Source: Maribellus maritimus
GTDB lineage: Bacteria; Bacteroidota; Bacteroidia; Bacteroidales; Prolixibacteraceae
DNA length: 64,000 nt
Direction of reading: 5' to 3'
Assembly: GCF_022267315.1 (NCBI RefSeq)
Contig: NZ_JAIKLE010000016.1
Location: 62,001 to 126,000, forward strand
Position numbers and translations under genes: made by a program. Under the pieces are notes generated by a model. That model made no database searches. It was not told where the DNA came from and saw only the letters and a list, made by a program, of their open reading frames with translations. Within the stretch, counting starts at the first letter, position 1. The number at the start of each line of letters is the position of its first letter. This document shows, piece by piece, positions 1-64,000 of the stretch.

Positions 1-398
1 TACTCCTCAAAATAAACCTCCGGTGAAAGCTCAAACAAAAATGAAAAACGTTTAAACGACTGAATAGGGAAAACTTCTAAAGCCACAGGAACACTGAGCC
101 ATGCATCTCCTTCATACGGATCAATACCCAACCCTATCCCGGCATGAAACTGGTGAAAATCTCCGGCTTTAAAATGATAAAAACAATCCAACTCCAGATC
201 AACATGTTTGAGCATTCCACGGTTGGGAAAAGTCTTTATTTCCGCACTGATTTTTTCATGTATCGGAGCAGATACTCCTAAAACATAGGTTGAATAACTG
301 GTTACTTTTACCTGAGAAAATAACGATATCGAAAATGATAAAAACAATAGAGTAAAAAATACTTTGCCGACATTCAAAAATAATTTTCCTGATTTCAT
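1..398 (-). CDS. Partial outer-membrane beta-barrel-like protein (C-terminus outside window)
   Basis: An open frame starts at the ATG at 398 and runs off the left edge, so about 132 N-terminal residues are visible. It begins with a basic n-region and a hydrophobic stretch ending near residue 29 (SLFSQ), which reads as a Sec signal peptide. The mature part alternates polar and aromatic residues in short strands (for example DLELDCFYHF and FHAGIGLGID), typical of small Bacteroidota outer-membrane barrels. No family could be named. The exported barrel assignment is an inference from composition and the signal peptide. It diverges from the gene at 622. Confidence 0.6.
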   Translation of the reverse strand, partial: MKSGKLFLNVGKVFFTLLFLSFSISLFSQVKVTSYSTYVLGVSAPIHEKISAEIKTFPNRGMLKHVDLELDCFYHFKAGDFHQFHAGIGLGIDPYEGDAWLSVPVALEVFPIQSFKRFSFLFELSPEVYFEE

Positions 399-621
399 TT
401 GTATTGAGAGCTTTTTATTTAAGATTCTAAAGTTAGAAATATAACTTCAATCCCCGGAAACAACATATATATTACAAAACATCTCCGCCTGAATCAATAA
501 TATGAAAAGCCGATAACGAAAGTTTACAAAAATTAACATTTTGGGTGTTTTTTGGATACGATTTGAGTTTACAGCCACAAATTATTTTCCTAAATTGCAT
601 CTCCTTAAAGAAAAAGTTGAG

Positions 622-1122
622 ATGGACAAGTTGCAGTGGACAAAAGAAATTTTTGGTTCGAAACTGGAATTAAAAAGAGGGAACGAACAGATCGGGAAAA
701 TTCAGTGGGAGAATATGTTGAGCTCAAAAGCACAAGCCTTGATAAACGGAAAACTTTTTACACTAAACCGTGAATTTTTCCTGTCGAAACTAGAAATTTA
801 CGATGCCAACGATCAGTCGTTACTGGCTACGGTTATGGTTAATTTGTTTAACCCGAAAAGTGACGTTGTAATTAACGGAAAACGTTTCGAATTGGAAATA
901 AACAACTTTTGGCAATCGCAGTGGTCGTGGAAATTTAACGGAGAAGAAATCATCAAATACAGTTCAAACGAATTTATCACAAAAGACAAAGGCGAAGTTG
1001 AAATTAATTCTCCTATGAATGAGGAAGTTGATATCCTTATCCTTCTCGGCTTATTTGTACGGAACCAGTTTGTGCTTTTTATGCTTTTGATTTTATTGAT
1101 TGTATTTTTTGTCATCATATAG
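622..1122 (+). CDS. Hypothetical protein, tubby/LURP-one-like fold with C-terminal membrane anchor
   Basis: 166 residues from the ATG at 622; the frame opens upstream at a TTG (541), but those 27 residues look like untranslated leader. A TAAATTG box at about 591-597 resembles the Bacteroidota -7 element and would put transcription start just before 622. The body is repeated short beta-hairpins with recurring ING-K motifs (ALINGKLF, VVINGKRF) and W/F-rich strands. This is reminiscent of tubby C-terminal-like (LURP-one) domains. Residues of about 145-166 form one very hydrophobic helix, suggesting a tail-anchored membrane protein. The fold call is weak and no function is claimed. Confidence 0.6.
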   Translation: MDKLQWTKEIFGSKLELKRGNEQIGKIQWENMLSSKAQALINGKLFTLNREFFLSKLEIYDANDQSLLATVMVNLFNPKSDVVINGKRFELEINNFWQSQWSWKFNGEEIIKYSSNEFITKDKGEVEINSPMNEEVDILILLGLFVRNQFVLFMLLILLIVFFVII

Positions 1123-1218
1123 AAACAGACGAATCCGGGTACAATTTTCTCACATATTTTTATACTGTTTCCCCATACAATTTAGTTGAATTGTTTCGTT
1201 TGATTTGAAAAGCAGATC

Positions 1219-2667
1219 ATGAAAAAAATTATACACTTCATCTTTCTAATCTTTTCAGGCGTTCTTATTTTTTCCTGTAATGAAGAGGCAATCACTACAA
1301 ACCCAAATGTAAAACTGGAGTTTTCCACTGATACAGTTTCATTTGACACTGTTTTTACAACAATAGGTTCAACCACCAAATCTTTCAGAGTAAAAAACCC
1401 TGAAAACAATTCGGTAAACATTTCAAACGTCAGGCTTGCCGGAGGCGACAATTCCCCCTTCCGGCTGAATATCAACGGAGTGCAAACCAACAACGGTGAT
1501 AATTTTACTATTTACGGAAAGGACAGCATGTATATCTTTGTAGAAGTAACAGTTGACCCTACCGGGCAGGATTTGCCGATGGTTGTGCACGATTCCATCG
1601 TATTTAGTTTAAACGGCAACACACAGGATGTTGATTTAATTGCTTTTGGACAAGACTTTCATCTTTTTGATGGTGAAACAATCAAATCGCAGCATTGGGC
1701 AAATGACAAACCTTATTTAATTTACAATTCGGTTCTTGTAGATTCGATGGAAACACTTACAATTGATGCCGGGTGCCGAATACATTTCCATGAGGGGTCG
1801 AGTCTGTTTGTTCAGGGAACTTTGCTCGTAAACGGAACTACTGGTGAACCTGTAAATTTTTTGGGCGACAGGCTCGAAGAAATATACAAAAATATTCCGG
1901 GGCAATGGGGCGCTTATACTACGCTTAGCAGCGGAAGTATTTATGTTTTTGGCGGGTTACATTTTCTTGCCGGAAGTACAAACAATCATATTAATCATGC
2001 AAACATCAAAAATGCAGAAAAAGGTATACAGGTCGACACGCTGGGTGCTTCAGATAATCCTGTGTTGACTTTACAAAACTCAGTAATCGAAAACATGACA
2101 CTAAACTGTCTGGATGCGCGAACAACTTTTGTAAAAGCTTCAAACTGTATTTTTGCCAACAGCGGTTCATATACTGTTGCACTTCGATTTGGCGGCCATT
2201 ATGAATTTAACCACAACACAATAGCAAACTACTACACCGGTAGTACCCGAACGGTTCCGGCACTCTTTTTAAACAATTACTATAAAATTGACGAACAAAC
2301 TTTTGGTTTTGATCTGAATGCAGAGTTTAACAACTGTATTGTTTATGGAAGTGGAAATAACGAAGTTTCATATAGCATGGCAGAGAGTAGCCCGTTTATC
2401 GTAAATTTTAATACCTGTTTACTCAACTCTCTTTTTAATACCGTTGAAAACGATATGGTTTTTACAAATTCTCTGTTTAATAAAGACCCTCTGTTTGAAG
2501 ATCCATACGATTATAACTATGCCATTGATTCATTATCTCCTGCCAGAGATATCGGAAATTCCGACATTGCCAATCTTTTTCCTTTCGACTTAAACGACAA
2601 CTCTCGTCTTGCCGATGATGGCCCGGATTTGGGTGCGCTGGAGTGGGTCGTAAAGGAAGAGGAATAA
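1219..2667 (+). CDS. Surface lipoprotein with right-handed beta-helix-like repeats
   Basis: 482 residues. The N-terminus is a lipoprotein signal with lipobox LIFSC (Cys about 20), followed by acidic residues. This is compatible with outer-membrane or surface anchoring in Bacteroidota. Residues of about 30-140 look like an immunoglobulin-like beta domain (SFDTVFTTIGS, KSFRVKNP). From about 170 onward there are irregular repeats rich in N, G and hydrophobic residues (NHINHANIKNAEKGI, LQNSVIENMTL, FNHNTIANY), typical of parallel beta-helix (pectate-lyase-like) lipoproteins. The end (SPARDIGN, DLNDNSR, PDLGALEW) matches the usual C-terminus of such proteins. Ligand or enzymatic activity cannot be told. 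Confidence 0.75.
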   Translation: MKKIIHFIFLIFSGVLIFSCNEEAITTNPNVKLEFSTDTVSFDTVFTTIGSTTKSFRVKNPENNSVNISNVRLAGGDNSPFRLNINGVQTNNGDNFTIYGKDSMYIFVEVTVDPTGQDLPMVVHDSIVFSLNGNTQDVDLIAFGQDFHLFDGETIKSQHWANDKPYLIYNSVLVDSMETLTIDAGCRIHFHEGSSLFVQGTLLVNGTTGEPVNFLGDRLEEIYKNIPGQWGAYTTLSSGSIYVFGGLHFLAGSTNNHINHANIKNAEKGIQVDTLGASDNPVLTLQNSVIENMTLNCLDARTTFVKASNCIFANSGSYTVALRFGGHYEFNHNTIANYYTGSTRTVPALFLNNYYKIDEQTFGFDLNAEFNNCIVYGSGNNEVSYSMAESSPFIVNFNTCLLNSLFNTVENDMVFTNSLFNKDPLFEDPYDYNYAIDSLSPARDIGNSDIANLFPFDLNDNSRLADDGPDLGALEWVVKEEE

Positions 2668-2669
2668 AA

Positions 2670-2697
2670 AAACCGCTCTTGCGTACAAAAGCGGTTT
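2670..2697. terminator. Bidirectional intrinsic terminator between convergent genes
   Basis: An eight-base stem AAACCGCT / AGCGGTTT around a 12-base loop starts 3 bases after the stop of the lipoprotein gene. The minus-strand reading is followed by a run of T, so it can serve the convergent acetyltransferase transcript as well. Confidence 0.7.
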
Positions 2698-2708
2698 ATA
2701 TATGTTGA

Positions 2709-2747
2709 GTAAGCGCCTACCCGATTTAACCCGGCAAGGCAACTTAC
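2709..2747. repeat. Imperfect inverted repeat of unknown role
   Basis: GTAAG(C)GCCT pairs with AGGC(AA)CTTAC around an 18-base, C-rich loop. A second imperfect hairpin (AAGCACCAAC / GTTGATGCTT) follows at 2753-2776. Both lie in the 122-base gap between convergent genes. They may be 3' end structures of the metG-acetyltransferase transcript, or part of a small RNA. No RNA family is recognised. Confidence 0.35.
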
Positions 2748-2789
2748 GGAAAAGCACCAACAAGAGTTGATGCTTGTTACTCTTTGTTT

Positions 2790-3245
2790 CTATAGATGTT
2801 TTTCAAAACAAACACTATTTTGCATTGTAGCATATTGACCAAAATTCGGAATTTGCCGGTAGCCATTCTTTTTATAAAGTCTTACCGCTTCCGGTTGTCT
2901 TTTCCCTGTTTCAAGAATACACTTCGAAAATGCAAGCTCCTTTGCCCATTCTTCCAACTCCGCTAAAACGAGTGAAGCGATTCCTCTCCCCCGGTATGCC
3001 TCGTGTGTAAACATTCGTTTGACCTCCATCGTGTCCTTATCATACTTTTTAACCGCCCCACAGGCAACAGGGATTCCATCATCGTAGGCGACTACCACAT
3101 ATTTTATTTTATCAATTTTATTAAACTGATTATAAAAATCATGCTCACGTCCATCCAAAACTGAAAGCAAAGCATCCAAAGAGGAAACCAAATCGATAAA
3201 ATCCTTATCCCCTGAATTGGTTCTTTGTGCAGTTATCATTCCCAA
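2790..3245 (-). CDS. GNAT family N-acetyltransferase
   Basis: 151 residues, normal length for a single-domain GNAT enzyme that moves an acetyl group from acetyl-CoA to an amine. The acetyl-CoA pyrophosphate-binding motif A is visible as RGRGIASLVL after the strand MEVKRMFTHEAYR, and LYKKNGYRQI is the usual C-terminal motif. The preceding strand YVVVAYDDGIPVACGAVKKY is also typical. The substrate cannot be deduced. It lies 27 bases downstream of metG on the same strand and is probably co-transcribed with it. Confidence 0.9.
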   Translation of the reverse strand: MGMITAQRTNSGDKDFIDLVSSLDALLSVLDGREHDFYNQFNKIDKIKYVVVAYDDGIPVACGAVKKYDKDTMEVKRMFTHEAYRGRGIASLVLAELEEWAKELAFSKCILETGKRQPEAVRLYKKNGYRQIPNFGQYATMQNSVCFEKHL

Positions 3246-3272
3246 ATATTAAAAAGCTCCCTCACTCCAAGG

Positions 3273-5306
3273 CTAACGAATCTCTGAACCACTTTTTACC
3301 TTTTTGTCAGGTTCCACAATCGACAATGAACCATCTGCATTTTCGGCACACAAAATCATTCCCTGCGATTCAATGCCCCGAAGTTTTTTGGGTTCCAGAT
3401 TCACCAGGATTGACACCTGTTTCCCAATCAAATCTTCTGGTTTATAATATTCAGCAATTCCCGAAACCACCGTGCGTTTATCAAAACCAGTATCGATTTT
3501 CAACTTCAAAAGCTTTTTGGTCTTTGCCACTTTTTCAGCTTCCAAAACGGTTCCAACGCGGATATCTATTTTCCCGAAATCATCAAACTCAATACTATCT
3601 TTTGCAGGTTTTGCTTTTGCCTCGGCTAATTCGTTGGCTTTTTTGGTATCCATCAATTTTTTAAGCTGAAGTTCAATTATGCTGTCTTCAATTTTTTCAA
3701 AAAGTAATTCCGGTTTATTGAGTTTGTGGCCTTCCGGAATCAGATTTGTCCAGCCAAGTTTATTCCAGTCTTGTTTTGTAAAATTCAGAAAACCACGCAG
3801 TCTCTCCATACTAAATGGGAGGAATGGCTCTAAACAAATCGTTAGATTTGCGGAAATCTGCAAACAAATATTCAGGATGGTTTTAACACGTTCAACATCC
3901 GTTTTATAAACTTTCCACGGTTCCTCATCGGCCAGATATTTGTTCCCTAAACGGGCTAAATCCATTGCATTCTTTAGCGCTTCACGAATCCGGAAACTGT
4001 CAAGACTTTTTTCAACTTCAGCTTTTATTGCTGAAATAGATTTGAGAGTCTCTTTATCGTAATTTGTCAGTTCGCCCGGAGCAGGTACTTCTCCGTCAAA
4101 ATACTTATGTGTAAGAACCAGTGCACGGTTCACAAAATTTCCAAGAATAGCAACCAACTCATTGTTATTCCGGGTCTGAAAATCTTTCCAGGTAAAGTCA
4201 TTGTCTTTTGTTTCGGGCGCATTTGCGGTAAGAACATATTTTAGCACGTCTTCTTTTCCCGGAAATTCCTCCAGATATTCGTGCAACCAAACCGCCCAGT
4301 TTCTGGAAGTTGAGATTTTATCGTTTTCAAGATTTAGAAATTCATTGGCCGGCACGTTTTCCGGGAGGTTAAAAGTTCCCTCAGCTTTTAACATCGTCGG
4401 AAAAATAATACAATGAAATACGATGTTATCTTTCCCGATAAAATGCAACATTCGTGTTTCAGGGTCTTTCCAGTATGTTTCCCACTTCGGTGTTAATTCT
4501 TTGGTAGCCGAAATGTAGCCAATTGGTGCATCAAACCAAACATACAACACTTTTCCTTCCACTCCTTCCACGGGTACCGGCACCCCCCAATTAAGGTCGC
4601 GTGTAACGGCTCGTGGCTGCAAACCGCTGTCAATCCACGACTTTACCTGACCATATACATTGGGTTTCCATTCTTTATGCCCTTCCAAAATCCATTCTTT
4701 TAGCCAGGTCTCATACTGGTCAAGCGGTAAATACCAGTGTTTGGTCTCCTTCAAAACCGGCTGGTTTCCGCTAATCATTGAAGTTGGGTTTATCAGCTCT
4801 GTAGGGCTGAGCGAGGTTCCACAGCTTTCACACTGGTCGCCGTAAGCTTTCTCAAAACCGCATTTCGGACAGGTACCGATAATATAACGATCGGCCAAAA
4901 ACTGATTATTCTCCTCATCGTAATATTGTTCCGAAGTCTTTTCAATAAACTTCCCTGTATCGTACAGTTTTTTAAAAAATTCAGCAGCTGTTTCGTGGTG
5001 AGTTTTAGAACTGGTGCGGGAATACACATCAAACGAAATCCCAAATTTCTGAAACGATTCTTTTATGATGTTATGATATCTGTCAACAATATCCTGCGGA
5101 GTTACTCCTTCATTTTTTGCTTTCAAAGTAATAGGTACACCATGCTCATCCGACCCGCCAATCATCAATACATCTTCATTTTTTAAACGAAGGTAACGGG
5201 CATAAATATCAGCCGGAACATAAACACCGGCCAGATGACCAATATGAATGGGCCCATTAGCATAAGGCAACGCGGTTGTAATCAGTGTACGCTTAAAGTC
5301 TGTCAT
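3273..5306 (-). CDS. metG: Methionyl-tRNA synthetase
   Basis: 677 residues. It charges tRNA-Met with methionine in the cytoplasm. HIGH is at residues 21-24 (PIHIGH). A Cys-rich zinc knuckle follows at about 145-165 (CPKCGF...CESCG). The KMSKS signature appears near residue 330 in the variant form KISTS. The C-terminal ~105 residues (from about [11 protein letters not shown]) are the OB-fold tRNA-binding domain found fused to many bacterial MetRS proteins, which supports a homodimeric enzyme. A TATCTTTG promoter box lies 34 bases upstream. A GNAT gene follows. Confidence 0.97.
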
Positions 5307-5339
5307 TTTTGAAAAGCTTTAAAATTTCGTTTTGGGCAA

Positions 5340-5347
5340 CAAAGATA
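5340..5347 (-). promoter_or_regulatory. Bacteroidota-type -7 element for metG
   Basis: The minus strand reads TATCTTTG, a full match to the TAnnTTTG consensus. It is placed to start transcription about 27 bases before the metG ATG. I see no convincing -33 TTTG at the standard spacing. Confidence 0.5.
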
Positions 5348-5400
5348 GTGGAAATTTCTTGTGGTTACTTTTATAAATGAGTCTGATTCTTTTAATTCCT

Positions 5401-7002
5401 TTAATAAATACTTGTGTCAAACAGTGAAGTTTTTTCAGCAGTCGTTTCTTCAGTTGGCTGAATAATATAAAATTCGTCTGTTGTTTCCTTAAAAACTCTT
5501 CCTTCCGGACCACTTGATGCCCAACCAAAAGCAGAGGCCCCATCTGCTCCACAATACCCTCTTTTACCGCTGGGGTCTCCGAACCCGCCTCTTCCACCGG
5601 TACCACCTAGACCACCACTGCCATTAGCGCCACCGGAACCGCCATTATTTATCGCAGTAAATAAGTTTTCGAATACCCATCCGTCTTCGCTAAAATAAAA
5701 GTAGACATCTCCGCCAGCACCACCGGAACCGCCAAAACCACCACCTCCTCCATTGCCTCCATTGCCTCCGTTTCCCCCCGGTTCTCTGTTTTCCACAGTT
5801 ATAACATGCCTTTCAACAACTTCAACATAGTAAACTTCATCAACCATCACCGTTTTTTCCACTTCTATTACATTGCCATCTTTGTCCTTTGTTCTCGTTT
5901 TAACTGTTTTTGCGACTTTCCTGGTACGAGGCTTTTTTACTTTTTGTTCCACGGTTTTATATGAAAACCACACATCCCCGTCAACACCTGTACCACCCTC
6001 ACCTCCATCGCCACCGTTTCCTCCTCTGCCACCATCTCCGCCAACAGAAGAAACTGTAAAACTTCCGCCATCAGGGTTGATAAGATATCGAAATTCCTCT
6101 CCCGACTCAAAATTCTCCACAAATACGTAGAGCAAATAACCATTTATTATCGAATCCATATAAAGATCAGCCCAAACGCCAATATCCGGTCCCTTGTAAC
6201 CCGACTCGCCGTTTTGGCCAAATTCCCCGCTCATCCCATTCCTTCCTCTTCCTCCATCTATTCCGTCACTTCCCGACATTCCTGAAAAACCCCATTGCCC
6301 TTTAAAATTCAATTTATAATGATGTTTATAGTCGAGCTTTATATTAAAAGTATCAGCTACCGACTCATTCCGCAACGACTGTACAATAAGTCCGGCCAAG
6401 TGGTTCTCAATATTCATAAAATCAGGATCAATTCTGAATTTCCCATTGATAAAACTACCACCAAACGCTGTAAATTGATATCTTTCAGCTTCCGTATTTT
6501 TGGCCAGCTTTTTTAAAACCCTTATTTTCCCATTGTCGAATTTTGAAACAATTTCCCCCTTAAGAACACTCCCTGGCGCTTTATCAAAATTACCAACAGG
6601 GCGAAACACCACCTCCGTTTCATAGTTAAGCGGAATCAAAATCTGTTGTATAAGTTTTGGGCGTCTTTTTGGAAAAACCTTTATTTCTACATACTTACCT
6701 TTTGAAGGCATCAATCGTTCATTTACGGTAATTTTACCCGATGAAAATGTTCCCCCCGTGACTTCAACTTCATAATGCCACCAAAACACAAAACCACCTT
6801 GCATCCCAAGTGTTTTTCTCACTTTCCCTTTTCGGTGATATGAAGTTACACCGAGATCAAACGATTCACCGGGGAGAATAAGTTGATCTGTATCAATTTC
6901 TATTTGAATGGAGTCGGGTTTAAAGAAAATTCCGGAAGCTTTGTTCGCAAAACTTGTTGTTAGCAAAAAAGCCAAAAATGATATTGCGAATTTTGTTTTC
7001 AT
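5401..7002 (-). CDS. Secreted glycine-rich protein with collagen-like and GGxGG repeats
   Basis: 533 residues from the ATG at 7002, which gives a clean signal peptide (MKTKFAISFLAFLLTTSFA). An in-frame start 45 bases upstream would add a non-signal-like extension. Residues of about 20-240 form a beta-rich region (SFDLGVTSYHRKGKV). Next comes a short Gly-X-Y collagen-like run (GFSGMSGSDGIDGGRGRNG), then two blocks of GGDGG/GGNGG repeats. The blocks are separated by a Lys/Val/Thr-rich segment that includes KTVKTRTKDKDGN. The C-terminus is another Gly-rich block (GGSGGANGSGG). The repeats suggest an extended, flexible secreted or surface protein. No family is recognised, and no sorting domain is obvious at the end. 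Confidence 0.75.
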   Translation of the reverse strand: MKTKFAISFLAFLLTTSFANKASGIFFKPDSIQIEIDTDQLILPGESFDLGVTSYHRKGKVRKTLGMQGGFVFWWHYEVEVTGGTFSSGKITVNERLMPSKGKYVEIKVFPKRRPKLIQQILIPLNYETEVVFRPVGNFDKAPGSVLKGEIVSKFDNGKIRVLKKLAKNTEAERYQFTAFGGSFINGKFRIDPDFMNIENHLAGLIVQSLRNESVADTFNIKLDYKHHYKLNFKGQWGFSGMSGSDGIDGGRGRNGMSGEFGQNGESGYKGPDIGVWADLYMDSIINGYLLYVFVENFESGEEFRYLINPDGGSFTVSSVGGDGGRGGNGGDGGEGGTGVDGDVWFSYKTVEQKVKKPRTRKVAKTVKTRTKDKDGNVIEVEKTVMVDEVYYVEVVERHVITVENREPGGNGGNGGNGGGGGFGGSGGAGGDVYFYFSEDGWVFENLFTAINNGGSGGANGSGGLGGTGGRGGFGDPSGKRGYCGADGASAFGWASSGPEGRVFKETTDEFYIIQPTEETTAEKTSLFDTSIY

Positions 7003-7080
7003 CCTGTTTTGTTTACATAACTTATTTTGAGAATTACCAAAAACCATTCCGATGTTTTCAATTTTTTCAATCTATTGGCG

Positions 7081-7088
7081 TACCTTCG
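7081..7088 (+). promoter_or_regulatory. Putative -7 element for the HAD phosphatase operon
   Basis: TACCTTCG closely resembles TAnnTTTG (one mismatch) and lies 16 bases upstream of the ATG at 7104, in the divergent gap with the glycine-rich protein gene. Confidence 0.4.
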
Positions 7089-7103
7089 TATTTTTAAAAA
7101 CAT

Positions 7104-7757
7104 ATGGCAAACTTTTCACACATTATTTTCGACCTCGACGGCACACTAACGGACAATACCCGCGGTATACGTAACTCATTGTTGTATGCTTTGGAGCACA
7201 TGCAGATACATGGTTATTCAGAAGATGTACTTGATAAATTTATCGGTCCGCCTTTACAATGGGGATTTAGCCAGCTGTTTGGATTAAACGAAAGAAACAC
7301 AAAACTGGCAGTTGAATATTTTCGCGATTATTACAGTGAAAACGGCTGGCACGAGAATGAACCATATCCGGGCATTTATCAGTTGCTGGAAGATTTGCAC
7401 TTTGCCGGTGTTAAAATGTATGTGGCAACCTCGAAGCTTGAAAAATTTGCCCAACAAATCATCGAGCATTTCGAATTCGACAAATATATAATTCAGCTGA
7501 AAGGTGCAGATTACGGCGGGCACAGCGCGAACAAAACATCAATCATCTCTGACATTTTAACGGTACACCGGATTAAACCTTTCCTAAATGTTGCAATGGT
7601 TGGCGACACGGTTTATGACATTGAAGGAGGGAAAGCAAAGGGACTTACAACGGTTGCTGTAGCTTATGGTTTTGGCAAAGACGAAGATTTAAAAAATGCC
7701 AATCCCGATTACTATGTTGAAACCGTTGAAGAGTTGTACGAGGTTTTGATGGGGTAA
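7104..7757 (+). CDS. HAD-superfamily hydrolase, phosphoglycolate phosphatase-like
   Basis: 217 residues. The HAD motif I FDLDGTLTDN (residues 9-18) supplies the nucleophile and acid/base aspartates. An alpha-helical cap of the subfamily IA type follows (NSLLYALEHM). Motif II is VATSK, motif III lies around SANKTSI, and motif IV is MVGDTVYDIEGGK. The closest general family is Gph/PpaX-like phosphatases, which act on small phosphate esters or pyrophosphate. The true substrate cannot be read from sequence. It begins a plus-strand run of short-spaced genes that continues to 10800. Confidence 0.9.
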   Translation: MANFSHIIFDLDGTLTDNTRGIRNSLLYALEHMQIHGYSEDVLDKFIGPPLQWGFSQLFGLNERNTKLAVEYFRDYYSENGWHENEPYPGIYQLLEDLHFAGVKMYVATSKLEKFAQQIIEHFEFDKYIIQLKGADYGGHSANKTSIISDILTVHRIKPFLNVAMVGDTVYDIEGGKAKGLTTVAVAYGFGKDEDLKNANPDYYVETVEELYEVLMG

Positions 7758-7808
7758 ATTTCATTTCGGCATTTCAATTTTGTAACTTTCCTTTTTTCTC
7801 GAAAACCA

Positions 7809-8714
7809 ATGAAAACACCACCCTACATAAAACCCGGTTCAAAAATCCGGATAGTTTCACCGGCCGGTAAAATCGATAAAAAATATGTGCTCCCCGCTGT
7901 TGAATGGTTTCAAAAACAAGGGTATAAAGTTGAAATTGGAGAACATGCTTTTTCCCAACATTTTCAGTTCGCGGGAACGGATTCACAACGTTTGGAGGAT
8001 TTGCAAAATGCTTTTGATGATGCGGAAACCGACGTAGTGTTGTGTTCCCGCGGTGGCTACGGGACAGTAAGGATTATTGACAAACTAAATTTTGAAAGTT
8101 TTCAGAAAAAACCCAAGTGGCTGGTAGGTTTTAGCGATATTACGATTTTACATTCCTGCCTTAATAAATCAGGTTTTGCAACGATACACGGAGCAATGCC
8201 GCGTTACTATTTTGATGAAAACGGAGAACCTGCCGCAAATCTGAATTCGCTCATAAAAATCCTGTCAGGTAAAAAAGTTGCATACTCATTCAAAAACGGG
8301 GAACATAACAAGGGAGGAAAAGTTGAAGCAGAATTGGTCGGAGGAAACCTTTCGATTATTTCCAGCTTACAGGGTACGAAATATGAATTGGAAACCGATG
8401 GCAAAATTCTTTTCCTCGAAGACATTGATGAATTTTTATATCACTCCGACCGGATGATGCACCAACTTAAGCTCGCAGGTAAACTGGACAACCTCATCGG
8501 TCTGATTCTGGGAGATTTTACGGATATGAAAGATAACGAATCGCCATTTGGAAAAAATATTTATGAAATTATATCGGAAACTGTTCAGGAATTTGAATAT
8601 CCTGTTGCATTTGGATTTCAAGCGGGCCACGACAAAAAAAATCTGGCGCTCGCTTTTGGAAAAACCTGGCAACTTGACGTTTCTTCTGTAAATTCAACAT
8701 TAAAACTTCTTTAA
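7809..8714 (+). CDS. ldcA: Murein LD-carboxypeptidase / MccF-like peptidase (family S66)
   Basis: 301 residues, typical for S66. The family cleaves the L,D bond of the peptidoglycan tetrapeptide during murein recycling in the cytoplasm; relatives such as MccF act on microcin conjugates. Visible motifs are the N-terminal RIVSPAGK, the CSRGGYG loop (residues 79-85), and GFSD with the likely nucleophile Ser109. The acidic stretch FLEDIDE should hold the catalytic Glu, and QAGHDKKN the catalytic His. There is no signal peptide, as expected for LdcA. It is followed by yraN at a short gap. Confidence 0.9.
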   Translation: MKTPPYIKPGSKIRIVSPAGKIDKKYVLPAVEWFQKQGYKVEIGEHAFSQHFQFAGTDSQRLEDLQNAFDDAETDVVLCSRGGYGTVRIIDKLNFESFQKKPKWLVGFSDITILHSCLNKSGFATIHGAMPRYYFDENGEPAANLNSLIKILSGKKVAYSFKNGEHNKGGKVEAELVGGNLSIISSLQGTKYELETDGKILFLEDIDEFLYHSDRMMHQLKLAGKLDNLIGLILGDFTDMKDNESPFGKNIYEIISETVQEFEYPVAFGFQAGHDKKNLALAFGKTWQLDVSSVNSTLKLL

Positions 8715-8732
8715 ATACCCAAATTTGAACAA

Positions 8733-9095
8733 ATGGTCTCGCAACGTGAAATAGGAGAAAAAGCTGAAGGAATTGCAGAACAGCATTTAGCTAAACTCGG
8801 CTACACGATTTTGGATAAAAACTGGCATTACGGACATTTGGAACTTGATATTATTGCCCGCGATGGTGAACAGCTGGTTATTGTAGAAGTAAAATCGCGC
8901 AATGGCATCCGTTATGAACACCCTTCAGAAGCTGTTACCAACTCAAAAATGAAACGTATTGTTGAGGCCGCCGATGCATATATCCTCAAAAAAGATATTG
9001 ATTTGGAAACCCGCTTTGATGTTGTTACGATTATTTTCTTTAATCAGCGGTATGAGCTGGAACATTTTAAAGATGCTTTTTATCCTACGCTTTAA
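8733..9095 (+). CDS. YraN (UPF0102) family nuclease-fold protein
   Basis: 120 residues, the usual family length. The restriction-endonuclease-like core is clear: GHLELDIIARDG then LVIVEVKSRNG, giving the E...D...ExK catalytic pattern, with an N-terminal helix GEKAEGIAEQHLAKLGY. Family members are linked to DNA processing, but the physiological role is not settled. The gene is 18 bases after ldcA and likely in the same operon. Confidence 0.9.
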   Translation: MVSQREIGEKAEGIAEQHLAKLGYTILDKNWHYGHLELDIIARDGEQLVIVEVKSRNGIRYEHPSEAVTNSKMKRIVEAADAYILKKDIDLETRFDVVTIIFFNQRYELEHFKDAFYPTL

Positions 9096-9151
9096 ATTTT
9101 GATTTCAAAAGGAAAAAATTACTTTTAACCCGTAATTCTAATTTTACAAAC

Positions 9152-9505
9152 ATGAATATTGAGGAGTTGCGGGAGTATTGTCTTTCATTAAAAGGCGTAT
9201 CAGAAGAATTTCCCTTTGGTGAAACTACCTTGGTTTTTAAAGTAGGTGGCAAGATGTTTTGTCTCACCAGTTTAGAAGGTGACTTATCGATAAGTGTCAA
9301 AAACGACCCCGAAAAAAACATTGAACTTCGTGAAGAATATCCTGCAATTATACCGGGATACCACATGAACAAAAAACACTGGAACACCATTTCTGTTGAT
9401 GGCTCGATTTCTGACGACATGATAAAAAACTTTGTTGATGAATCGTATGATCTGATTGTAATGGGATTGACGCGTAAACAACAACAGGAAATAAAAAATT
9501 CATAA
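9152..9505 (+). CDS. MmcQ/YjbR family protein
   Basis: 117 residues, full length for the family. Characteristic elements are the N-terminal EELREYCLSLKGVSEEFPFGE, the strand VFKVGGKMFCLTS, the motif PGYHMNKKHWNTI, and the C-terminal helix DESYDLIVMGL. The fold is a CyaY-like double-wing domain that probably binds DNA. No regulatory target is evident. It sits between yraN and a secreted cysteine peptidase in the same direction. Confidence 0.9.
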   Translation: MNIEELREYCLSLKGVSEEFPFGETTLVFKVGGKMFCLTSLEGDLSISVKNDPEKNIELREEYPAIIPGYHMNKKHWNTISVDGSISDDMIKNFVDESYDLIVMGLTRKQQQEIKNS

Positions 9506-9514
9506 ACATTCAGA

Positions 9515-10594
9515 ATGAGAAAAGTTACGCTGTATTTTATCCTGATTTTTTTTCTGTCGGCACAAGTCCCGGCACAGGACAATCAGGAAGAATTTGAAAT
9601 TATCAAGGAATTAAAACATACTCCGGTTATAAGCCAGGGAAGTACAGGAACCTGTTGGAGTTTTGCCACAACCAGTTTTTTGGAATCAGAAATCATGCGA
9701 AAAGGTTTTCCCGAAACTGACCTCTCGGAAATGTATTTTGTATATATGGCATATCTTGATAAAGCTAAAGATTATTTGCTGTATTACGGGAAAAACAATT
9801 TTAGCGAGGGGGGACAGGCGCACGATGTTCTAAATGTTCTAAAGGAACATGGAATGGTTACATTTGAATCTTACCCAGGAGTAAAAACAGATGGAAGATA
9901 CAATCATCACCAGTGGGCAAGAGATTTAAACGACGATGTTGAGAAACTGAACAAAAAGAGAAAAAATTTTTCTGCTGCTGACGTAAAACCCGTAGAAAAA
10001 ATATTAAAAGAAAAAATTGGTAAACTTCCCAATAAAGTGAAAACCGATGAAGGAACTTACACTCCTTCAAAACTTCGCGATAAATTCAAACTCAACGCTG
10101 ATGATTATGTTGAACTGACATCCTACAACCATCATCCTTTTTATTCACAATTTGTGTTGGAAGTTCCGGATAACTGGTCAAACGATTTGTATTACAACTT
10201 ACCTATCGATGAATTAATGGAAGTTATAACTTATGCCATTGATAACGGTTATACCGTTGCATGGGATGGAGACACAAGCGAAAAAACGTTTACCCACAAC
10301 AAAGGAATTGCAAATCTCCCTGAAAAACAATTGGGAAAAGTGGACCAGAAAATGAGACAAGAAACTTTTTTTGACAGAACAACGACAGATGATCATTTAA
10401 TGCATATTGTCGGCCTTTCAAAAAACAGTTCCGGACAGACATGTTTTTACACAAAAAACTCGTGGGGTGCCGACAGCAATAATTTTGGAGGTTATCTTCA
10501 TATGACAGAGGACTATGTTCGGTTGAAAACAATTGCAATAATGGTTCACAAAAATGCAATTCCAAAATCAATTAAAAAGAAAATCAAGTTATAA
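9515..10594 (+). CDS. Secreted papain-like cysteine peptidase (C1, bleomycin hydrolase/PepC-like)
   Basis: 359 residues. A signal peptide (MRKVTLYFILIFFLSAQVPA) precedes QDN, so the enzyme is exported. The catalytic Cys is at residue 47 in GTCWSFATT, preceded by the oxyanion Gln in ISQGSTGTC. The catalytic His is in HLMHIVGLSKN near residue 297, and the Asn is in TKNSWG. The insert between these motifs resembles bleomycin hydrolase/PepC (C1B) rather than papain. It is likely a periplasmic or surface aminopeptidase. The stop overlaps the start of the S4 gene by one base (TAATG). Confidence 0.9.
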   Translation: MRKVTLYFILIFFLSAQVPAQDNQEEFEIIKELKHTPVISQGSTGTCWSFATTSFLESEIMRKGFPETDLSEMYFVYMAYLDKAKDYLLYYGKNNFSEGGQAHDVLNVLKEHGMVTFESYPGVKTDGRYNHHQWARDLNDDVEKLNKKRKNFSAADVKPVEKILKEKIGKLPNKVKTDEGTYTPSKLRDKFKLNADDYVELTSYNHHPFYSQFVLEVPDNWSNDLYYNLPIDELMEVITYAIDNGYTVAWDGDTSEKTFTHNKGIANLPEKQLGKVDQKMRQETFFDRTTTDDHLMHIVGLSKNSSGQTCFYTKNSWGADSNNFGGYLHMTEDYVRLKTIAIMVHKNAIPKSIKKKIKL

Positions 10595-10800
10595 TGCTGG
10601 AATTTCAGTTAAAATCAGAGTATATTGAATTGGTTAAATTGCTAAAATTGCTTGGTCTGGCCGAAACTGGAGGACATGCAAAAATTCTTGTTGAGGAAGG
10701 TGAAGTTTCTCTGAACGGAACCAGGGAATTCCGAAAACGTGCAAAACTGCGTAAAGGAGATATTATTTCAGTTTTCGATAAAAAAATCCGGATTATTTAG
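10594..10800 (+). CDS. Small S4-domain RNA-binding protein (YaaA-like)
   Basis: 68 residues, consisting of one S4 alpha-L RNA-binding domain. The signature is LLKLLGLAETGGHAKILVEEGEVSLNG followed by the basic RKRAKLRKGD. Stand-alone S4 proteins of this size are associated with ribosome or DNA-replication functions, but this one cannot be assigned. The start overlaps the C1 peptidase stop (TAATG), which implies translational coupling. Confidence 0.85.
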   Translation: MLEFQLKSEYIELVKLLKLLGLAETGGHAKILVEEGEVSLNGTREFRKRAKLRKGDIISVFDKKIRII

Positions 10801-10815
10801 CCTGGCATATAAAAA

Positions 10816-10837
10816 AAGCCGGGATTTATTCCGGCTT
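10816..10837. terminator. Hairpin terminator, better read on the minus strand
   Basis: AAGCCGG / CCGGCTT with an eight-base loop lies 16 bases after the S4 gene. The run of A before it gives a good T-tract only on the minus strand. It may therefore end the MscS transcript coming from the right, and only weakly the plus operon. I see nothing else in the rest of the 311-base gap (10801-11111). Confidence 0.5.
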
Positions 10838-11111
10838 ATAGGACAATTTGTGCGAAACGGAGAAGTTTCATTTAGGACGGAGTTTACCGTGAAAAAATCA
10901 CAGTATTTTGCACGTAAGTAACAAAAATACAACTTTCAATTGTCTTATACCTCATGATTATCAATTAATTTCCATTATTCTGCAATTTTCTAATTTCAAT
11001 AATCACCAAAAAAGGCTTACACACAATTTACGATTGCTTATGTTAAAAATACAAATCAAGCAGTTAAAAGTTCAAAGTAATCAGTAATAAAGCCTAATTA
11101 TTTTGTATTCC

Positions 11112-11924
11112 TCATTTTTGAATATGTACATCCATTTGAGGGAAAGGAATATTAAGGCCTTCTTTATCAAATGTTTTATAAACATTTTCAGTCATATCAA
11201 AATAGATGCCCCAATAATTCGACGCTTCGGCCCATACACGTACAACAATGTTAACTGAACTGTCTCCAAGTTCAGAAACAGCAATAAATGGTTCCGGTTC
11301 TTTTAAAATTCTTTCGTCTTTATCAATCAATGTGCGCAATACTTCTTTTGCCTTGTCTACATCGTCGCCATAACCAATGCCAAATAAAAAATCGACTCTT
11401 CGTTTTGGCTCGGCCGAAAAATTTACCATGGACGAAGTGGAAAGTCCTCCATTGGGAATAATAATGGTTTTATTATCCGGAGTTTTTAAAATTGTATTAA
11501 AAATCTGAATCTCATTAACAATACCTTTGTGTCCCTGGGCATCTATAAAATCGCCTACTTTAAAGGGCTTGAACAACAAAATCATTACACCACCTGCAAA
11601 ATTTTGAAGGGTACCGGAAAGAGCCATTCCAATTGCTAAACCCGCAGCACCTAAAACCGCAATAAAGGAAGTCATTTGAACCCCAAGCATTCCAACCACA
11701 CTAATTATCAACATGGTTTTCAGGAGTATCCCAATCATACTGTTTAAAAAACCTCGTAAAGATGGGTCCATCTCTCTCTTTTCAAAACCTTTACGTAGCG
11801 CCTTTTGAATAACTTTAATTATCCACCAACCAATAATTAATGTAATAATAGCACCAACCAACCGCGGGCCATAAAACAAAATTATGTCACTAAACTTTTC
11901 CGAAAAACTTCCGACTGAATCCAT
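11112..11924 (-). CDS. Small mechanosensitive channel, MscS family (copy 1)
   Basis: 270 residues, similar in length to E. coli MscS. Three N-terminal membrane helices are visible (about 12-38, 60-85, 88-115). The pore helix region is VLGAAGLAIGMALSGTLQNF, and FKVGDFIDAQGHKGIVNEI marks the start of the cytoplasmic beta domain. The C-terminal cage follows, ending in IPFPQMDVHI. The protein releases solutes upon hypo-osmotic shock. A paralogue of very similar layout lies at 26345-27166. Confidence 0.95.
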   Translation of the reverse strand: MDSVGSFSEKFSDIILFYGPRLVGAIITLIIGWWIIKVIQKALRKGFEKREMDPSLRGFLNSMIGILLKTMLIISVVGMLGVQMTSFIAVLGAAGLAIGMALSGTLQNFAGGVMILLFKPFKVGDFIDAQGHKGIVNEIQIFNTILKTPDNKTIIIPNGGLSTSSMVNFSAEPKRRVDFLFGIGYGDDVDKAKEVLRTLIDKDERILKEPEPFIAVSELGDSSVNIVVRVWAEASNYWGIYFDMTENVYKTFDKEGLNIPFPQMDVHIQK

Positions 11925-12147
11925 AATCTATTGTTTGTTAAATTTTAAGTTAATTTACAAAAATCGGTACAATTTTGTTCAATTCCAGAAAAACTTCTCC
12001 AAACTGAATTGTTTTGATAGTTATCGTCGGCTTTTGTTAAAACGGGAAATACAAATTTAACAGCCACCATTGGTTAGGATTTTTAAACCGCTGGCTAAAT
12101 AAAACCTACCGTTCATCTGCCAAATATATTAGTTCTAATTTATGTTA

Positions 12148-12155
12148 TATCTTTG
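12148..12155 (+). promoter_or_regulatory. -7 element immediately before the LytTR regulator
   Basis: TATCTTTG is a full TAnnTTTG match, ending 5 bases before the ATG at 12160. If used, transcription would begin at or next to the start codon, giving a leaderless or nearly leaderless mRNA. No clear -33 box is visible. Confidence 0.45.
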
Positions 12156-12159
12156 CTTT

Positions 12160-12954
12160 ATGACTCGAATTAATGCCATTATTGTTGATGATGAAATGAA
12201 TGTCAGGCAAACGCTGGAGATACTTTTACGACATTATTGCCCGGATATAAGATTATGCGGAAGCGCAGAATCTGCCGCTACTGCCAGGCAGTTATTAAAA
12301 GCATTTGAAGTTCATTTAATTTTTCTGGATATTTCAATGCCAAACGAAAACGGTTTCGATTTTATCGCTTCCATCCCAAAAGAAAAATATGCAATTATAT
12401 TTACAACTGCACACGAAGAATATGCTTTAAAAGCCATCAAGGCCAATGCGATTGATTATTTACTAAAACCCATTAATCCTTCAGAATTAAAAGAAGCCGT
12501 TGACAAAGCCACATCGTTTTTAAATTTGCGGCAAAAACAAAATAATGTACAGAATATATACAGTGAGTCACTCGAAAATTTACTCCAACAGGTAAAAGGA
12601 GAAAATAAACAGGTAAAAAAAATCACAGTTGTTGAGAAATTTGGTTTTCGTATTGTTGAGGTTGATACAATTCGTTACCTGGAAGCCGACAGCAATTATA
12701 CAATTTTACACCTTTCGGGCTTGGAAAAAATTATCTCGAGTAAATCGTTGGGAGAGTTTGAAAAAGTTCTGGATTCAAACCAATTTTTCAGAATACATAA
12801 ATCAAACATTATCAACCTGAATTATTTAAAAGGATTTTCAAGTTACCAGGGATATTTTGCCGTTCTTAATGATGGCACAAAACTTCCTATATCAAGAAGG
12901 CGTTTTAATGAATTCAGGGAATTGGTAGGAACGCATTCAAAATCTATCGATTAG
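12160..12954 (+). CDS. LytTR-family response regulator
   Basis: 264 residues from the ATG at 12160. The in-frame ATG at 12142 lies upstream of a TATCTTTG promoter box, so I reject it. An N-terminal receiver domain (IIVDDEMN; phospho-acceptor Asp in IFLDISMPNENG; conserved Lys in YLLKPINP) is joined to a C-terminal LytTR DNA-binding domain (EADSNYTILHL, FFRIHKSNIINLNYL). It overlaps the partner kinase by one base (TAGTG). The regulon is unknown, and the divergent gap to mscS is short. Confidence 0.93.
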   Translation: MTRINAIIVDDEMNVRQTLEILLRHYCPDIRLCGSAESAATARQLLKAFEVHLIFLDISMPNENGFDFIASIPKEKYAIIFTTAHEEYALKAIKANAIDYLLKPINPSELKEAVDKATSFLNLRQKQNNVQNIYSESLENLLQQVKGENKQVKKITVVEKFGFRIVEVDTIRYLEADSNYTILHLSGLEKIISSKSLGEFEKVLDSNQFFRIHKSNIINLNYLKGFSSYQGYFAVLNDGTKLPISRRRFNEFRELVGTHSKSID

Positions 12955-15869
12955 TGAAAAAAGAGTATTTTCTATCCGTTATCTTTTTATTGTTCCTCCA
13001 TTCTGTTTTTGCGGCAAATCCGTTTGTAAAAAATTACACCATCGCGGAAGGACTTCCGACCAATAAAATCATATACGCATATCAGGACACACGAGGATTT
13101 ATCTGGTTTGCTACTGATGCCGGTGTGATTCGTTTCGATGGAACCAATTTTAAAAATTATTCTGTAGAAGAAGGGCTAAGTGACAACATCGTAATGCGAA
13201 TCAAAGAAGACGCATCAGGAAGACTCTGGTTTATGAATATGAACGGAACTCTGAATTATCATTTAGACAATACAATCTATAACGAAAAAAATGATACCCT
13301 GCTCAGTCAGTTAAAAGCCAACTTCTATTTTATTGATTTTTATGAAGACGAAGATTCTACTCTCTACTTTTACAATTCAATATCAGATGTTTATGTTTTT
13401 AAAAAAAATGACACGGAGATAACGAAATTAAATTTTGGTCTTAACAATCAAAGAGATTTGAGTCTGTTCCATTTAAACAAGTCTTCGGATAAAAAATTCC
13501 TACTATGGTCGGCAATCGGTATTTACGAATCAGATGTGCTTGGAAATAGTGCATATCTAACTCCGTTCACCGACTATCTTATAGAAAAAGCTTTTAGAAT
13601 AGATAGCCAGAACAAAACAATCGCGTTTGAACGAACAGGAGACGCGAACATCTACCAGGGTAAAAAACTTATCGCCAAACACATTTTACAGTCAAAATCA
13701 AGATACGTCAATTCCTTCACAATAGATTCAGAAGGACTTTTTTGGCTCGCCACCTATGACGAAGGTTTATATTGTTATGATGGCAAGGAAATCATCTTCC
13801 ACCTCAATGTTAATCAGACCCAAGGTGTTATGACAGACAATGAAGGTAACATCTGGGTCACTTCAGCGTCAGAAGGAATTTACAAGATAAATCGTGAGAT
13901 TTTAAGATATCAATACTGGGCTACCGAAAGTTTTGAAGAGTCAGGAATAAAATCGCTGGCACCAACCAACAACGGCAAACTTTGGGCAACCAATGGTAGT
14001 TCGTTATATACAATTAACGGAGAGAAACTAGCCCGGATGAATCTTGATTTGGACGAAAATAATCTTTCAAACATATACCACTTCAAAGACAACACGTTAT
14101 TAACAAGCTCAATAGGAGAAGAACTTCATTCAATTAAAGAAACCATTTATGATGAAAAAACCAATACAATAAAATTCGGCGCGTATAAAAAACTACCTTA
14201 TAAAGTTAAAAAGTTAGACGTACCCTTTGATGAAAAGACAATATATTCATATATCAATGATCGGCTTTTAATTATTGATTACAATGAACGACTCGATTGT
14301 AAAGTTATCGGGCTAAGAATCGGAAGAATAAATAATGTTTTTGTAAACAAAGATAATCATCTGGTTATCAATGCAGATAAAAACTATATTGCTATTGACG
14401 ATAAACTAAGTCTAAATCTTCCGTTGCAACCATTCAATGGAAAAACAATTACTTCACATCTGGCAATCAATGAAAATTATGAAATATACAATGTAATTGG
14501 AAATCAGTTAATATTGAGAGAAGATCAAAATATTTATGACTTAACAGAAGCTTTCAGAGCGCAAATCGACTACCGGATAAAAGGAATTGAATACAATGAA
14601 AACATATTGTTTTTTTATACAACGAAAACCGTCTATTTCATAAAAAATCCGTTAAAAATCATAAGCCGGCAAGCTCTTGAACTAAGCCGATTGAATATTG
14701 ACTTTAATAATATTAATGATATCATTTGTCACGACAACAGATTATATATTGCCTCAGATGATGGACTAGTATCGATACCTGTATCCGACTGTGTTAATGC
14801 GGCAATTCAAATCCCGCAACCCTATTTTTATAGTTTATCAATAGGAGAGAAAGAGGTAAACCTATACACCGAAGTAGTCAATTTCAAAAGCAAAAAAAGT
14901 TTTAGCATCAATTTTGCCAGCTTAAATTATTCCTCAACTCCTTCAAATTATTCCTACATGCTTGAAGGGATCGATCGGGAATGGATCAATGGAAAAAATA
15001 CACAAGTAACCTATTTAAATCTCCCCCCCGGGCATTATACATTTAAACTAAAGGCTCGAAAAAGTCTGGAGGAGTATAGCCAGGCTGTTGAACTTCCGAT
15101 TGTGGTTCAGCCAACTTTTTTTCAGCGTACATTAACAAAGATTGGAATCTTGCTTATCATGCTCAGCGGTATAGTCCTTATTATCATTTTCTTTTACAAA
15201 CGGAAAATAAAACAGAAGGAAACCGATAACATGATAATAACGCTCGAACACAAGGCATTACAGTCGATGATGAATCCGCACTTTATTTTCAACGCTTTGG
15301 GTTCTATACAACGATACCTTTTGCTAAATAAGGCGGCAGAGGCTGGTATTTATCTTTCACAATTTGCCCGTCTGATAAGACAAAACATGAACTCGTTAAA
15401 ATCAAACTCAATACAAATCGATGACGAACTGGAACGCCTTAGAAATTATATAGAGTTGGAACAATTCAGAATGGATAATAAATTTGATTTTGAAATTGAA
15501 TTAGATGATGAAATTGACGTGGACCAAGTTGCCATACCTTCAATGATTATACAACCTTTTGTTGAGAATGCGATTTGGCATGGTGTATCTTCTCTTCCCG
15601 ATAAAGGAAAAATATGGATTAGAATAAAATCAGTCAATGAAAAAAGTATTAAAATTACAGTTGAAGACAATGGGATTGGAATAAAACAATCAAAACCTTA
15701 TTCACAATCGGACCAAAATCTAAATATGGGAGTTTCTTTAACAAAGAAAAGATTACAACTCATTGGTGACCGCTACGACGTGAAATCAGAGATTATTACA
15801 GCGGAACTAACTCCGGGTGCAAAATATCCGGGCACCCGGGTTGAGATGTTAGTGCCCGTTATTATTTAG
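12954..15869 (+). CDS. Propeller-sensor histidine kinase (LytS-type HisKA_6)
   Basis: 971 residues from the GTG at 12954, which overlaps the regulator stop (TAGTG) and implies translational coupling. A signal sequence (FLLFLHSVFAANP) is followed by a periplasmic two-component-regulator beta-propeller. Its repeats include QDTRGFIWFATDAGVIRFDG and DNEGNIWVTSASEG. A Y_Y_Y domain follows near residues 650-720 (NYSYMLEGIDREWING). One membrane helix is at about 731-752. The cytoplasmic kinase is of the LytS type, with phospho-His in NPHFIFNALGSIQR (about 774) and the ATP-binding N box VENAIWHG. It resembles hybrid sensors of polysaccharide utilisation, but with a separate regulator. Confidence 0.93.
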   Translation: MKKEYFLSVIFLLFLHSVFAANPFVKNYTIAEGLPTNKIIYAYQDTRGFIWFATDAGVIRFDGTNFKNYSVEEGLSDNIVMRIKEDASGRLWFMNMNGTLNYHLDNTIYNEKNDTLLSQLKANFYFIDFYEDEDSTLYFYNSISDVYVFKKNDTEITKLNFGLNNQRDLSLFHLNKSSDKKFLLWSAIGIYESDVLGNSAYLTPFTDYLIEKAFRIDSQNKTIAFERTGDANIYQGKKLIAKHILQSKSRYVNSFTIDSEGLFWLATYDEGLYCYDGKEIIFHLNVNQTQGVMTDNEGNIWVTSASEGIYKINREILRYQYWATESFEESGIKSLAPTNNGKLWATNGSSLYTINGEKLARMNLDLDENNLSNIYHFKDNTLLTSSIGEELHSIKETIYDEKTNTIKFGAYKKLPYKVKKLDVPFDEKTIYSYINDRLLIIDYNERLDCKVIGLRIGRINNVFVNKDNHLVINADKNYIAIDDKLSLNLPLQPFNGKTITSHLAINENYEIYNVIGNQLILREDQNIYDLTEAFRAQIDYRIKGIEYNENILFFYTTKTVYFIKNPLKIISRQALELSRLNIDFNNINDIICHDNRLYIASDDGLVSIPVSDCVNAAIQIPQPYFYSLSIGEKEVNLYTEVVNFKSKKSFSINFASLNYSSTPSNYSYMLEGIDREWINGKNTQVTYLNLPPGHYTFKLKARKSLEEYSQAVELPIVVQPTFFQRTLTKIGILLIMLSGIVLIIIFFYKRKIKQKETDNMIITLEHKALQSMMNPHFIFNALGSIQRYLLLNKAAEAGIYLSQFARLIRQNMNSLKSNSIQIDDELERLRNYIELEQFRMDNKFDFEIELDDEIDVDQVAIPSMIIQPFVENAIWHGVSSLPDKGKIWIRIKSVNEKSIKITVEDNGIGIKQSKPYSQSDQNLNMGVSLTKKRLQLIGDRYDVKSEIITAELTPGAKYPGTRVEMLVPVII

Positions 15870-16122
15870 TGGTAAACCAATTTCTAATAATCCATTAAAT
15901 AATTAAAGTTAACCACATATCTGAAATTCTATACCATACAATAATTGCAAAAAAAATTACTGAAATTTAGTTGTAATATTGAATTACAATAATGAAGGTT
16001 CTTTATTTGTTATAAATATCAATTAACGGAATAAGTAAAGGTATTACCCCAAATTATTAAGTTCTTTTAAACTGTGCGCTCCCCATACGTAATTAAACTT
16101 GGATGACTGTTTTCTAACCACC

Positions 16123-16188
16123 ATGGAAATCCACATTGCAGTTTACCCAAAAGATAAAAATGTTAATAGCACAGAAGACGTCGAATAG
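16123..16188 (+). CDS. Possible 21-residue small ORF
   Basis: ATG at 16123 to TAG at 16188 encodes a short, charged peptide ending in NSTEDVE, only 6 bases before a strong terminator. No ribosome-binding site or relative is recognisable. In AT-rich DNA an ORF this short can arise by chance. Confidence 0.15.
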   Translation: MEIHIAVYPKDKNVNSTEDVE

Positions 16189-16194
16189 GACTTG

Positions 16195-16224
16195 AACCGG
16201 TTCAACAGTTGAGCCGGTTTTTTT
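16195..16224 (+). terminator. Strong intrinsic terminator
   Basis: AACCGGTTCAA pairs with TTGAGCCGGTT (one G-T wobble) around a 3-base loop, followed by a T-tract. It lies about 325 bases beyond the kinase stop. Confidence 0.85.
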
Positions 16225-16289
16225 ATTTTCTAATATGTTCCAACTATTTAAAAAAAACAACTATTTTTTATTTCCACAGTAACCATTCC

Positions 16290-16299
16290 TATATTTTGC
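16290..16299 (+). promoter_or_regulatory. Putative -7 box for the ECF sigma operon
   Basis: TATATTTTGC is one base longer than the canonical TAnnTTTG and lies about 53 bases before the sigma-factor ATG. No clear -33 partner is visible, and the operon could instead be read by its own ECF sigma. Confidence 0.3.
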
Positions 16300-16351
16300 A
16301 GGTATTCATATCAGATAAGCAATTTAGAGGAATATTTTCCTGAAATAAAGA

Positions 16352-16903
16352 ATGAAAAAACAGTTTAGTGACGAAATGCTGATGAAGAAGCTGGCCGCAG
16401 GAGAAAAAAGGTCAGCAGGTATTCTATATGACAGAAACTATAAAAATGTGTATGGTTATTTCTATAGAATGACCAGAAATGCAGAGGCAAGCAGGGATTT
16501 GACACAAAATGTATTTGTAAAAATTCTGAAATACAGTCATAGCTGGAAAGATGACAAAGTTTTTGCTTACTGGTTGTTTCGGATTGCAAGAAATATTCTG
16601 ATTGATTATTACAATGAAAAACGAAAATTCTATGGTGAAGATAACGATCTGGAGGTAGCAGAGTTTGATCAGGAAGAGTCAATGCGGGAGCAAGACACAA
16701 AAGAAAAGTTTGAATTTCTGATTGAGGCAATGTCTCAATTGCCTCCGGCATACCGCGAAATGATAGAGTTAAATCGATTCCAGGGCTTTTCATACAAAGA
16801 GATTGCAGACACAATCTCGTCAACAGAAAATGCGGTGAAGGTGAAAACCTTTAGAGCCATTCAAAAACTAAAAGAAATTTATACTAAAATAATAATTGAA
16901 TAA
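16352..16903 (+). CDS. ECF-type RNA polymerase sigma factor
   Basis: 183 residues. Region 2 is clear (LYDRNYKNVYGYFYRMTRN, DLTQNVFVKILKY, FAYWLFRIARNILIDYY). Region 4 is LPPAYREMIELNRFQGFSYKEIADTISSTENAVK, the helix-turn-helix that reads the -35 element. Regions 1 and 3 are absent, as in all ECF factors. The next gene is a zinc-finger anti-sigma factor separated by one base, followed by two exported DUF4097 proteins. This suggests an envelope-stress regulon. Confidence 0.95.
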   Translation: MKKQFSDEMLMKKLAAGEKRSAGILYDRNYKNVYGYFYRMTRNAEASRDLTQNVFVKILKYSHSWKDDKVFAYWLFRIARNILIDYYNEKRKFYGEDNDLEVAEFDQEESMREQDTKEKFEFLIEAMSQLPPAYREMIELNRFQGFSYKEIADTISSTENAVKVKTFRAIQKLKEIYTKIIIE

Positions 16904-16904
16904 G

Positions 16905-17666
16905 ATGAAATGTGAAGAAGTAAAAATAAACCTCCCGGAATATATCGATAAAAAACTGGATAAGGATACAACAGAAAAAATCGGTATTCATATTCAAAGC
17001 TGTGAGTCGTGTCGGGAGCTTTACTCCGAGTTAAAATCATTTCTGAAATTTACCGACTCTTTCCCTGAGGTTGAGCCGCCGGGAGATATGAAAGAAGAAT
17101 TCTTAAAGTTGGTTGAGGCGAACGACAACTTCACAGATAAAAGAATAATTCAGTTACCGGATTGGATTAAGGTAGCAGCAATACTGATCATTGGTGCAGG
17201 TACATTTATCGCCGGGTATTTTACCGGTTCTGAAAACACAGAGATAGCTCAATTACAATCCGAACTAAATTCGATGAAAAAAGAGGTTTTGCTCGCAGGG
17301 CTGAAAGATTATTCCGGGCCACAGCGAATCGAAGCTGTTCACAATATAAAAACAATGGGAAATGCAGATGATGCATTGGTAAACGCACTGGTTTATACCA
17401 TGAATAGCGACAAAAATGTAAATGTAAGACTGGCTGCAATCAATGCTTTATCCGAAATAATGGATAAAAACCCCGGCATAAAAAATGAGCTCATTCATTC
17501 CTTGTCACTTCAGGACAATCCGCTTTTGCAGATCTCATTAATACAAGTTCTTACAGAATCAGGAATTAAAGAAGCAAAAGACAAGATAGAATCCATTTCA
17601 AAAGACGAAAATACAAACGAACAGGTCAGGGAATATGCAAAGAATATGATAAAAACAATCATATAA
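16905..17666 (+). CDS. Zinc-finger anti-sigma factor with periplasmic HEAT-like repeats
   Basis: 253 residues from the ATG at 16905, one base after the sigma stop; an in-frame TTG at 16896 overlaps the sigma gene and is less likely. The N-terminal cytoplasmic ZAS domain has the H-x3-C-x2-C motif (HIQSCESC). A single membrane helix follows at about 85-108 (VAAILIIGAGTFIAGYFTG), then a short coiled coil. The periplasmic part has HEAT-like helices (DDALVNALVYTMNSD, NVRLAAINALSEIM, NPLLQISLIQVLTESG). It should hold the sigma factor at the membrane until an envelope signal acts. Confidence 0.88.
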   Translation: MKCEEVKINLPEYIDKKLDKDTTEKIGIHIQSCESCRELYSELKSFLKFTDSFPEVEPPGDMKEEFLKLVEANDNFTDKRIIQLPDWIKVAAILIIGAGTFIAGYFTGSENTEIAQLQSELNSMKKEVLLAGLKDYSGPQRIEAVHNIKTMGNADDALVNALVYTMNSDKNVNVRLAAINALSEIMDKNPGIKNELIHSLSLQDNPLLQISLIQVLTESGIKEAKDKIESISKDENTNEQVREYAKNMIKTII

Positions 17667-17742
17667 ACACGGGATGAGTGATTTATTGGCCGGCAAAAAA
17701 TCAACATTCCAAAAAATGTGAAACAAAAAGAAAAAGATAATT

Positions 17743-18534
17743 ATGAAAAAAGTAACTGTTCTATTAGCAGCATTTGTCCTTCCTCTTTTAAGCATGAGCC
17801 AGGAGAAATATGAATATTCACCAAAGGTGAAAAATCGCGTGGAAATTACAAACCTTCTAGGTGAGATTTCTTTAAAAAACACAAGTGGAAACACTATTGT
17901 AATTGAGTCCGACGCCAACTTTGAAAAACCCGAGCGGGCTGAAGGATTACAATTGTTGGGAGCAATGGAAGATAATACAGGCCTGGCAGTAAATGTAAGC
18001 GAAGAAGATGGAATCGTTAGCATTACCGGGATAAGCAAACAGGTAAGAGACTTTAACTACTCCATTTCAATTCCCGCAGGTATAGCGGTAAGTATCGATT
18101 ACCACAGCCCTTTTGCAAGCGGCGACCTGGATATTGATTCATATAACGGCAGCCTTGAGATTAAAACGCTTAGCTCGGACGTAAAACTAAACAATTGCAG
18201 CGGACCATTTACGGTAAATTCCGTTAGTGGCGATGTTGAAGTCATATTTAGCAATGTAAGCCAGGGAGAACCCACCTCGCTCGCTTCTGTTAGCGGATTT
18301 GTTGATGTTTCAATTCCAGCGGGGAACAAAGCAAATATTGAAATCAGCAATTTAACGGGAAATGTATACAATAACCTGAATTTGGAAAGTGCTGGAAAAG
18401 AAGACCGTGACGAACGTTCGGAAGGCCTTGGAGCCATAAAACGAAAAGGGAAAACAAGTTACAAACTAAATGGCGGAGGACAGGAAATCTATTTGAAATC
18501 AGTATCAGGAAATATTTATTTACGAAAAAAATAG
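17743..18534 (+). CDS. Exported DUF4097-type beta-helix protein (first of pair)
   Basis: 263 residues with a signal peptide (MKKVTVLLAAFVLPLLSMS, cleavage before QEKYEY). The mature part is repeated short beta strands of the DUF4097 type (GEISLKNTSGNTIVIES, YNGSLEIKTLSSDVKLNN, SVSGDVEVIFS, SGNIYLRKK). These form a stacked-strand, adhesin-like fold facing the periplasm or outer membrane. The biochemical role is unknown. Its position after sigma/anti-sigma suggests it is a target or sensor partner. Six bases separate it from a paralogue. Confidence 0.85.
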   Translation: MKKVTVLLAAFVLPLLSMSQEKYEYSPKVKNRVEITNLLGEISLKNTSGNTIVIESDANFEKPERAEGLQLLGAMEDNTGLAVNVSEEDGIVSITGISKQVRDFNYSISIPAGIAVSIDYHSPFASGDLDIDSYNGSLEIKTLSSDVKLNNCSGPFTVNSVSGDVEVIFSNVSQGEPTSLASVSGFVDVSIPAGNKANIEISNLTGNVYNNLNLESAGKEDRDERSEGLGAIKRKGKTSYKLNGGGQEIYLKSVSGNIYLRKK

Positions 18535-18540
18535 ACTACC

Positions 18541-19191
18541 ATGAAAAAAATAATCATCCTTGTTCTGATGCTGATTTTTGGTAACGATTTAATTCATGCT
18601 CAAAAGATCGTTAACGAAAAAGTTGATGTAAAAGGTTCAAAAGTAGAAATGAAGCTAAGTTTTGCCGATAATATCAAAATAGAAGCCTGGAAAAATAACT
18701 TTATTGAACTTCAGGTTACGGTTGATATCAAAAACAATACATTTAACGACTATTACAGCCTGGAAGTTAAAAACAAAAACGGGAAAACAAGTATTGAGGA
18801 AGTTGTTGACTTTGACGGAATCAAAAAAAAGATAGGAGAAAGAGATCAATACAACTTTAATACTGATATTAATTACACGCTAAAAGTTCCCGGCAATCTC
18901 GAGTTCAGTCTGAACACAATCTCGGGAGAAATTGAACTGATGGGGTGTGTGGGAGAGATGGAAATTAAAACCGTGAGTGGTTTTATAGACTATTCTGTAC
19001 CGGAAAGTCATAAAGCAAATATTGATTTATCGACTGTAACAGGAGACGTATATTCAAACCTGGTTTTTGACAACAAACCGCCAAAGGAAATTTCGTGGGT
19101 AGGCACAAATCGCGAATTATCATTAAACGGAGGGAATACCGGTGTTGAATTGAAAACAGTAAGCGGAGACATTTTCCTGAGGAAATATTAG
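18541..19191 (+). CDS. Exported DUF4097-type protein (second of pair)
   Basis: 216 residues, with a signal peptide ending near LIHAQ. The body repeats the DUF4097 strand pattern (SFADNIKIEAWKNN, TISGEIELMG, GEMEIKTVSGFIDYS, LKTVSGDIFLRKY). The C-terminal motif SGDIFLRKY mirrors SGNIYLRKK in the preceding gene, showing a tandem duplication. A strong terminator follows, so the sigma-anti-sigma-DUF4097 pair forms one operon. Confidence 0.85.
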   Translation: MKKIIILVLMLIFGNDLIHAQKIVNEKVDVKGSKVEMKLSFADNIKIEAWKNNFIELQVTVDIKNNTFNDYYSLEVKNKNGKTSIEEVVDFDGIKKKIGERDQYNFNTDINYTLKVPGNLEFSLNTISGEIELMGCVGEMEIKTVSGFIDYSVPESHKANIDLSTVTGDVYSNLVFDNKPPKEISWVGTNRELSLNGGNTGVELKTVSGDIFLRKY

Positions 19192-19213
19192 AGTTAATTT
19201 CTCATTTTACAAA

Positions 19214-19250
19214 AATAACTGATTGGTGAATTCCGGTCAGTTATTTTTTT
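19214..19250 (+). terminator. Intrinsic terminator of the sigma-factor operon
   Basis: AATAACTGA pairs with TCAGTTATT, with an inner TTGG/CCGG stem, followed by a T-tract. It starts 23 bases after the second DUF4097 stop. Confidence 0.85.
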
Positions 19251-19398
19251 ATATTCTGCTATCAGTTACCTAACTAAGCAGACCTGACAAAACACTGATT
19301 TCCAAAAAAAACAGCGCACGTGTGCTTAAAAATATATAATATTGCTGGCAAAACAAACTGATGGGATCAAGCGTTCAATAAAAAAATTGATTGGCCGA

Positions 19399-21804
19399 AT
19401 GTCAAAATTCAAAATTGAAATACAAATCACTCTTCTTTCTTTAATTATTGGCGCCGCTGTTGTAACATCGGGGTATTATGCGTATAAAAGTCTGTCCAAC
19501 ATTGTCCAGTCCATCCACCAGGAAACCATACCGGATTACCAGCTTTTCCTGGTAAAAGATTTAACAGCCGATTTAGCTTCACTTGAAAACAATGCAAGGC
19601 TCTATATTCTTACCAATAAAAACGAAGACCTGGCCCCCTATCAAACGCTGCAAAAACAGATTGTTTCAAAAATTGAAGATCTCAATCTGCTTACGGCCGA
19701 AAACGAAATTGGTGTGCCGGTGATTGATTCACTCACTTTTCTGGCTTTTCAAAAGATTGAACTGTGGCAAAAAATCCTGAACTTACATCAATCAATGCAG
19801 AATGTTGATACAACATCGTTTATAGAAATCTATTCAAAACTTGAAGAGGAAAAATTAGACACGATAAGAACGGAAACGGAAAAAAAAGGGATATTCAGAA
19901 AAATATTTGGCGGTAAAAAAACCATTGTTGACACCACCATTGTTAAACGGGAACTTGAACCGGAAGAAATAAGAGAACAAATTCAAAGTCTGGAAACAGA
20001 AATAAATGAAATCAGGGAAAAAGGAGAAGAAAAAAATATTCTCGAATCGAAATTGATAGAGGAGAATATGGTAATAGTACATCAGATAAACGAATTGGTT
20101 GCATTAGCTGAAAAAAATGAAAGCGACAAACTCATCGCAAAAACCGATGAAGCTGACCGCCTTGCAGAATTAACATATAAACGATTGGCTGGTTTTACCA
20201 TCCTCGCAGTAATTCTCCTGTTGGTTGTTTTGTTTGTTCTGTTCAATTATCTGAAAAAAATGCGAGACTACCAGCGGGCTTTAAAAAAAGCCAAGTTGGA
20301 AGCTGAAAACCTTGCGGTTGCTAAAGAAAAATTTGCTGCAAATGTTAGTCACGAGCTAAGGACTCCGGTAAACGCTATTTATGGTTTAACCGAACAACTC
20401 CATCAAAAATCTTTTGACCATACAACCAAAGAACTGGTTTCTGTCCTTTCAAAATCGGCAATTCATCTAAAAAATGTAATAAACGATACGCTCGACTTTT
20501 CTAAAATTCAGGCAAACAAGCTAAAGCTCGAAAAAACAGATTTTTCACCCGAAGAGGTTTTTAAAGAAGTAATCGCTCTTCAAAAATTTGAAGCAGAGAA
20601 AAAAAACAACGAGTTAAAATTTGTTTGGTCGGGAGAGCGACCGGAAGCAATAGTTGGCGATCCACTCCGGTTAAAACAAATTCTGATCAACCTGTTGGGA
20701 AATGCAATCAAATTTACACAAAACGGAAAAATTTCACTGGTTGTCGAAACTCAAAAAACAGAAACCAGCTTTTTCCGGTTTAACATCCGTGTAATTGATA
20801 CCGGTATTGGAATTTCAGAAGAAAACCTTAACATCATTTTTGATGAATACGTACAGGCAGAAAACACTGAAGGCATAAAATACCAGGGCACCGGGCTTGG
20901 TCTTTCCATTGTTAAAAAACTGGTTGAATTACATGATGGAACTATTAGCATAGAAAGTACCCCGGGAAAAGGAACAACTATTATGCTTGAAATTCCTTAC
21001 AAAGAGGGGAAAAAACAAAATATTCCCGGAACTGATTTTAAAACAGTTGAAGTACCGGAGGCCTATAAAAATCTAACATTCCTGATTGCAGATGACACGG
21101 AATTCAATCGTTTTCTTCTGAAAGGAATCTTAAAAAAATGGGGGACAAAATTCGAAGAAGTTACCAATGGCAACAAAGTGGTTGAAGCTGCTCTTTTAAA
21201 TAACTTTGACCTTATTTTTATGGATTTAAGGATGCCGGGCAAAAATGGTTTTGAGGCCACGAAAGAAATCCTTCACAAAAAGCCGGAAGCTAAAATAATA
21301 GCCATTTCAGCTTCAAATGAAGAAACTGAAAAACAAAAATGTCTGGATGCAGGAATGCGTGGATTTCTTTCCAAACCTTTTTCCGAAAACACGCTGTTCT
21401 CAACATTAAGTTCAATCATTAAGATTGAGGAAACAGCTAAAAATCCGAAGCCGGTTTCGCCGGTAGATATTTCAGAACTGAAAAGACTTGCGGGCGATGA
21501 TGACACTTTTTTAAAAGAACTGATCGAACTTTTTATTAAATCGAGTACAAATGGTTTGGCAGCTATTGAAAAAGCTTTAAAATATTACGACTGGAATACC
21601 ATCAGGGAAACCACACATAAAATGGCGGTTCCATACAAACATTTAGACAAAATAAGTTTATATGAAAAAGTTAAAGAAATTGAAAAATTAGCAGAAAAGA
21701 AACTAAATATAAATACTATTCGTTCGTTGTTTACTGAAGTTAAAGATGAGACAGAAGAAATAATCATATTTTTAAAAAAATATTTAAATGAAGCTCCTGA
21801 ATAA
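19399..21804 (+). CDS. Hybrid sensor histidine kinase (HK-REC-HPt)
   Basis: 801 residues from the ATG at 19399 (MSKFKIEI); the frame opens at a TTG 57 bases upstream. Order: membrane helix at about 9-30, a roughly 230-residue helical periplasmic sensor rich in coiled-coil-like heptads, and a second helix near 260-285. HisKA follows with phospho-His in ANVSHELRTP (about 318), then HATPase (NLLGNAIKFTQNGK; DTGIGI; GTGLGLSIVKK). Next are a receiver (LIADDTEFN; acceptor Asp in IFMDLRMPG) and a C-terminal HPt domain (THKMAVPYKH). The sensor fold is not recognised. The next gene is a sigma-54 response regulator, the likely phosphorelay output. Confidence 0.93.
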   Translation: MSKFKIEIQITLLSLIIGAAVVTSGYYAYKSLSNIVQSIHQETIPDYQLFLVKDLTADLASLENNARLYILTNKNEDLAPYQTLQKQIVSKIEDLNLLTAENEIGVPVIDSLTFLAFQKIELWQKILNLHQSMQNVDTTSFIEIYSKLEEEKLDTIRTETEKKGIFRKIFGGKKTIVDTTIVKRELEPEEIREQIQSLETEINEIREKGEEKNILESKLIEENMVIVHQINELVALAEKNESDKLIAKTDEADRLAELTYKRLAGFTILAVILLLVVLFVLFNYLKKMRDYQRALKKAKLEAENLAVAKEKFAANVSHELRTPVNAIYGLTEQLHQKSFDHTTKELVSVLSKSAIHLKNVINDTLDFSKIQANKLKLEKTDFSPEEVFKEVIALQKFEAEKKNNELKFVWSGERPEAIVGDPLRLKQILINLLGNAIKFTQNGKISLVVETQKTETSFFRFNIRVIDTGIGISEENLNIIFDEYVQAENTEGIKYQGTGLGLSIVKKLVELHDGTISIESTPGKGTTIMLEIPYKEGKKQNIPGTDFKTVEVPEAYKNLTFLIADDTEFNRFLLKGILKKWGTKFEEVTNGNKVVEAALLNNFDLIFMDLRMPGKNGFEATKEILHKKPEAKIIAISASNEETEKQKCLDAGMRGFLSKPFSENTLFSTLSSIIKIEETAKNPKPVSPVDISELKRLAGDDDTFLKELIELFIKSSTNGLAAIEKALKYYDWNTIRETTHKMAVPYKHLDKISLYEKVKEIEKLAEKKLNINTIRSLFTEVKDETEEIIIFLKKYLNEAPE

Positions 21805-21881
21805 AATCTTTTTTTTAACCAACTTTGCATCAGCAGCAAAAATCAGGGAAAAAAATTCATTAACCGGTTTAAATAAGTAAC

Positions 21882-23228
21882 ATGGACGAAAGACCATTTA
21901 AAATATTTGTTGTTGAAGATGACGAATGGTATAACAGATTGCTGGTACACAATCTTTCCATGAATCCGGATTATGAAATAGAGTCGTTTTCTTCAGGAAA
22001 AGAATGTTTAAATAATTTACATAAAAATCCGGATGTCGTAACGCTCGATTATCGCCTGCCCGACATGAAAGGGTTGGAAATTCTAAAACAGATAAAATCG
22101 GAAAACGAAGAAATACAAGTTATTTTAATTTCAGAACAGGATGAAATAGAAGTAGTTGTTGAACTGCTAAAATACGGTGCCTACGATTATATTGTAAAAT
22201 CGAAAGATATTCGGGAGCGTTTGTTAAATACAGTAAACAATATCCGAAAAGGAGAGCGCCTGAAACGTGAAATTGTAACCTTGAGAAGTGAGGTTAAAAA
22301 GAAATACAATTTTGAAAATACGATTATTGGAAACAGCGCTGCTACAAAAAAAATATTCAGTTTAATTGAAAAAGCCACCCGAACAAACATTTCGGTAATG
22401 GTTACCGGCGAAACCGGAACAGGAAAAGAGCTGGTTGCCAAAGCAATTCATTATAATTCTCAGCGAGCCAACAAGCCTTTTATCGCCGTAAATATGGCAG
22501 CTATCCCAAAAGATTTAACCGAAAGTGAGTTGTTCGGACACGAAAAAGGTGCTTTTACAGGTGCTAACATCCGCCGGATTGGAAAGTTTGAAGAAGCGAA
22601 TGGCGGAACACTTTTCCTGGATGAAATAGCGGAGATGGATATTTCACTACAAGCCAAGCTTTTAAGAGCACTCCAGGAAAAAGAAATTGTGAGAATAGGA
22701 AGTAACAAGTCAATAAAAACCGACTGTCGGATTATTGTTGCAACCAACCAAAACCTCCAGGATGCTGTTCTGAAAGGAAATTTCAGGCAGGATTTGTATT
22801 ACCGGTTATTTGGATTATCGATTGAACTGCCGGCATTACGCAACCGGGGCAACGATATAATTATTCTCTCAAAACACTTTATAAAAGAATTTTGTACCGA
22901 AAATAAACTTCCTGTAAAAAGCCTCACCGCGTCTGCAGTTGAGAAACTACGATCCTACTCATTTCCGGGAAATATCAGAGAATTAAAATCGGTTATTGAG
23001 CTCGCCATTACACTCTCCGACAATGAAGAAATTACGGATGAAAGTATTGTTTTAGGAAACGACGCGCTTTTTAGCGACAAGCTTGATGGTGAAATGAGTT
23101 TGCGTGAGTACAATATCCGCATCGTAAAAAAATACCTCGATAAATACGATAACAATACCAAAATTGTTGCTGACAAGCTTGACATCGGCGTTGCAACAAT
23201 TTATCGGATGCTTAAAGAAACAAAGTAG
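21882..23228 (+). CDS. Sigma-54-dependent response regulator (NtrC family)
   Basis: 448 residues. The receiver domain has acidic residues in VVEDDEW and acceptor Asp56 (TLDYRLPDMKG). The AAA+ domain has Walker A GETGTGKE at 176-183, the sigma-54 contact loop GAFTGA at 223-228, and Walker B LFLDEIAEM. The C-terminal helix-turn-helix of the Fis type ends in VADKLDIGVATIYRML. It binds upstream of sigma-54 promoters and remodels the closed complex using ATP. Right after it lie two matching palindromes and a sigma-54-like promoter in front of the gene at 23430. Confidence 0.96.
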   Translation: MDERPFKIFVVEDDEWYNRLLVHNLSMNPDYEIESFSSGKECLNNLHKNPDVVTLDYRLPDMKGLEILKQIKSENEEIQVILISEQDEIEVVVELLKYGAYDYIVKSKDIRERLLNTVNNIRKGERLKREIVTLRSEVKKKYNFENTIIGNSAATKKIFSLIEKATRTNISVMVTGETGTGKELVAKAIHYNSQRANKPFIAVNMAAIPKDLTESELFGHEKGAFTGANIRRIGKFEEANGGTLFLDEIAEMDISLQAKLLRALQEKEIVRIGSNKSIKTDCRIIVATNQNLQDAVLKGNFRQDLYYRLFGLSIELPALRNRGNDIIILSKHFIKEFCTENKLPVKSLTASAVEKLRSYSFPGNIRELKSVIELAITLSDNEEITDESIVLGNDALFSDKLDGEMSLREYNIRIVKKYLDKYDNNTKIVADKLDIGVATIYRMLKETK

Positions 23229-23263
23229 CCAAAAAAACCAAATTTATTTCTCTTCATGAATTG

Positions 23264-23297
23264 TTATCATTTTGATAATACCTTATCATTTTGACAA
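23264..23297. promoter_or_regulatory. Tandem palindromes: likely activator (UAS) sites
   Basis: Box 1 at 23264-23278 is a perfect dyad, TTATCA-TTT-TGATAA. Box 2 at 23283-23297 repeats it with one change, TTATCA-TTT-TGACAA. The centres are 19 bases apart, close to two helical turns, and about 75-100 bases upstream of the sigma-54-like promoter. This is the spacing used by NtrC-type enhancer sites, and the activator gene ends 36 bases upstream. Confidence 0.7.
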
Positions 23298-23363
23298 CTA
23301 CCCAGCCACCCTTCAAGAACATAAAACATTAAAAACCAAACAATTGTAAAAACACAAATTGCT

Positions 23364-23380
23364 TGGCACATGGTTTGGCA
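23364..23380 (+). promoter_or_regulatory. Sigma-54-like -24/-12 promoter
   Basis: TGGCAC (23364-23369) followed by TTTGGCA (23374-23380) resembles the TGGCAC-N5-TTGCW element. The -24 half is perfect. The -12 half is either TTGG at the exact spacing or GC displaced by one base (11 rather than 10 bases between GG and GC). It lies about 50 bases before the ATG at 23430. Confidence 0.6.
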
Positions 23381-23414
23381 TTACGTGCAGTGTCAAACAA
23401 AAATTTAATTTAAC

Positions 23415-23421
23415 GAGGAGG
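23415..23421 (+). promoter_or_regulatory. Strong Shine-Dalgarno site
   Basis: GAGGAGG sits 8 bases before the ATG at 23430. Such a full match is unusual in this window, where most genes lack any purine-rich site. It supports that start and suggests strong translation. Confidence 0.75.
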
Positions 23422-23429
23422 AAAACGTT

Positions 23430-24359
23430 ATGAAAACCGAAAAAAATTCAATGTTAAAATGGATTGTGATTGGAGTGTTTGCTATAGTTGTTGTAATTGC
23501 AGGTATTATAATCTATAACAATAAATCACACATTGATGAATTAAGCAATCAGAATGCTGATTTGAATATGACCATAGAAGAAAGAGATTCGTTGGTAAAT
23601 GAAATGGCAAATACTTTCGATGAGATCGAAGAAAATCTGACATTCATCCGTGAAAAAAGAAGCCAACTGGTTTTAGATCAGGCCGAAGGAAAACAAGACC
23701 AGAAAAAAGTTCTGGTTGCCGATATTAAATTAATGAACGAAATGCTGGAAGAAAGCAGTAAAAAAATCGATGAGCTGGAAAAACAGTTAAAATCTTCCGG
23801 TATTGAAATCAAATCATTCAGAAACAAAATCGCCAAACTTAGTGAAAGTATTAAACAACAGGATGAAAATATCCAGGTGCTAAAAACAGAATTGGAAAAA
23901 CGCGATTACCAGATTGCTGAAATGGATCTTCAGATTGAAAAAATGGACAGCCAAATGGTAGTTATGGAAACTGACCTTGTAGTTAAAGCTGATTCTATTA
24001 AAAATGCCAACAATTTAATTGCAGAACAGGATAGTGAATTGAATAAAGCATTCTTTGCATCCGGTTCGTTTGATGAATTGGCAGATAACGGAGTTCTTAC
24101 CAAAGAAGGTGGTTTTCTTGGAATTGGGAAAAACAAAACGATAAAAGAGGATTTTAACGAAACTTATTTCACAGAGCTTGATAAAAGGAATACCAATTAT
24201 TTTCCTCTTTTCGTAAAAAAAGCAAAAATAATTACTGAACATCCTGACAGTTCATTCCGCTTTATCGAGGAAGACAACCTGATCACTTATCTTGAAATTG
24301 AAAATCCGGAGGAATTTTGGAAAGTAAGTAAATACGCCGTTGTAGAAACAAAACAATAA
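23430..24359 (+). CDS. Membrane-anchored coiled-coil protein under probable sigma-54 control
   Basis: 309 residues. A short basic N-terminus is followed by one membrane helix at about 10-30 (WIVIGVFAIVVVIAGIIIY), with no cleavage site. Residues of about 35-205 form a long heptad coiled coil (LNMTIEERDSLVNEM, IQVLKTELEKRDYQ, IEKMDSQMVVMETDL). The last ~100 residues are a compact domain (SGSFDELADNGVLTKEGGFLGIGKNKTIKEDF...). Similar proteins occur in Bacteroidota without a known function. It follows a hybrid kinase, an NtrC-like activator, tandem palindromes and a sigma-54-like promoter, so its expression is likely signal-controlled. Confidence 0.8.
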   Translation: MKTEKNSMLKWIVIGVFAIVVVIAGIIIYNNKSHIDELSNQNADLNMTIEERDSLVNEMANTFDEIEENLTFIREKRSQLVLDQAEGKQDQKKVLVADIKLMNEMLEESSKKIDELEKQLKSSGIEIKSFRNKIAKLSESIKQQDENIQVLKTELEKRDYQIAEMDLQIEKMDSQMVVMETDLVVKADSIKNANNLIAEQDSELNKAFFASGSFDELADNGVLTKEGGFLGIGKNKTIKEDFNETYFTELDKRNTNYFPLFVKKAKIITEHPDSSFRFIEEDNLITYLEIENPEEFWKVSKYAVVETKQ

Positions 24360-24541
24360 TTAAAAACCGGGAGTTCCGCCTTAACCGGGTGGGTTTCCTG
24401 TTTTCCCCTAAAAATACACCTGTTTTATTGAGACTCATAAAAAGGTCTGGAAAATTTCGTCTCTACTAAATATAAGTTGTTGGAAGCAAGTTAATTAATT
24501 TGGTATTACCATTAACGTGAATATAAAAGCGGAAAACAACG
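24360..24541 (+). other. Untranslated stretch or candidate small RNA before a terminator
   Basis: After the coiled-coil gene there is a weak hairpin (AAACC / GGTTT, about 24363-24396), then about 140 bases without an ORF before a very strong terminator at 24542. Either the mRNA has a long 3' UTR or an independent small RNA ends there. No promoter is convincing. Confidence 0.35.
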
Positions 24542-24571
24542 AACTCCGGAGGACAATCTCCGGAGTTTTTT
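24542..24571 (+). terminator. Very strong intrinsic terminator
   Basis: A perfect ten-base stem AACTCCGGAG / CTCCGGAGTT with a 6-base loop is followed by a T-tract. It lies 182 bases beyond the stop of the coiled-coil gene. Confidence 0.92.
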
Positions 24572-24665
24572 TATTATTGACATTTATTCATATTTAATCT
24601 TACTGTATTTTAAAAACCGAACATTCAGGTAATTTTCATAAATTTATCGGTTAAATTATAAAATT

Positions 24666-26306
24666 ATGGCATTACCTGATTTAGCTAAACTTTACACCAA
24701 CGCATTCCACAAGAATTGGGATAATCTTGCATTTTCAGATTATGAAGGAAAAGATTTTAAATACAAGGAAGTTGCAGCGAACATAAAATCGCTCCATCTT
24801 TTTTACCAGATAATGGGAATAAAAAAAGGGGACAAAATTGCCGTTTTAGGGCGAAATTCAGCAAACTGGGCAACAGTCTTTCTTTCTGCGATTTCGTCAC
24901 GTATTGTAATCGTTCCCATTCTTCCGGATTTTAATAAATCCAATACAAATCATATTATCAATCATTCTGAAGCACGAATTGTAATTGGGGGAAAACAATT
25001 ACTTGAAAAGGTTGATTTTCAAAATGAAGGAAAGGTTGAAGCAGTTATCGCTTTGGATGATTTCTCTTTTCATATTGCTAAAGACGAAAATGTAAAATAT
25101 AAACTGGAAGATGCTTTTGAATATTACAAAAAAAATAAACTAAGCCGGGAGGGATTTCAGTTTGAAAAATGGGACAAAGAAGCAACCTGCGTAATTTCAT
25201 ACACATCGGGAACTTCCGGTTTTACCAAGGGAGTTATGATTCCTGAACGCAGCCTGGTTTCAAACATTATTTTTGCTCAGGAACACATGCCTTTACAAGC
25301 CGACGACAAAATCGTTTCGTTTTTGCCTATGGCACATGTTTACGGATTATTGTTCGAATTTTTATTCCCGACAACTTTAGGTTGCCATATTACTTTCCTG
25401 AACAAAATACCCTCTCCTGCTGTAATAACAAAAGTTTTTGGCGAAATAAAACCTCATCTTATTCTTTCCGTTCCACTAATAATTGAAAAGATTTATAAAA
25501 AGCGTCTGTTGCCAACACTCCAAAAAACTTCAATAAAAATATTACTCGGCACTCCGCTTATATCAAAAATAATTCTGAAAAAAATCAGGGGAAAACTGGT
25601 TGAAACTTTTGGAGGGCGTTTCTACGAAATTGTCATTGGAGGTGCCCCCTTAAGTGCCGATGTGGAAAAATTCTTTAAACGAATCAACTTTCCTCTTACC
25701 GTTGGATATGGCATGACCGAATGTGGCCCGCTTATTAGTTATGATGCCTGGAACAAAACAATGCCTTCTTCTGCCGGAAAATTGGTTGACCGAATGGAAG
25801 TACGGATTGATTCAGAGGATCCCTACAATGTTGTAGGAGAGATTCAGGTAAAAGGAGAAAATGTAATGGTGGGCTATTACAAAAATGAAAAAGATACAGA
25901 AGCCGCATTTACCGAAGACGGATGGTTAAAAACAGGTGACTTGGGCATTATTGATAAAAACAACTTTATTTACATTAAGGGTCGTTCCAAGAATATGATT
26001 TTGGGACCTTCCGGGCAGAATATTTATCCCGAAGAAATTGAAGCAAAAATCAGTAATCTCCCTTACATTGCCGAATGTGTTGTAATTGATCGTAACGGAA
26101 AAATGGTTGCACTTGTGTATCCTGATTTTGAAGCTGTTCAAGCTGAAAAAATGCCAGAAGCCGAGATTCCTAAATTGATGGAAGAAAACAGGAAAAACGT
26201 TAACCATGAGCTTCCAAAATACGAGCAAATTAGCACCTTTGAGATTGTAAACGAAGAATTTGAAAAAACACCTAAAAAAAATATAAAACGATTTAAATAC
26301 GTTTAA
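24666..26306 (+). CDS. AMP-dependent long-chain acyl-CoA synthetase-like ligase
   Basis: 546 residues, cytoplasmic. The AMP-binding P-loop is SYTSGTSGFTKGV (near residues 178-190). Further motifs are YGMTECGPL (A5-like), the GWLKTGDLGIID adenylate motif, and the hinge and C-terminal lysine region (KGRSKNMI; KTPKKNIKRF). The family activates fatty acids as acyl-AMP and then acyl-CoA. The chain length used is unknown. It is a stand-alone gene bounded by terminators at 24542 and 26309. Confidence 0.93.
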   Translation: MALPDLAKLYTNAFHKNWDNLAFSDYEGKDFKYKEVAANIKSLHLFYQIMGIKKGDKIAVLGRNSANWATVFLSAISSRIVIVPILPDFNKSNTNHIINHSEARIVIGGKQLLEKVDFQNEGKVEAVIALDDFSFHIAKDENVKYKLEDAFEYYKKNKLSREGFQFEKWDKEATCVISYTSGTSGFTKGVMIPERSLVSNIIFAQEHMPLQADDKIVSFLPMAHVYGLLFEFLFPTTLGCHITFLNKIPSPAVITKVFGEIKPHLILSVPLIIEKIYKKRLLPTLQKTSIKILLGTPLISKIILKKIRGKLVETFGGRFYEIVIGGAPLSADVEKFFKRINFPLTVGYGMTECGPLISYDAWNKTMPSSAGKLVDRMEVRIDSEDPYNVVGEIQVKGENVMVGYYKNEKDTEAAFTEDGWLKTGDLGIIDKNNFIYIKGRSKNMILGPSGQNIYPEEIEAKISNLPYIAECVVIDRNGKMVALVYPDFEAVQAEKMPEAEIPKLMEENRKNVNHELPKYEQISTFEIVNEEFEKTPKKNIKRFKYV

Positions 26307-26308
26307 AA

Positions 26309-26336
26309 AAATGCCTTCTGTTCTACGAAGGCATTT
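26309..26336. terminator. Bidirectional terminator between convergent genes
   Basis: AAATGCCTTC pairs perfectly with GAAGGCATTT around an eight-base loop. It sits between the ends of the acyl-CoA ligase (26306) and mscS copy 2 (26345). A-runs and T-runs on both sides serve both directions. Confidence 0.85.
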
Positions 26337-26344
26337 TACGCAAC

Positions 26345-27166
26345 TTAGAACTTATTTTTCATATGCACATCCACCTGCGGAAATGGAATTGTAACTCCTG
26401 CGGCATCCAATGCTAGTTTACCCTCTTCATAGACGCTGAAATAAACGTTCCAGTAATCGACAGGTTTTGCATATGGGCGAACCGCAAGGTTTACCGAACT
26501 GTCGGCAAGTTCAGCAACTCCAACAAACGGAGCCGGATCTTTTAATACATTTGGATGACTGTTTAGTATTCCCAGCAAAATATTTTTGGCTTCCTTTATA
26601 TTTGATTCATAAGAAATTCCAAAAGTTAAGTCAACACGAATTACACCTTCAGTAGTATAGTTAACTATGTCGCTACTTGAAACAGCTGAATTTGGTAAAA
26701 TAACCGTTTTACTTTCCGGGGTAAGCAATATGGTTACAAAAATGTGAATCTCCTTAACAACACCTAAATGCCCCTGAGATTCAATTAAATCTCCCACTTT
26801 AAAAGGTTTAAAAAGCAGAATCATAACTCCTCCGGCAAAATTTGCCAGCGTTCCTTGTAAAGCCAGGCCAACTGCAAGACCGGCTGCCCCTATGATAGCA
26901 ATAAAAGAAGTAGTTTTAATGCCAACCATTTCGGCTATACTTATCAACAATAAAACCTTAAGTAAAATTCCAAACAGGCTTTTAAGAAAGCCCCGAAGCG
27001 ACACGTTCACTTCTCTTTTTTCCATTACACGTCCGGTAACTTTTACAACACGCCGAATTATCCAAAGGCCGACAATTAAAATAACGATTGCCATGATTAC
27101 CTTTAAGCCATAAGCTACTATAAACTCAGAAGCTCTGTTTAGTAAATCTTCATAATTTGGGTTCAT
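26345..27166 (-). CDS. Small mechanosensitive channel, MscS family (copy 2)
   Basis: 273 residues from the ATG at 27166 (MNPNYEDLL); an in-frame ATG 30 bases upstream adds an atypical leader. It has three membrane helices, the pore helix IIGAAGLAVGLALQGTLANFAGG, and the beta-domain motif FKVGDLIESQGHLGVVKEI. The cage domain ends in IPFPQVDVHM. It closely parallels the channel at 11112-11924, so the two arose by duplication. It is a stretch-activated solute release valve of the inner membrane. Confidence 0.95.
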   Translation of the reverse strand: MNPNYEDLLNRASEFIVAYGLKVIMAIVILIVGLWIIRRVVKVTGRVMEKREVNVSLRGFLKSLFGILLKVLLLISIAEMVGIKTTSFIAIIGAAGLAVGLALQGTLANFAGGVMILLFKPFKVGDLIESQGHLGVVKEIHIFVTILLTPESKTVILPNSAVSSSDIVNYTTEGVIRVDLTFGISYESNIKEAKNILLGILNSHPNVLKDPAPFVGVAELADSSVNLAVRPYAKPVDYWNVYFSVYEEGKLALDAAGVTIPFPQVDVHMKNKF

Positions 27167-27272
27167 GATTATTTTATTTGATGAAACATAAATCAAATTA
27201 CGGAAAATAAATTTCCAATCAAATTTTTATGATTGATTGAGACTATAAAGGACAATTAAACCTATATTTTAT

Positions 27273-27280
27273 TACATTTG
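27273..27280 (+). promoter_or_regulatory. Bacteroidota-type -7 element for the DUF5009 operon
   Basis: TACATTTG matches TAnnTTTG exactly, 25 bases before the ATG at 27305. Its position rules out an alternative in-frame start at 27278. Confidence 0.5.
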
Positions 27281-27304
27281 AATCTCAACCAACTAAAATT
27301 TATT

Positions 27305-28429
27305 ATGAATCCTAAAAAAGGAGTTTCATTTTCAAATGATCGTTTGTTATCTCTCGATTTTTTTCGTGGCATGACCATGTTCCTGTTGGTTGCGGAAGGG
27401 ACAGCACTTTGGAATGTACTTGTTAAAGAACCGATTGCCGGAACGATTCTTGAACCCTTTTTTGAACAGTTTCACCATCATCCCTGGAATGGATTACGGT
27501 TTTGGGATTTAATCCAACCCTTCTTTATGTTTATCGTTGGTGTTGCCATGCCTTTTTCATATGCCAAACGCAGGAAGCGGGGAGATTCAAAAAGCAAAAT
27601 CACAAAACATATCATCCAGCGCTGTATTTTACTCCTGGCCTTTGGTGTAGGACTACACTGTGGTTACCGTCGCGAGCTTGTTTGGGAACTCTGGAATGTA
27701 TTGTCACAATTGTCGGCTACTATTTTGATTGCCTATTTTTTAATGAGATATAAATGGTCGACACAAATTATTGCTTCTACAGGGTTGTTAATTGTTACCG
27801 AAATGGCTTACCGTTTTTTTCCTTTGGAAGGTTATAACCAACCTTTTGTTAAAGACCATAATTTTGGAAGCTGGATGGATATGATTTTGATGGGCAAGAT
27901 AAATCCGGGAAGAGGCTGGGTTGCCATCAATTTTATTCCAACCGCAGCGCATACTATCTGGGGCGTTGTAGCCGGGCAGGTTTTAATGTCGGAAAAAACC
28001 GGAAATCAAAAAATTAAACGTATAACAGGCGCAGGTATAATTATTTTATTACTGGGTTATCTGCTCGACTGGACTTCAGTAACACCGATAATAAAACGAA
28101 TCAGTACTTCATCGTTTGTTCTGGCTTCAGGAGGCTGGGCGCTCCTTGTACTTGCCTTCAGCTACTGGTTTATCGATATCAAAAAGATAAACCGGTGGAT
28201 CTTCCCGTTTCTAATTGTAGGAATGAACCCAATCTTTATCTATTTGTTTTCTAATACAATTGGAGGCCAGTGGTTTAATAATTTTGTAGCCATTTTCACC
28301 GATGGAATTTTGACTTGGTTTGGAACTTCCGAATTTGTTATGAATTTATTCGCTGCACTAACGATTTTGGCGCTGGAGTGGTTACTTTGCTATTATTTGT
28401 ACCGAAAAAGAATATTCTTTAAAATATAA
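27305..28429 (+). CDS. DUF5009 / HGSNAT-like membrane acyltransferase
   Basis: 374 residues from the ATG at 27305 (MNPKKG), because the upstream in-frame start lies inside the -7 box. About ten membrane helices are predicted by eye. The family signature LSLDFFRGMTM lies near the N-terminus, and WDLIQPFFMFIVGVAMPFS follows a conserved HHPWNG. Relatives include heparan-alpha-glucosaminide N-acetyltransferase and bacterial NagX-type proteins that acetylate amino sugars across membranes. The real acceptor here is unknown. It is followed at 20 bases by a Tat-exported sugar isomerase-like protein. Confidence 0.85.
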   Translation: MNPKKGVSFSNDRLLSLDFFRGMTMFLLVAEGTALWNVLVKEPIAGTILEPFFEQFHHHPWNGLRFWDLIQPFFMFIVGVAMPFSYAKRRKRGDSKSKITKHIIQRCILLLAFGVGLHCGYRRELVWELWNVLSQLSATILIAYFLMRYKWSTQIIASTGLLIVTEMAYRFFPLEGYNQPFVKDHNFGSWMDMILMGKINPGRGWVAINFIPTAAHTIWGVVAGQVLMSEKTGNQKIKRITGAGIIILLLGYLLDWTSVTPIIKRISTSSFVLASGGWALLVLAFSYWFIDIKKINRWIFPFLIVGMNPIFIYLFSNTIGGQWFNNFVAIFTDGILTWFGTSEFVMNLFAALTILALEWLLCYYLYRKRIFFKI

Positions 28430-28449
28430 ATCAATAAAATTTAATTGTT

Positions 28450-29364
28450 ATGAAAAATACATCCCGCAGGAATTTCCTAAAAACAACAATTGCCGCTACC
28501 TCTGGTGCCATGCTGACTTCTCCCGCCTGGGCAGGATATGCATCAAAATCTCCTTTTAAAATATCGCTTGCCGAATGGTCTTTTCACAGGGCGCTTTTTG
28601 CCAATGAAATGACAAATCTCGATTTCCCTGTAATTACCCGTGAACTGGGGATGGAAGGTGTGGAATATGTAAATCAATTTTTTAAAGATAAGGCAAAAGA
28701 TGAAAAATATTTAGCTGAGTTAAAGAAAATCGCAAAAAATGAAGGCATTGAAAATGTTTTGATTATGTGTGATGGAGAAGGAATGGTTGGTCATCCTGAA
28801 AAAGCAGAACGATTAAAAACCGTTGAAAACCACAAAAAATGGATTGATGCTGCAAAATTTCTCGGATGTCATTCGATCCGCGTAAATGCAGGAAGCAGAG
28901 GAAGCTATGAAGAGCAACAAAAGCTGGCAGCTGACGGACTCAGGATGTTATGTGAATACGGAGACAGCAAAAAAATAAATGTAATTGTTGAAAACCACGG
29001 AGGTCTCTCAAGCAATGCCGAATGGTTGGTTGGCGTGATGAAGCTGGTTGATCACAAACGCGTAGGTACTTTACCCGATTTTGGAAACTTTGTTATCGAC
29101 AGACAAACCGGCGAAACTTACGACCGTTACAAAGGTATTGAACTACTTATGCCTTATGCTAAAGGAGTTAGCGGAAAATCACACAATTTCGATGCCCAGG
29201 GAAATGAAACCGAATCCGATTTTTACCGCCTAATGAAAATCGTAAAAGACGCGGGGTATAAAGGTTATGTTGACGTGGAATACGAAGGAAGTGAACTTTC
29301 GGAAAAAGAAGGAGTTATTGCAACAAAAAAATTACTTGAAAAGGTTTTTGATTCACTTGGTTAA
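28450..29364 (+). CDS. Tat-exported sugar phosphate isomerase/epimerase-like TIM-barrel protein
   Basis: 304 residues. The N-terminus has a twin-arginine signal ([10 protein letters not shown] followed by a hydrophobic stretch and AWAG), so it is exported folded. The mature part is an xylose-isomerase-like TIM barrel (family AP-endonuclease 2). It has metal-ligand strands [19 protein letters not shown] and [11 protein letters not shown], and the substrate loop [10 protein letters not shown]. Similar proteins in Bacteroidota are hydroxypyruvate isomerase or 3-keto-sugar epimerase-like, but specificity cannot be read. It probably shares an operon with the upstream acyltransferase. Confidence 0.88.
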
Positions 29365-29387
29365 AAAAAATAAACCCAAAAAGGAAA

Positions 29388-29417
29388 AGTCACTATTTCA
29401 TTTTAGTGGCTTTTTTT
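29388..29417 (+). terminator. Intrinsic terminator after the isomerase gene
   Basis: AGTCACTA pairs with TAGTGGCT (one G-T) around an eight-base loop, followed by a T-tract. It lies 23 bases after the stop at 29364. The next ~170 bases (29420-29590) hold nothing I can identify. Confidence 0.8.
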
Positions 29418-29590
29418 ATTCAAGTCGGCAAAAATATTTTTTATTGAATTCTGAAACCATAGATAATACTCTTCGTACATATAAAACGGCTTGTATTAAT
29501 TACTTTATTTTTTGCCTGGACTTAGAGGGTTGATTGGTTTAATAGTTGGTAAAAAGTAAAAGAAAATTATTAGTTGTTTGTCTTTTTTTA

Positions 29591-29619
29591 AAAAAAAAGC
29601 GGTGATAATCACCGCTTTT
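29591..29619 (-). terminator. Intrinsic terminator of the outer-membrane-like gene
   Basis: GCGGTGAT and ATCACCGC form a perfect dyad with a one-base centre (29599-29615), flanked by A on the left and T on the right. Read on the minus strand it lies 43 bases after the stop at 29663 and is followed by a T-tract. Confidence 0.8.
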
Positions 29620-29662
29620 CCTATTATATTATCTGCTACTAATTTTCACAATCAGATATGCT

Positions 29663-30562
29663 TTATCTTTTCTGGCGGTAGAAAGGCCGCCATGGAGTTG
29701 TCCGGCCGGTTCCTTTCACTCCGCTTCCTTTTTTGTTTTTCCCTGAATTTTTATTTAATCCCAAATCAGTTTTTGATGTAAACACAATGCCCAAACTTAT
29801 TTGTGTTACAAATGCTCTGTTCCCAACTGCTTTTAAATTTTGTGTTTCCACGACATAATCATAGTTCGGAATTCCATCCAATTTATCTGTTCCAATAAAC
29901 GAAACTGTTCCATCTAAATACAATGAAATCTGTTCATTCAAAGCAAAATCCAGTCCTGCTCCAAATCCATAACATACGGCAGTTTCTTTAGGCTGATCAC
30001 TATTCTCAGTTCCGACAGCGTATAAAACGCCCGTTCCTTCTTCAGACCAAACTGTTTCCCAAACACTCAGATCTTCATAATTATATTCAGCCCCAACAAA
30101 TGAGAGTCCTCCAAATGCTTTAAAGAATGGATTTATACTCCCATCAGGCGCAAAGTAATACCTGAAGTTCAGTATTAAATTTAATGCTGATGATTCGTAA
30201 ACTATTGGTTCTGTTACTCTATGTGTTATTTCAGGAAAGTCCTGTGCCAAAATATAATTATAATAAGGAGGAATATCATTACTTCCGGAAAATTTCGAAA
30301 AATCCAGTTCTATCCCCGTTTCAATATTTGGTGACCAGAGTTGCATTATCTCGGCCTCAAATCCTGGTTCAAATGCATGAACAAATTCAGTGGCATTAGG
30401 ATTTGAAAGATTTTCAATCAAAGGATGCTCTACCTCATCTTTTCCTACTTCATCATTAAATTTTCCATAATTTACGCCTACGCGATATTTAAGGATTTGC
30501 CCAAATACATTGCCACCAACGAGTGTAAGGATTATCAGGGTAAGAATCAATTTACGGTTCAT
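29663..30562 (-). CDS. Outer-membrane beta-barrel-like protein with basic C-terminal tail
   Basis: 299 residues with a signal peptide (MNRKLILTLIILTLVGGNVFG, then QILKYRVG). The mature protein is a series of amphipathic strands (ALNLILNFRYYF, FFKAFGGLSFVGAEY, AVCYGFGAGLDFAL, ISLYLDGTVSFIG), typical of an eight- to ten-strand barrel. It lacks a terminal aromatic residue. Instead, after the last strand (FVTQISLGIVFTS) it carries about 35 residues rich in Lys, Arg, Gly and Asn, ending YRQKR. The tail is unusual for a barrel. No function is recognised. Confidence 0.7.
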   Translation of the reverse strand: MNRKLILTLIILTLVGGNVFGQILKYRVGVNYGKFNDEVGKDEVEHPLIENLSNPNATEFVHAFEPGFEAEIMQLWSPNIETGIELDFSKFSGSNDIPPYYNYILAQDFPEITHRVTEPIVYESSALNLILNFRYYFAPDGSINPFFKAFGGLSFVGAEYNYEDLSVWETVWSEEGTGVLYAVGTENSDQPKETAVCYGFGAGLDFALNEQISLYLDGTVSFIGTDKLDGIPNYDYVVETQNLKAVGNRAFVTQISLGIVFTSKTDLGLNKNSGKNKKGSGVKGTGRTTPWRPFYRQKR

Positions 30563-30642
30563 ACAGCGTTCATAATTAGTATAATGAATAAATAAATTAA
30601 ATACTTTTTTACGAAAAACGAAAATTACAGATAATTATTATT

Positions 30643-31902
30643 TTAACGTCGAACTTTAACTTCCTTTGCTTCAACCACTTTAAATAATTTATCGGAACGT
30701 CGTAATTTGGTATCAACAAATACGGAAATACGCTGACCTTTCATCCCTTCCTCTACAGAAAGCAAATTATATCTGATTTCCTTTACAACAGTTTGCACAA
30801 CTCCGGTTGTCGGGCCTGTCACAATTATCTCATCACCTACTCTTAAATTATTTGTTTCAAGTTTGAATTCTGCTACCTGTATATTAGTAAAGTAATTTGT
30901 ACACTTACCTAGGTACAGTTTTCGTTTTGTAGCCTGAGAGCCATAGTTGGCACTCCATTCACCAAGGCGCTGGCCAAGATAGTATCCGTCCCAGAATCCC
31001 CGGTTAAAAACCATGCCAAGGCGCCGGTTCCAATCCTCGACCTTTTCTTCAGTAAATTCGTTCTTTTGCCACGCCTCAACTGCTTCGTGATAACACTCAA
31101 CTGTTGTTTTTACATATTCGGGAGAACGCGCACGCCCCTCAATTTTTAATACTGAAACACCCGCATCAAGAATTTTATTCAAAAAATGAATGGTCTTCAA
31201 ATCTTTGGGAGACATAATATACTCATTGTCAATCTCCAATTCTGCGCCGGTTTCCCTGTCTGTTACGGTGTATGCCCTTCTGCAGGTTTGCAAACACGAG
31301 CCACGATTTGCAGAAGAATTCATCTCATGCAAACTGAGATAACATTTTCCGCTAATAGCCATACAAAGTGCTCCGTGTACAAACATCTCCAAACGAACAA
31401 GTTCTCCTCCCGGGCCTTTTATTTGCTCTTCTTCAATTTGTTTGTTTATCTCCCAAACCCTGCCTATGTTCATTTCACGCGCCAAGACAACTACATCTGC
31501 GAAATGGGCGTAAAACTTCACTGCTTCAATATTGGTAATGTTCACCTGTGTAGAGATGTGTACCTCCAAATGAATTGACCGCGCATACTGAATTACTGAA
31601 ATATCGGCTGCGATAACAGCAGAGACTCCGGCATTTTTTGCGGCGTCAAGCACTTCATGCATCTGCTGAACTTCGCCATCAAAAATTTCAACATTTAGCG
31701 TTAAATAGGTTTTTACACCGTTTTCTGATGCTGTTTTAACAATTCTATTTAGGTCATCGAGAGTAAAATTATTGGCTGAACGTGAGCGCATATTTAGATG
31801 CTCCACGCCAAAATAAACGGACCCTGCTCCTCCCTGAATGGCTGCCATAAGCGATTCATACGAACCAACCGGAGCCATTATCTCAACTCTTCCTTTATCC
31901 AT
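30643..31902 (-). CDS. U32 family peptidase-like protein (TrhP/RlhA type)
   Basis: 419 residues. The N-terminal TIM-barrel strand (VEIMAPVGSYESLMAAIQGG) is typical. The U32 signature is MFVHGALCMAISGKCYLS with the following Cys pair GSCLQTCRR, which can hold an iron-sulfur cluster. The C-terminal beta-barrel part includes KLETNNLRVGDEIIVTGPTTG. Despite the name, characterised relatives act in RNA modification (TrhP in tRNA-U34 hydroxylation, RlhA in 23S rRNA). I expect the same here without knowing which RNA. A TAACTTTG promoter box lies 20 bases upstream. Confidence 0.92.
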   Translation of the reverse strand: MDKGRVEIMAPVGSYESLMAAIQGGAGSVYFGVEHLNMRSRSANNFTLDDLNRIVKTASENGVKTYLTLNVEIFDGEVQQMHEVLDAAKNAGVSAVIAADISVIQYARSIHLEVHISTQVNITNIEAVKFYAHFADVVVLAREMNIGRVWEINKQIEEEQIKGPGGELVRLEMFVHGALCMAISGKCYLSLHEMNSSANRGSCLQTCRRAYTVTDRETGAELEIDNEYIMSPKDLKTIHFLNKILDAGVSVLKIEGRARSPEYVKTTVECYHEAVEAWQKNEFTEEKVEDWNRRLGMVFNRGFWDGYYLGQRLGEWSANYGSQATKRKLYLGKCTNYFTNIQVAEFKLETNNLRVGDEIIVTGPTTGVVQTVVKEIRYNLLSVEEGMKGQRISVFVDTKLRRSDKLFKVVEAKEVKVRR

Positions 31903-31921
31903 AGTGAAATTAAATGCCCCG

Positions 31922-31929
31922 CAAAGTTA
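31922..31929 (-). promoter_or_regulatory. Bacteroidota-type -7 element for the U32 gene
   Basis: The minus strand reads TAACTTTG followed by CGGGGC, a full TAnnTTTG match about 20 bases before the ATG at 31902. No TTTG is visible at the standard -33 spacing. Confidence 0.5.
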
Positions 31930-31981
31930 AAATTTTATCTCAAATTATTGGCTAAAAGATTTTTAGTGTAAAAAAGCAATA

Positions 31982-32037
31982 CAGGCAACCAACCGCCACA
32001 AACTCGATCATTTGTACCAATTTTATTTGGTTGCCTG
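31982..32037 (-). terminator. Long-loop inverted repeat, likely terminator of the efflux operon
   Basis: CAGGCAACCAA (31982-31992) and TTGGTTGCCTG (32027-32037) are perfectly complementary, separated by 34 bases. Read on the minus strand, the repeat lies 33 bases after the last efflux gene and is followed by TATTGCTTTTTT. A terminator is the simplest reading. The large loop is unusual. Confidence 0.55.
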
Positions 32038-32069
32038 CATTGACCGGAGTATTACCCCTTCATAGACAA

Positions 32070-32786
32070 CTAAACAAACCTCTCCCGCTTTTGCAAATTA
32101 AAAAGGCCGTATAAAATAAATACAATTATCCCGACACCAAGAAAAATTCTGTTTTTTGATATTAACCCCTGCCAAATTACTTCGTTCAAATTGTCGGGTA
32201 TTTGAAAAGGATTTAAAAATACATTCCACTGTGTTCTTTCAATTACGTCCTGAAGTATTAGCAAGGCCACCCCTATTATTACCATCACAACGGCAGTTCC
32301 GTTTCCGTTTTTTATTAAAGTAGAAAACATAAAAGAAAGTGCACCCATAAATACAATCGGGTACATGAGCTGGTAGGCCATTTCAAAAATACTAATGTCG
32401 TATAAAAGCACAGACGCCAAAGCGGCAAAAAAGTATATAATGATAAAAATAAGACTAAAGATCATAAGTAGTCTTACCAGCCATACTTTATACCTGTAGT
32501 TTGGAATTCCAAACAATATTTCCAGCATTCGTGAATCATCATCATTCTGAATTCCAAAGACCGTCGGGTAAAAAATCAACAAGATTCCGGGAAATATCAG
32601 AAGTTGAAAAATGGTTCCTTCGCTAATACTTGCCCTATTTATAACTGTTTGGATGGCAAAAAACAGAAACACAGCCAATGCAGCTATCAAAAACCATATA
32701 AACTTATTGGCAAAAATTATTCTCAGATTATACCGAATCATCTTAATAAATATGATCAGTCGGTTTCTAATATTTAAGTTTTTCAT
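32070..32786 (-). CDS. Small ABC-2-type permease
   Basis: 238 residues with six likely membrane helices (for example FIWFLIAALAVFLFFAI, LLIFPGILLIFYPTVFGI, ALLILQDVIERT then VGIIVFILYGLF). There is a short soluble segment (NDDDSRMLEILFG) of the type seen in ABC-2 permeases. It has no ATPase. The nearest one is the C-terminal domain of the giant fusion encoded 12 bases upstream, which I infer is its partner. It is the last gene of the export operon, followed by a long-loop inverted repeat. Confidence 0.8.
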   Translation of the reverse strand: MKNLNIRNRLIIFIKMIRYNLRIIFANKFIWFLIAALAVFLFFAIQTVINRASISEGTIFQLLIFPGILLIFYPTVFGIQNDDDSRMLEILFGIPNYRYKVWLVRLLMIFSLIFIIIYFFAALASVLLYDISIFEMAYQLMYPIVFMGALSFMFSTLIKNGNGTAVVMVIIGVALLILQDVIERTQWNVFLNPFQIPDNLNEVIWQGLISKNRIFLGVGIIVFILYGLFNLQKRERFV

Positions 32787-32798
32787 TTGCTTTCAGTT

Positions 32799-35700
32799 TT
32801 AAACGAAATCTTTTAGTAAGCACAAGTAAGCATCTTCAAGATGCGGAGGCACGTTTACTGCATTTTCCGCTGGTTTTTCTTTTGCGAGGCAGCGAACTTT
32901 TATATTCTCACCGTCGCGCATGTGGTGAACAATCATTTGTTTATTTGCAAAACTGTCGAACTCTTTTGCCGGAATAGAAAAATGCCATACGAAGTTGTCT
33001 CCCATTTTAACCATATCGTTAGGCGTACCAAAGTATTTGAGATTTCCCCTGTTGATTACCGCTACCTGGTTACAGGAACTTGAAATATCTTCAATAATAT
33101 GTGTTGAGAAGATTACAATCCTTTCCCTGCTTAACTCAACAAGCAGGTTACGGAATCGTATTCTTTCCCTTGGGTCAAGACCTGCGGTAGGTTCATCAAC
33201 AACAAGAATCCGAGGCAGGTTTAGAAGAATTTGAGCTATACCAATTCTTTGTTTCATCCCACCGGAGAACGAGCCTATTTTATCGTCTTTTCTCTCAAAC
33301 ATGTGAACACTCTTCAGCACATACTCCAGACGCTCGTTTCTTATCTCCGTATCTTTGATTCCTTTCAAAATCGCCTGGTAATCCAAAAAGTCCCATGCAG
33401 ACATATTTTCGTAAGTACCAAAAGCCTGTGGCAAGTACCCAATTAAGCCCTGCAATTCTTCCCTGTATTTCTGGGTATCCATTCCGTTGATCCATATCTT
33501 ACCATAACTTTGTTCCAGGATGCCACAAACAATCCTCATCATGGTTGACTTACCGGCACCATTCGGACCGAGTAGCCCGAACATTCCGGTTTTTATTTCA
33601 AGCGATACACCATTTAACGCCCTGAACGGTTTTTTCCTTTTTCCAATTATTGGTATTTGCCGCACAATCGTAAAGAATCCTCTTCGTAAACCAGCCATAC
33701 GCCCGCTAATCCTGGCAATGTTGAGGTTTTTCTTTTGAATGTATTCTCCTGAGGTATATATTACTAGTAACAATAGCCAAATTATAGCCACAAAAATTAC
33801 CATTCCCAGATTATCCCACCGTTTAAAGAAAATAAACAAAAACAATAATGGAGTAAGCCAGTAAATAAGATTTTTAACGATTCGGTTTATTTTAAGATAT
33901 ACAGGTTTTGATGTAGATTCATATTTATTAATCATCACCTGGTTAAAAGGGACGTATAATAAAAACGAATAAAAGAAAACAACATGCGACATAACCCACA
34001 TCCACAAATTATTTTCCATATAAATAAAGGTGAAATAAACCAGGAAAATAAATAAGGGGAGCTGCCAAATGAGGTCATAAAAATCTCTTATGTGTTTATA
34101 ATCCTTCGTCAATCCGGCACGCTCACGAATTTTTTCACCCGATTTCCATTCACGAACAAACCTGTTGTCCCGATCATAGATCTTAACCAATCTCCTAATT
34201 CTAATCGTTATCGCTTCTTGCTCATCAATCACTTTTGAGCTGGCCTGACGTAAGCTTGTCATAACAAAAGCAGTAATACCCGGAACTGCTATTATCAGTA
34301 TCATAAAATCGAGTAACTGCCAAATAAAAGTATCAACTTCCAGATATATATATATTGAGCCAACAATAAATACAATCAGTTGTCCTATTTTTAGAGGCCA
34401 ACTCAATGAGTTTATCCAGTCGATTGCATTCTCTAGACCTGCATATAAAGTCGGGATAAATATAAGTGTGAGTATTGTACTAAACGCCAAGCCTCCAATC
34501 ACAGTAATTGCAAACGGAGCTCCAATAGCACCCACATATTCTGCCTGTCCCATTGCCAAAGGAAACATGGCAACGATTGTTGTAATGGCAGTAATCAAAA
34601 TCGGTCGCACACGAGAGAGGCCGGCTGTCATTAAAGCGCGAGACTTGCGATAACCTCTTTTACGAAGTATATTGGTATAATCAATTAATATAATACCGTT
34701 GTTTACAACTACACCAAGCAAAATAAGAAAACCCATTAATGTATTGGCGTTAAATAAACTGTTCCCGGTAAATATCAATGCAAGGAATGAACCAATAGCC
34801 GCCAGAGGAACGGAAAACATTAAGACAAATGGAGTTGAAAGCGACTCAAATACAGAAGCCAGAATCATCAAAATCAGGATAAATGCAGCCGCAATAAGGA
34901 AATAGAACTCTGAATATTGGTCCTCCTCATGAACGACTTCTACTGCCACCCCCGAAGGCAGTTTGTACGACTCAACGATTTGATCAATTTCAAGACGGTA
35001 AGCTTCCAAAAGGTCTTTTGATTGTTCTGCCTCTTCAACAAACTGGTAGCTTACTTCAATCTGTTTTTCCTGATTTACACGTGTAATCCTCGACATACCT
35101 TCATCGTAAATCAATTCTGCCAGATCCTGCAAATCATAAGTTGCACCTTCTGAATTACTTATTTGCAACATTCGCAAATCGTCAATCCCTTTATCCGTTT
35201 CCTCTTCCTCTTCTCCTTCATCAAGCTTTTCCTTAATAACAATTTCATACTCCTCAGTTCCCTGTTTAAATGTGGCACCCGATGTAAATTCGCGCGAAAA
35301 TGTTGAAAGTTCCGAAGTGATATTTCCTAAGTTAATTCCATAGTCGGTTAGAAGTAACTGGTTAAAATGCAAGTGAATTTCAGGTTGGTTACTGGAAACA
35401 CTTAACCTTACATTTCGTATCGATTCCAAATCCTCGATATAATATTCCAGGTCTTCTGCTACACCTTTCATTATATCGAAATCTTCTCCTTTTATAATGA
35501 TTTGTTCCTGATTTGAGCCAATTCCTAAAAAGCGGCTAAAATTTTCGGTTCCACCACCGCCCATTCCACCACCTCCGCCGCGAAAGCTTGAACTGGATGT
35601 AGGTGCTGTTAAACTAATTTCTCCCTGTGATATATTATCAAACCGATCTTCGACATCGGACTTGATTTCAGCAACTGTACGATCGGCAATATCCTTATAA

Positions 35701-37523
35701 TCCTCTTTTAAAACAATGGTTAATACTGCCTCATCTTCTTCAATTCTTGAACTGACATCTTGTTTTTCCTCCAGGTCTTCCAACCGGCTTTCTATTTCCT
35801 TAACAACTAAATCTGTCTTTTCGAGTGTTGAGCCTGTCGGCATAGTTACATACACCGAGAATTCTGTCTCCTCTACTTCCTGAAGGTTACTAACGCTAAT
35901 TGCCAAAACGGTAAATACTGTTATAAAGAAAACCACAATCGCACCAATTACTGTGCCTGCGGGTTTTCTCATACTCGACTTCAGTAAAAGAATATAAATT
36001 TGAATAATCCGGTTATTTGTTGTAACCTTTTCATAAAAAATATTGTGAGACGATTTTCCTCTCAGTAAGACGTGCGCTGCCATTGGAATAAGAAGTAACG
36101 CAACAAACAGAGAAACCATTAAAGTTGAGATAATAGAAACGCCAACGTGATTTCCAAGCAATTGAATCATGTAATCGGTTGAAAATACAAAGGGTAAAAA
36201 TACGGTTACCGTTGTTAATGTTGCAGCAACAATTGATCTCCAAACCTCTTGGGTTCCCTGAACTACTGCTGTATCCGCATCGTAACGTTTCCCGGAAAGC
36301 CTGTAGATATTTTCCAGCACTACAACACTGTTGTCCAGCAACATCCCTATAGCCAGAACCAGTCCAACCAATGTCAAACTGTTTAGCGAAATATTAAAGG
36401 CATAGAAAAGATTAAATGCTGTAAAAACTGAAATGGGTATTGCAAGAGCAATAAAAGAAACAATTTTCAGATTTTTCAGAAACATCCACAACACAAAAAT
36501 GGCTAAAAGACCTCCCACCAGTGCCAGGTTCATTATCTGGTTGATGTTGTCTTCCATTGTTTCGGCGGTGTTGGTTTGCACAACAATCTCAACATCCTTA
36601 ACGGCAAGCTCGTTATTTAAACGCTGAATTTCTTTCTGCACAGCATGAGAAAGGTCGATAAGATTGGCCTGGGAATCGGAGACCAGAATCATCGAAACGG
36701 CATCCAAACCGTTTACCCTGCTTATCGTTTCTTCTTCTTTTACACCAAAATAAATATCGGCAACATCTTTAAGGAAAATTGGCCCGTCGGCAACAACAAT
36801 ATTTTCAATATCCGAAACATTGTCATATTCAGCGGTTACATGTACAAAATATTGTTTTTGCGAATCATGTAAATAGCCGGCAAAAGTCCGTGCTGTTGAA
36901 CTCTCTGAAATAGCTCGTTGAATTTGAGAAGGAGTAATATCGTATGCCTCACAAGCTCCGGCATCGTATGTAACTTCAATGGATTTCTCCTTTCCGCCAT
37001 AAACGGTAACGGAAGCGATTCCATCTATATTTTCCATTTCCGCCGTTATCTCCTCATCAACAATATTTCGAATTCGGTCAGTACCACCACTCCCCCGGAT
37101 TTGTATTTCCATAAACTGGTTGGTAAGCGACTCCAAATCAACCCTGTTTACGTTTACTATAAAATTCTCATCCAGATTATCAGTAACCTGCTGGATCTTT
37201 TCCTGTAGTTTCAAAAAAGTGTACTTAAAATTTACATTTTGTTTGAAATTTACCTGGATAGACGCCGTTCGGTTGTTTAAGGAGGATTCCATGCTCTCGA
37301 TACCTTCCATTGTCCCAATTGCCCCTTCAATTGGGATTACTGCCTGGTTTTCCATATAATTCGGATCAACCTCCACCCTTGAATTAATGGATACAAACAG
37401 CATAGGGAGTTCGGCATTTGGCATTAACTCCACCTCAAGCCGCTGATAAGAGACATACCCCAAAAGAGTAAGTCCGGTAAACAGCATGGTGATGAATATT
37501 TTTCTGCTTATGATGAATTTCAT
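32799..37523 (-). CDS. RND transporter fused to an ABC ATPase (1574 residues)
   Basis: One open frame. Residues 1 to ~1040 form a complete RND pump: TM1 FIISRKIFITMLF; porter domains; TM4 motif GMLLDNSVVVLENI, where the usual Asp-Asp pair is Asp-Asn; second-half motif LGVVVNNGIILIDY. Residues ~1040-1300 add about six membrane helices (VFIVGSIYIYLEV, LPLFIFLVYFTFIYM, LLFLFIFFKRW). Residues ~1300-1574 form an ABC ATPase: Walker A GPNGAGKST (~1320), signature FSGGMKQR (~1419), Walker B ILVVDEPTAGLD (~1442) and the His switch STHI. The ATPase is a paralogue of the one at 46743-47636. A frame break or stop between parts is not seen. I infer a hybrid exporter; the mechanism is unknown. Confidence 0.9.
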   Translation of the reverse strand: MKFIISRKIFITMLFTGLTLLGYVSYQRLEVELMPNAELPMLFVSINSRVEVDPNYMENQAVIPIEGAIGTMEGIESMESSLNNRTASIQVNFKQNVNFKYTFLKLQEKIQQVTDNLDENFIVNVNRVDLESLTNQFMEIQIRGSGGTDRIRNIVDEEITAEMENIDGIASVTVYGGKEKSIEVTYDAGACEAYDITPSQIQRAISESSTARTFAGYLHDSQKQYFVHVTAEYDNVSDIENIVVADGPIFLKDVADIYFGVKEEETISRVNGLDAVSMILVSDSQANLIDLSHAVQKEIQRLNNELAVKDVEIVVQTNTAETMEDNINQIMNLALVGGLLAIFVLWMFLKNLKIVSFIALAIPISVFTAFNLFYAFNISLNSLTLVGLVLAIGMLLDNSVVVLENIYRLSGKRYDADTAVVQGTQEVWRSIVAATLTTVTVFLPFVFSTDYMIQLLGNHVGVSIISTLMVSLFVALLLIPMAAHVLLRGKSSHNIFYEKVTTNNRIIQIYILLLKSSMRKPAGTVIGAIVVFFITVFTVLAISVSNLQEVEETEFSVYVTMPTGSTLEKTDLVVKEIESRLEDLEEKQDVSSRIEEDEAVLTIVLKEDYKDIADRTVAEIKSDVEDRFDNISQGEISLTAPTSSSSFRGGGGGMGGGGTENFSRFLGIGSNQEQIIIKGEDFDIMKGVAEDLEYYIEDLESIRNVRLSVSSNQPEIHLHFNQLLLTDYGINLGNITSELSTFSREFTSGATFKQGTEEYEIVIKEKLDEGEEEEETDKGIDDLRMLQISNSEGATYDLQDLAELIYDEGMSRITRVNQEKQIEVSYQFVEEAEQSKDLLEAYRLEIDQIVESYKLPSGVAVEVVHEEDQYSEFYFLIAAAFILILMILASVFESLSTPFVLMFSVPLAAIGSFLALIFTGNSLFNANTLMGFLILLGVVVNNGIILIDYTNILRKRGYRKSRALMTAGLSRVRPILITAITTIVAMFPLAMGQAEYVGAIGAPFAITVIGGLAFSTILTLIFIPTLYAGLENAIDWINSLSWPLKIGQLIVFIVGSIYIYLEVDTFIWQLLDFMILIIAVPGITAFVMTSLRQASSKVIDEQEAITIRIRRLVKIYDRDNRFVREWKSGEKIRERAGLTKDYKHIRDFYDLIWQLPLFIFLVYFTFIYMENNLWMWVMSHVVFFYSFLLYVPFNQVMINKYESTSKPVYLKINRIVKNLIYWLTPLLFLFIFFKRWDNLGMVIFVAIIWLLLLVIYTSGEYIQKKNLNIARISGRMAGLRRGFFTIVRQIPIIGKRKKPFRALNGVSLEIKTGMFGLLGPNGAGKSTMMRIVCGILEQSYGKIWINGMDTQKYREELQGLIGYLPQAFGTYENMSAWDFLDYQAILKGIKDTEIRNERLEYVLKSVHMFERKDDKIGSFSGGMKQRIGIAQILLNLPRILVVDEPTAGLDPRERIRFRNLLVELSRERIVIFSTHIIEDISSSCNQVAVINRGNLKYFGTPNDMVKMGDNFVWHFSIPAKEFDSFANKQMIVHHMRDGENIKVRCLAKEKPAENAVNVPPHLEDAYLCLLKDFV

Positions 37524-37528
37524 GTGCC

Positions 37529-37621
37529 CTATGATTTTTTAAATTTTACATGAAACACACGGAACCCGCCAACAATACATTTTTCTTTTTTTTGATGATA
37601 TTTAATTCCGGCTCGTTTCAT
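37529..37621 (-). CDS. Possible 30-residue basic peptide between the two RND genes
   Basis: ATG at 37621 to TAG at 37529 nearly fills the gap between the first RND gene (stop at 37639) and the fusion gene (start 37523). The peptide is strongly basic (many K, R and H) with no membrane segment. It could be a leader peptide or small accessory peptide. Chance cannot be excluded at this length. Confidence 0.25.
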   Translation of the reverse strand: MKRAGIKYHQKKEKCIVGGFRVFHVKFKKS

Positions 37622-37638
37622 CCTTAGAATTTATGAAA

Positions 37639-40600
37639 TTAAACTTGCTCAACCGCAGTCTCTTTTTTATTTGTGAACAATCCCTTAAATCTGTCTAATA
37701 CGTCGTACACACAAGGAATAACAACTAATGTTAACAGGGTTGATGTAACCAAACCTCCGATAACAGCCATTGCCATTGGAGACCTGAGTGAAGCACTCTC
37801 TCCAAAACCTATGGTAAGCGGTAGCAATGCCAGGATTGTAGTCAAACTGGTCATAATAATCGGTCGGATTCGTTGCTGGCCGGCCAATAAAATTGCATCC
37901 TTTCGGGTTACACCTTCGCGTATTAACTGGTTAATGCGATCAACCAAAATAATAGAATCGTTTACAGCAATACCTACCAGCATAATCACACCAATTATGG
38001 CCATTATATTCAGGGTTTTCCCTAATAAAAAGAATGTGATTATACTTCCTACCACCGCCAGCGGAATTGTTAATAAAATAGTAAACGGGTGAATAAGTGA
38101 TTCAAACTGTGAAGCCATTACCATATATACCAATATGATTGATAGCAACAGGGCGAAACCAAGGTTTGCCATCGAATCCTGACGTTTTTCCTCTTCACCT
38201 GTTACTAAAATCCTGTAATTCTGTGGCAGCTCAATTAAAGAAGTAGCCTCGCGAATTTGATTGGCCACATGGTCAAGGGCAACTCCCTTTTCCATTTGCG
38301 CAGTAACTTTTCCTATCCTGTTTTGATTTCTCCTAAAAATCTCTTTGGGAGAAACACCGTAAGAAATTTCGGCAATTTCATTCAAGCGGAACACCTGAGC
38401 TCCGGAGGTAATGGTCAATTCATCAATTTCATTCAATCCTTTTTCAGGAATTTTAATGGTTATATCCTGCATTTCGCCTTCTTTTTCCAGCTCTCCGGCA
38501 TTCATTCCTTCAAGTTGTTCCTGAAGCTGACTAATTACTGAACTTATATCAACTCCATACATTCCGGCTCGTACCCTGTCAACTTTAATTTCAACTTCGG
38601 GAGCGCCATTCTCTATGGAAGACTGAACATTAAACAAGCCAGACATTCCTGTCATCCTTTCTTTAACCTGAGCCACAATAGCTTCAATTTCTTCCATCTC
38701 TTCTCCTCTGACTTCAACAACCACAGGAGCTTCATCGGTTCCAAGAATAGACTTCAATGCGCTTTCTTCTTGTGTGAATGTAGCTTCAAGTCCTTCAACA
38801 CCAGATAAAAGTTTATCAAGAGTTTCAATTACAGTCTCTGAAGTAACTGTTGATTCTTCTTTCAAAATCACCTTAATTTCAGCTGTATTTTCGCCCTGGA
38901 AGACGGAAGTCTGATCGCTGGCTATCCCACTGGAAGGGCCTGCATGAGAATATATATTATCTAAATTCTCGCCCAAATACTCTGTAAGAATGTTTTCAAT
39001 ATTTTTTACCGTCGATTCAGTCCTGCTTAACTCTGTTCCCTCCTGAAGTTTTAAATCAACTGTAAATTCGCGGGTTTCGGTTTTGGGCATAAATTCTGTA
39101 CCAATCATTGGAACAAGAAATACTGAACCTGCTACCAAAGCAGTTGCCAAAATAATAACCAACCACTTGGCTTTTAATATTTTTTCCAGAAAACGGCCAT
39201 AACCACCAACCCTAACAGACTTTTGTTTCACAGGCATTTTTTTGTTTTTATAAAACCTGTGATACATCATAGGGATTAAAAAGATGGCAACAAAAAGTGA
39301 AGATATAAGAGAAAAAGCCACCGTCCATGCCTGGTCTTTAAACAATTCACCTGAAGCGCCGTGTAAATAAACAATTGGAAGGAATACTACGATTGTAGTA
39401 ATTGTTGAAGCGGTAATTGCCCCTCCAACCTGTGAAGTCCCAATTATTGCTGATTCCTTGGCGCTTAATCCGTTTTCATGGTTTCGAAATATATTTTCCA
39501 TTACCACAATTGCATTATCCACAAGCATACCAGCTCCGAGCGCCAATCCCCCCAAAGTCATTATATTAATAGTGAGGTGATTGAAATACATCAAATTAAA
39601 TGTTGCAATTATTGATATTGGAATTGCAACACTAACAATCAATGTAGTGCCAAACCGGCGAAGGAAAATAAAAAGAATAACGACCGCCAGTAAAATACCA
39701 AGTAAAGCTGATTCTTCAACTTCGCCAATAGCCTGGCTAATAAATCGTCCCTGGTTGGTTACCTGGGTTAATTGATAGCCGGGCAGCGCTCTTTCAATAT
39801 CTTCCAGTGATTCATTGATTTGTTCTACCGCTTTAACTGTATTGTATTTTGTTTCTTTATAAACGGCAAGACCAATACAACGCTCACCATTTATGTGAAC
39901 AATATTCTCAGGTTCTTTATTTCCAAAAGATACAGTTGCAACGTCTTTGAGGAAAACAGGAGCCATGGAAACAGTTGTTTCGCCATCGGCAACTTCGCGA
40001 ACTGCTTTATATCCAACAATTAAATTTTCGAAGTCTTCAGTGCTCTGAAGCATACTAACTCCCTTAACAATGTATTGCATTCCCATCTCACTAATGCTCC
40101 CTCCGGAAACACTGGTATTGAAACTTTGGATGCGGGTGCTTATTTCAGCCATGGTCAGTTCCTGGGCTTCCAAACGGTAAGGATCGGTTTGGATTATTAC
40201 TTCGGCTTCCTCCTGCCCTGAAAGTTCAACCTCGGCAACACCTTCCAACCGAACCAGTTCGTTACGGATATAATTTTCGGCGGCTTTTCGCAACTCATTC
40301 ATATCTTTTATTTCAGAATGAGTTAAACCAATAATCATTACCGGAGAAGTATTTGGATCGTGTTGGGTTATCGTCAGCTCGTCGATTTCTGAATTCTGGG
40401 TGAGCGTATTTAAAGCTTTTTGCAAATCGAGAAAGGCTTCATCCATGTCTTTATTCCAGTCATACTCTACGGTTATTTGAGCAGAACCCACTTTCGAAAC
40501 AGAAGTAACCTGAATAACGTCTGACTGGCGAATGGCCAGTGCTTCGATATCTTCCACAAACTGCTTTTCCATTTCTTCCGGGGGGCGCTCTCCGGACTGG

Positions 40601-40749
40601 ACTTCGACAAAAATCCGCGGAGAATTTAAGTCGGGGAACAAGTCAACACCCAGCTTATCAAACGAGATGTATCCAAGGAGAACAACTCCCAGAACGACCA
40701 TCAGTATTGTAACCGGGTAATTGACAGAAAATTCGGTTAATTTCTTCAT
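37639..40749 (-). CDS. RND efflux pump inner-membrane subunit (HAE1/AcrB-like)
   Basis: 1036 residues, full length for an RND pump. It exchanges cations for substrate and passes the substrate through an adaptor to TolC. TM1 is VTILMVVLGVVLLGYISF, TM4 carries GMLVDNAIVVMENI (Asp-Asn instead of Asp-Asp), and the second-half motif is VGIAVNDSIILVDRI. Large porter loops lie between TM1-2 and TM7-8. The C-terminus ends in a short charged tail. The adaptor and TolC genes immediately upstream complete the tripartite pump. The substrate is unknown; both multidrug and envelope-lipid roles are possible. Confidence 0.95.
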   Translation of the reverse strand: MKKLTEFSVNYPVTILMVVLGVVLLGYISFDKLGVDLFPDLNSPRIFVEVQSGERPPEEMEKQFVEDIEALAIRQSDVIQVTSVSKVGSAQITVEYDWNKDMDEAFLDLQKALNTLTQNSEIDELTITQHDPNTSPVMIIGLTHSEIKDMNELRKAAENYIRNELVRLEGVAEVELSGQEEAEVIIQTDPYRLEAQELTMAEISTRIQSFNTSVSGGSISEMGMQYIVKGVSMLQSTEDFENLIVGYKAVREVADGETTVSMAPVFLKDVATVSFGNKEPENIVHINGERCIGLAVYKETKYNTVKAVEQINESLEDIERALPGYQLTQVTNQGRFISQAIGEVEESALLGILLAVVILFIFLRRFGTTLIVSVAIPISIIATFNLMYFNHLTINIMTLGGLALGAGMLVDNAIVVMENIFRNHENGLSAKESAIIGTSQVGGAITASTITTIVVFLPIVYLHGASGELFKDQAWTVAFSLISSLFVAIFLIPMMYHRFYKNKKMPVKQKSVRVGGYGRFLEKILKAKWLVIILATALVAGSVFLVPMIGTEFMPKTETREFTVDLKLQEGTELSRTESTVKNIENILTEYLGENLDNIYSHAGPSSGIASDQTSVFQGENTAEIKVILKEESTVTSETVIETLDKLLSGVEGLEATFTQEESALKSILGTDEAPVVVEVRGEEMEEIEAIVAQVKERMTGMSGLFNVQSSIENGAPEVEIKVDRVRAGMYGVDISSVISQLQEQLEGMNAGELEKEGEMQDITIKIPEKGLNEIDELTITSGAQVFRLNEIAEISYGVSPKEIFRRNQNRIGKVTAQMEKGVALDHVANQIREATSLIELPQNYRILVTGEEEKRQDSMANLGFALLLSIILVYMVMASQFESLIHPFTILLTIPLAVVGSIITFFLLGKTLNIMAIIGVIMLVGIAVNDSIILVDRINQLIREGVTRKDAILLAGQQRIRPIIMTSLTTILALLPLTIGFGESASLRSPMAMAVIGGLVTSTLLTLVVIPCVYDVLDRFKGLFTNKKETAVEQV

Positions 40750-40781
40750 GCTAATAAATTTTCTTTGTTACCGGTCACTTT

Positions 40782-41840
40782 CTAAAGTATAACTTTTACT
40801 TTCGAACGATCGCGCAATGTTTCATACCCGTCAATGATCAACCTGTCGTTAACACTTAAACCTTCCAGTACCTCAACCGACTCCTGATTTTGAAGACCAA
40901 TGGTTAACCACCTATCCTCGGCAGTGCTGTTACGCCCTACAACAAAAACATATTTTCCCCGGTTGCCGGTCATAATAATTTCTTTTGGAATGACTATGGT
41001 ACTATCCTTTTGTGCGGTAATAATATCAGCCTTAACAAACATACCCGGACGCAACTTTAATTCTGGATTGTCAATTTCAAGAACACCTTTGAATGTTCTT
41101 GTTTCTGTACTGATAATGGGTGAAAGTTCGGATATGTGTCCGATCAATGTATCTTCACTAATTGTATAATTGGTAATTAAAGCTTCCTGCCCAATTTTAA
41201 CATCTGAAATATTTTTTTCAGGAAGATTTATTTCGAGATACATCTTGTTGTAACTCATCAAACTAACTACTTCTGTTCCTGATGGAACCAATGTTCCTGC
41301 AGTATAATACGGAAGATCAACGATAACTCCGCTAAAAGGCGCAACTACATTCATTTTGGCCAGTTGCAACTGGGCATTTTCGTAATTGTATTGGGCGGTG
41401 GTTTTTGATACTTCGGAATTGCGAAGTTCATAAAGCGTTACACCACCTTTTTCATACAGTGATTTTTGTTTGTTGTATTCATCCTCTGAAATTTCGAGAT
41501 TTAATTTCGCTGATTCTATAGCCACACTGTTTTCATACTCTTTATCTTCCAGACGCACAATTACCTGACCTTCTTTAACCCTATCACCAAGTTTAAAAGG
41601 TCTTCCTGTTTGCGGATTTGTCATTACACGATATTTTCCGCTCATTTCGGAACTTAGGGTTGTTTCTGATTTTGCGTTTGCTGTTCCGGTAGTGTTTATA
41701 AATTGCATGATACCTCCGAGCTTAACATTCTCTACCGACACTGGTGATGCCAATTCAGTATCAGCATTTTGTGATTGATTGTTACAGGAAATTATCACTG
41801 CGACAATTCCCAACATGAATAGTAATTTTATATTTTTCAT
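40782..41840 (-). CDS. Periplasmic adaptor lipoprotein (membrane fusion protein)
   Basis: 352 residues. The signal ends in a lipobox with Cys19 (VIISCNNQS), so the adaptor is lipid-anchored, most likely to the inner membrane. The barrel-sandwich halves are visible around GKYRVMTNPQTGRPFKLGDRVKEGQVIVRLED and MNVVAPFSGVIVDLP. They are separated by a helical hairpin (LNLEISEDEYNKQKSLYEKGG). A beta-barrel domain follows (GMFVKADIITAQ). It joins the RND pump to the outer-membrane factor encoded next to it. Spacing to both neighbours is 21-32 bases, in one operon. Confidence 0.95.
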   Translation of the reverse strand: MKNIKLLFMLGIVAVIISCNNQSQNADTELASPVSVENVKLGGIMQFINTTGTANAKSETTLSSEMSGKYRVMTNPQTGRPFKLGDRVKEGQVIVRLEDKEYENSVAIESAKLNLEISEDEYNKQKSLYEKGGVTLYELRNSEVSKTTAQYNYENAQLQLAKMNVVAPFSGVIVDLPYYTAGTLVPSGTEVVSLMSYNKMYLEINLPEKNISDVKIGQEALITNYTISEDTLIGHISELSPIISTETRTFKGVLEIDNPELKLRPGMFVKADIITAQKDSTIVIPKEIIMTGNRGKYVFVVGRNSTAEDRWLTIGLQNQESVEVLEGLSVNDRLIIDGYETLRDRSKVKVIL

Positions 41841-41861
41841 TTTTGTTTGATTTTTCCTGGT

Positions 41862-43343
41862 TTATTTTTCTTCATTTATATATAACTCGGTTGGTATAAT
41901 TGCCTGATTTGTTTGAAAATCATACAAGCTCTGTATTTTAAGATTCAAAAGTTCGATTTTGTAATTTATTAAAGCTTGAGCGTAAGCCACCTTCATTTCA
42001 GAAAGCTGTTGCTGATAGAGATTTAAATCCATACCCGTCAGGTCGCCGTTTTCATAACGTTCCTGGTTAATCTCGTATGTTAACTGTGCATTTGTTTCGT
42101 TTTGCCTGGCAATATCAATCTGGTTTAGCTGATTTTGTATATTACGATAAGCCTGTCGTATACCAATGATAATTTCATTTTTCTGATCTTCGTAATTCAA
42201 CTGTTCAGATTGAATAGCTGCTTCCTGAGCCTGAATTCTTGCCTTTCTTTCCCCCCAGTCGAAAAGTGGAATACTAAAAGAAAGCGCTACTGAAGGACTC
42301 TTTGTTGGATTATCGTACACCTGAGTAAGATTTCCGTTATCGCCGGTTATTCCATATCTTACGTTTAACGAGCCCTCAAATTCATTTAACGCTTTTGTTT
42401 CAATCATGGCAAACTGGCTTGTTTCAATATCGATTTCACGTTGCCTGAGTTCCATTCTTGAAGCCAAACCATTATCAATCGCCTTCTCGAGATCAACACT
42501 AACAGGATTTGCTTCAACATCAGCAAAAACCAGTATATCTGTGTATAAATCCATACCCAAGTATAATTTCAACTGGTCTTTTGCATTTTCAAATGATACT
42601 TCAGCATCCTGAACTGAAGATTTTGACTGGGCTAAGTTTAATTCGGCTTGGTACAACTCTTCTTTAGCTGCCAATCCCGCATCAACTTTATTTTTTATAA
42701 TATTGTAGCTGGTTTGTGTATTCTCCTGTTCATCTCTGGCAATGTCGAGATTCATTTGAGACAAATAAACATTGTAGAAGAATTGCGTTACACTCCTTTC
42801 CAGGTTCAACCTTTGCATGGCGTAACTGATATTTGCATTCTCCAGATTCAATTCCAGCTCTTTTAACTGAAGTTTCAACCGGTTATATGTGAACAGAGGT
42901 TGATTAAAATTTAAATATAAATTATTATAAAAAACTTTACTTTCCGAGTTATTCGCATCAGATAAACTTTTCTGCCAGCCAAACTCATTATTTAAAGAGA
43001 TTGTTCCATCTGTAAAAAGAATGGGTTGTGCTACACGAAACAAACTACTGGTTTGCAAATTCTCGTTAGTGTACCATTCTGAAACCCTGCTATCGAACAT
43101 CCTGCTTCTGCTGAAATTAAGTGGCTCAACATCTAAAGAAAACCTGGACTTTAAAGCTGCTCGCTGTGCTTCAAGGTTTTTCTGGAAGCGGGTAAGATTA
43201 AGCAACGATTGTTTAATATCGGGACTTTCCGTTTCTGCATACTGCAACGCTTTGTCAAGTGTTAAAGCCTCCTGTGCTCTTAGTTCTATAAAACTAAAAA
43301 CCAATAAAAGCCCCAAGATTGCAAGATTGTGTAATACTTTCAT
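41862..43343 (-). CDS. TolC-family outer-membrane factor
   Basis: 493 residues, normal for TolC relatives. A signal peptide (ILGLLLVFSFIELRA) is followed by QEALTLDKALQYA, the classic start of an outer-membrane factor. There are two long helical-hairpin repeats (LELNLENANISYAMQRLNLE..., and IRQAYRNIQNQLNQIDIARQNE). The barrel strands FSRSRMF..., LYLNFNQPLF and VALSFSIPLFDWGERKA mark the outer-membrane part. It provides the exit duct for the RND pump and possibly for the ABC modules of the same operon. Confidence 0.95.
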   Translation of the reverse strand: MKVLHNLAILGLLLVFSFIELRAQEALTLDKALQYAETESPDIKQSLLNLTRFQKNLEAQRAALKSRFSLDVEPLNFSRSRMFDSRVSEWYTNENLQTSSLFRVAQPILFTDGTISLNNEFGWQKSLSDANNSESKVFYNNLYLNFNQPLFTYNRLKLQLKELELNLENANISYAMQRLNLERSVTQFFYNVYLSQMNLDIARDEQENTQTSYNIIKNKVDAGLAAKEELYQAELNLAQSKSSVQDAEVSFENAKDQLKLYLGMDLYTDILVFADVEANPVSVDLEKAIDNGLASRMELRQREIDIETSQFAMIETKALNEFEGSLNVRYGITGDNGNLTQVYDNPTKSPSVALSFSIPLFDWGERKARIQAQEAAIQSEQLNYEDQKNEIIIGIRQAYRNIQNQLNQIDIARQNETNAQLTYEINQERYENGDLTGMDLNLYQQQLSEMKVAYAQALINYKIELLNLKIQSLYDFQTNQAIIPTELYINEEK

Positions 43344-43376
43344 TTTTGATTTATTTATTTTCTTGATTTAATTGTT

Positions 43377-46300
43377 CTAAAGCTCAACTATTTTTACGGC
43401 ATCAGCAAAAACAACTCTTCCTTGTGACTTGTTGGAAAGTTCAACCAGTGCAGTATCCGAGGTAAAATAAAATGCCCCAAGGTGATTCCATCCTTCATCG
43501 GCATTTTGGATACTTAAGGATTGTTCTTCCGGGCCTTCATCAGAATGTATTGTAAAATGATACTCTCCCTGCTCTCTATCTCTTCCTCCCGGCCCCCTTC
43601 TAAAACCTCTTGATTTATAAAGATAATAATACACATCATAATATCCGGGCTTTTTAACAGGCACATGCCATTTGGCCATTTGAGATCCATCGCCACTTTT
43701 TATATAATATCCGGAACGAACATAAGTACCGTAAAAATCTGTATTGGTAATCGCCGTCCAGGTTGTTGGCGGGCGCCAGCTATTCATTCCCTGGTATTTT
43801 GATCCTCCTTCATCTTCATTGATTATCCATTTTTCCAAAAGACTAACCTTCTTATTACTTGTTACCTCAAATTGCGGGTCTTCGTTATCCACAACAGTTT
43901 CGTTAGGCAATGAAGTTTGTACCGGAAGCTCGGTTAGCAATTCACCTTCAAAAGGAATGGCTTTCAAATCTTCTTCAACATCGCGAAATCCTTCGGTAAT
44001 TACCTGTGGAATATTCTTCGAGGTCATCGTATTAATCATAATCATTCGTGGTTCCGAATTTAACAGATAACTTATCTCTTTTGTCTGGTGTGGCTCAAGA
44101 TAGATAAGCTTATTGATTAAATCGTCGCCTCCGGGCGGACCAAAGCCTGGTCCACCACCTCCTAAGCGGAAAATCACTTTAATAAGTCCCTCTGTATCAG
44201 AAAAATTTGTTGTTTTAAACTTAATCATCGTCCGCATCATTTCTCCTGATTTTACTTTAACTGCAGTAATCGGAGAAATTAAAAAGCCGGGAAGTGCTTT
44301 GGCTTTAAACCAATCGTCCATTATAGGTATCAACTCTATTCCAAATTCATTTTTAATTCTTTGGTCAAAATCTTCAAACGAAATATTTTTAAACCGATAT
44401 TCTTTGAGAACATTTTGCAGGAAAGTTGCAAATTCTTCCATACCGGCTTCATATTGAATTTTCGAGAAAAGAGCATCTCCCTTTAATTTTATCACATTAT
44501 CAATTATAGCCTTTTGGTTCACATCAGCTAAAATTTCTTCAAATGTACTGTCCTGCAATGCGATGTTGGCTTTTTCGTCTTCACTGATTCCAGACATATC
44601 GCGCATAAATACCGACCTCATATCCACTTCCTGGTTTTTAAGATAAGCTTCAAATACTCGGTTGGTAATGGGCCAAGTGTCTGATTGGATATTATTTTGG
44701 AAGTTGTAAAAAAGTGGGAAAGCAAAATAGGGACTTGCAGTTGTAATTACTGTTCCTCCTCCCGGGCCACCTCTAAAATCAGTCTGTTCTTCTTCGGTAA
44801 ATGCTCTTAGAAACTGCCCCAATACGCGCATTTGTATATCCTCCGGGGTTTGCGAACCTCCACGGCCACGATTCCCCCAACGTTCCATCCTTTTTTTTGA
44901 GCCTTCAAAATCTGCTTCGCGTAACATAAAACCTTTTTCAGGCATTAGTATCTGTTCGGGTTGTACATATTCCTGGCAGGAAGTCCAGGAGCGCGGATAC
45001 GTTTTGAATTGAGCAGGTGCTTCAACCAAAGCCAGTCTTTCAAAAGCGTATTCAAGATTATATGTTCTTTCAAAGTCCTCAAGTTGCTCGTTAATTAAAC
45101 TTGGAATCGTATCCTTAATTTCATTAAATGCTTCAGAAAAGTATTTATGCCCTTCCATCAACCAAACTCCATATTCTAAACTATCGGTTTCCATTTTCAA
45201 GTACTCATAATTTCCGATAGCAAGAGAAAGCTGGGTTAAAGGATGTTCATTTTCAAAAGTGAACTGTCCGGCAGCAACTTCATTAATTTTTCCTTGTGAG
45301 ATTGCTTGTAAACCGGGAGTTGTGGTAACCTTTAAATTATAATTTACAAACTGATTATGATTCCAGCTCACATCTTCCGAGCTGTATGTTACACCAGTTC
45401 CAGGATACCAATTCGCTTCGGGTGTTAACAAAACATACTGTGGAGTGAGAAAAGCATATCTCTTATCTACATTTATTACAAATTTTCCATATTTCTCCTG
45501 AATGGTTTCTTCATCAATATCGAGATAACAAAGCGCTTCATTAATCTTCCCTGAATATTTAAATTCTATTTCAGCTTCCTCACCGGGTTGAAGATTTACA
45601 TTTTCCGAAATAAAAATCAGATGTTTTTCACGAGTGAAAGATGTTTCTTTTCCTGTTAATTTAATACTTTCAATTCTTAAGCCACTGTTCAAATTAAAAA
45701 TCAATTTGTTTAAAGGAACATTGTTTTCATTCTTTAACGTTATGTCCGATAAAACATCAATGATTTCTCCCTCGTGTTTTAAATCAATGGTATTGGATAA
45801 AATAACCGGAATCTTCTCTTTCACGTACTGGTTATTGAGTTCAACTACCTCTGTTCGAAATCTTTCAGTTTGCTTAAACTCATCAACATGTCTGTAAGCA
45901 AGATAACCACCTACTCCGATAAAAAGTACGCTGAAAATCAGTGAAATATATGTCATGGCTTCGGACTGAGGAAGTCTCTTTAACAAAAAGATTGTCAGGA
46001 AAATAAAACCAATTCCAAGAAAAAAGTATATCCCCCTGTGATTAAGTATAACATTGATATTGCCAAAACCAACGATATCCGAATTTAACATCGGGATATT
46101 ATATGCCATGTAATCAAAAAGGTAATAGTATTTTGCCTGAAGCAGGAACAAAGTTATTCCAATGTACCCCAGAATCAAAACAAAAGTAATTGCCTGGTTA
46201 CGAATGACACTCATCAAAAGAAAAGATAAGCCCATTATAAAAAGAAGCGTTGGAACACTTACCGCAACGAGATAAAATCCATAAGAAATCCAGCTTATCG

Positions 46301-46721
46301 AAGTTTCCTGGGCCAACAAATTAAAAATGAGGGCCATGCCAATAACCACTATATTTAAAACCAAAAATACCTGGAGGTTTCCCCATGTTTTTCCGATAAC
46401 ATATTCACTGTTGGTCATCGAGCGCATATAAATTACCTCGGTGGTATCCAGTTTTTTATCACGTTTTAAAAAATCGGAAGCCAGAAAAACAGCAATTACC
46501 GCCTGCGCAACATTCAGAATTAGCAAGTTAAAATAAGGGATTGCACTTGGAATACTTCGAATGGCCCATCCGTCGCCGCCACCACCTTCTATTACCATAC
46601 CGAAATTTATTCCAAATAACACCAAAAGTGATAAAATACTAAAGATTCTGAAGAACCAGCTTCGGAGCAATGTTTTACGCTCGTATTTGGCAATTGAAAA
46701 TATATTGTGTAATGAAATCAT
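43377..46721 (-). CDS. ABC-2 permease fused to inactive M1-like and golvesin-like domains
   Basis: 1114 residues. The first ~280 form an ABC-2-type permease with about seven membrane helices (LLVLFGINFGMV, VAQAVIAVFLAS, LFIMGLSFLLMSVI). Residues ~300-850 are M1-aminopeptidase-like (beta domain with LTPEANWYPGTGVTY; LALVEAPAQFKTYP; VQPEQILMPEKG). No HExxH zinc motif is present, so peptidase activity is unlikely. The last ~150 residues (TDFYGTYVRSGYYI, WHVPVKKPGYYDVYYYLY, GRVVFADAVKIVEL) match the golvesin/xanthan-lyase C-terminal binding domain. Gly/Arg-rich loops separate the parts. The ATPase encoded upstream is its natural partner. ABC-2/M1 fusions are known in Bacteroidota; the golvesin addition is less usual. 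Confidence 0.82.
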   Translation of the reverse strand: MISLHNIFSIAKYERKTLLRSWFFRIFSILSLLVLFGINFGMVIEGGGGDGWAIRSIPSAIPYFNLLILNVAQAVIAVFLASDFLKRDKKLDTTEVIYMRSMTNSEYVIGKTWGNLQVFLVLNIVVIGMALIFNLLAQETSISWISYGFYLVAVSVPTLLFIMGLSFLLMSVIRNQAITFVLILGYIGITLFLLQAKYYYLFDYMAYNIPMLNSDIVGFGNINVILNHRGIYFFLGIGFIFLTIFLLKRLPQSEAMTYISLIFSVLFIGVGGYLAYRHVDEFKQTERFRTEVVELNNQYVKEKIPVILSNTIDLKHEGEIIDVLSDITLKNENNVPLNKLIFNLNSGLRIESIKLTGKETSFTREKHLIFISENVNLQPGEEAEIEFKYSGKINEALCYLDIDEETIQEKYGKFVINVDKRYAFLTPQYVLLTPEANWYPGTGVTYSSEDVSWNHNQFVNYNLKVTTTPGLQAISQGKINEVAAGQFTFENEHPLTQLSLAIGNYEYLKMETDSLEYGVWLMEGHKYFSEAFNEIKDTIPSLINEQLEDFERTYNLEYAFERLALVEAPAQFKTYPRSWTSCQEYVQPEQILMPEKGFMLREADFEGSKKRMERWGNRGRGGSQTPEDIQMRVLGQFLRAFTEEEQTDFRGGPGGGTVITTASPYFAFPLFYNFQNNIQSDTWPITNRVFEAYLKNQEVDMRSVFMRDMSGISEDEKANIALQDSTFEEILADVNQKAIIDNVIKLKGDALFSKIQYEAGMEEFATFLQNVLKEYRFKNISFEDFDQRIKNEFGIELIPIMDDWFKAKALPGFLISPITAVKVKSGEMMRTMIKFKTTNFSDTEGLIKVIFRLGGGGPGFGPPGGDDLINKLIYLEPHQTKEISYLLNSEPRMIMINTMTSKNIPQVITEGFRDVEEDLKAIPFEGELLTELPVQTSLPNETVVDNEDPQFEVTSNKKVSLLEKWIINEDEGGSKYQGMNSWRPPTTWTAITNTDFYGTYVRSGYYIKSGDGSQMAKWHVPVKKPGYYDVYYYLYKSRGFRRGPGGRDREQGEYHFTIHSDEGPEEQSLSIQNADEGWNHLGAFYFTSDTALVELSNKSQGRVVFADAVKIVEL

Positions 46722-46742
46722 CTTTCTTAGTTATTATATCTG

Positions 46743-47636
46743 TTACGCATTAGACCACTGATTTAGTTTATTCTCCATAAAATGAACATAAGCATGCTCA
46801 AGATTAGGAGCAATTCTTTCACCTTTATAACCGTTAATATCTTCCGAAACAACCTGCACCTCCCATCCTGCAGCAACAGGAATAGTTGAAATCACCGGGT
46901 ATTTTTCATTAATTTCCATATACTCAGTTTCAGTGGCTTTGATGAGCCACACACTTCCTTCGGCTTCTTTTACAAGCTGTTCGGGTGAACCGGAAAAAGC
47001 AAGTTGCCCTCTGTTCAACAAAGCCATATTGTCGCAGGTACTTGAAATATCTCCTACAATGTGTGTTGACAAAATAATTACTACATCGCGTGTACTGATA
47101 TTTGAAAGCAGATTCCGGAAACGAATACGTTCTTCAGGGTCAAGACCGGTGGTCGGTTCATCAACGATAATAATTTTTGGATCGTTGATAAGCGCCTGAG
47201 CTATTCCAAGCCTCCTTTTCATACCTCCTGAAAGTTTATTGGCATTTCTGTCTCTGGCTTCGAACAGGCCCACTTCCTCTAACATCTGATCCACGGAATT
47301 TCTGCGAACCGAACCGTTTTTCATTCCAGCTAAACGGGCTGTATAATCTAAAAATTCATATGTTTTCAATTTGGAAAAAAAACTGAAGTCCTGCGGCAAA
47401 TATCCAAGCATCGAGCGAATTTCTCTTCTGTTCTTTGATAAATCATAACCATCGAAAGTAACTTTCCCGCTGCTCGGTTTCATTAATGTTACCAAAATAC
47501 GCATTAATGTTGATTTACCCGCACCGTTAGGGCCAAGCAAACCAAACATACCATTTGGGATTTCAAGATTCAGATTTTTTATGGCATAGTATCCGTTGGG
47601 ATAAACTTTGTTCAGATTTTCGATTTTTATATGCAC
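46743..47636 (-). CDS. ABC transporter ATP-binding protein
   Basis: 297 residues. Walker A is GPNGAGKST (about 37-45), the signature LSGGMKRR, Walker B IIIVDEPTTGLD, and the His switch STHI. The C-terminal tail APNLEHAYVHF resembles PPHLEDAYLCL at the end of the giant fusion. It is the first gene of the apparent operon and energises the ABC-2 permease encoded 21 bases downstream. Homology to the ATPase domain of the RND fusion is strong across the whole nucleotide-binding domain. Confidence 0.95.
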   Translation of the reverse strand: MHIKIENLNKVYPNGYYAIKNLNLEIPNGMFGLLGPNGAGKSTLMRILVTLMKPSSGKVTFDGYDLSKNRREIRSMLGYLPQDFSFFSKLKTYEFLDYTARLAGMKNGSVRRNSVDQMLEEVGLFEARDRNANKLSGGMKRRLGIAQALINDPKIIIVDEPTTGLDPEERIRFRNLLSNISTRDVVIILSTHIVGDISSTCDNMALLNRGQLAFSGSPEQLVKEAEGSVWLIKATETEYMEINEKYPVISTIPVAAGWEVQVVSEDINGYKGERIAPNLEHAYVHFMENKLNQWSNA

Positions 47637-47881
47637 TGCTTAAATCTATTTTGATTAAACACTGATTTGGACTTACAAGCAATTAAATAGTTTAAATTTG
47701 GTATACATTTTTATTGAATTGTTACAAATTGACAACTCAAAAACAGAAGTAAAATAAAACATCCGTACGTTGAACCATTGAAATAAAAAACAAAGGGGCA
47801 TAGATAACAAACTTATTGTTAACACATTATTAAAACAAAAGAATAAACTTTAAAACGGTGCCTTAAGATAACAATTATGAT

Positions 47882-47909
47882 AAAAAAAGCCCCATAAAAA
47901 TGGAGCTTT
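47882..47909 (-). terminator. Intrinsic terminator (minus strand)
   Basis: Read on the minus strand, AAAGCTCCA pairs with TGGGGCTTT around a T-rich 6-base loop and is followed by a T-tract. It closes the decayed lipoprotein unit at 47980-48153 before the export operon. The rest of the gap (47637-47881) holds nothing clear apart from the unlocated operon promoter. Confidence 0.75.
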
Positions 47910-47979
47910 CTTCTACAATGCAAACTAACCCTACAGTTGCACCTGAAATGAATGGTTCAAACACTCTCTCAAAACAATT

Positions 47980-48153
47980 TTATATTCTCTTCTTTCGACC
48001 TGATTCAACAAAGGCAGAAGCGCCTGATTTAAATTGAACCGAAACTACCTGCTCATCTTTTGCTGCATCAGCCATTTTAGGTTTCTCATGTGCACAACTT
48101 ACTGCTTACACAAACATAAAAAGCAATGTAAATAATAAATACTTTTTTTTCAA
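47980..48153 (-). pseudogene. Decayed small lipoprotein, paralogue of the neighbouring exported protein
   Basis: On the minus strand a frame begins at a TTG at 48153 with a signal-like sequence (KKKYLLFTLLFMFV). It hits an in-frame TAA at 48106-48108, then continues with AVSCAHEKPKMADAAKD and 24 more residues to a stop at 47980. The part after the stop carries a lipobox-like Cys and the motif EKPKM, matching GAVEKPKMN in the intact gene at 48357-48947, whose signal peptide it also resembles. It has its own terminator. I read it as a truncated duplicate killed by a stop codon. The start codon is uncertain. Confidence 0.5.
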
Positions 48154-48299
48154 GGCTACCTTCTGTTACTTGTTTGTTCTATTAGAAACGACTCAAAAGT
48201 CAATACACAGTTACACCTTCAATACAACTTATCAACAAACAACTATTAACAGATAACAAACAACGCAAAAGCTTTAATAACCAAAATCTCCAAAACGCA

Positions 48300-48327
48300 T
48301 AAAAAAAGGCCCTGCAACCGCAGAGCC
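48300..48327 (-). terminator. Intrinsic terminator of the DUF3244-like gene
   Basis: On the minus strand GGCTCTGC and GCAGGGCC pair (one G-T) around GGTT, followed by seven T. It lies about 30 bases after the stop at 48357. Confidence 0.85.
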
Positions 48328-48356
48328 CTAACTAAACTAAACCATTTTCTTATCTA

Positions 48357-48947
48357 TTATTTAACCAGACTAAACGCATATTCATCGCTTAATGAACTAA
48401 GAATAACAGTGTATTCTCCGGAATCCAGTTTTGAAAGATCGTAACCTGAACTAACGGCGAAGTTTTTTCCAAGTTTTGATTTGTAAACCAAATCGCCCTT
48501 ACTGTAAATAGAAAGATTCAAATTTTCTTTATCAAAATTCAGGTAAGAAAATTTCAAAACATTGTCTTTGTAATCAAAGTAAGGATCAAAGCTCAACTTT
48601 GAATCACCAACATTAATCCCCCTATGGGCAACTTCAATGTCTCTTGACAACTGAGTGTCATTCACTTTCAGATTAAGAACGTAACTTCCATCCTCCAGGT
48701 TTGCAAAGTCAAAAACTTTCTGATAATCGGTTAATGGCTTGTTTGATTCTTTATAATATACCATTGAACCATCTTCAGCTTCGATGCTCAGCTCAAAATA
48801 AGCTGCTTTTTCATTTGTAATTGCCACGATAGCTCTATCGGCTGTTAATGGAATTACATTCATTTTCGGTTTCTCAACTGCACCGGCAATTGCTGCAATT
48901 GCGAATGCTGTTACTGTAAATAATAATTTAATTGTTTTCATAACCAT
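48357..48947 (-). CDS. Exported DUF3244-like beta-sandwich protein
   Basis: 196 residues from the ATG at 48947; an ATG six bases further on (48941) gives MKTIKLL and is equally likely. The signal peptide ends near AIAGAVEKPKM. The mature part has two immunoglobulin-like repeats (RAIVAITNEKAAYFELSIE, GSYVLNLKVNDTQLSRDIEV, then FSYLNFDKENLNLSIYSKGDLVYKS). It resembles the small secreted DUF3244 or C-terminal-sorting-like beta sandwiches of Bacteroidota. A TATGTTTG promoter box and two palindromes lie just upstream. Function is unknown. Confidence 0.75.
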   Translation of the reverse strand: MVMKTIKLLFTVTAFAIAAIAGAVEKPKMNVIPLTADRAIVAITNEKAAYFELSIEAEDGSMVYYKESNKPLTDYQKVFDFANLEDGSYVLNLKVNDTQLSRDIEVAHRGINVGDSKLSFDPYFDYKDNVLKFSYLNFDKENLNLSIYSKGDLVYKSKLGKNFAVSSGYDLSKLDSGEYTVILSSLSDEYAFSLVK

Positions 48948-48962
48948 TCAATTTTTTTTGTT

Positions 48963-48994
48963 TGACATGAATGTCAGTACAAACATATATGTTT
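48963..48994 (-). promoter_or_regulatory. Promoter with two overlapping palindromes
   Basis: The minus strand has TATGTTTG at 48987-48980, an exact TAnnTTTG box, about 33 bases before the ATG at 48947. A perfect dyad AAACATATATGTTT (48981-48994) overlaps it, and a second perfect dyad TGACAT-GA-ATGTCA (48963-48976) covers the expected transcription start. Two repressor-type operators are plausible. The rest of the 359-base gap up to 49306 holds nothing else certain. Confidence 0.5.
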
Positions 48995-49306
48995 TTCAGC
49001 ATAGTGTTGTAAAACATATATTAAAATTATTTGAAATAAATGTAAAATTAACATTCAAAATTAACATTGATATTTTTTTCTCATAAAACACTGATAAACA
49101 ATACCAATAAAGAAATTTTGCTTTATAACAAAATTCGTGCCAAACTTGAAACAACCATATTAACTAATCAATAAATTACAAAAGAAGGCATTTTGACTAT
49201 TCTCTAATTTTATAAGTTATTCGCTATTTACACTTAACAAGTATTATATTTCGCTCTGATTTATTGCGTTGAACAAACCTTAAATAAAACCAACATTGAT
49301 TGTCGC

Positions 49307-50452
49307 ATGCCCAAATCGCCACAATGGATAAATTCAGAAAAACGAGATCGTACTATTTTCATATTACTTTTCTCTTGTTTGGTCTCCGGTATTCCCTTCA
49401 CAAATTTAACCTACGGACAGGAAAGCCTTAGGCTAAGTTATATGTTTGGCAATATTCATCCTCATAACAGTTTAATTACACCATTAATAAAAAAGCCTGT
49501 AAAGGGATTCACTGTAGATTACACATGGAAAAACAACCGCGGCGAAAAATGGAGACAATATTTTAATTACCCGAACCACGGTATTAGTTACAACTATATG
49601 TCATATGGAAATCCTGAAATTCTGGGAAATTCTCATTCTCTTTTATACTATCTTCAGTTTTCTTTTCTACCTAAACACAAATTTTTCGATGCCGGAATTA
49701 TTGAATATACGGGGATAGGCTACTTTGAAAAAAAATACGACCCCAATCACAATCCGGAAAATCAGGCAATCAGCACCTACTTTAATATTGGGGCTACCAT
49801 CAGATTTTATACAAGAATCAGAATAAAGCCAGTTTATATTGAATACTCAAGCGGACTAAACCACTTTTCCAACGCCTTAATAAAATCTCCCAATTTAGGG
49901 ATAAACGTTAAGAACAAAAGTATCACCGTGGGATATGAATTTGAAGATCCTCCCGTTCGCAAAAACGCTCCAAAAACGGAAGGTAAAACAAAACCCCGCC
50001 ATGAATTTTGGATTTACGGAGCCACTGGAATAAAAGAAATAAAAGGAATAGAAAACAAAAACTACTTCCCGGTAAATGCGTCTTTAAATTACACCTACCG
50101 CACTTCGGTAATTAATAAAATGGGAATAGGTCTGGATTTTGTTTACGATCCTTCCATTGAAGACTATGCATATCTAAACTATAATTACACCGGAGAGCCT
50201 CCTCTAAACTTTAGGTATGGAATAAGTTTACACAACGAATTTCTTCTTGGAAGAGCAGGAATATTTGCCTCATATGGATTAAATCTGCAGATGAACGAGT
50301 ACTACACCCGCCAACGATATTATAAAGCAGGCGTAAAAGTTTACTTTAATAATCTAATAGGAGTTGTTTTATTGCGGGCAATTCCTTTATTTCGGGCTGA
50401 TTTGTTGGAATTTGGTATCGGATACCGAATTGCTCCTAAAAGCAAAAAATAA
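49307..50452 (+). CDS. PagL-like lipid A deacylase / acyloxyacyl hydrolase-like protein
   Basis: 381 residues with a signal peptide after a long, polar n-region (hydrophobic core IFILLFSCLVSGIPF, cleavage near TYGQ). The motif GLNHFSNALIKSPNLG near residues 185-200 matches the His-x-Ser-Asn and PN-x-G signature of PagL-type lipid A 3-O-deacylases. Barrel strands surround it. At 381 residues it is about twice the length of PagL, and the second half (KNYFPVNASLNYTYR, INKMGIGLDFVYD) looks like another barrel. It should act at the outer membrane on lipopolysaccharide. It overlaps comB by one base (TAATG). Confidence 0.75.
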   Translation: MPKSPQWINSEKRDRTIFILLFSCLVSGIPFTNLTYGQESLRLSYMFGNIHPHNSLITPLIKKPVKGFTVDYTWKNNRGEKWRQYFNYPNHGISYNYMSYGNPEILGNSHSLLYYLQFSFLPKHKFFDAGIIEYTGIGYFEKKYDPNHNPENQAISTYFNIGATIRFYTRIRIKPVYIEYSSGLNHFSNALIKSPNLGINVKNKSITVGYEFEDPPVRKNAPKTEGKTKPRHEFWIYGATGIKEIKGIENKNYFPVNASLNYTYRTSVINKMGIGLDFVYDPSIEDYAYLNYNYTGEPPLNFRYGISLHNEFLLGRAGIFASYGLNLQMNEYYTRQRYYKAGVKVYFNNLIGVVLLRAIPLFRADLLEFGIGYRIAPKSKK

Positions 50453-51141
50453 TGAACATTAACATCCTGCAACTTCTCGATGGCGCAAAAAAAGCACAGG
50501 GACTAACTGTAATAATTGATGTGTTCCGAGCGTTTTCAACTGCTTGCTATGCATTTGATTTTGGAGCGTCGAAGATAATTCCGGTTGGAGACATCAATAT
50601 TTCTTATCTGCTAAAAGAACAAAATCAGGATTTTATTTTACTGGGGGAGCGGAATGAACAAAAACCCCCGGGGTTCGACTTCGGGAATTCACCATCGCTT
50701 CTTGTTAAAGAAAAAATTGAAGGAAAAACGCTTGTTCACACAACAAGTTCCGGCACACAGGGAATTGTAAATGCAAAAAATGCAGATGAAATTATAACCG
50801 GAAGTTTTGTTAATGCCCGTGCAATTGTTCAATATATCAGGCAACAAAAACCTCGGGATGTTTCACTGGTTTGTATGGGCTATGCCTGTGAATACCCAAC
50901 CGACGAAGACACCCTTTGTGCTGAATTTATAAAAAATGAACTAAGCGGAATTTCCAACAACTATAAAAAAATGATCGAAACAATAAAAAAAGGTTCCGGT
51001 GCTCGTTTTTTTGATCCTGAAAAACAGGATTGGTCACCAAAATCCGATTTCGATCTGTGTTTAAACCTAAACCGCTTCAACTTTGTATTAAAAGTTGAAA
51101 AAGAGAATAATGTAAATTATTTGCGGAAAATTGAAATTTAA
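50452..51141 (+). CDS. comB: 2-phosphosulfolactate phosphatase (ComB family)
   Basis: 229 residues, family length. Motifs are VIIDVFRAFSTACYAFDFGA (N-terminal Asp region), LGERNEQKPPGFDFGNSP, and LVHTTSSGTQGIVNA with the conserved TTSSGT loop. FVNARAIVQYI and CMGYACEYPTDEDTLCAEFI follow. The family removes phosphate from 2-phospho-3-sulfolactate to give sulfolactate, part of coenzyme M or sulfonate metabolism. No other coenzyme M gene is nearby. The start overlaps the stop of the deacylase-like gene (TAATG), so they are translated together. Confidence 0.88.
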   Translation: MNINILQLLDGAKKAQGLTVIIDVFRAFSTACYAFDFGASKIIPVGDINISYLLKEQNQDFILLGERNEQKPPGFDFGNSPSLLVKEKIEGKTLVHTTSSGTQGIVNAKNADEIITGSFVNARAIVQYIRQQKPRDVSLVCMGYACEYPTDEDTLCAEFIKNELSGISNNYKKMIETIKKGSGARFFDPEKQDWSPKSDFDLCLNLNRFNFVLKVEKENNVNYLRKIEI

Positions 51142-51185
51142 TACCTTCGTCAACCGCAAATTTATACATAGCACATTCAAATAAC

Positions 51186-52361
51186 ATGAAAAAATACAAT
51201 TTTGATGAAATAGTTCAGCGTGAAGAAACCAATTGTATAAAGTACGATGCACGCGACTGGGCGTTTAACACCAACGATGTTTTGCCTCTGTGGGTGGCCG
51301 ATATGGATTTTAAAACTCCCGATTTTATTGTTGATGCAATCAAAAAAAGAGCTGAACATGAAATTTTTGGATACACATTTAAACCAGAATCTTACTTCGA
51401 AGCTATTATTGGTTGGATGAAACGCCGCCATAAATGGGAAATTCAGAAAGAATGGATTTCGTTCAGTCCGGGTGTGGTAGCAGGACTAACTCTGGCTGTT
51501 GAAACTTTCTCAAAACCGGGTGACGAAGTGATTGTTCAACCTCCGGTATATTTTCCTTTTTTTGAATGCGTAAAAGGCACCAAACGAAAAATGGTGGAAA
51601 ATCCGCTAAAGATTGAAAACGGAAGATACACATTTGACTTTGGTGACCTAAAAGCAAAAATATCGGAGAAGACGAAATTATTAATGCTCTGTAATCCGCA
51701 GAATCCGGGAGGAATGGTGTGGACAAAAGACGAACTTGCAGAACTTTCGACTATTTGTATTGAAAACAAAATCATGGTGATTTCCGATGAAATTCATTCG
51801 GATTTGATCTTCAAAGGACACAAACATATCCCTTTTGCAGCCATTTCAGAGGAAGCAGCCAATAATTGTGTGGTTTTTATGGCGCCAAGTAAAACTTTTA
51901 ATGTTGCGGGGCTTTCGTCATCCATTGCGATTATTCCCAATAAAACAAACTTTGCCCGCTACGAAAGAGCTTTGGGTGTCGGTCACCTGGGAATGGGAAA
52001 CATTTTTGGCTCAGTTGCCCTGGAAGCAGCTTATGCTCACGGCGACGAATGGCTGGAACAAATGCTCGATTACCTTTGGACGAACTATCAACTGGTTAAA
52101 GCTTTTATTGAAAAGAACCTTTCAAAAGTAAAAGTTATGCCTTTAGAAGCAACTTACCTTGTTTGGCTCGATTTCACAGAGTACGGAATGAAAGATGAAG
52201 AACTTTCGAAATTTATTGTTGAGGAAGCAAAAGTCGGATTAAACAACGGCGGTCGTTTTGGTACCGGAGGCGACGGTTGGATGCGGATTAATATTGGGTG
52301 CCCGCAAAGCATTTTACTGGAAGGACTCGAGCGGCTGGGTCAAGCCTTTGAGAATAAATAA
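51186..52361 (+). CDS. PatB/MalY-type PLP aminotransferase (cystathionine beta-lyase-like)
   Basis: 391 residues. The fold-type I signature elements are LCNPQNPGGMVW (substrate Asn), ISDEIHSDLI (PLP-pairing Asp), and APSKTFNVAGL, whose Lys forms the Schiff base. GRFGTGGDGWMRINIGCP contains the C-terminal Arg. This subgroup usually cleaves C-S bonds (cystathionine beta-lyase) or has mixed aminotransferase activity. It lies 44 bases after comB in the same direction. The stop directly abuts that of the convergent regulator at 52362, with no terminator visible. Confidence 0.93.
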   Translation: MKKYNFDEIVQREETNCIKYDARDWAFNTNDVLPLWVADMDFKTPDFIVDAIKKRAEHEIFGYTFKPESYFEAIIGWMKRRHKWEIQKEWISFSPGVVAGLTLAVETFSKPGDEVIVQPPVYFPFFECVKGTKRKMVENPLKIENGRYTFDFGDLKAKISEKTKLLMLCNPQNPGGMVWTKDELAELSTICIENKIMVISDEIHSDLIFKGHKHIPFAAISEEAANNCVVFMAPSKTFNVAGLSSSIAIIPNKTNFARYERALGVGHLGMGNIFGSVALEAAYAHGDEWLEQMLDYLWTNYQLVKAFIEKNLSKVKVMPLEATYLVWLDFTEYGMKDEELSKFIVEEAKVGLNNGGRFGTGGDGWMRINIGCPQSILLEGLERLGQAFENK

Positions 52362-53117
52362 TTACCGATCGAGCCACAGTTTAAAATCTTTGGCACGCTC
52401 ACGACTTACAATTATATCTTCATCGGATTTTGGTACCATTTCAATTTTGAAACGACTGTTAAACCATGTGTGAATGTTGCGAATAGATTCAATATTTATA
52501 ATGTATTTCCGGTTAATTTGGAAAAAAAAACGAGAGTCAAGTAATCCGGAAAGCTGCTCAATGGAATGATTTACCGGGAATTTTGAATTCTCAAATGTGA
52601 CAGCAAAAGTCACGCCTTCATCAAACAAAAACCAGGCAATGTCCTCGCTTTTTACAGAGCGATACTTGTCTCCAACTTTCACCAAAAAACGCCTTTTTAT
52701 TTCGGTTGTTTCCTGGAATACAATCTTTTTTAACAGATCGTTTTCCGGAGGAAGAAACATCTCCCGAAAATCGCTAAATTTATCAAGAGCCATTTTTATA
52801 TCCTGGTAATCATAGGGTTTTACAATATAATCGATACTGTTCACATTAAAAGAACGAAGCGCATATTCATTGTACGCAGTGGTAAAAATAACCGGAACCT
52901 TAACTTTTACTTCATCAAAAATCTCAAAACAATTTCCGTCGTTCAGCAAAATATCCTGGAAAACCAAATCAGGAAGCGAATTTTTCCTGTACCACTGAAT
53001 ACCTTCTTTTACCGACCCGATAACATCAAGCACTTTTATATCAGCATCGTATTTTTTTAGCAACTGAACAAGACGATGTGCCGTATGTTTTTCATCTTCA
53101 AACAGTAAAACTTTCAT
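52362..53117 (-). CDS. LytTR-family response regulator (second system)
   Basis: 251 residues. The receiver has acidic residues in VLLFEDEKHTA, the acceptor Asp in LVFQDILLNDG, and the Lys in YIVKPYDY. The LytTR DNA-binding domain is the C-terminal ~100 residues (FFQINRKYIINIESIRNIHTW). The gene overlaps the kinase gene by 20 bases and is the last of a six-gene minus-strand run. Its likely targets are that operon or membrane-lipid functions. It abuts the convergent aminotransferase. Confidence 0.93.
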   Translation of the reverse strand: MKVLLFEDEKHTAHRLVQLLKKYDADIKVLDVIGSVKEGIQWYRKNSLPDLVFQDILLNDGNCFEIFDEVKVKVPVIFTTAYNEYALRSFNVNSIDYIVKPYDYQDIKMALDKFSDFREMFLPPENDLLKKIVFQETTEIKRRFLVKVGDKYRSVKSEDIAWFLFDEGVTFAVTFENSKFPVNHSIEQLSGLLDSRFFFQINRKYIINIESIRNIHTWFNSRFKIEMVPKSDEDIIVSRERAKDFKLWLDR

Positions 53118-54168
53118 AATCTGATTGTTTTAACGACGGTATTTTAACAATAAATTCACCATTCTCAGCAATAACTATAACTTGCTGCATTGAAATGAGT
53201 TCATATCTTTTTTTTAAGTTTTTCAAGCCAGTTTGTGTAGACGGTTCAGTTTTGAGCCGCAGATTCAGATTGTTTCTTACAATTATAAAATGATCTTCTG
53301 TTTCTATAACGATCTTCAAAGGAGACTCCGGATTATATTTGTTATGGTTCACCGCATTTTCAACCAGTAGTTGTAAAGTTACCGGTGGTATGTATGTGTT
53401 TTCAATAAAAGACTTTGTGAGCCGGGTTTCAAGAAAAACACCATTGTCGAGCCGGGTTTTGATAAGAAAATAGTAGGAATCCAGAAACTCAAGCTCTTCG
53501 GAAAGTTTAACAAGGTGAAATTCATTTTTTTCAATAATATATCGCAGGGTTTTCGACATTTTCACTATAAAATCGGCTGAAAGATCGGCGTTTTTATACA
53601 CCAGCGAAGAAAGTACACTTAGACTGTTAAACAAAAAATGAGGTTCAATTTGAGCCTTTAAAGCTTTGTATTGCGCCAGTAGATTTTCCTTCTCCAATTC
53701 CTGTGCCTTCAATTTTTCACTTTGAAGATTTCTTTGCGTTTCAAAATAACCGTCGAAACCAAGTATCAATAGATACAAACTCGTTAAAGCCACTGTTAGT
53801 TCCGGATTTAACAATGCTATCCGATTCCAGTTTTCTGCATTTCCGAACAGATAAATATCACCCAGGCGATACAAATGATTTAAAGAAGCTGAAAGAACAA
53901 AGCCCAAAATTCCGTGCAGAGATGTAAGTATAACAATACGATTTACTTCCTTTTTTAGGCGTTTTGTCCAATGATGAAAATAATCATTAAAAAAATCAGC
54001 TATCCACCAAATAAACAATCCATAAGCCAAAAAAAACAGCGTGAACACCAGGCTCCGGATATTTACCTCAAATGGCCCGTGTGGAAATGATTGATCAAAA
54101 CTTTTAATGACTATCTGAATAAGAAAAACCACCCAAAACCGAAGCCAGAATTTTCTTATTCCATTCAT
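53098..54168 (-). CDS. LytS-type sensor histidine kinase (four-helix membrane sensor)
   Basis: 356 residues. Four N-terminal membrane helices are visible in the first ~150 (FWVVFLIQIV, LVFTLFFLAYGLFIWW, LTSLHGILGFVLSASL, LTVALTSLYLLIL). A coiled coil (SEKLKAQELEKENLLAQYKAL) leads to the HisKA_LytS site EPHFLFNSLSVLSSL. The ATP-binding domain includes QLLVENAVNHNKYN. No large periplasmic domain exists, so it senses a membrane-embedded or intracellular signal. The regulator overlaps it by 20 bases. The upstream gene ends 5 bases before it, tying this system to lipid-type enzymes. Confidence 0.92.
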   Translation of the reverse strand: MNGIRKFWLRFWVVFLIQIVIKSFDQSFPHGPFEVNIRSLVFTLFFLAYGLFIWWIADFFNDYFHHWTKRLKKEVNRIVILTSLHGILGFVLSASLNHLYRLGDIYLFGNAENWNRIALLNPELTVALTSLYLLILGFDGYFETQRNLQSEKLKAQELEKENLLAQYKALKAQIEPHFLFNSLSVLSSLVYKNADLSADFIVKMSKTLRYIIEKNEFHLVKLSEELEFLDSYYFLIKTRLDNGVFLETRLTKSFIENTYIPPVTLQLLVENAVNHNKYNPESPLKIVIETEDHFIIVRNNLNLRLKTEPSTQTGLKNLKKRYELISMQQVIVIAENGEFIVKIPSLKQSDYESFTV

Positions 54169-54173
54169 TTAAA

Positions 54174-55163
54174 TTAAAATTTGATATAATTATTTTTTTG
54201 AAACCACAAGATAGCTTTTTCCAATGATTGTTGCAGCGGAATCACTTCAAAATCAATCTCTTTAATTGCTTTTTCTGCTGAATAATAATTCCCGGCACAT
54301 ATCATTTTTGCATTTGTGCTTGTTAGCTGAACCGGAACTTTAAACCATCTTTCAAGCAGGTCGCCCCCATACCCCATTAATTTTAAAAACCATGAAGGGA
54401 CAGGCACCAACAAAGGGTTTTGTTGCGTAATTTTCATAACCGCTTTAAAAAAATCAGCATAAGAAAGATTTTCTCCCGCTAAAAGATAACTCTCTCTGTT
54501 TTTGCCCTTCAGCATTGCATTTACAACACCTCCTGCAACTGATTTTGCATCAACAAAATTTTTTCCACCCGGAGGACAAAATACAAACCGTTTGTTTACA
54601 ACGTGAAAAAAAATTTCTCCGCTGCTGGGTTTTACATCATTTTCGCCTATCAGAAAAGTTGGGTTTACCACTACTGTATCAAGCTCATATTTTTCTGACT
54701 TATTTAAAACCAGTTCCTGCGCTAACAGTTTGCTGTACGCATAACCCGATCTTTTTAGCCACAAAGGAAACGGATTCTTTTCATTTCCCGGGAAAACTTT
54801 TGTGCCATTGCCAAAACAGTTTGCCGTACTTACAAAAACAAAACGCATAATCTTGTATTTCACACAAGCTTCAAACAGAAATTTTGTGCTTTGGACGTTG
54901 GGTTTATAAAAAGCTTCGAGTTGTGATGGAGTTTGCGTAGTCCGGGCAGCAGCATGAATAACATAGTCACAATCCTTTACTGCCTTTTCCACGTCAGTTT
55001 CAATTGTTATCCTCCCGTCAAAAAATTCGCAATTTAATCCTTTCAAGGCATCCAGGTTGCTTCCTTTACGTACCATTGCCCGCACATCAAATTCCCGGTT
55101 AATTAATTCACGAACGATGTGCGACCCCAGCAAACCATTTGCACCGGTAACCAGTACTCTCAT
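54174..55163 (-). CDS. NAD-dependent epimerase/dehydratase (extended SDR)
   Basis: 329 residues. The Rossmann motif is VTGANGLLGSHIV (residues 4-16). The Tyr-x-x-x-Lys pair is in YAYSKLLAQ, with Ser/Thr in FVFVSTANCFGNG. FFHVVNKRFVFCPPGG and LLAGENLSYADFFKAVMKI follow the pattern of 3-beta-hydroxysteroid dehydrogenase-like and HpnA-type enzymes. The substrate is likely a lipid or isoprenoid alcohol, but this is an inference from the family and the neighbours. Its start overlaps the stop of the upstream SDR (ATGA). Confidence 0.9.
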   Translation of the reverse strand: MRVLVTGANGLLGSHIVRELINREFDVRAMVRKGSNLDALKGLNCEFFDGRITIETDVEKAVKDCDYVIHAAARTTQTPSQLEAFYKPNVQSTKFLFEACVKYKIMRFVFVSTANCFGNGTKVFPGNEKNPFPLWLKRSGYAYSKLLAQELVLNKSEKYELDTVVVNPTFLIGENDVKPSSGEIFFHVVNKRFVFCPPGGKNFVDAKSVAGGVVNAMLKGKNRESYLLAGENLSYADFFKAVMKITQQNPLLVPVPSWFLKLMGYGGDLLERWFKVPVQLTSTNAKMICAGNYYSAEKAIKEIDFEVIPLQQSLEKAILWFQKNNYIKF

Positions 55164-55978
55164 TTACATGCTCCTCCCGCAATTTGGTTTGAAGCGTTTA
55201 TTTCTCTTTGAAGAGAAGATCTCATTATTCTGAGTCTCATCCACACCGGCACTATTTTGAAAACAAGCCAGCTCAATTTGTTCATAAATCCAGGGATAAT
55301 CAGCACATCACCTTTTAAAAGTTTGCGCATACATATTTTGGCCACCAGCCGGGTTTCAAGCGTTGTACTCCGAATTAAGCGACTGTGACTTTCAATCCGC
55401 TGTGTAACTTCAGCATTTGTCCTCATCCCCCCGGGGTGGGCAACACTCACGACCACTCCTGTTCCTCTCAGTTCAGCTCCCAATCCACGTGAAAATGAAT
55501 ATACAAATGCCTTTGAAGCCGGATAAACGGTTTTAAACGGCATAGGCCCAAAAGAAGCCATACTCGCAATATTCAGAATATACGCTCTGGATTGTCTTCT
55601 CAAAACGGGGAGAAGCAGGTGTGTCAACAAAACCAAGGCCCGCATATTCAATAATACAATCTGATCAATATATTCGGTTTTAGCTTCCAAGAACGATTTT
55701 GTACCGCCCACACCGGCATTATTTATTAAAATTTCAATTTCAAAATCACCAATATTTTGTACAAACTGTTCAACTGCCCCAAACTCAGTCAGGTCAGTTT
55801 CAAATGTTTTCACCTGAATATTAAACTGTAAAGACAGCTTTAGTCCGAAACGTTTAATGCTCTCGCCGGGCAGAGCCGTTAAAATCAGGTTTCTGCTCCT
55901 ACCTGCACATTCCAAAGCCAGCTCTTTTCCCAAACCTGCGCTGGCGCCGGTAATCAGTGTATATTTTTCAATGTTCAT
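55160..55978 (-). CDS. Classical short-chain dehydrogenase/reductase
   Basis: 272 residues. The cofactor motif TGASAGLGKELA is at residues 10-21, NNAG appears in ILINNAGVGG, and the catalytic Ser and Tyr-x-x-x-Lys are in LNIASMASFG and VYPASKAFVYS. A C-terminal hydrophobic segment (LSWLVFKIVPVWMRL) suggests membrane association. Such enzymes reduce ketones or aldehydes with NAD(P)H. The substrate is not recognisable. It overlaps the DUF2062 gene by 11 bases upstream and the epimerase gene by 4 bases (ATGA) downstream. Confidence 0.92.
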   Translation of the reverse strand: MNIEKYTLITGASAGLGKELALECAGRSRNLILTALPGESIKRFGLKLSLQFNIQVKTFETDLTEFGAVEQFVQNIGDFEIEILINNAGVGGTKSFLEAKTEYIDQIVLLNMRALVLLTHLLLPVLRRQSRAYILNIASMASFGPMPFKTVYPASKAFVYSFSRGLGAELRGTGVVVSVAHPGGMRTNAEVTQRIESHSRLIRSTTLETRLVAKICMRKLLKGDVLIIPGFMNKLSWLVFKIVPVWMRLRIMRSSLQREINASNQIAGGACK

Positions 55979-56426
55979 CAGGGGATTTTATTTTTCGGGT
56001 TAACAGAATTAGAGAAATATAATATCCAAGAATCATCGCAAGAATTCCGGTGATAAATCCTCCCAGCAACAATGACAGAAATACATCAGAACCAGCCTCA
56101 ATAATAGTCCTGGCGAAACCAAGCCCAATCTTTTCCGGTATTTGAAATGCTGATTCTATTCCAAGAATCTTTTTGCCGAGCCAGTAATTAAACGCAAAAA
56201 CAAAAACTCCGGTTGCCAGATTTGTATTAAAAACCCCGGCAATGGCAGCGGTTTTGTTCAAGCGGAAAAAAGAAGCCAGTGTCGCAGAAATTATCATTTG
56301 AAACCCCGGGAAAGGCAACATCCCCACAAACGAACCAAGAGCAAATCCTTTGGCAACCACTTTGGGTTCACCTTTTAAAGAGAACAGCCGTTTTACACCA
56401 TTCCGTTTTACATTTTCTGTTTTCAT
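55968..56426 (-). CDS. DUF2062 membrane protein
   Basis: 152 residues with a polar N-terminus and about four membrane helices. The DUF2062 signature is GFALGSFVGMLPFPGFQMIISATLASFFRLN and NTNLATGVFVFAFNYWLGKKI. Members are small inner-membrane proteins, sometimes next to glycosyltransferase or lipid genes, without a proven role. The stop codon of the upstream START gene overlaps its start (ATGA), implying a translationally coupled operon. Confidence 0.88.
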   Translation of the reverse strand: MKTENVKRNGVKRLFSLKGEPKVVAKGFALGSFVGMLPFPGFQMIISATLASFFRLNKTAAIAGVFNTNLATGVFVFAFNYWLGKKILGIESAFQIPEKIGLGFARTIIEAGSDVFLSLLLGGFITGILAMILGYYISLILLTRKIKSPDEH

Positions 56427-57058
56427 TTTGCTTCGGCCAGTAGTTTTAACTCGTGGAAAGAATCAATAAATAGTTTCCGGATAACCGGATCCTGGATAAA
56501 CCGGGGGAAAACCCGTTTGACATAAGAAACGACTCGATAATCGACGTCAGTAGTTCCACTTTTGTTTGTGCGGAATTTCCATTCACCAATGTAATTCTGC
56601 ACCCGCTCAACACCATCTTTTTTTGCAAAAAAGTCGGGCTCTGAATAGACTGAGATAGTTGTTTCATCACTGAAAGTGCAAACCAAATATCTGGTTACCA
56701 AATCTTTTTGTTTAAAGGGCCACGGATAATCCATTAAAGTGTAGGTTACCCAACTGTTTTCATCCAATTTTTTTATTTCACACTTTTTAATTCCCACCGC
56801 CCAGAAATAATAATTTTCAACTTCGGAGAATTGAGGAAGAATCTCAGTCACATCTGCTTTAATCTTAAATTTGGCTCTCATCTTCCGTGTTTTTACCGTG
56901 TCGTTTACTATCCAACGATAATAAATGGAAACGTCATTGCTTTCCCTGGCGAGCTCCCATTGTCCTGTTTCGTTTGTTTTATTCTCTTTTGCGTTGGTAT
57001 AAACAGACAGAACAATGCATAGAAAGAGCATAAAAAATCCTGCTTTCTGTTTAATCAT
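56423..57058 (-). CDS. Exported START-domain lipid-binding protein
   Basis: 211 residues. A signal peptide (FFMLFLCIVLSVYTNA) precedes a single START domain (QWELARESNDVSIYYRWI, YFWAVGIKKCEIKKLDENSWV, DYPWPFKQKDLVTRYL, YIGEWKFRTNKSGTTDVDYRVV). START domains form a hydrophobic cup that binds one lipid or sterol-like molecule. As the first gene of the operon it may carry the substrate used by the SDR and epimerase. A TACTTTAG box near 57083-57090 is a weak promoter candidate. Confidence 0.9.
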   Translation of the reverse strand: MIKQKAGFFMLFLCIVLSVYTNAKENKTNETGQWELARESNDVSIYYRWIVNDTVKTRKMRAKFKIKADVTEILPQFSEVENYYFWAVGIKKCEIKKLDENSWVTYTLMDYPWPFKQKDLVTRYLVCTFSDETTISVYSEPDFFAKKDGVERVQNYIGEWKFRTNKSGTTDVDYRVVSYVKRVFPRFIQDPVIRKLFIDSFHELKLLAEAK

Positions 57059-57250
57059 CTTTTACTGTTTTCTGTTTTCACGACTAAAGTATTGTGCATT
57101 GCAGGTCTGGAAAAAGGATTTCCTGTGAACCGGCAAATTCCTTTTTAAATTGTATAAAAAGACAACTGAAACGTTTTTGTACTTTTTAAGTAAAGACAGA
57201 GAATCAGAATGATAGTGCGTTAAGAGGTGTTAAAAAATCAAAAAGGAAAA

Positions 57251-58237
57251 TTAGTAATTCTCTTTTATCCACCGAACTGTCTCCTGCACTTCTATTTGAT
57301 TCATACAATTAAAATGCTTTTTGGGACATTTATCAAACCCTAGTTTTGAGCAGGGCCTGCACTTTAAATCTTTAACTTCGATAATCTTAGAATCGGGGTG
57401 AGCCTGGTAAGGATACATACCAAATTCGGGAACGGTATTTCCCCAAAATGATAATACTTTCTTTTTAAAAGCAGTGGCAATATGCATCAGCCCGGTATCG
57501 TTTGCAAGAACCAGTTTGGCAGCACGAACCAACGATGCAGATTCATTCAAACTTAATTTTCCGACGAGATTTAATACGTTTTCCCCGGTTTCTGAATCCA
57601 CTTCGGCTGCCGTGTGAATTTCGTTCTGACCACCAAGGAGAATTATCGGTAAATCAACGGCATTGCAAATTTCTATTATTTTGGAAACAGGAAGCCTCTT
57701 TGTAAAATAAGTGCCTGCAATTACAAAAACCAAAAAACTCTGTTGAAAAAACTTTGGTAGCTTGTTTTTGTCAAACTGCTCTTTTTCAGGAATAAAAAAA
57801 TCAAGCCCCTGTTGGTCATTCTGCACATCAAAAACCGAAACTGTATCCAAATACCGATCAACGATATGCTTCTCGGGCAAACGGTTGATTTTAAACTGAA
57901 TCATCAAAAACTTCTTAAAATTGAGTTTCTCAAAGGAAAAAGCAGGCAGTTTTAAACGACTTTTTATCCGGTTACTTCTAAAATTCTGGTGAAGATCAAT
58001 AATATAATCCAGTTGCTCTTTTTCAAGCTCATCCAGCAATTCATTGATGTTTTCCTTCAACACATGAACTTTGTCGATAAATGGATTTGAGCGAACGATA
58101 GAAGCGTGTTTATTTTTGGTAACATAATGAATTTCTGCATTATCTACCTGCTGTTTTAGGCCCCGAATTACTGGTGTTGTTAAAACAATGTCGCCAATTG
58201 AACTAAATCGTATGATAAGGTATTTAATTTTCCCCAT
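57251..58237 (-). CDS. Family 9 glycosyltransferase (heptosyltransferase-like)
   Basis: 328 residues. The N-terminal motif RFSSIGDIVLTTPVIRGLK and the donor-binding NDTGLMHIATAF near residue 260 are typical of ADP-heptose:LPS heptosyltransferases (GT9). The C-terminal Cys-rich end (CRPCSKLGFDKCPKKHFNCM) is also seen in many Bacteroidota members. It adds a sugar to the LPS core at the cytoplasmic face. It begins directly beside the atpC terminator and ends without a clear terminator. Confidence 0.92.
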   Translation of the reverse strand: MGKIKYLIIRFSSIGDIVLTTPVIRGLKQQVDNAEIHYVTKNKHASIVRSNPFIDKVHVLKENINELLDELEKEQLDYIIDLHQNFRSNRIKSRLKLPAFSFEKLNFKKFLMIQFKINRLPEKHIVDRYLDTVSVFDVQNDQQGLDFFIPEKEQFDKNKLPKFFQQSFLVFVIAGTYFTKRLPVSKIIEICNAVDLPIILLGGQNEIHTAAEVDSETGENVLNLVGKLSLNESASLVRAAKLVLANDTGLMHIATAFKKKVLSFWGNTVPEFGMYPYQAHPDSKIIEVKDLKCRPCSKLGFDKCPKKHFNCMNQIEVQETVRWIKENY

Positions 58238-58273
58238 AAAATAAAAAACCCCGAAGATTAGATTCTTCAGGGT
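58238..58273 (-). terminator. Intrinsic terminator of atpDC
   Basis: On the minus strand ACCCTGAAGA pairs with TCTTCGGGGT (one mismatch) around a 6-base loop, followed by T6-A-T4. It ends at the first base before the glycosyltransferase ATG (58237), so that gene likely depends on readthrough or an embedded promoter. Confidence 0.8.
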
Positions 58274-58296
58274 AATATAGTAATTTTTACTTTCTT

Positions 58297-58539
58297 TTAA
58301 ACCGATTCCACCAACACAATGATTTTATTTGCCTTGTTTTCTACTACTCCACCATCGACTTCAAAGAGCTGCTCTTTTCCATTTTCCTCAACCACTTTTA
58401 GGGTTCCCTTTTCCAAAGTTGAAATAATGGGTGCGTGATTTTTTAGGATTTCGAAACCTCCTTTACTTCCTGGAAGTTGAACGAGTTTTACCTCTCCTTC
58501 AAAAACCTTTTTATCGGGTGTAATAATTTCAATAAACAT
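58297..58539 (-). CDS. atpC: ATP synthase epsilon subunit
   Basis: 80 residues from the ATG at 58539 (MFIEIITPDKKVF); a TTG 9 bases upstream is in frame but unlikely. Only the N-terminal beta-barrel domain is present (GGFEILKNHAPIISTLEKGTLKVVE; VDGGVVENKANKIIVL). The C-terminal two-helix inhibitory domain of longer epsilon subunits is missing, as is usual in Bacteroidota. It sits in the F1 rotor and follows atpD by 17 bases. Confidence 0.95.
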   Translation of the reverse strand: MFIEIITPDKKVFEGEVKLVQLPGSKGGFEILKNHAPIISTLEKGTLKVVEENGKEQLFEVDGGVVENKANKIIVLVESV

Positions 58540-58556
58540 GTTTATCAAATTCAGGA

Positions 58557-60062
<1,506 letters not shown>

Positions 60063-60115
60063 TTATGTTTAGATTTTATATCGGTTTTTTAACTATCAGT
60101 TTTTTCACTGCCCAA

Positions 60116-60145
60116 CAAATTTAGTATTGTTTTGCTTTTTTACAA
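60116..60145 (-). promoter_or_regulatory. Bacteroidota sigma-ABfr-type promoter of atpDC
   Basis: On the minus strand TTG (60145-60143) is followed after exactly 19 bases by TAAATTTG (60123-60116), a near-perfect match to the TTTG-N19-TAnnTTTG rule. Transcription should start about 45 bases before atpD. A second TAAATTTG at 60175-60168 may be a tandem promoter. Confidence 0.75.
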
Positions 60146-60181
60146 CGAAAAGCCCTTTTTTTTGGGGCAAATTTAACGTTG

Positions 60182-61165
60182 TTAAAAAACACGTTGGAGC
60201 ATTTTATTACTCAGGCTTTTAAGCGGAATTTTAAGATCCTCAGACACTTTAAGCTCATCCAAAATTTCAAGCGAATGCAGATAAAATGAATCTATTTTTT
60301 TCTGAATTTGTTGCTGAACACCAATCTGATTATAAATAGCTATAACTTCCTGTACTTTTTCCCCGGGGACAAAATCCTCTTTTTTTATCCAATAGTGAAG
60401 TCTCTCTGATTGTTCCGAATTTGCCATCTCAATAGCTTTTATCAGCAGGAAGGTCTTTTTATTGGCCAGGATATCACCCCCTATTTTTTTTCCAAAGGTC
60501 TCCTGGGTTCCAAACGTATCCAGCATATCGTCCTGTAGTTGAAAAGCCAGGCCTAAATTAATCCCAAAGTCATACAGTTTGTTAGCCATCTCCTCCGGAG
60601 CATCAGCCAGCAACGCACCTGTTTTTAGACTACAGGCCAGTAAAACTGCCGTTTTTAACCGTATCATTTCCAGATATTCTTCTTCAGTAACATCCAGACG
60701 AGTTTCAAAATCCATATCAAACTGCTGTCCTTCACAAACCTCAAGTGCTGTTTTTGAGAATAAACGGGCAACATCAATAATTCTAACTGATTCAATTTCG
60801 AGCAGGTATTCATAGGCTAAAAAGGACATGGCGTCGCCCGATAAAATAGCGCTGTTTTCGTTGAATTTTTTATGAACTGTGGGCCTGTTTCTTCGCACAT
60901 CGGCTTTGTCCATAATATCGTCGTGTAAAAGCGTAAAATTATGAAAGACCTCAATTCCCAGAGCAGCCGGGATTGCCTTTGAAACATCTTCAGAAAATAA
61001 ATTGTAACTGAGCAAAACCAAAACCGGCCGCAGACGCTTACCACCCATTTCAAGCGTGTAATCAACAGGTTCGTACAGTTTCAACGGTTCTTTCTTCCTG
61101 AGTTCCTGCGTGCGTTTCTGAATTTCGGTATTTATTTTCTCAAGTAACTCTTCAAATGTAAACAT
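60182..61165 (-). CDS. Polyprenyl diphosphate synthase
   Basis: 327 residues, all-helical trans-prenyltransferase. The first Asp-rich motif is DDIMDKADVRRNRPT (about 84-98), preceded by GGKRLRP. The second is LQDDMLDTFG with GKKIGGDIL. It condenses isopentenyl diphosphate with allylic diphosphates. Residues ahead of the first motif suggest a long-chain product such as the menaquinone side chain, but product length is an inference. It lies 5 bases after the MMPL-type transporter gene and probably shares its transcript. Confidence 0.92.
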   Translation of the reverse strand: MFTFEELLEKINTEIQKRTQELRKKEPLKLYEPVDYTLEMGGKRLRPVLVLLSYNLFSEDVSKAIPAALGIEVFHNFTLLHDDIMDKADVRRNRPTVHKKFNENSAILSGDAMSFLAYEYLLEIESVRIIDVARLFSKTALEVCEGQQFDMDFETRLDVTEEEYLEMIRLKTAVLLACSLKTGALLADAPEEMANKLYDFGINLGLAFQLQDDMLDTFGTQETFGKKIGGDILANKKTFLLIKAIEMANSEQSERLHYWIKKEDFVPGEKVQEVIAIYNQIGVQQQIQKKIDSFYLHSLEILDELKVSEDLKIPLKSLSNKMLQRVF

Positions 61166-61170
61166 ACCTG

Positions 61171-63570
61171 CTACTTCTTATTTTCTTCTTCTTTGTACGA
61201 TATCTCCAAGTCCTCCAATTCAATATCTTCTTCCTCGTCGTAAATATGTAATAACGGTTCTTTAAACGATTTGGTTGTAGTTATTCTTTCTAAACTCGCC
61301 AGAAGCGAAGGCAGTAAAATTAAATTAGATGTAACCGCTACCAGCAAAGCAATGGAAACCAGAACACCCAATGCAACAGTCCCTCCAAAACTGGAAAGCG
61401 AAAAAATTCCAAACCCAAAAAACAACACAACCGAAGTATAAAGCATGCTCACTCCCGTTTCTTTCAAAGCCAAAACAACAGACTTTCCGATATCCCAGCC
61501 GGTTACATTTAACTCCTGCCTGTATTTGGCCAAAAAATGAATGGTGTTGTCTACCGAAATACCAAAAGCAATACTAAATACCAAAATAGTGGAGGCTTTT
61601 ATGGGAATATCGGCATAACCCATTATTGCCGCGGTAAAAACCAGCGGAATTACATTTGGAATAAGCGACATAATTACCATTCTCCACGAAGAAAACATAA
61701 TGGCCATAAAACCCGAAATCAGAAAAATTGCCAGCGCCAAACTCTGAAACAAATTTTTCAAAAGATACTGTGTCCCTTTGAAGGAAGTCACACTTGAACC
61801 GGTTACAACAACATCGTAATTATCGGACGTAAATATTGAATCAATATCCGACTTAAAATCAGCATACAATTCTTCCATCCGTTTGGTTCCAACATCTTTC
61901 ATGCGGATGCTTACCCGCGTAATCTGCTGTGTGCTGTCCATAAACGAGTGCAGCAGGGTTGCATTTTCCTCGCCGGTTTGAGCGTATTGAAGAATAAAGT
62001 TTTTCTCGCGGTTATTGGGCAAACTGTAATAGTTTTCACGACCATTATAAAAACCCTGTTTTGCAAATTTCAGCAAATTCAACAATGAAAGCGAAGATGA
62101 AAGCTCGGGATATTCAGCAAGTCGTGTTTCCAACTGATCGATCTTTCTAAAAGTTGTCATCTGCATCACTCCTTTGGGCTTTTTTGTATCTATCATAATT
62201 TCCAGCGGCATCAGCCCGTCGAAATTACTTTCAAAAAATTTCAGGTCTATATATATCGGATCATCTTTAGGAATATCGTCAACCATGTAACCAGAAGTTT
62301 TCATCAAAGAAATGCCATAAAATCCGGCGGCAAGAATTATTGTTGTAGCTATGTACACAATTTTCCGACGATTTTGAGTAATGTTTATCAGCTGCGCAAT
62401 TATCTTTGATATAAACTTATTATCCAGATGCTTAACATGCTTTGACGAAGGCGGCTCAATAAAACTGAAAATAATTGGGATCAATAATAAGGAAAGAACA
62501 AAAAGCCCCATGATATTTAAAGAGGCGATAATTCCGAACTCCTTCAACAAATTACTTTTTACGATAACAAAAGTAGCAAAACCGGAAGCTGTTGTCAGGT
62601 TCGTTAAAAATGTTGCATTCCCTATTTTTATAATTACCCGTTGAAGCGCCTTTACCTTGTTCCCGTGGCTTACAAACTCATGGTGAAACTTATTCAACAT
62701 GTAAATACTGTTGGGAATACCAATCACAATCAGCAGCGGAGGAATCATTCCGGTAAGTAAGGTTATTTTAAAACCAAACAGCGCCAACATTCCCATCGAC
62801 CAAACCACACCAATTAAGACAATAAGTACCGGAAAAAATACCGCTTTGAAAGAGCGGAAAAATATAAATAAAACGATGATACAAATAGCCAGCGCAAGAA
62901 CGCTAAAAAAATACAGCTCCTTTTTAATTTGAATGGAATTAACCACACGAATGTATGGCAAACCGGAATAGTGTAATTTTATGTCTTCATCTTTTTCAAA
63001 CTGACGACTGACTTTTTGAATGGAACGGATGAGTTTTTCCCGTTCCTTTGACTTCATCTTTTCTTTGTTTACAGTGATTGCAAGCAGATAAGCACCCGTT
63101 TCCTTATTGTAAAGAAGCCGGTCGTAAAAAGGTAAACTTCGCAAAATTGTGGCATATTCATCCAGCTCTTTTTGCGATTGCAGTGTGTCGGGAAATACCT
63201 TAACAACCTCAAACTGTTTCTTTTCAGTATCCTTTACAAGATTGTAGGAATTTGCAACCGAAATCAGGTTTTCCACGCCATCAATTGCAGAAAGTTCGGC
63301 GCACAACCTTTGCCAGCGATGAAAATGGGCAAGATGAAAAAAATTGGAATCTTGTGTTCCGATGACAATCAGATTTCCTTCTTCTCCAAAAACTTCAACA
63401 AAATTTTGATAGTCCTTGTACGCCTGATCCTTTTTGGGAAGCAATGACGAATATTCGTACGACATTTCAACCTTTTGTGCATGATAACCCAAAAAGCCGG
63501 TAATTAAAGCCAAAACGATAAGCAATAAAATTTTATTCCGAAGGATAATGCTGGAAACCCTAAGCCACAT
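61171..63570 (-). CDS. RND-superfamily (MMPL-type) exporter
   Basis: 799 residues in two homologous halves. Each half has one leading membrane helix, a large periplasmic loop and a bundle of five helices. Visible helices include ILLLIVLALITGFLGYHA, FSVLALAICIIVLFIFFRSF and LALAIFLISGFMAIMFSSW. The motif FSIAFGISVDNTIHFLAKYRQE in the second half is typical of MMPL/RND lipid exporters, and GMIPPLLIVIGIPNSIYMLNKFHHE is its first-half counterpart. The C-terminal tail is very acidic (DEEEDIELEDLE). Family members export hopanoids or lipids. The linked prenyl synthase suggests, but does not prove, an isoprenoid-type substrate. Confidence 0.9.
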   Translation of the reverse strand: MWLRVSSIILRNKILLLIVLALITGFLGYHAQKVEMSYEYSSLLPKKDQAYKDYQNFVEVFGEEGNLIVIGTQDSNFFHLAHFHRWQRLCAELSAIDGVENLISVANSYNLVKDTEKKQFEVVKVFPDTLQSQKELDEYATILRSLPFYDRLLYNKETGAYLLAITVNKEKMKSKEREKLIRSIQKVSRQFEKDEDIKLHYSGLPYIRVVNSIQIKKELYFFSVLALAICIIVLFIFFRSFKAVFFPVLIVLIGVVWSMGMLALFGFKITLLTGMIPPLLIVIGIPNSIYMLNKFHHEFVSHGNKVKALQRVIIKIGNATFLTNLTTASGFATFVIVKSNLLKEFGIIASLNIMGLFVLSLLLIPIIFSFIEPPSSKHVKHLDNKFISKIIAQLINITQNRRKIVYIATTIILAAGFYGISLMKTSGYMVDDIPKDDPIYIDLKFFESNFDGLMPLEIMIDTKKPKGVMQMTTFRKIDQLETRLAEYPELSSSLSLLNLLKFAKQGFYNGRENYYSLPNNREKNFILQYAQTGEENATLLHSFMDSTQQITRVSIRMKDVGTKRMEELYADFKSDIDSIFTSDNYDVVVTGSSVTSFKGTQYLLKNLFQSLALAIFLISGFMAIMFSSWRMVIMSLIPNVIPLVFTAAIMGYADIPIKASTILVFSIAFGISVDNTIHFLAKYRQELNVTGWDIGKSVVLALKETGVSMLYTSVVLFFGFGIFSLSSFGGTVALGVLVSIALLVAVTSNLILLPSLLASLERITTTKSFKEPLLHIYDEEEDIELEDLEISYKEEENKK

Positions 63571-63683
63571 ACGATCTCATGTAAATAAACAATTTGGCGA
63601 AAATAAGACAATTATTCGGATTAATAAAAAGAGATTCCCTGCAATCACGGAAACTTAAATTAACCTCAAATTTTTCTGAAATA

Positions 63684-64000
63684 CTATTTCCCTGAAACTG
63701 CCACCAAATGATTCCCCGTTCTGAAAAACAAATAGTTATCGGAAATGGCTGGTGTGGACATTACAGTTTCGTGCAACTTATTTTCCCGGAGGATCTCAAA
63801 CTCAGGCCCGGTTTTTACAGAATATACTACTCCGTCGTTGTCGGTTATGTAAATTATTCCATCGGCAGCAACAGGGCACGATGTATAACTATTTCCGCCG
63901 CCCACCTTCTCAGAATACATTTCTTCCCCCGTAACAGCATTGTAGCAGGTAAGTTTACCATTCCAGGCTGCATTATACAAATATCCGTTGTATAATAGCA
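63684..64000 (-). CDS. PQQ-binding-like beta-propeller protein, C-terminal part
   Basis: The open frame enters from the right edge and ends at 63684, so about 105 C-terminal residues are visible. Propeller blades show the usual pattern (GKLTCYNAVTGEEMYSEKV, PVAADGIIYITDNDGVVYSVKTG, STPAISDNYLFFRTGNHLVAVSG). Proteins of this group are mostly exported and may assemble outer-membrane complexes or bind PQQ or sugars. Function cannot be told from the fragment. It lies upstream of the MMPL exporter gene, 113 bases away. Confidence 0.8.
   Translation of the reverse strand, partial: LLYNGYLYNAAWNGKLTCYNAVTGEEMYSEKVGGGNSYTSCPVAADGIIYITDNDGVVYSVKTGPEFEILRENKLHETVMSTPAISDNYLFFRTGNHLVAVSGK

Follow-up and report, generated by a model that had tools for sequence, protein, structure and literature searches.

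The window, by which we mean the whole stretch of 64,000 nucleotides that was analysed, contains a cassette of seven genes on the minus strand, in the order NBD1, TMD1-M1, TolC, adaptor, RND1, RND2-NBD2 and TMD2. One of these genes joins an RND permease and an ABC ATPase in a single frame. The features are listed below in the order of transcription, the supporting evidence being given in brackets.

46743..47636, minus strand: NBD1, ABC ATPase of 297 aa, encoded at the start of the cassette (Pfam ABC_tran)
43377..46721, minus strand: TMD1, 1114 aa, ABC-2 permease with 7 hydrophobic segments, a degenerate M1-peptidase domain and a golvesin C-terminal domain (Pfam, hydropathy, hhalign)
41862..43343, minus strand: TolC-type outer-membrane factor, 493 aa (Pfam OEP; syntenic)
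40782..41840, minus strand: periplasmic adaptor of the MFP/HlyD type, 352 aa (Pfam HlyD_D23; RND_mfp of NCBIfam passes its cut-off)
37639..40749, minus strand: RND1, unfused RND permease, 1036 aa (Pfam ACR_tran, E 2e-221)
32799-37523, minus strand: fusion RND2-NBD2, a single 1574-codon ORF without stop, 1574 aa
34419..37523, minus strand: RND2, the RND permease portion of the fusion, residues 1-1035 (Pfam ACR_tran; solved RND pumps match, MdtB best)
34260..34379, minus strand: extra helices 13-14, residues 1049-1088 (hydropathy; helical in a low-confidence model)
34176..34208, minus strand: NBD2, first strand plus A-loop, TIRIRRLVKIY, residues 1106-1116 (alignment; beta1-site profile)
33627..34175, minus strand: NBD2 insert, residues 1117-1299, with helices 15-18 at 1151-1257 (alignment; spacing compared with unfused ATPases)
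32799..33626, minus strand: remainder of NBD2, residues 1300-1574, with Walker A GPNGAGKST at 1319-1327, and the stop codon (Pfam ABC_tran; motifs in 18 of 18)
32070..32786, minus strand: TMD2, probably a permease of the ABC-2/type V kind, 238 aa with 6 hydrophobic segments (Foldseek, weak; hhalign)

The two ends of the fused product were recovered by separate Pfam profiles. Residues 2-1028 matched ACR_tran (E 2e-166, profile positions 3-1018 of 1021), which represents a full-length RND match, and residues 1303-1447 matched ABC_tran (E 5e-27). Moreover, the Walker A, signature, Walker B and H-loop of NBD2 were all present in 18 of 18 aligned fusions, window included. The original prediction of a covalent RND-ABC fusion, carrying an ATPase with a full motif set, was thus borne out and the single-chain fusion is confirmed as real. 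Hydropathy analysis placed six segments past the RND part (1049-1067, 1070-1088, 1151-1169, 1173-1191, 1215-1233 and 1239-1257), in agreement with the predicted number of about six extra helices, but not with their predicted arrangement as one block ahead of the ATPase, as the first strand of NBD2 sits between the second and the third. The suggestion that these helices and the ATPase constitute an ABC half-transporter was rejected: the helices lie partly within the ATPase, with its first strand among them, in hhalign they did not resemble the ABC-2 domains used for comparison (0.1-0.4%), and the cassette has ABC-2 domains of its own, one of them clear and the other likely. What the prediction had overlooked was the seven-gene cassette, with its second ATPase and a second permease carrying a degenerate M1 domain, and the insertion within the ATPase.

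To describe the distribution of the fusion, several genome samples were searched. Within a set of 61 genomes (E<=1e-60, with no more than 8 candidates scored in each), one uninterrupted frame spanning at least residues 3-1571 was found in at least 34, the genome of the window included. These comprised at least 32 of the 37 genomes of its own genus label (own included) and, among the 24 genomes that represent other families of the order, at least 2. In five more genomes (G022, G035, G047, G050 and G058) the fusion match was fragmented or cut, mostly at contig ends, and in 22 there was no fused match among the matches listed. A class-wide sample yielded the fusion in 5 of 345 genomes and a phylum-wide sample, which overlaps with the former, in 6 of 395, two of these outside the class; the own genome is included in both counts. 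Of the 20 loci in a second collection, 18 had an intact frame (1567-1603 codons), one had a broken frame (L057) and one an unfused ABC gene (L058), although this collection is not independent of the 61-genome search, as many loci evidently derive from the same genomes (equal identities and frame lengths). The record titles of the fusion loci name Draconibacterium, Maribellus, Mariniphaga, Puteibacter, Prolixibacteraceae and Bacteroidales. Given the recurrence in at least 34 of 61 genomes and in scattered families, with two genomes outside the class, the fusion reflects neither chance nor an assembly error; it is common in its own genus, patchy and rare elsewhere, and stable. A profile of the linker retrieved only long fused frames from 395 genomes, except for the seventh match (G683, E 9.7e-4, 63 positions, one stop), which was taken as chance.

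Some individual records deserve mention. In one genome (G036) the full-length fusion is present twice, on separate contigs (C6 and C7); the two copies have diverged and are 77% and 80% identical to that of the window. The broken locus L057 stems from a metagenome assembly; both its RND1 and its NBD2 frame are interrupted, possibly through a fault in assembly or because the copy is decaying. At least 5000 plasmid records gave a match, one of them covering 80% of the query at a single location, and among the ten plasmid matches listed four had no listed gene or no annotation.

The context of the fusion is equally constant. Among 35 loci examined, three (L058, L074 and L075) did not represent the cassette and in 32 of the 32 that did the gene order was identical, as far as each locus extends. 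Seven of these 32 reach NBD1, the others stop short of it, and an NBD1-like ATPase was found at a fitting distance in four further fused genomes (G167, G262, G377 and G380). When frames of at least 120 aa around the cassette were clustered for 20 loci, no further gene family occurred in more than six; the gene at 30643-31902 recurs downstream of the cassette in five of them, window included. Upstream of the cassette, the gene at 48357-48947 showed a weak match to the sorting tail of the Por secretion system. An anti-phage role was considered and rejected, as PADLOC returned nothing for the permeases and, for the NBDs, matches to the ATPase domain only.

An adaptor and a TolC-type channel adjoin the pump, the arrangement expected of a tripartite system. 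The two RND proteins are around 29% identical to each other. The best NCBIfam match of RND2 was RND_permease_2, at 434.5 bits, well below the cut-off of 1250. In AcrB the ion relay consists of two aspartates (DD) in TM4 and a lysine in TM10. RND2 has DN in TM4 (DT in one of 17 rows) and an Asn in place of the TM10 lysine. RND1 likewise lacks the second TM4 aspartate and has the TM10 Asn in those rows in which the motif was found, while the first TM4 aspartate is retained in both proteins. The same DN/NN combination occurs in another RND protein of the genome that has no ABC part (L008), and three others (L001, L002 and L006) have DD and the lysine. Considering that L008 shares the pattern and that the first aspartate is kept, the pattern is no sign of lost ion coupling. 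A search for a second RND-ABC fusion in the genome led to two other long RND frames, which on inspection turned out to be RND-TolC fusions and were rejected as such: L147:2847-7304 (plus strand, contig C121, 1486 aa) and L075:1886-6229 (minus strand, contig C123, 1448 aa), both with a C-terminal TolC-type efflux domain.

The ATPase of the fusion is unusual in its construction. The six extra helices divide into two plus four, and the last four fall within NBD2, between the first strand with the A-loop and the rest of the domain. In unfused ATPases the first strand and A-loop follow the pattern I-x-I-x-x-L-x-K-x-Y. The same pattern in the fusions precedes the last four helices, as I-x-I-x-N-L-V-K-I-Y in the divergent rows and without that Asn in the rows near the window. 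The distance between the A-loop Tyr and Walker A is 187-230 residues in the fusions and 23 in every one of the 46 unfused records (34 distinct sequences, five of which are NBD1s of the cassette). The inserted stretch of around 180 residues (167-210 aa in 18 of 18 fusions) is absent from the unfused relatives, so that the direct passage from N-terminal strand and A-loop to the Walker A region that characterizes an ABC ATPase is interrupted, by sequence, in 18 of 18 fusions. The longest insert, of 210 residues, occurs in L069 and includes an extra stretch rich in Asp, Ser and Ala; in the other 17 it measures 167-183 residues.

A profile was made of the 34 distinct unfused beta1 sites. It ranked the NBD2 strand site first in 15 of the 18 fusions; in the window it came second (8.3 versus 8.4 bits, with shuffled window sequence giving a mean of 6.3 and a maximum of 15.3 bits) and in two other fusions second and seventh. 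Averaged over the family alignment, the site scored 12.8 bits versus 2.4 for the next window, and it is this value, together with the constant spacing in the unfused ATPases, on which the insertion is based. The strand region is also better kept than its surroundings, with a mean identity to eight divergent homologues of 66% versus 33% for the insert and 39% for the stretch of helices 13-14. Given the strand pattern before the helices, the remainder of the ATPase after them and this difference in conservation, we read the insert as a membrane module of four helices nested inside NBD2. An AlphaFold model of residues 1030-1574, built from a 19-sequence alignment, was too poor to judge the insertion (pLDDT 57.8, pTM 0.32). 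The topology would fit: the RND part presumably ends on the cytoplasmic side, two helices return there and four more return again. In the same eight homologues NBD2 is 66-74% identical to that of the window, versus 52-59% for RND2 and 30-35% for the insert, which indicates that the ATPase is strongly constrained.

Both NBDs of the cassette have canonical motifs. They are 41% identical over 274 aa, with one gap and collinear to the end, and NBD1 is the closest paralogue of NBD2 within the genome (244 bits versus 140 for the next). Nevertheless, in a tree of 63 sequences with three paralogues as outgroup, NBD1 and NBD2 formed separate clades and NBD2 grouped with standalone ATPases (support 0.925). 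The split between them is therefore old, and a sister relationship by simple duplication is not supported by the tree. ATPases resembling NBD2 at E<=1e-55 were found in 89 of 340 genomes of the class. Among the matches listed, those at least 70% identical came from 5 of the 340 genomes, all fused and exclusively in frames of at least 1572 codons, and the others were 38-45% identical and encoded in frames of 288-407 codons. The best solved relatives of NBD2 are the lipid transporters ABCA4, ABCA1, ABCA7 and ABCA3 (172-154 bits; the next group 121).

The standalone relatives of NBD2 provided a reference for the permeases. In 13 of the 16 neighbourhoods of NBD2-like ATPases that were fetched there was a frame of at least 1197 codons nearby. 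Nine such permease frames were translated; they have 9-12 hydrophobic segments and an HExxH motif in nine of nine, and all three that were scanned in Pfam matched Peptidase_M1. A common two-gene system of Bacteroidota, consisting of an ABC ATPase and an ABC-2 permease fused to an HExxH M1 peptidase, is represented by loci L126-L141 and L148-L167; we found no description of it in the literature searched. A further 19 standalone permeases were picked by means of HExxH and hence left out of the motif count (L161 gave none), and TMD1 rows shorter than 1000 aa were kept out of the profiles. TMD1 itself matched Golvesin_C above, and ABC2_membrane_2 and Peptidase_M1 below, the Pfam cut-off. In hhalign comparisons it matched the second half of the standalone permeases at 98.6% and the first at 96.8%, and its M1-type domain matched the standalone M1 domain at 97.4%. 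Judged from these profiles, TMD1 is homologous to half of the ABC-2/M1-peptidase permease of Bacteroidota, although the assignment to a specific half is only relative, as the two halves are similar to one another (97.0%) and each is a match for TMD1. The HExxH motif is absent at the aligned place in eight of eight long copies (L064 has an HExxH elsewhere). The M1 domain is thus degenerate, and possibly serves as a binding scaffold for the exported substrate.

That TMD2 is the other half of such a permease is less sure. Its profile matched the first half of the standalone permeases at 89-90% and, where both halves were compared, at 89.4% versus 1.7% for the second; the controls (RND helices and linker) stayed at or below 3.6%. 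With single permeases the values were at most 14%, seven of nine being at or below 2.9%, the level that was also reached by unrelated permeases of the genome, and the TMD1 and TMD2 profiles did not match each other (0.2%). Neither a Pfam match above cut-off nor a PDB sequence match at E<=1 was obtained for TMD2. Its predicted fold (pLDDT 72.9) had PmtCD, NosDFY (NosY) and ABCG2 as top Foldseek matches, all weak (E 0.035-0.15) and none at E<=0.001. The original prediction that the product of 32070-32786 is the partner permease is therefore likely, considering that ABC-2/type V folds come out on top, yet the E-values are no better than 0.035.

Taken as a whole, the cassette may specify one export assembly, in which a heterodimeric type V ABC exporter is docked covalently, via NBD2, to a mixed RND1/RND2 tripartite pump; among the readings considered this is the most parsimonious and the most likely, with chances of about even. 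More explicitly, TMD1, TMD2, NBD1 and NBD2 would come together as one heterodimeric exporter of type V (ABC-2), and RND1 and RND2 as a mixed trimer that joins the adaptor and TolC. Since the RND2 chain includes NBD2, the ABC exporter would be docked permanently to the RND trimer, with the four NBD2 helices and the two before them holding the ATPase at the membrane beside the trimer, in place of a free linker. The substrate, probably amphipathic (a lipid, a peptide or a lipopeptide), would be flipped or extracted by the ABC unit and so reach the periplasmic face with the degenerate M1 domain, after which the ion gradient would drive the RND trimer to hand it on through the adaptor and TolC. MdtBC has the stoichiometry MdtB2C1. 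By analogy, one RND2 per trimer would imply one NBD2 and hence one ABC unit per pump.

The same components can be connected in other ways. ATP binding and hydrolysis by NBD2 could directly gate or power the cycle of the RND trimer. The ATPase is attached covalently to the transmembrane end of the RND part, its internal helices could transmit strokes laterally within the membrane, all 18 fusions have its complete motif set, and both RND proteins deviate from the AcrB relay in TM4 and TM10. Considering, however, that the first TM4 aspartate is kept, that L008 shows the same deviation without having an ABC part, and that the likely ABC-2 permeases of the cassette offer NBD2 an ordinary partner, we regard such direct coupling as unlikely. 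Equally doubtful is the broader notion of a dual-energy translocon, in which the cycles of the helix-bearing ATPase would be passed on to the RND trimer. A single pump across the envelope would then run on both ATP and the ion gradient, and each RND trimer would have exactly one ABC exporter. Alternatively, the ABC part could be a unit for mechanotransmission or sensing, for which FtsEX and MacB are precedents; the cycles of NBD1 and NBD2 would then move the periplasmic M1-like domain and so open or load the adaptor/TolC channel. The loss of HExxH, which makes the M1 domain look like a binding scaffold, and the presence of NosDFY among the top fold matches of TMD2 are in line with this, but the exporters PmtCD and ABCG2 are among the same matches, and we consider it a rather improbable reading. 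It is far less probable that two independent transporters are merely encoded together and that the fusion is a neutral accident of co-expression. Other RND gene fusions (RND-TolC) do occur in the genome, but the gene order is fixed, the close NBD2 matches listed are confined to the long frames, with the rest at 45% identity or less, and the linker profile points to the long fused frames as well. Finally, an artefact of assembly or frame, or a product that is always cut into two proteins, is hardly credible: nothing was found in favour of an artefact, the uninterrupted frame recurs in at least 34 of 61 genomes as well as in distant families, and a separate C-terminal ATPase beginning past the helices would be without its first strand.

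ABC and RND transporters are usually classed as two separate engines, and here a conserved single chain carries both. Lying in a cassette with a conserved order across Bacteroidota, this chain is a natural experiment on the question whether a single route of export can be driven by two sources of energy. It is also unusual for an ABC ATPase to be broken by membrane helices at the A-loop, which allows a direct test of the tolerance of the nucleotide site. Considering the RND-TolC fusions in the same genome, a fusion as such is not unique; the novelty seems to lie in a fusion across energy classes. No RND-ABC single-chain fusion, and no cassette of this kind, is described in the titles or abstract openings of the literature searched, a body that leaves most subscription journals and all preprints outside.

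Among known systems, the standalone pair of NBD and ABC-2/M1 permease shares the NBD family (38-45% identity) and the M1-type domain of TMD1. There, both halves and the HExxH domain are in one frame of 1183-1339 codons, with a single NBD gene beside it, whereas in the cassette the two halves seem to be separated, the M1 domain has degenerated, and there are two NBDs, one of which is fused to an RND permease. The type V ABC transporters PmtCD, NosDFY, ABCG2 and ABCA1/ABCA4 are similar in the fold of TMD2 (with weak E-values) and in the sequence of NBD2; we know of none that is joined to an RND permease. MacAB-TolC couples an ABC protein to an adaptor and TolC, as does the cassette, but it has no RND component. 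PMC8277102, a large review of tripartite pumps, describes the NBD of MacB as fused to the permease of MacB itself. The HAE-1 systems MdtABC-TolC and AcrAB-TolC are alike in the RND match over 1030 residues (MdtB being the best solved relative) and in having one adaptor and one TolC; they differ from the cassette, which adds six helices and an ABC ATPase to RND2 and includes NBD1, TMD1 and TMD2. The mdtBC genes lie side by side, and the cassette likewise has two adjacent RND genes. In PMC8277102, MdtBC is presented as a rare heterotrimer. SecA-SecYEG-SecDF resembles the proposed assembly in pairing an ATP-driven step with an ion-driven protein of the RND superfamily. It does so with separate proteins, for the export of protein and without TolC. 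That the ion-driven RND-superfamily protein aids the ATP-driven step is stated in PMC8277102.
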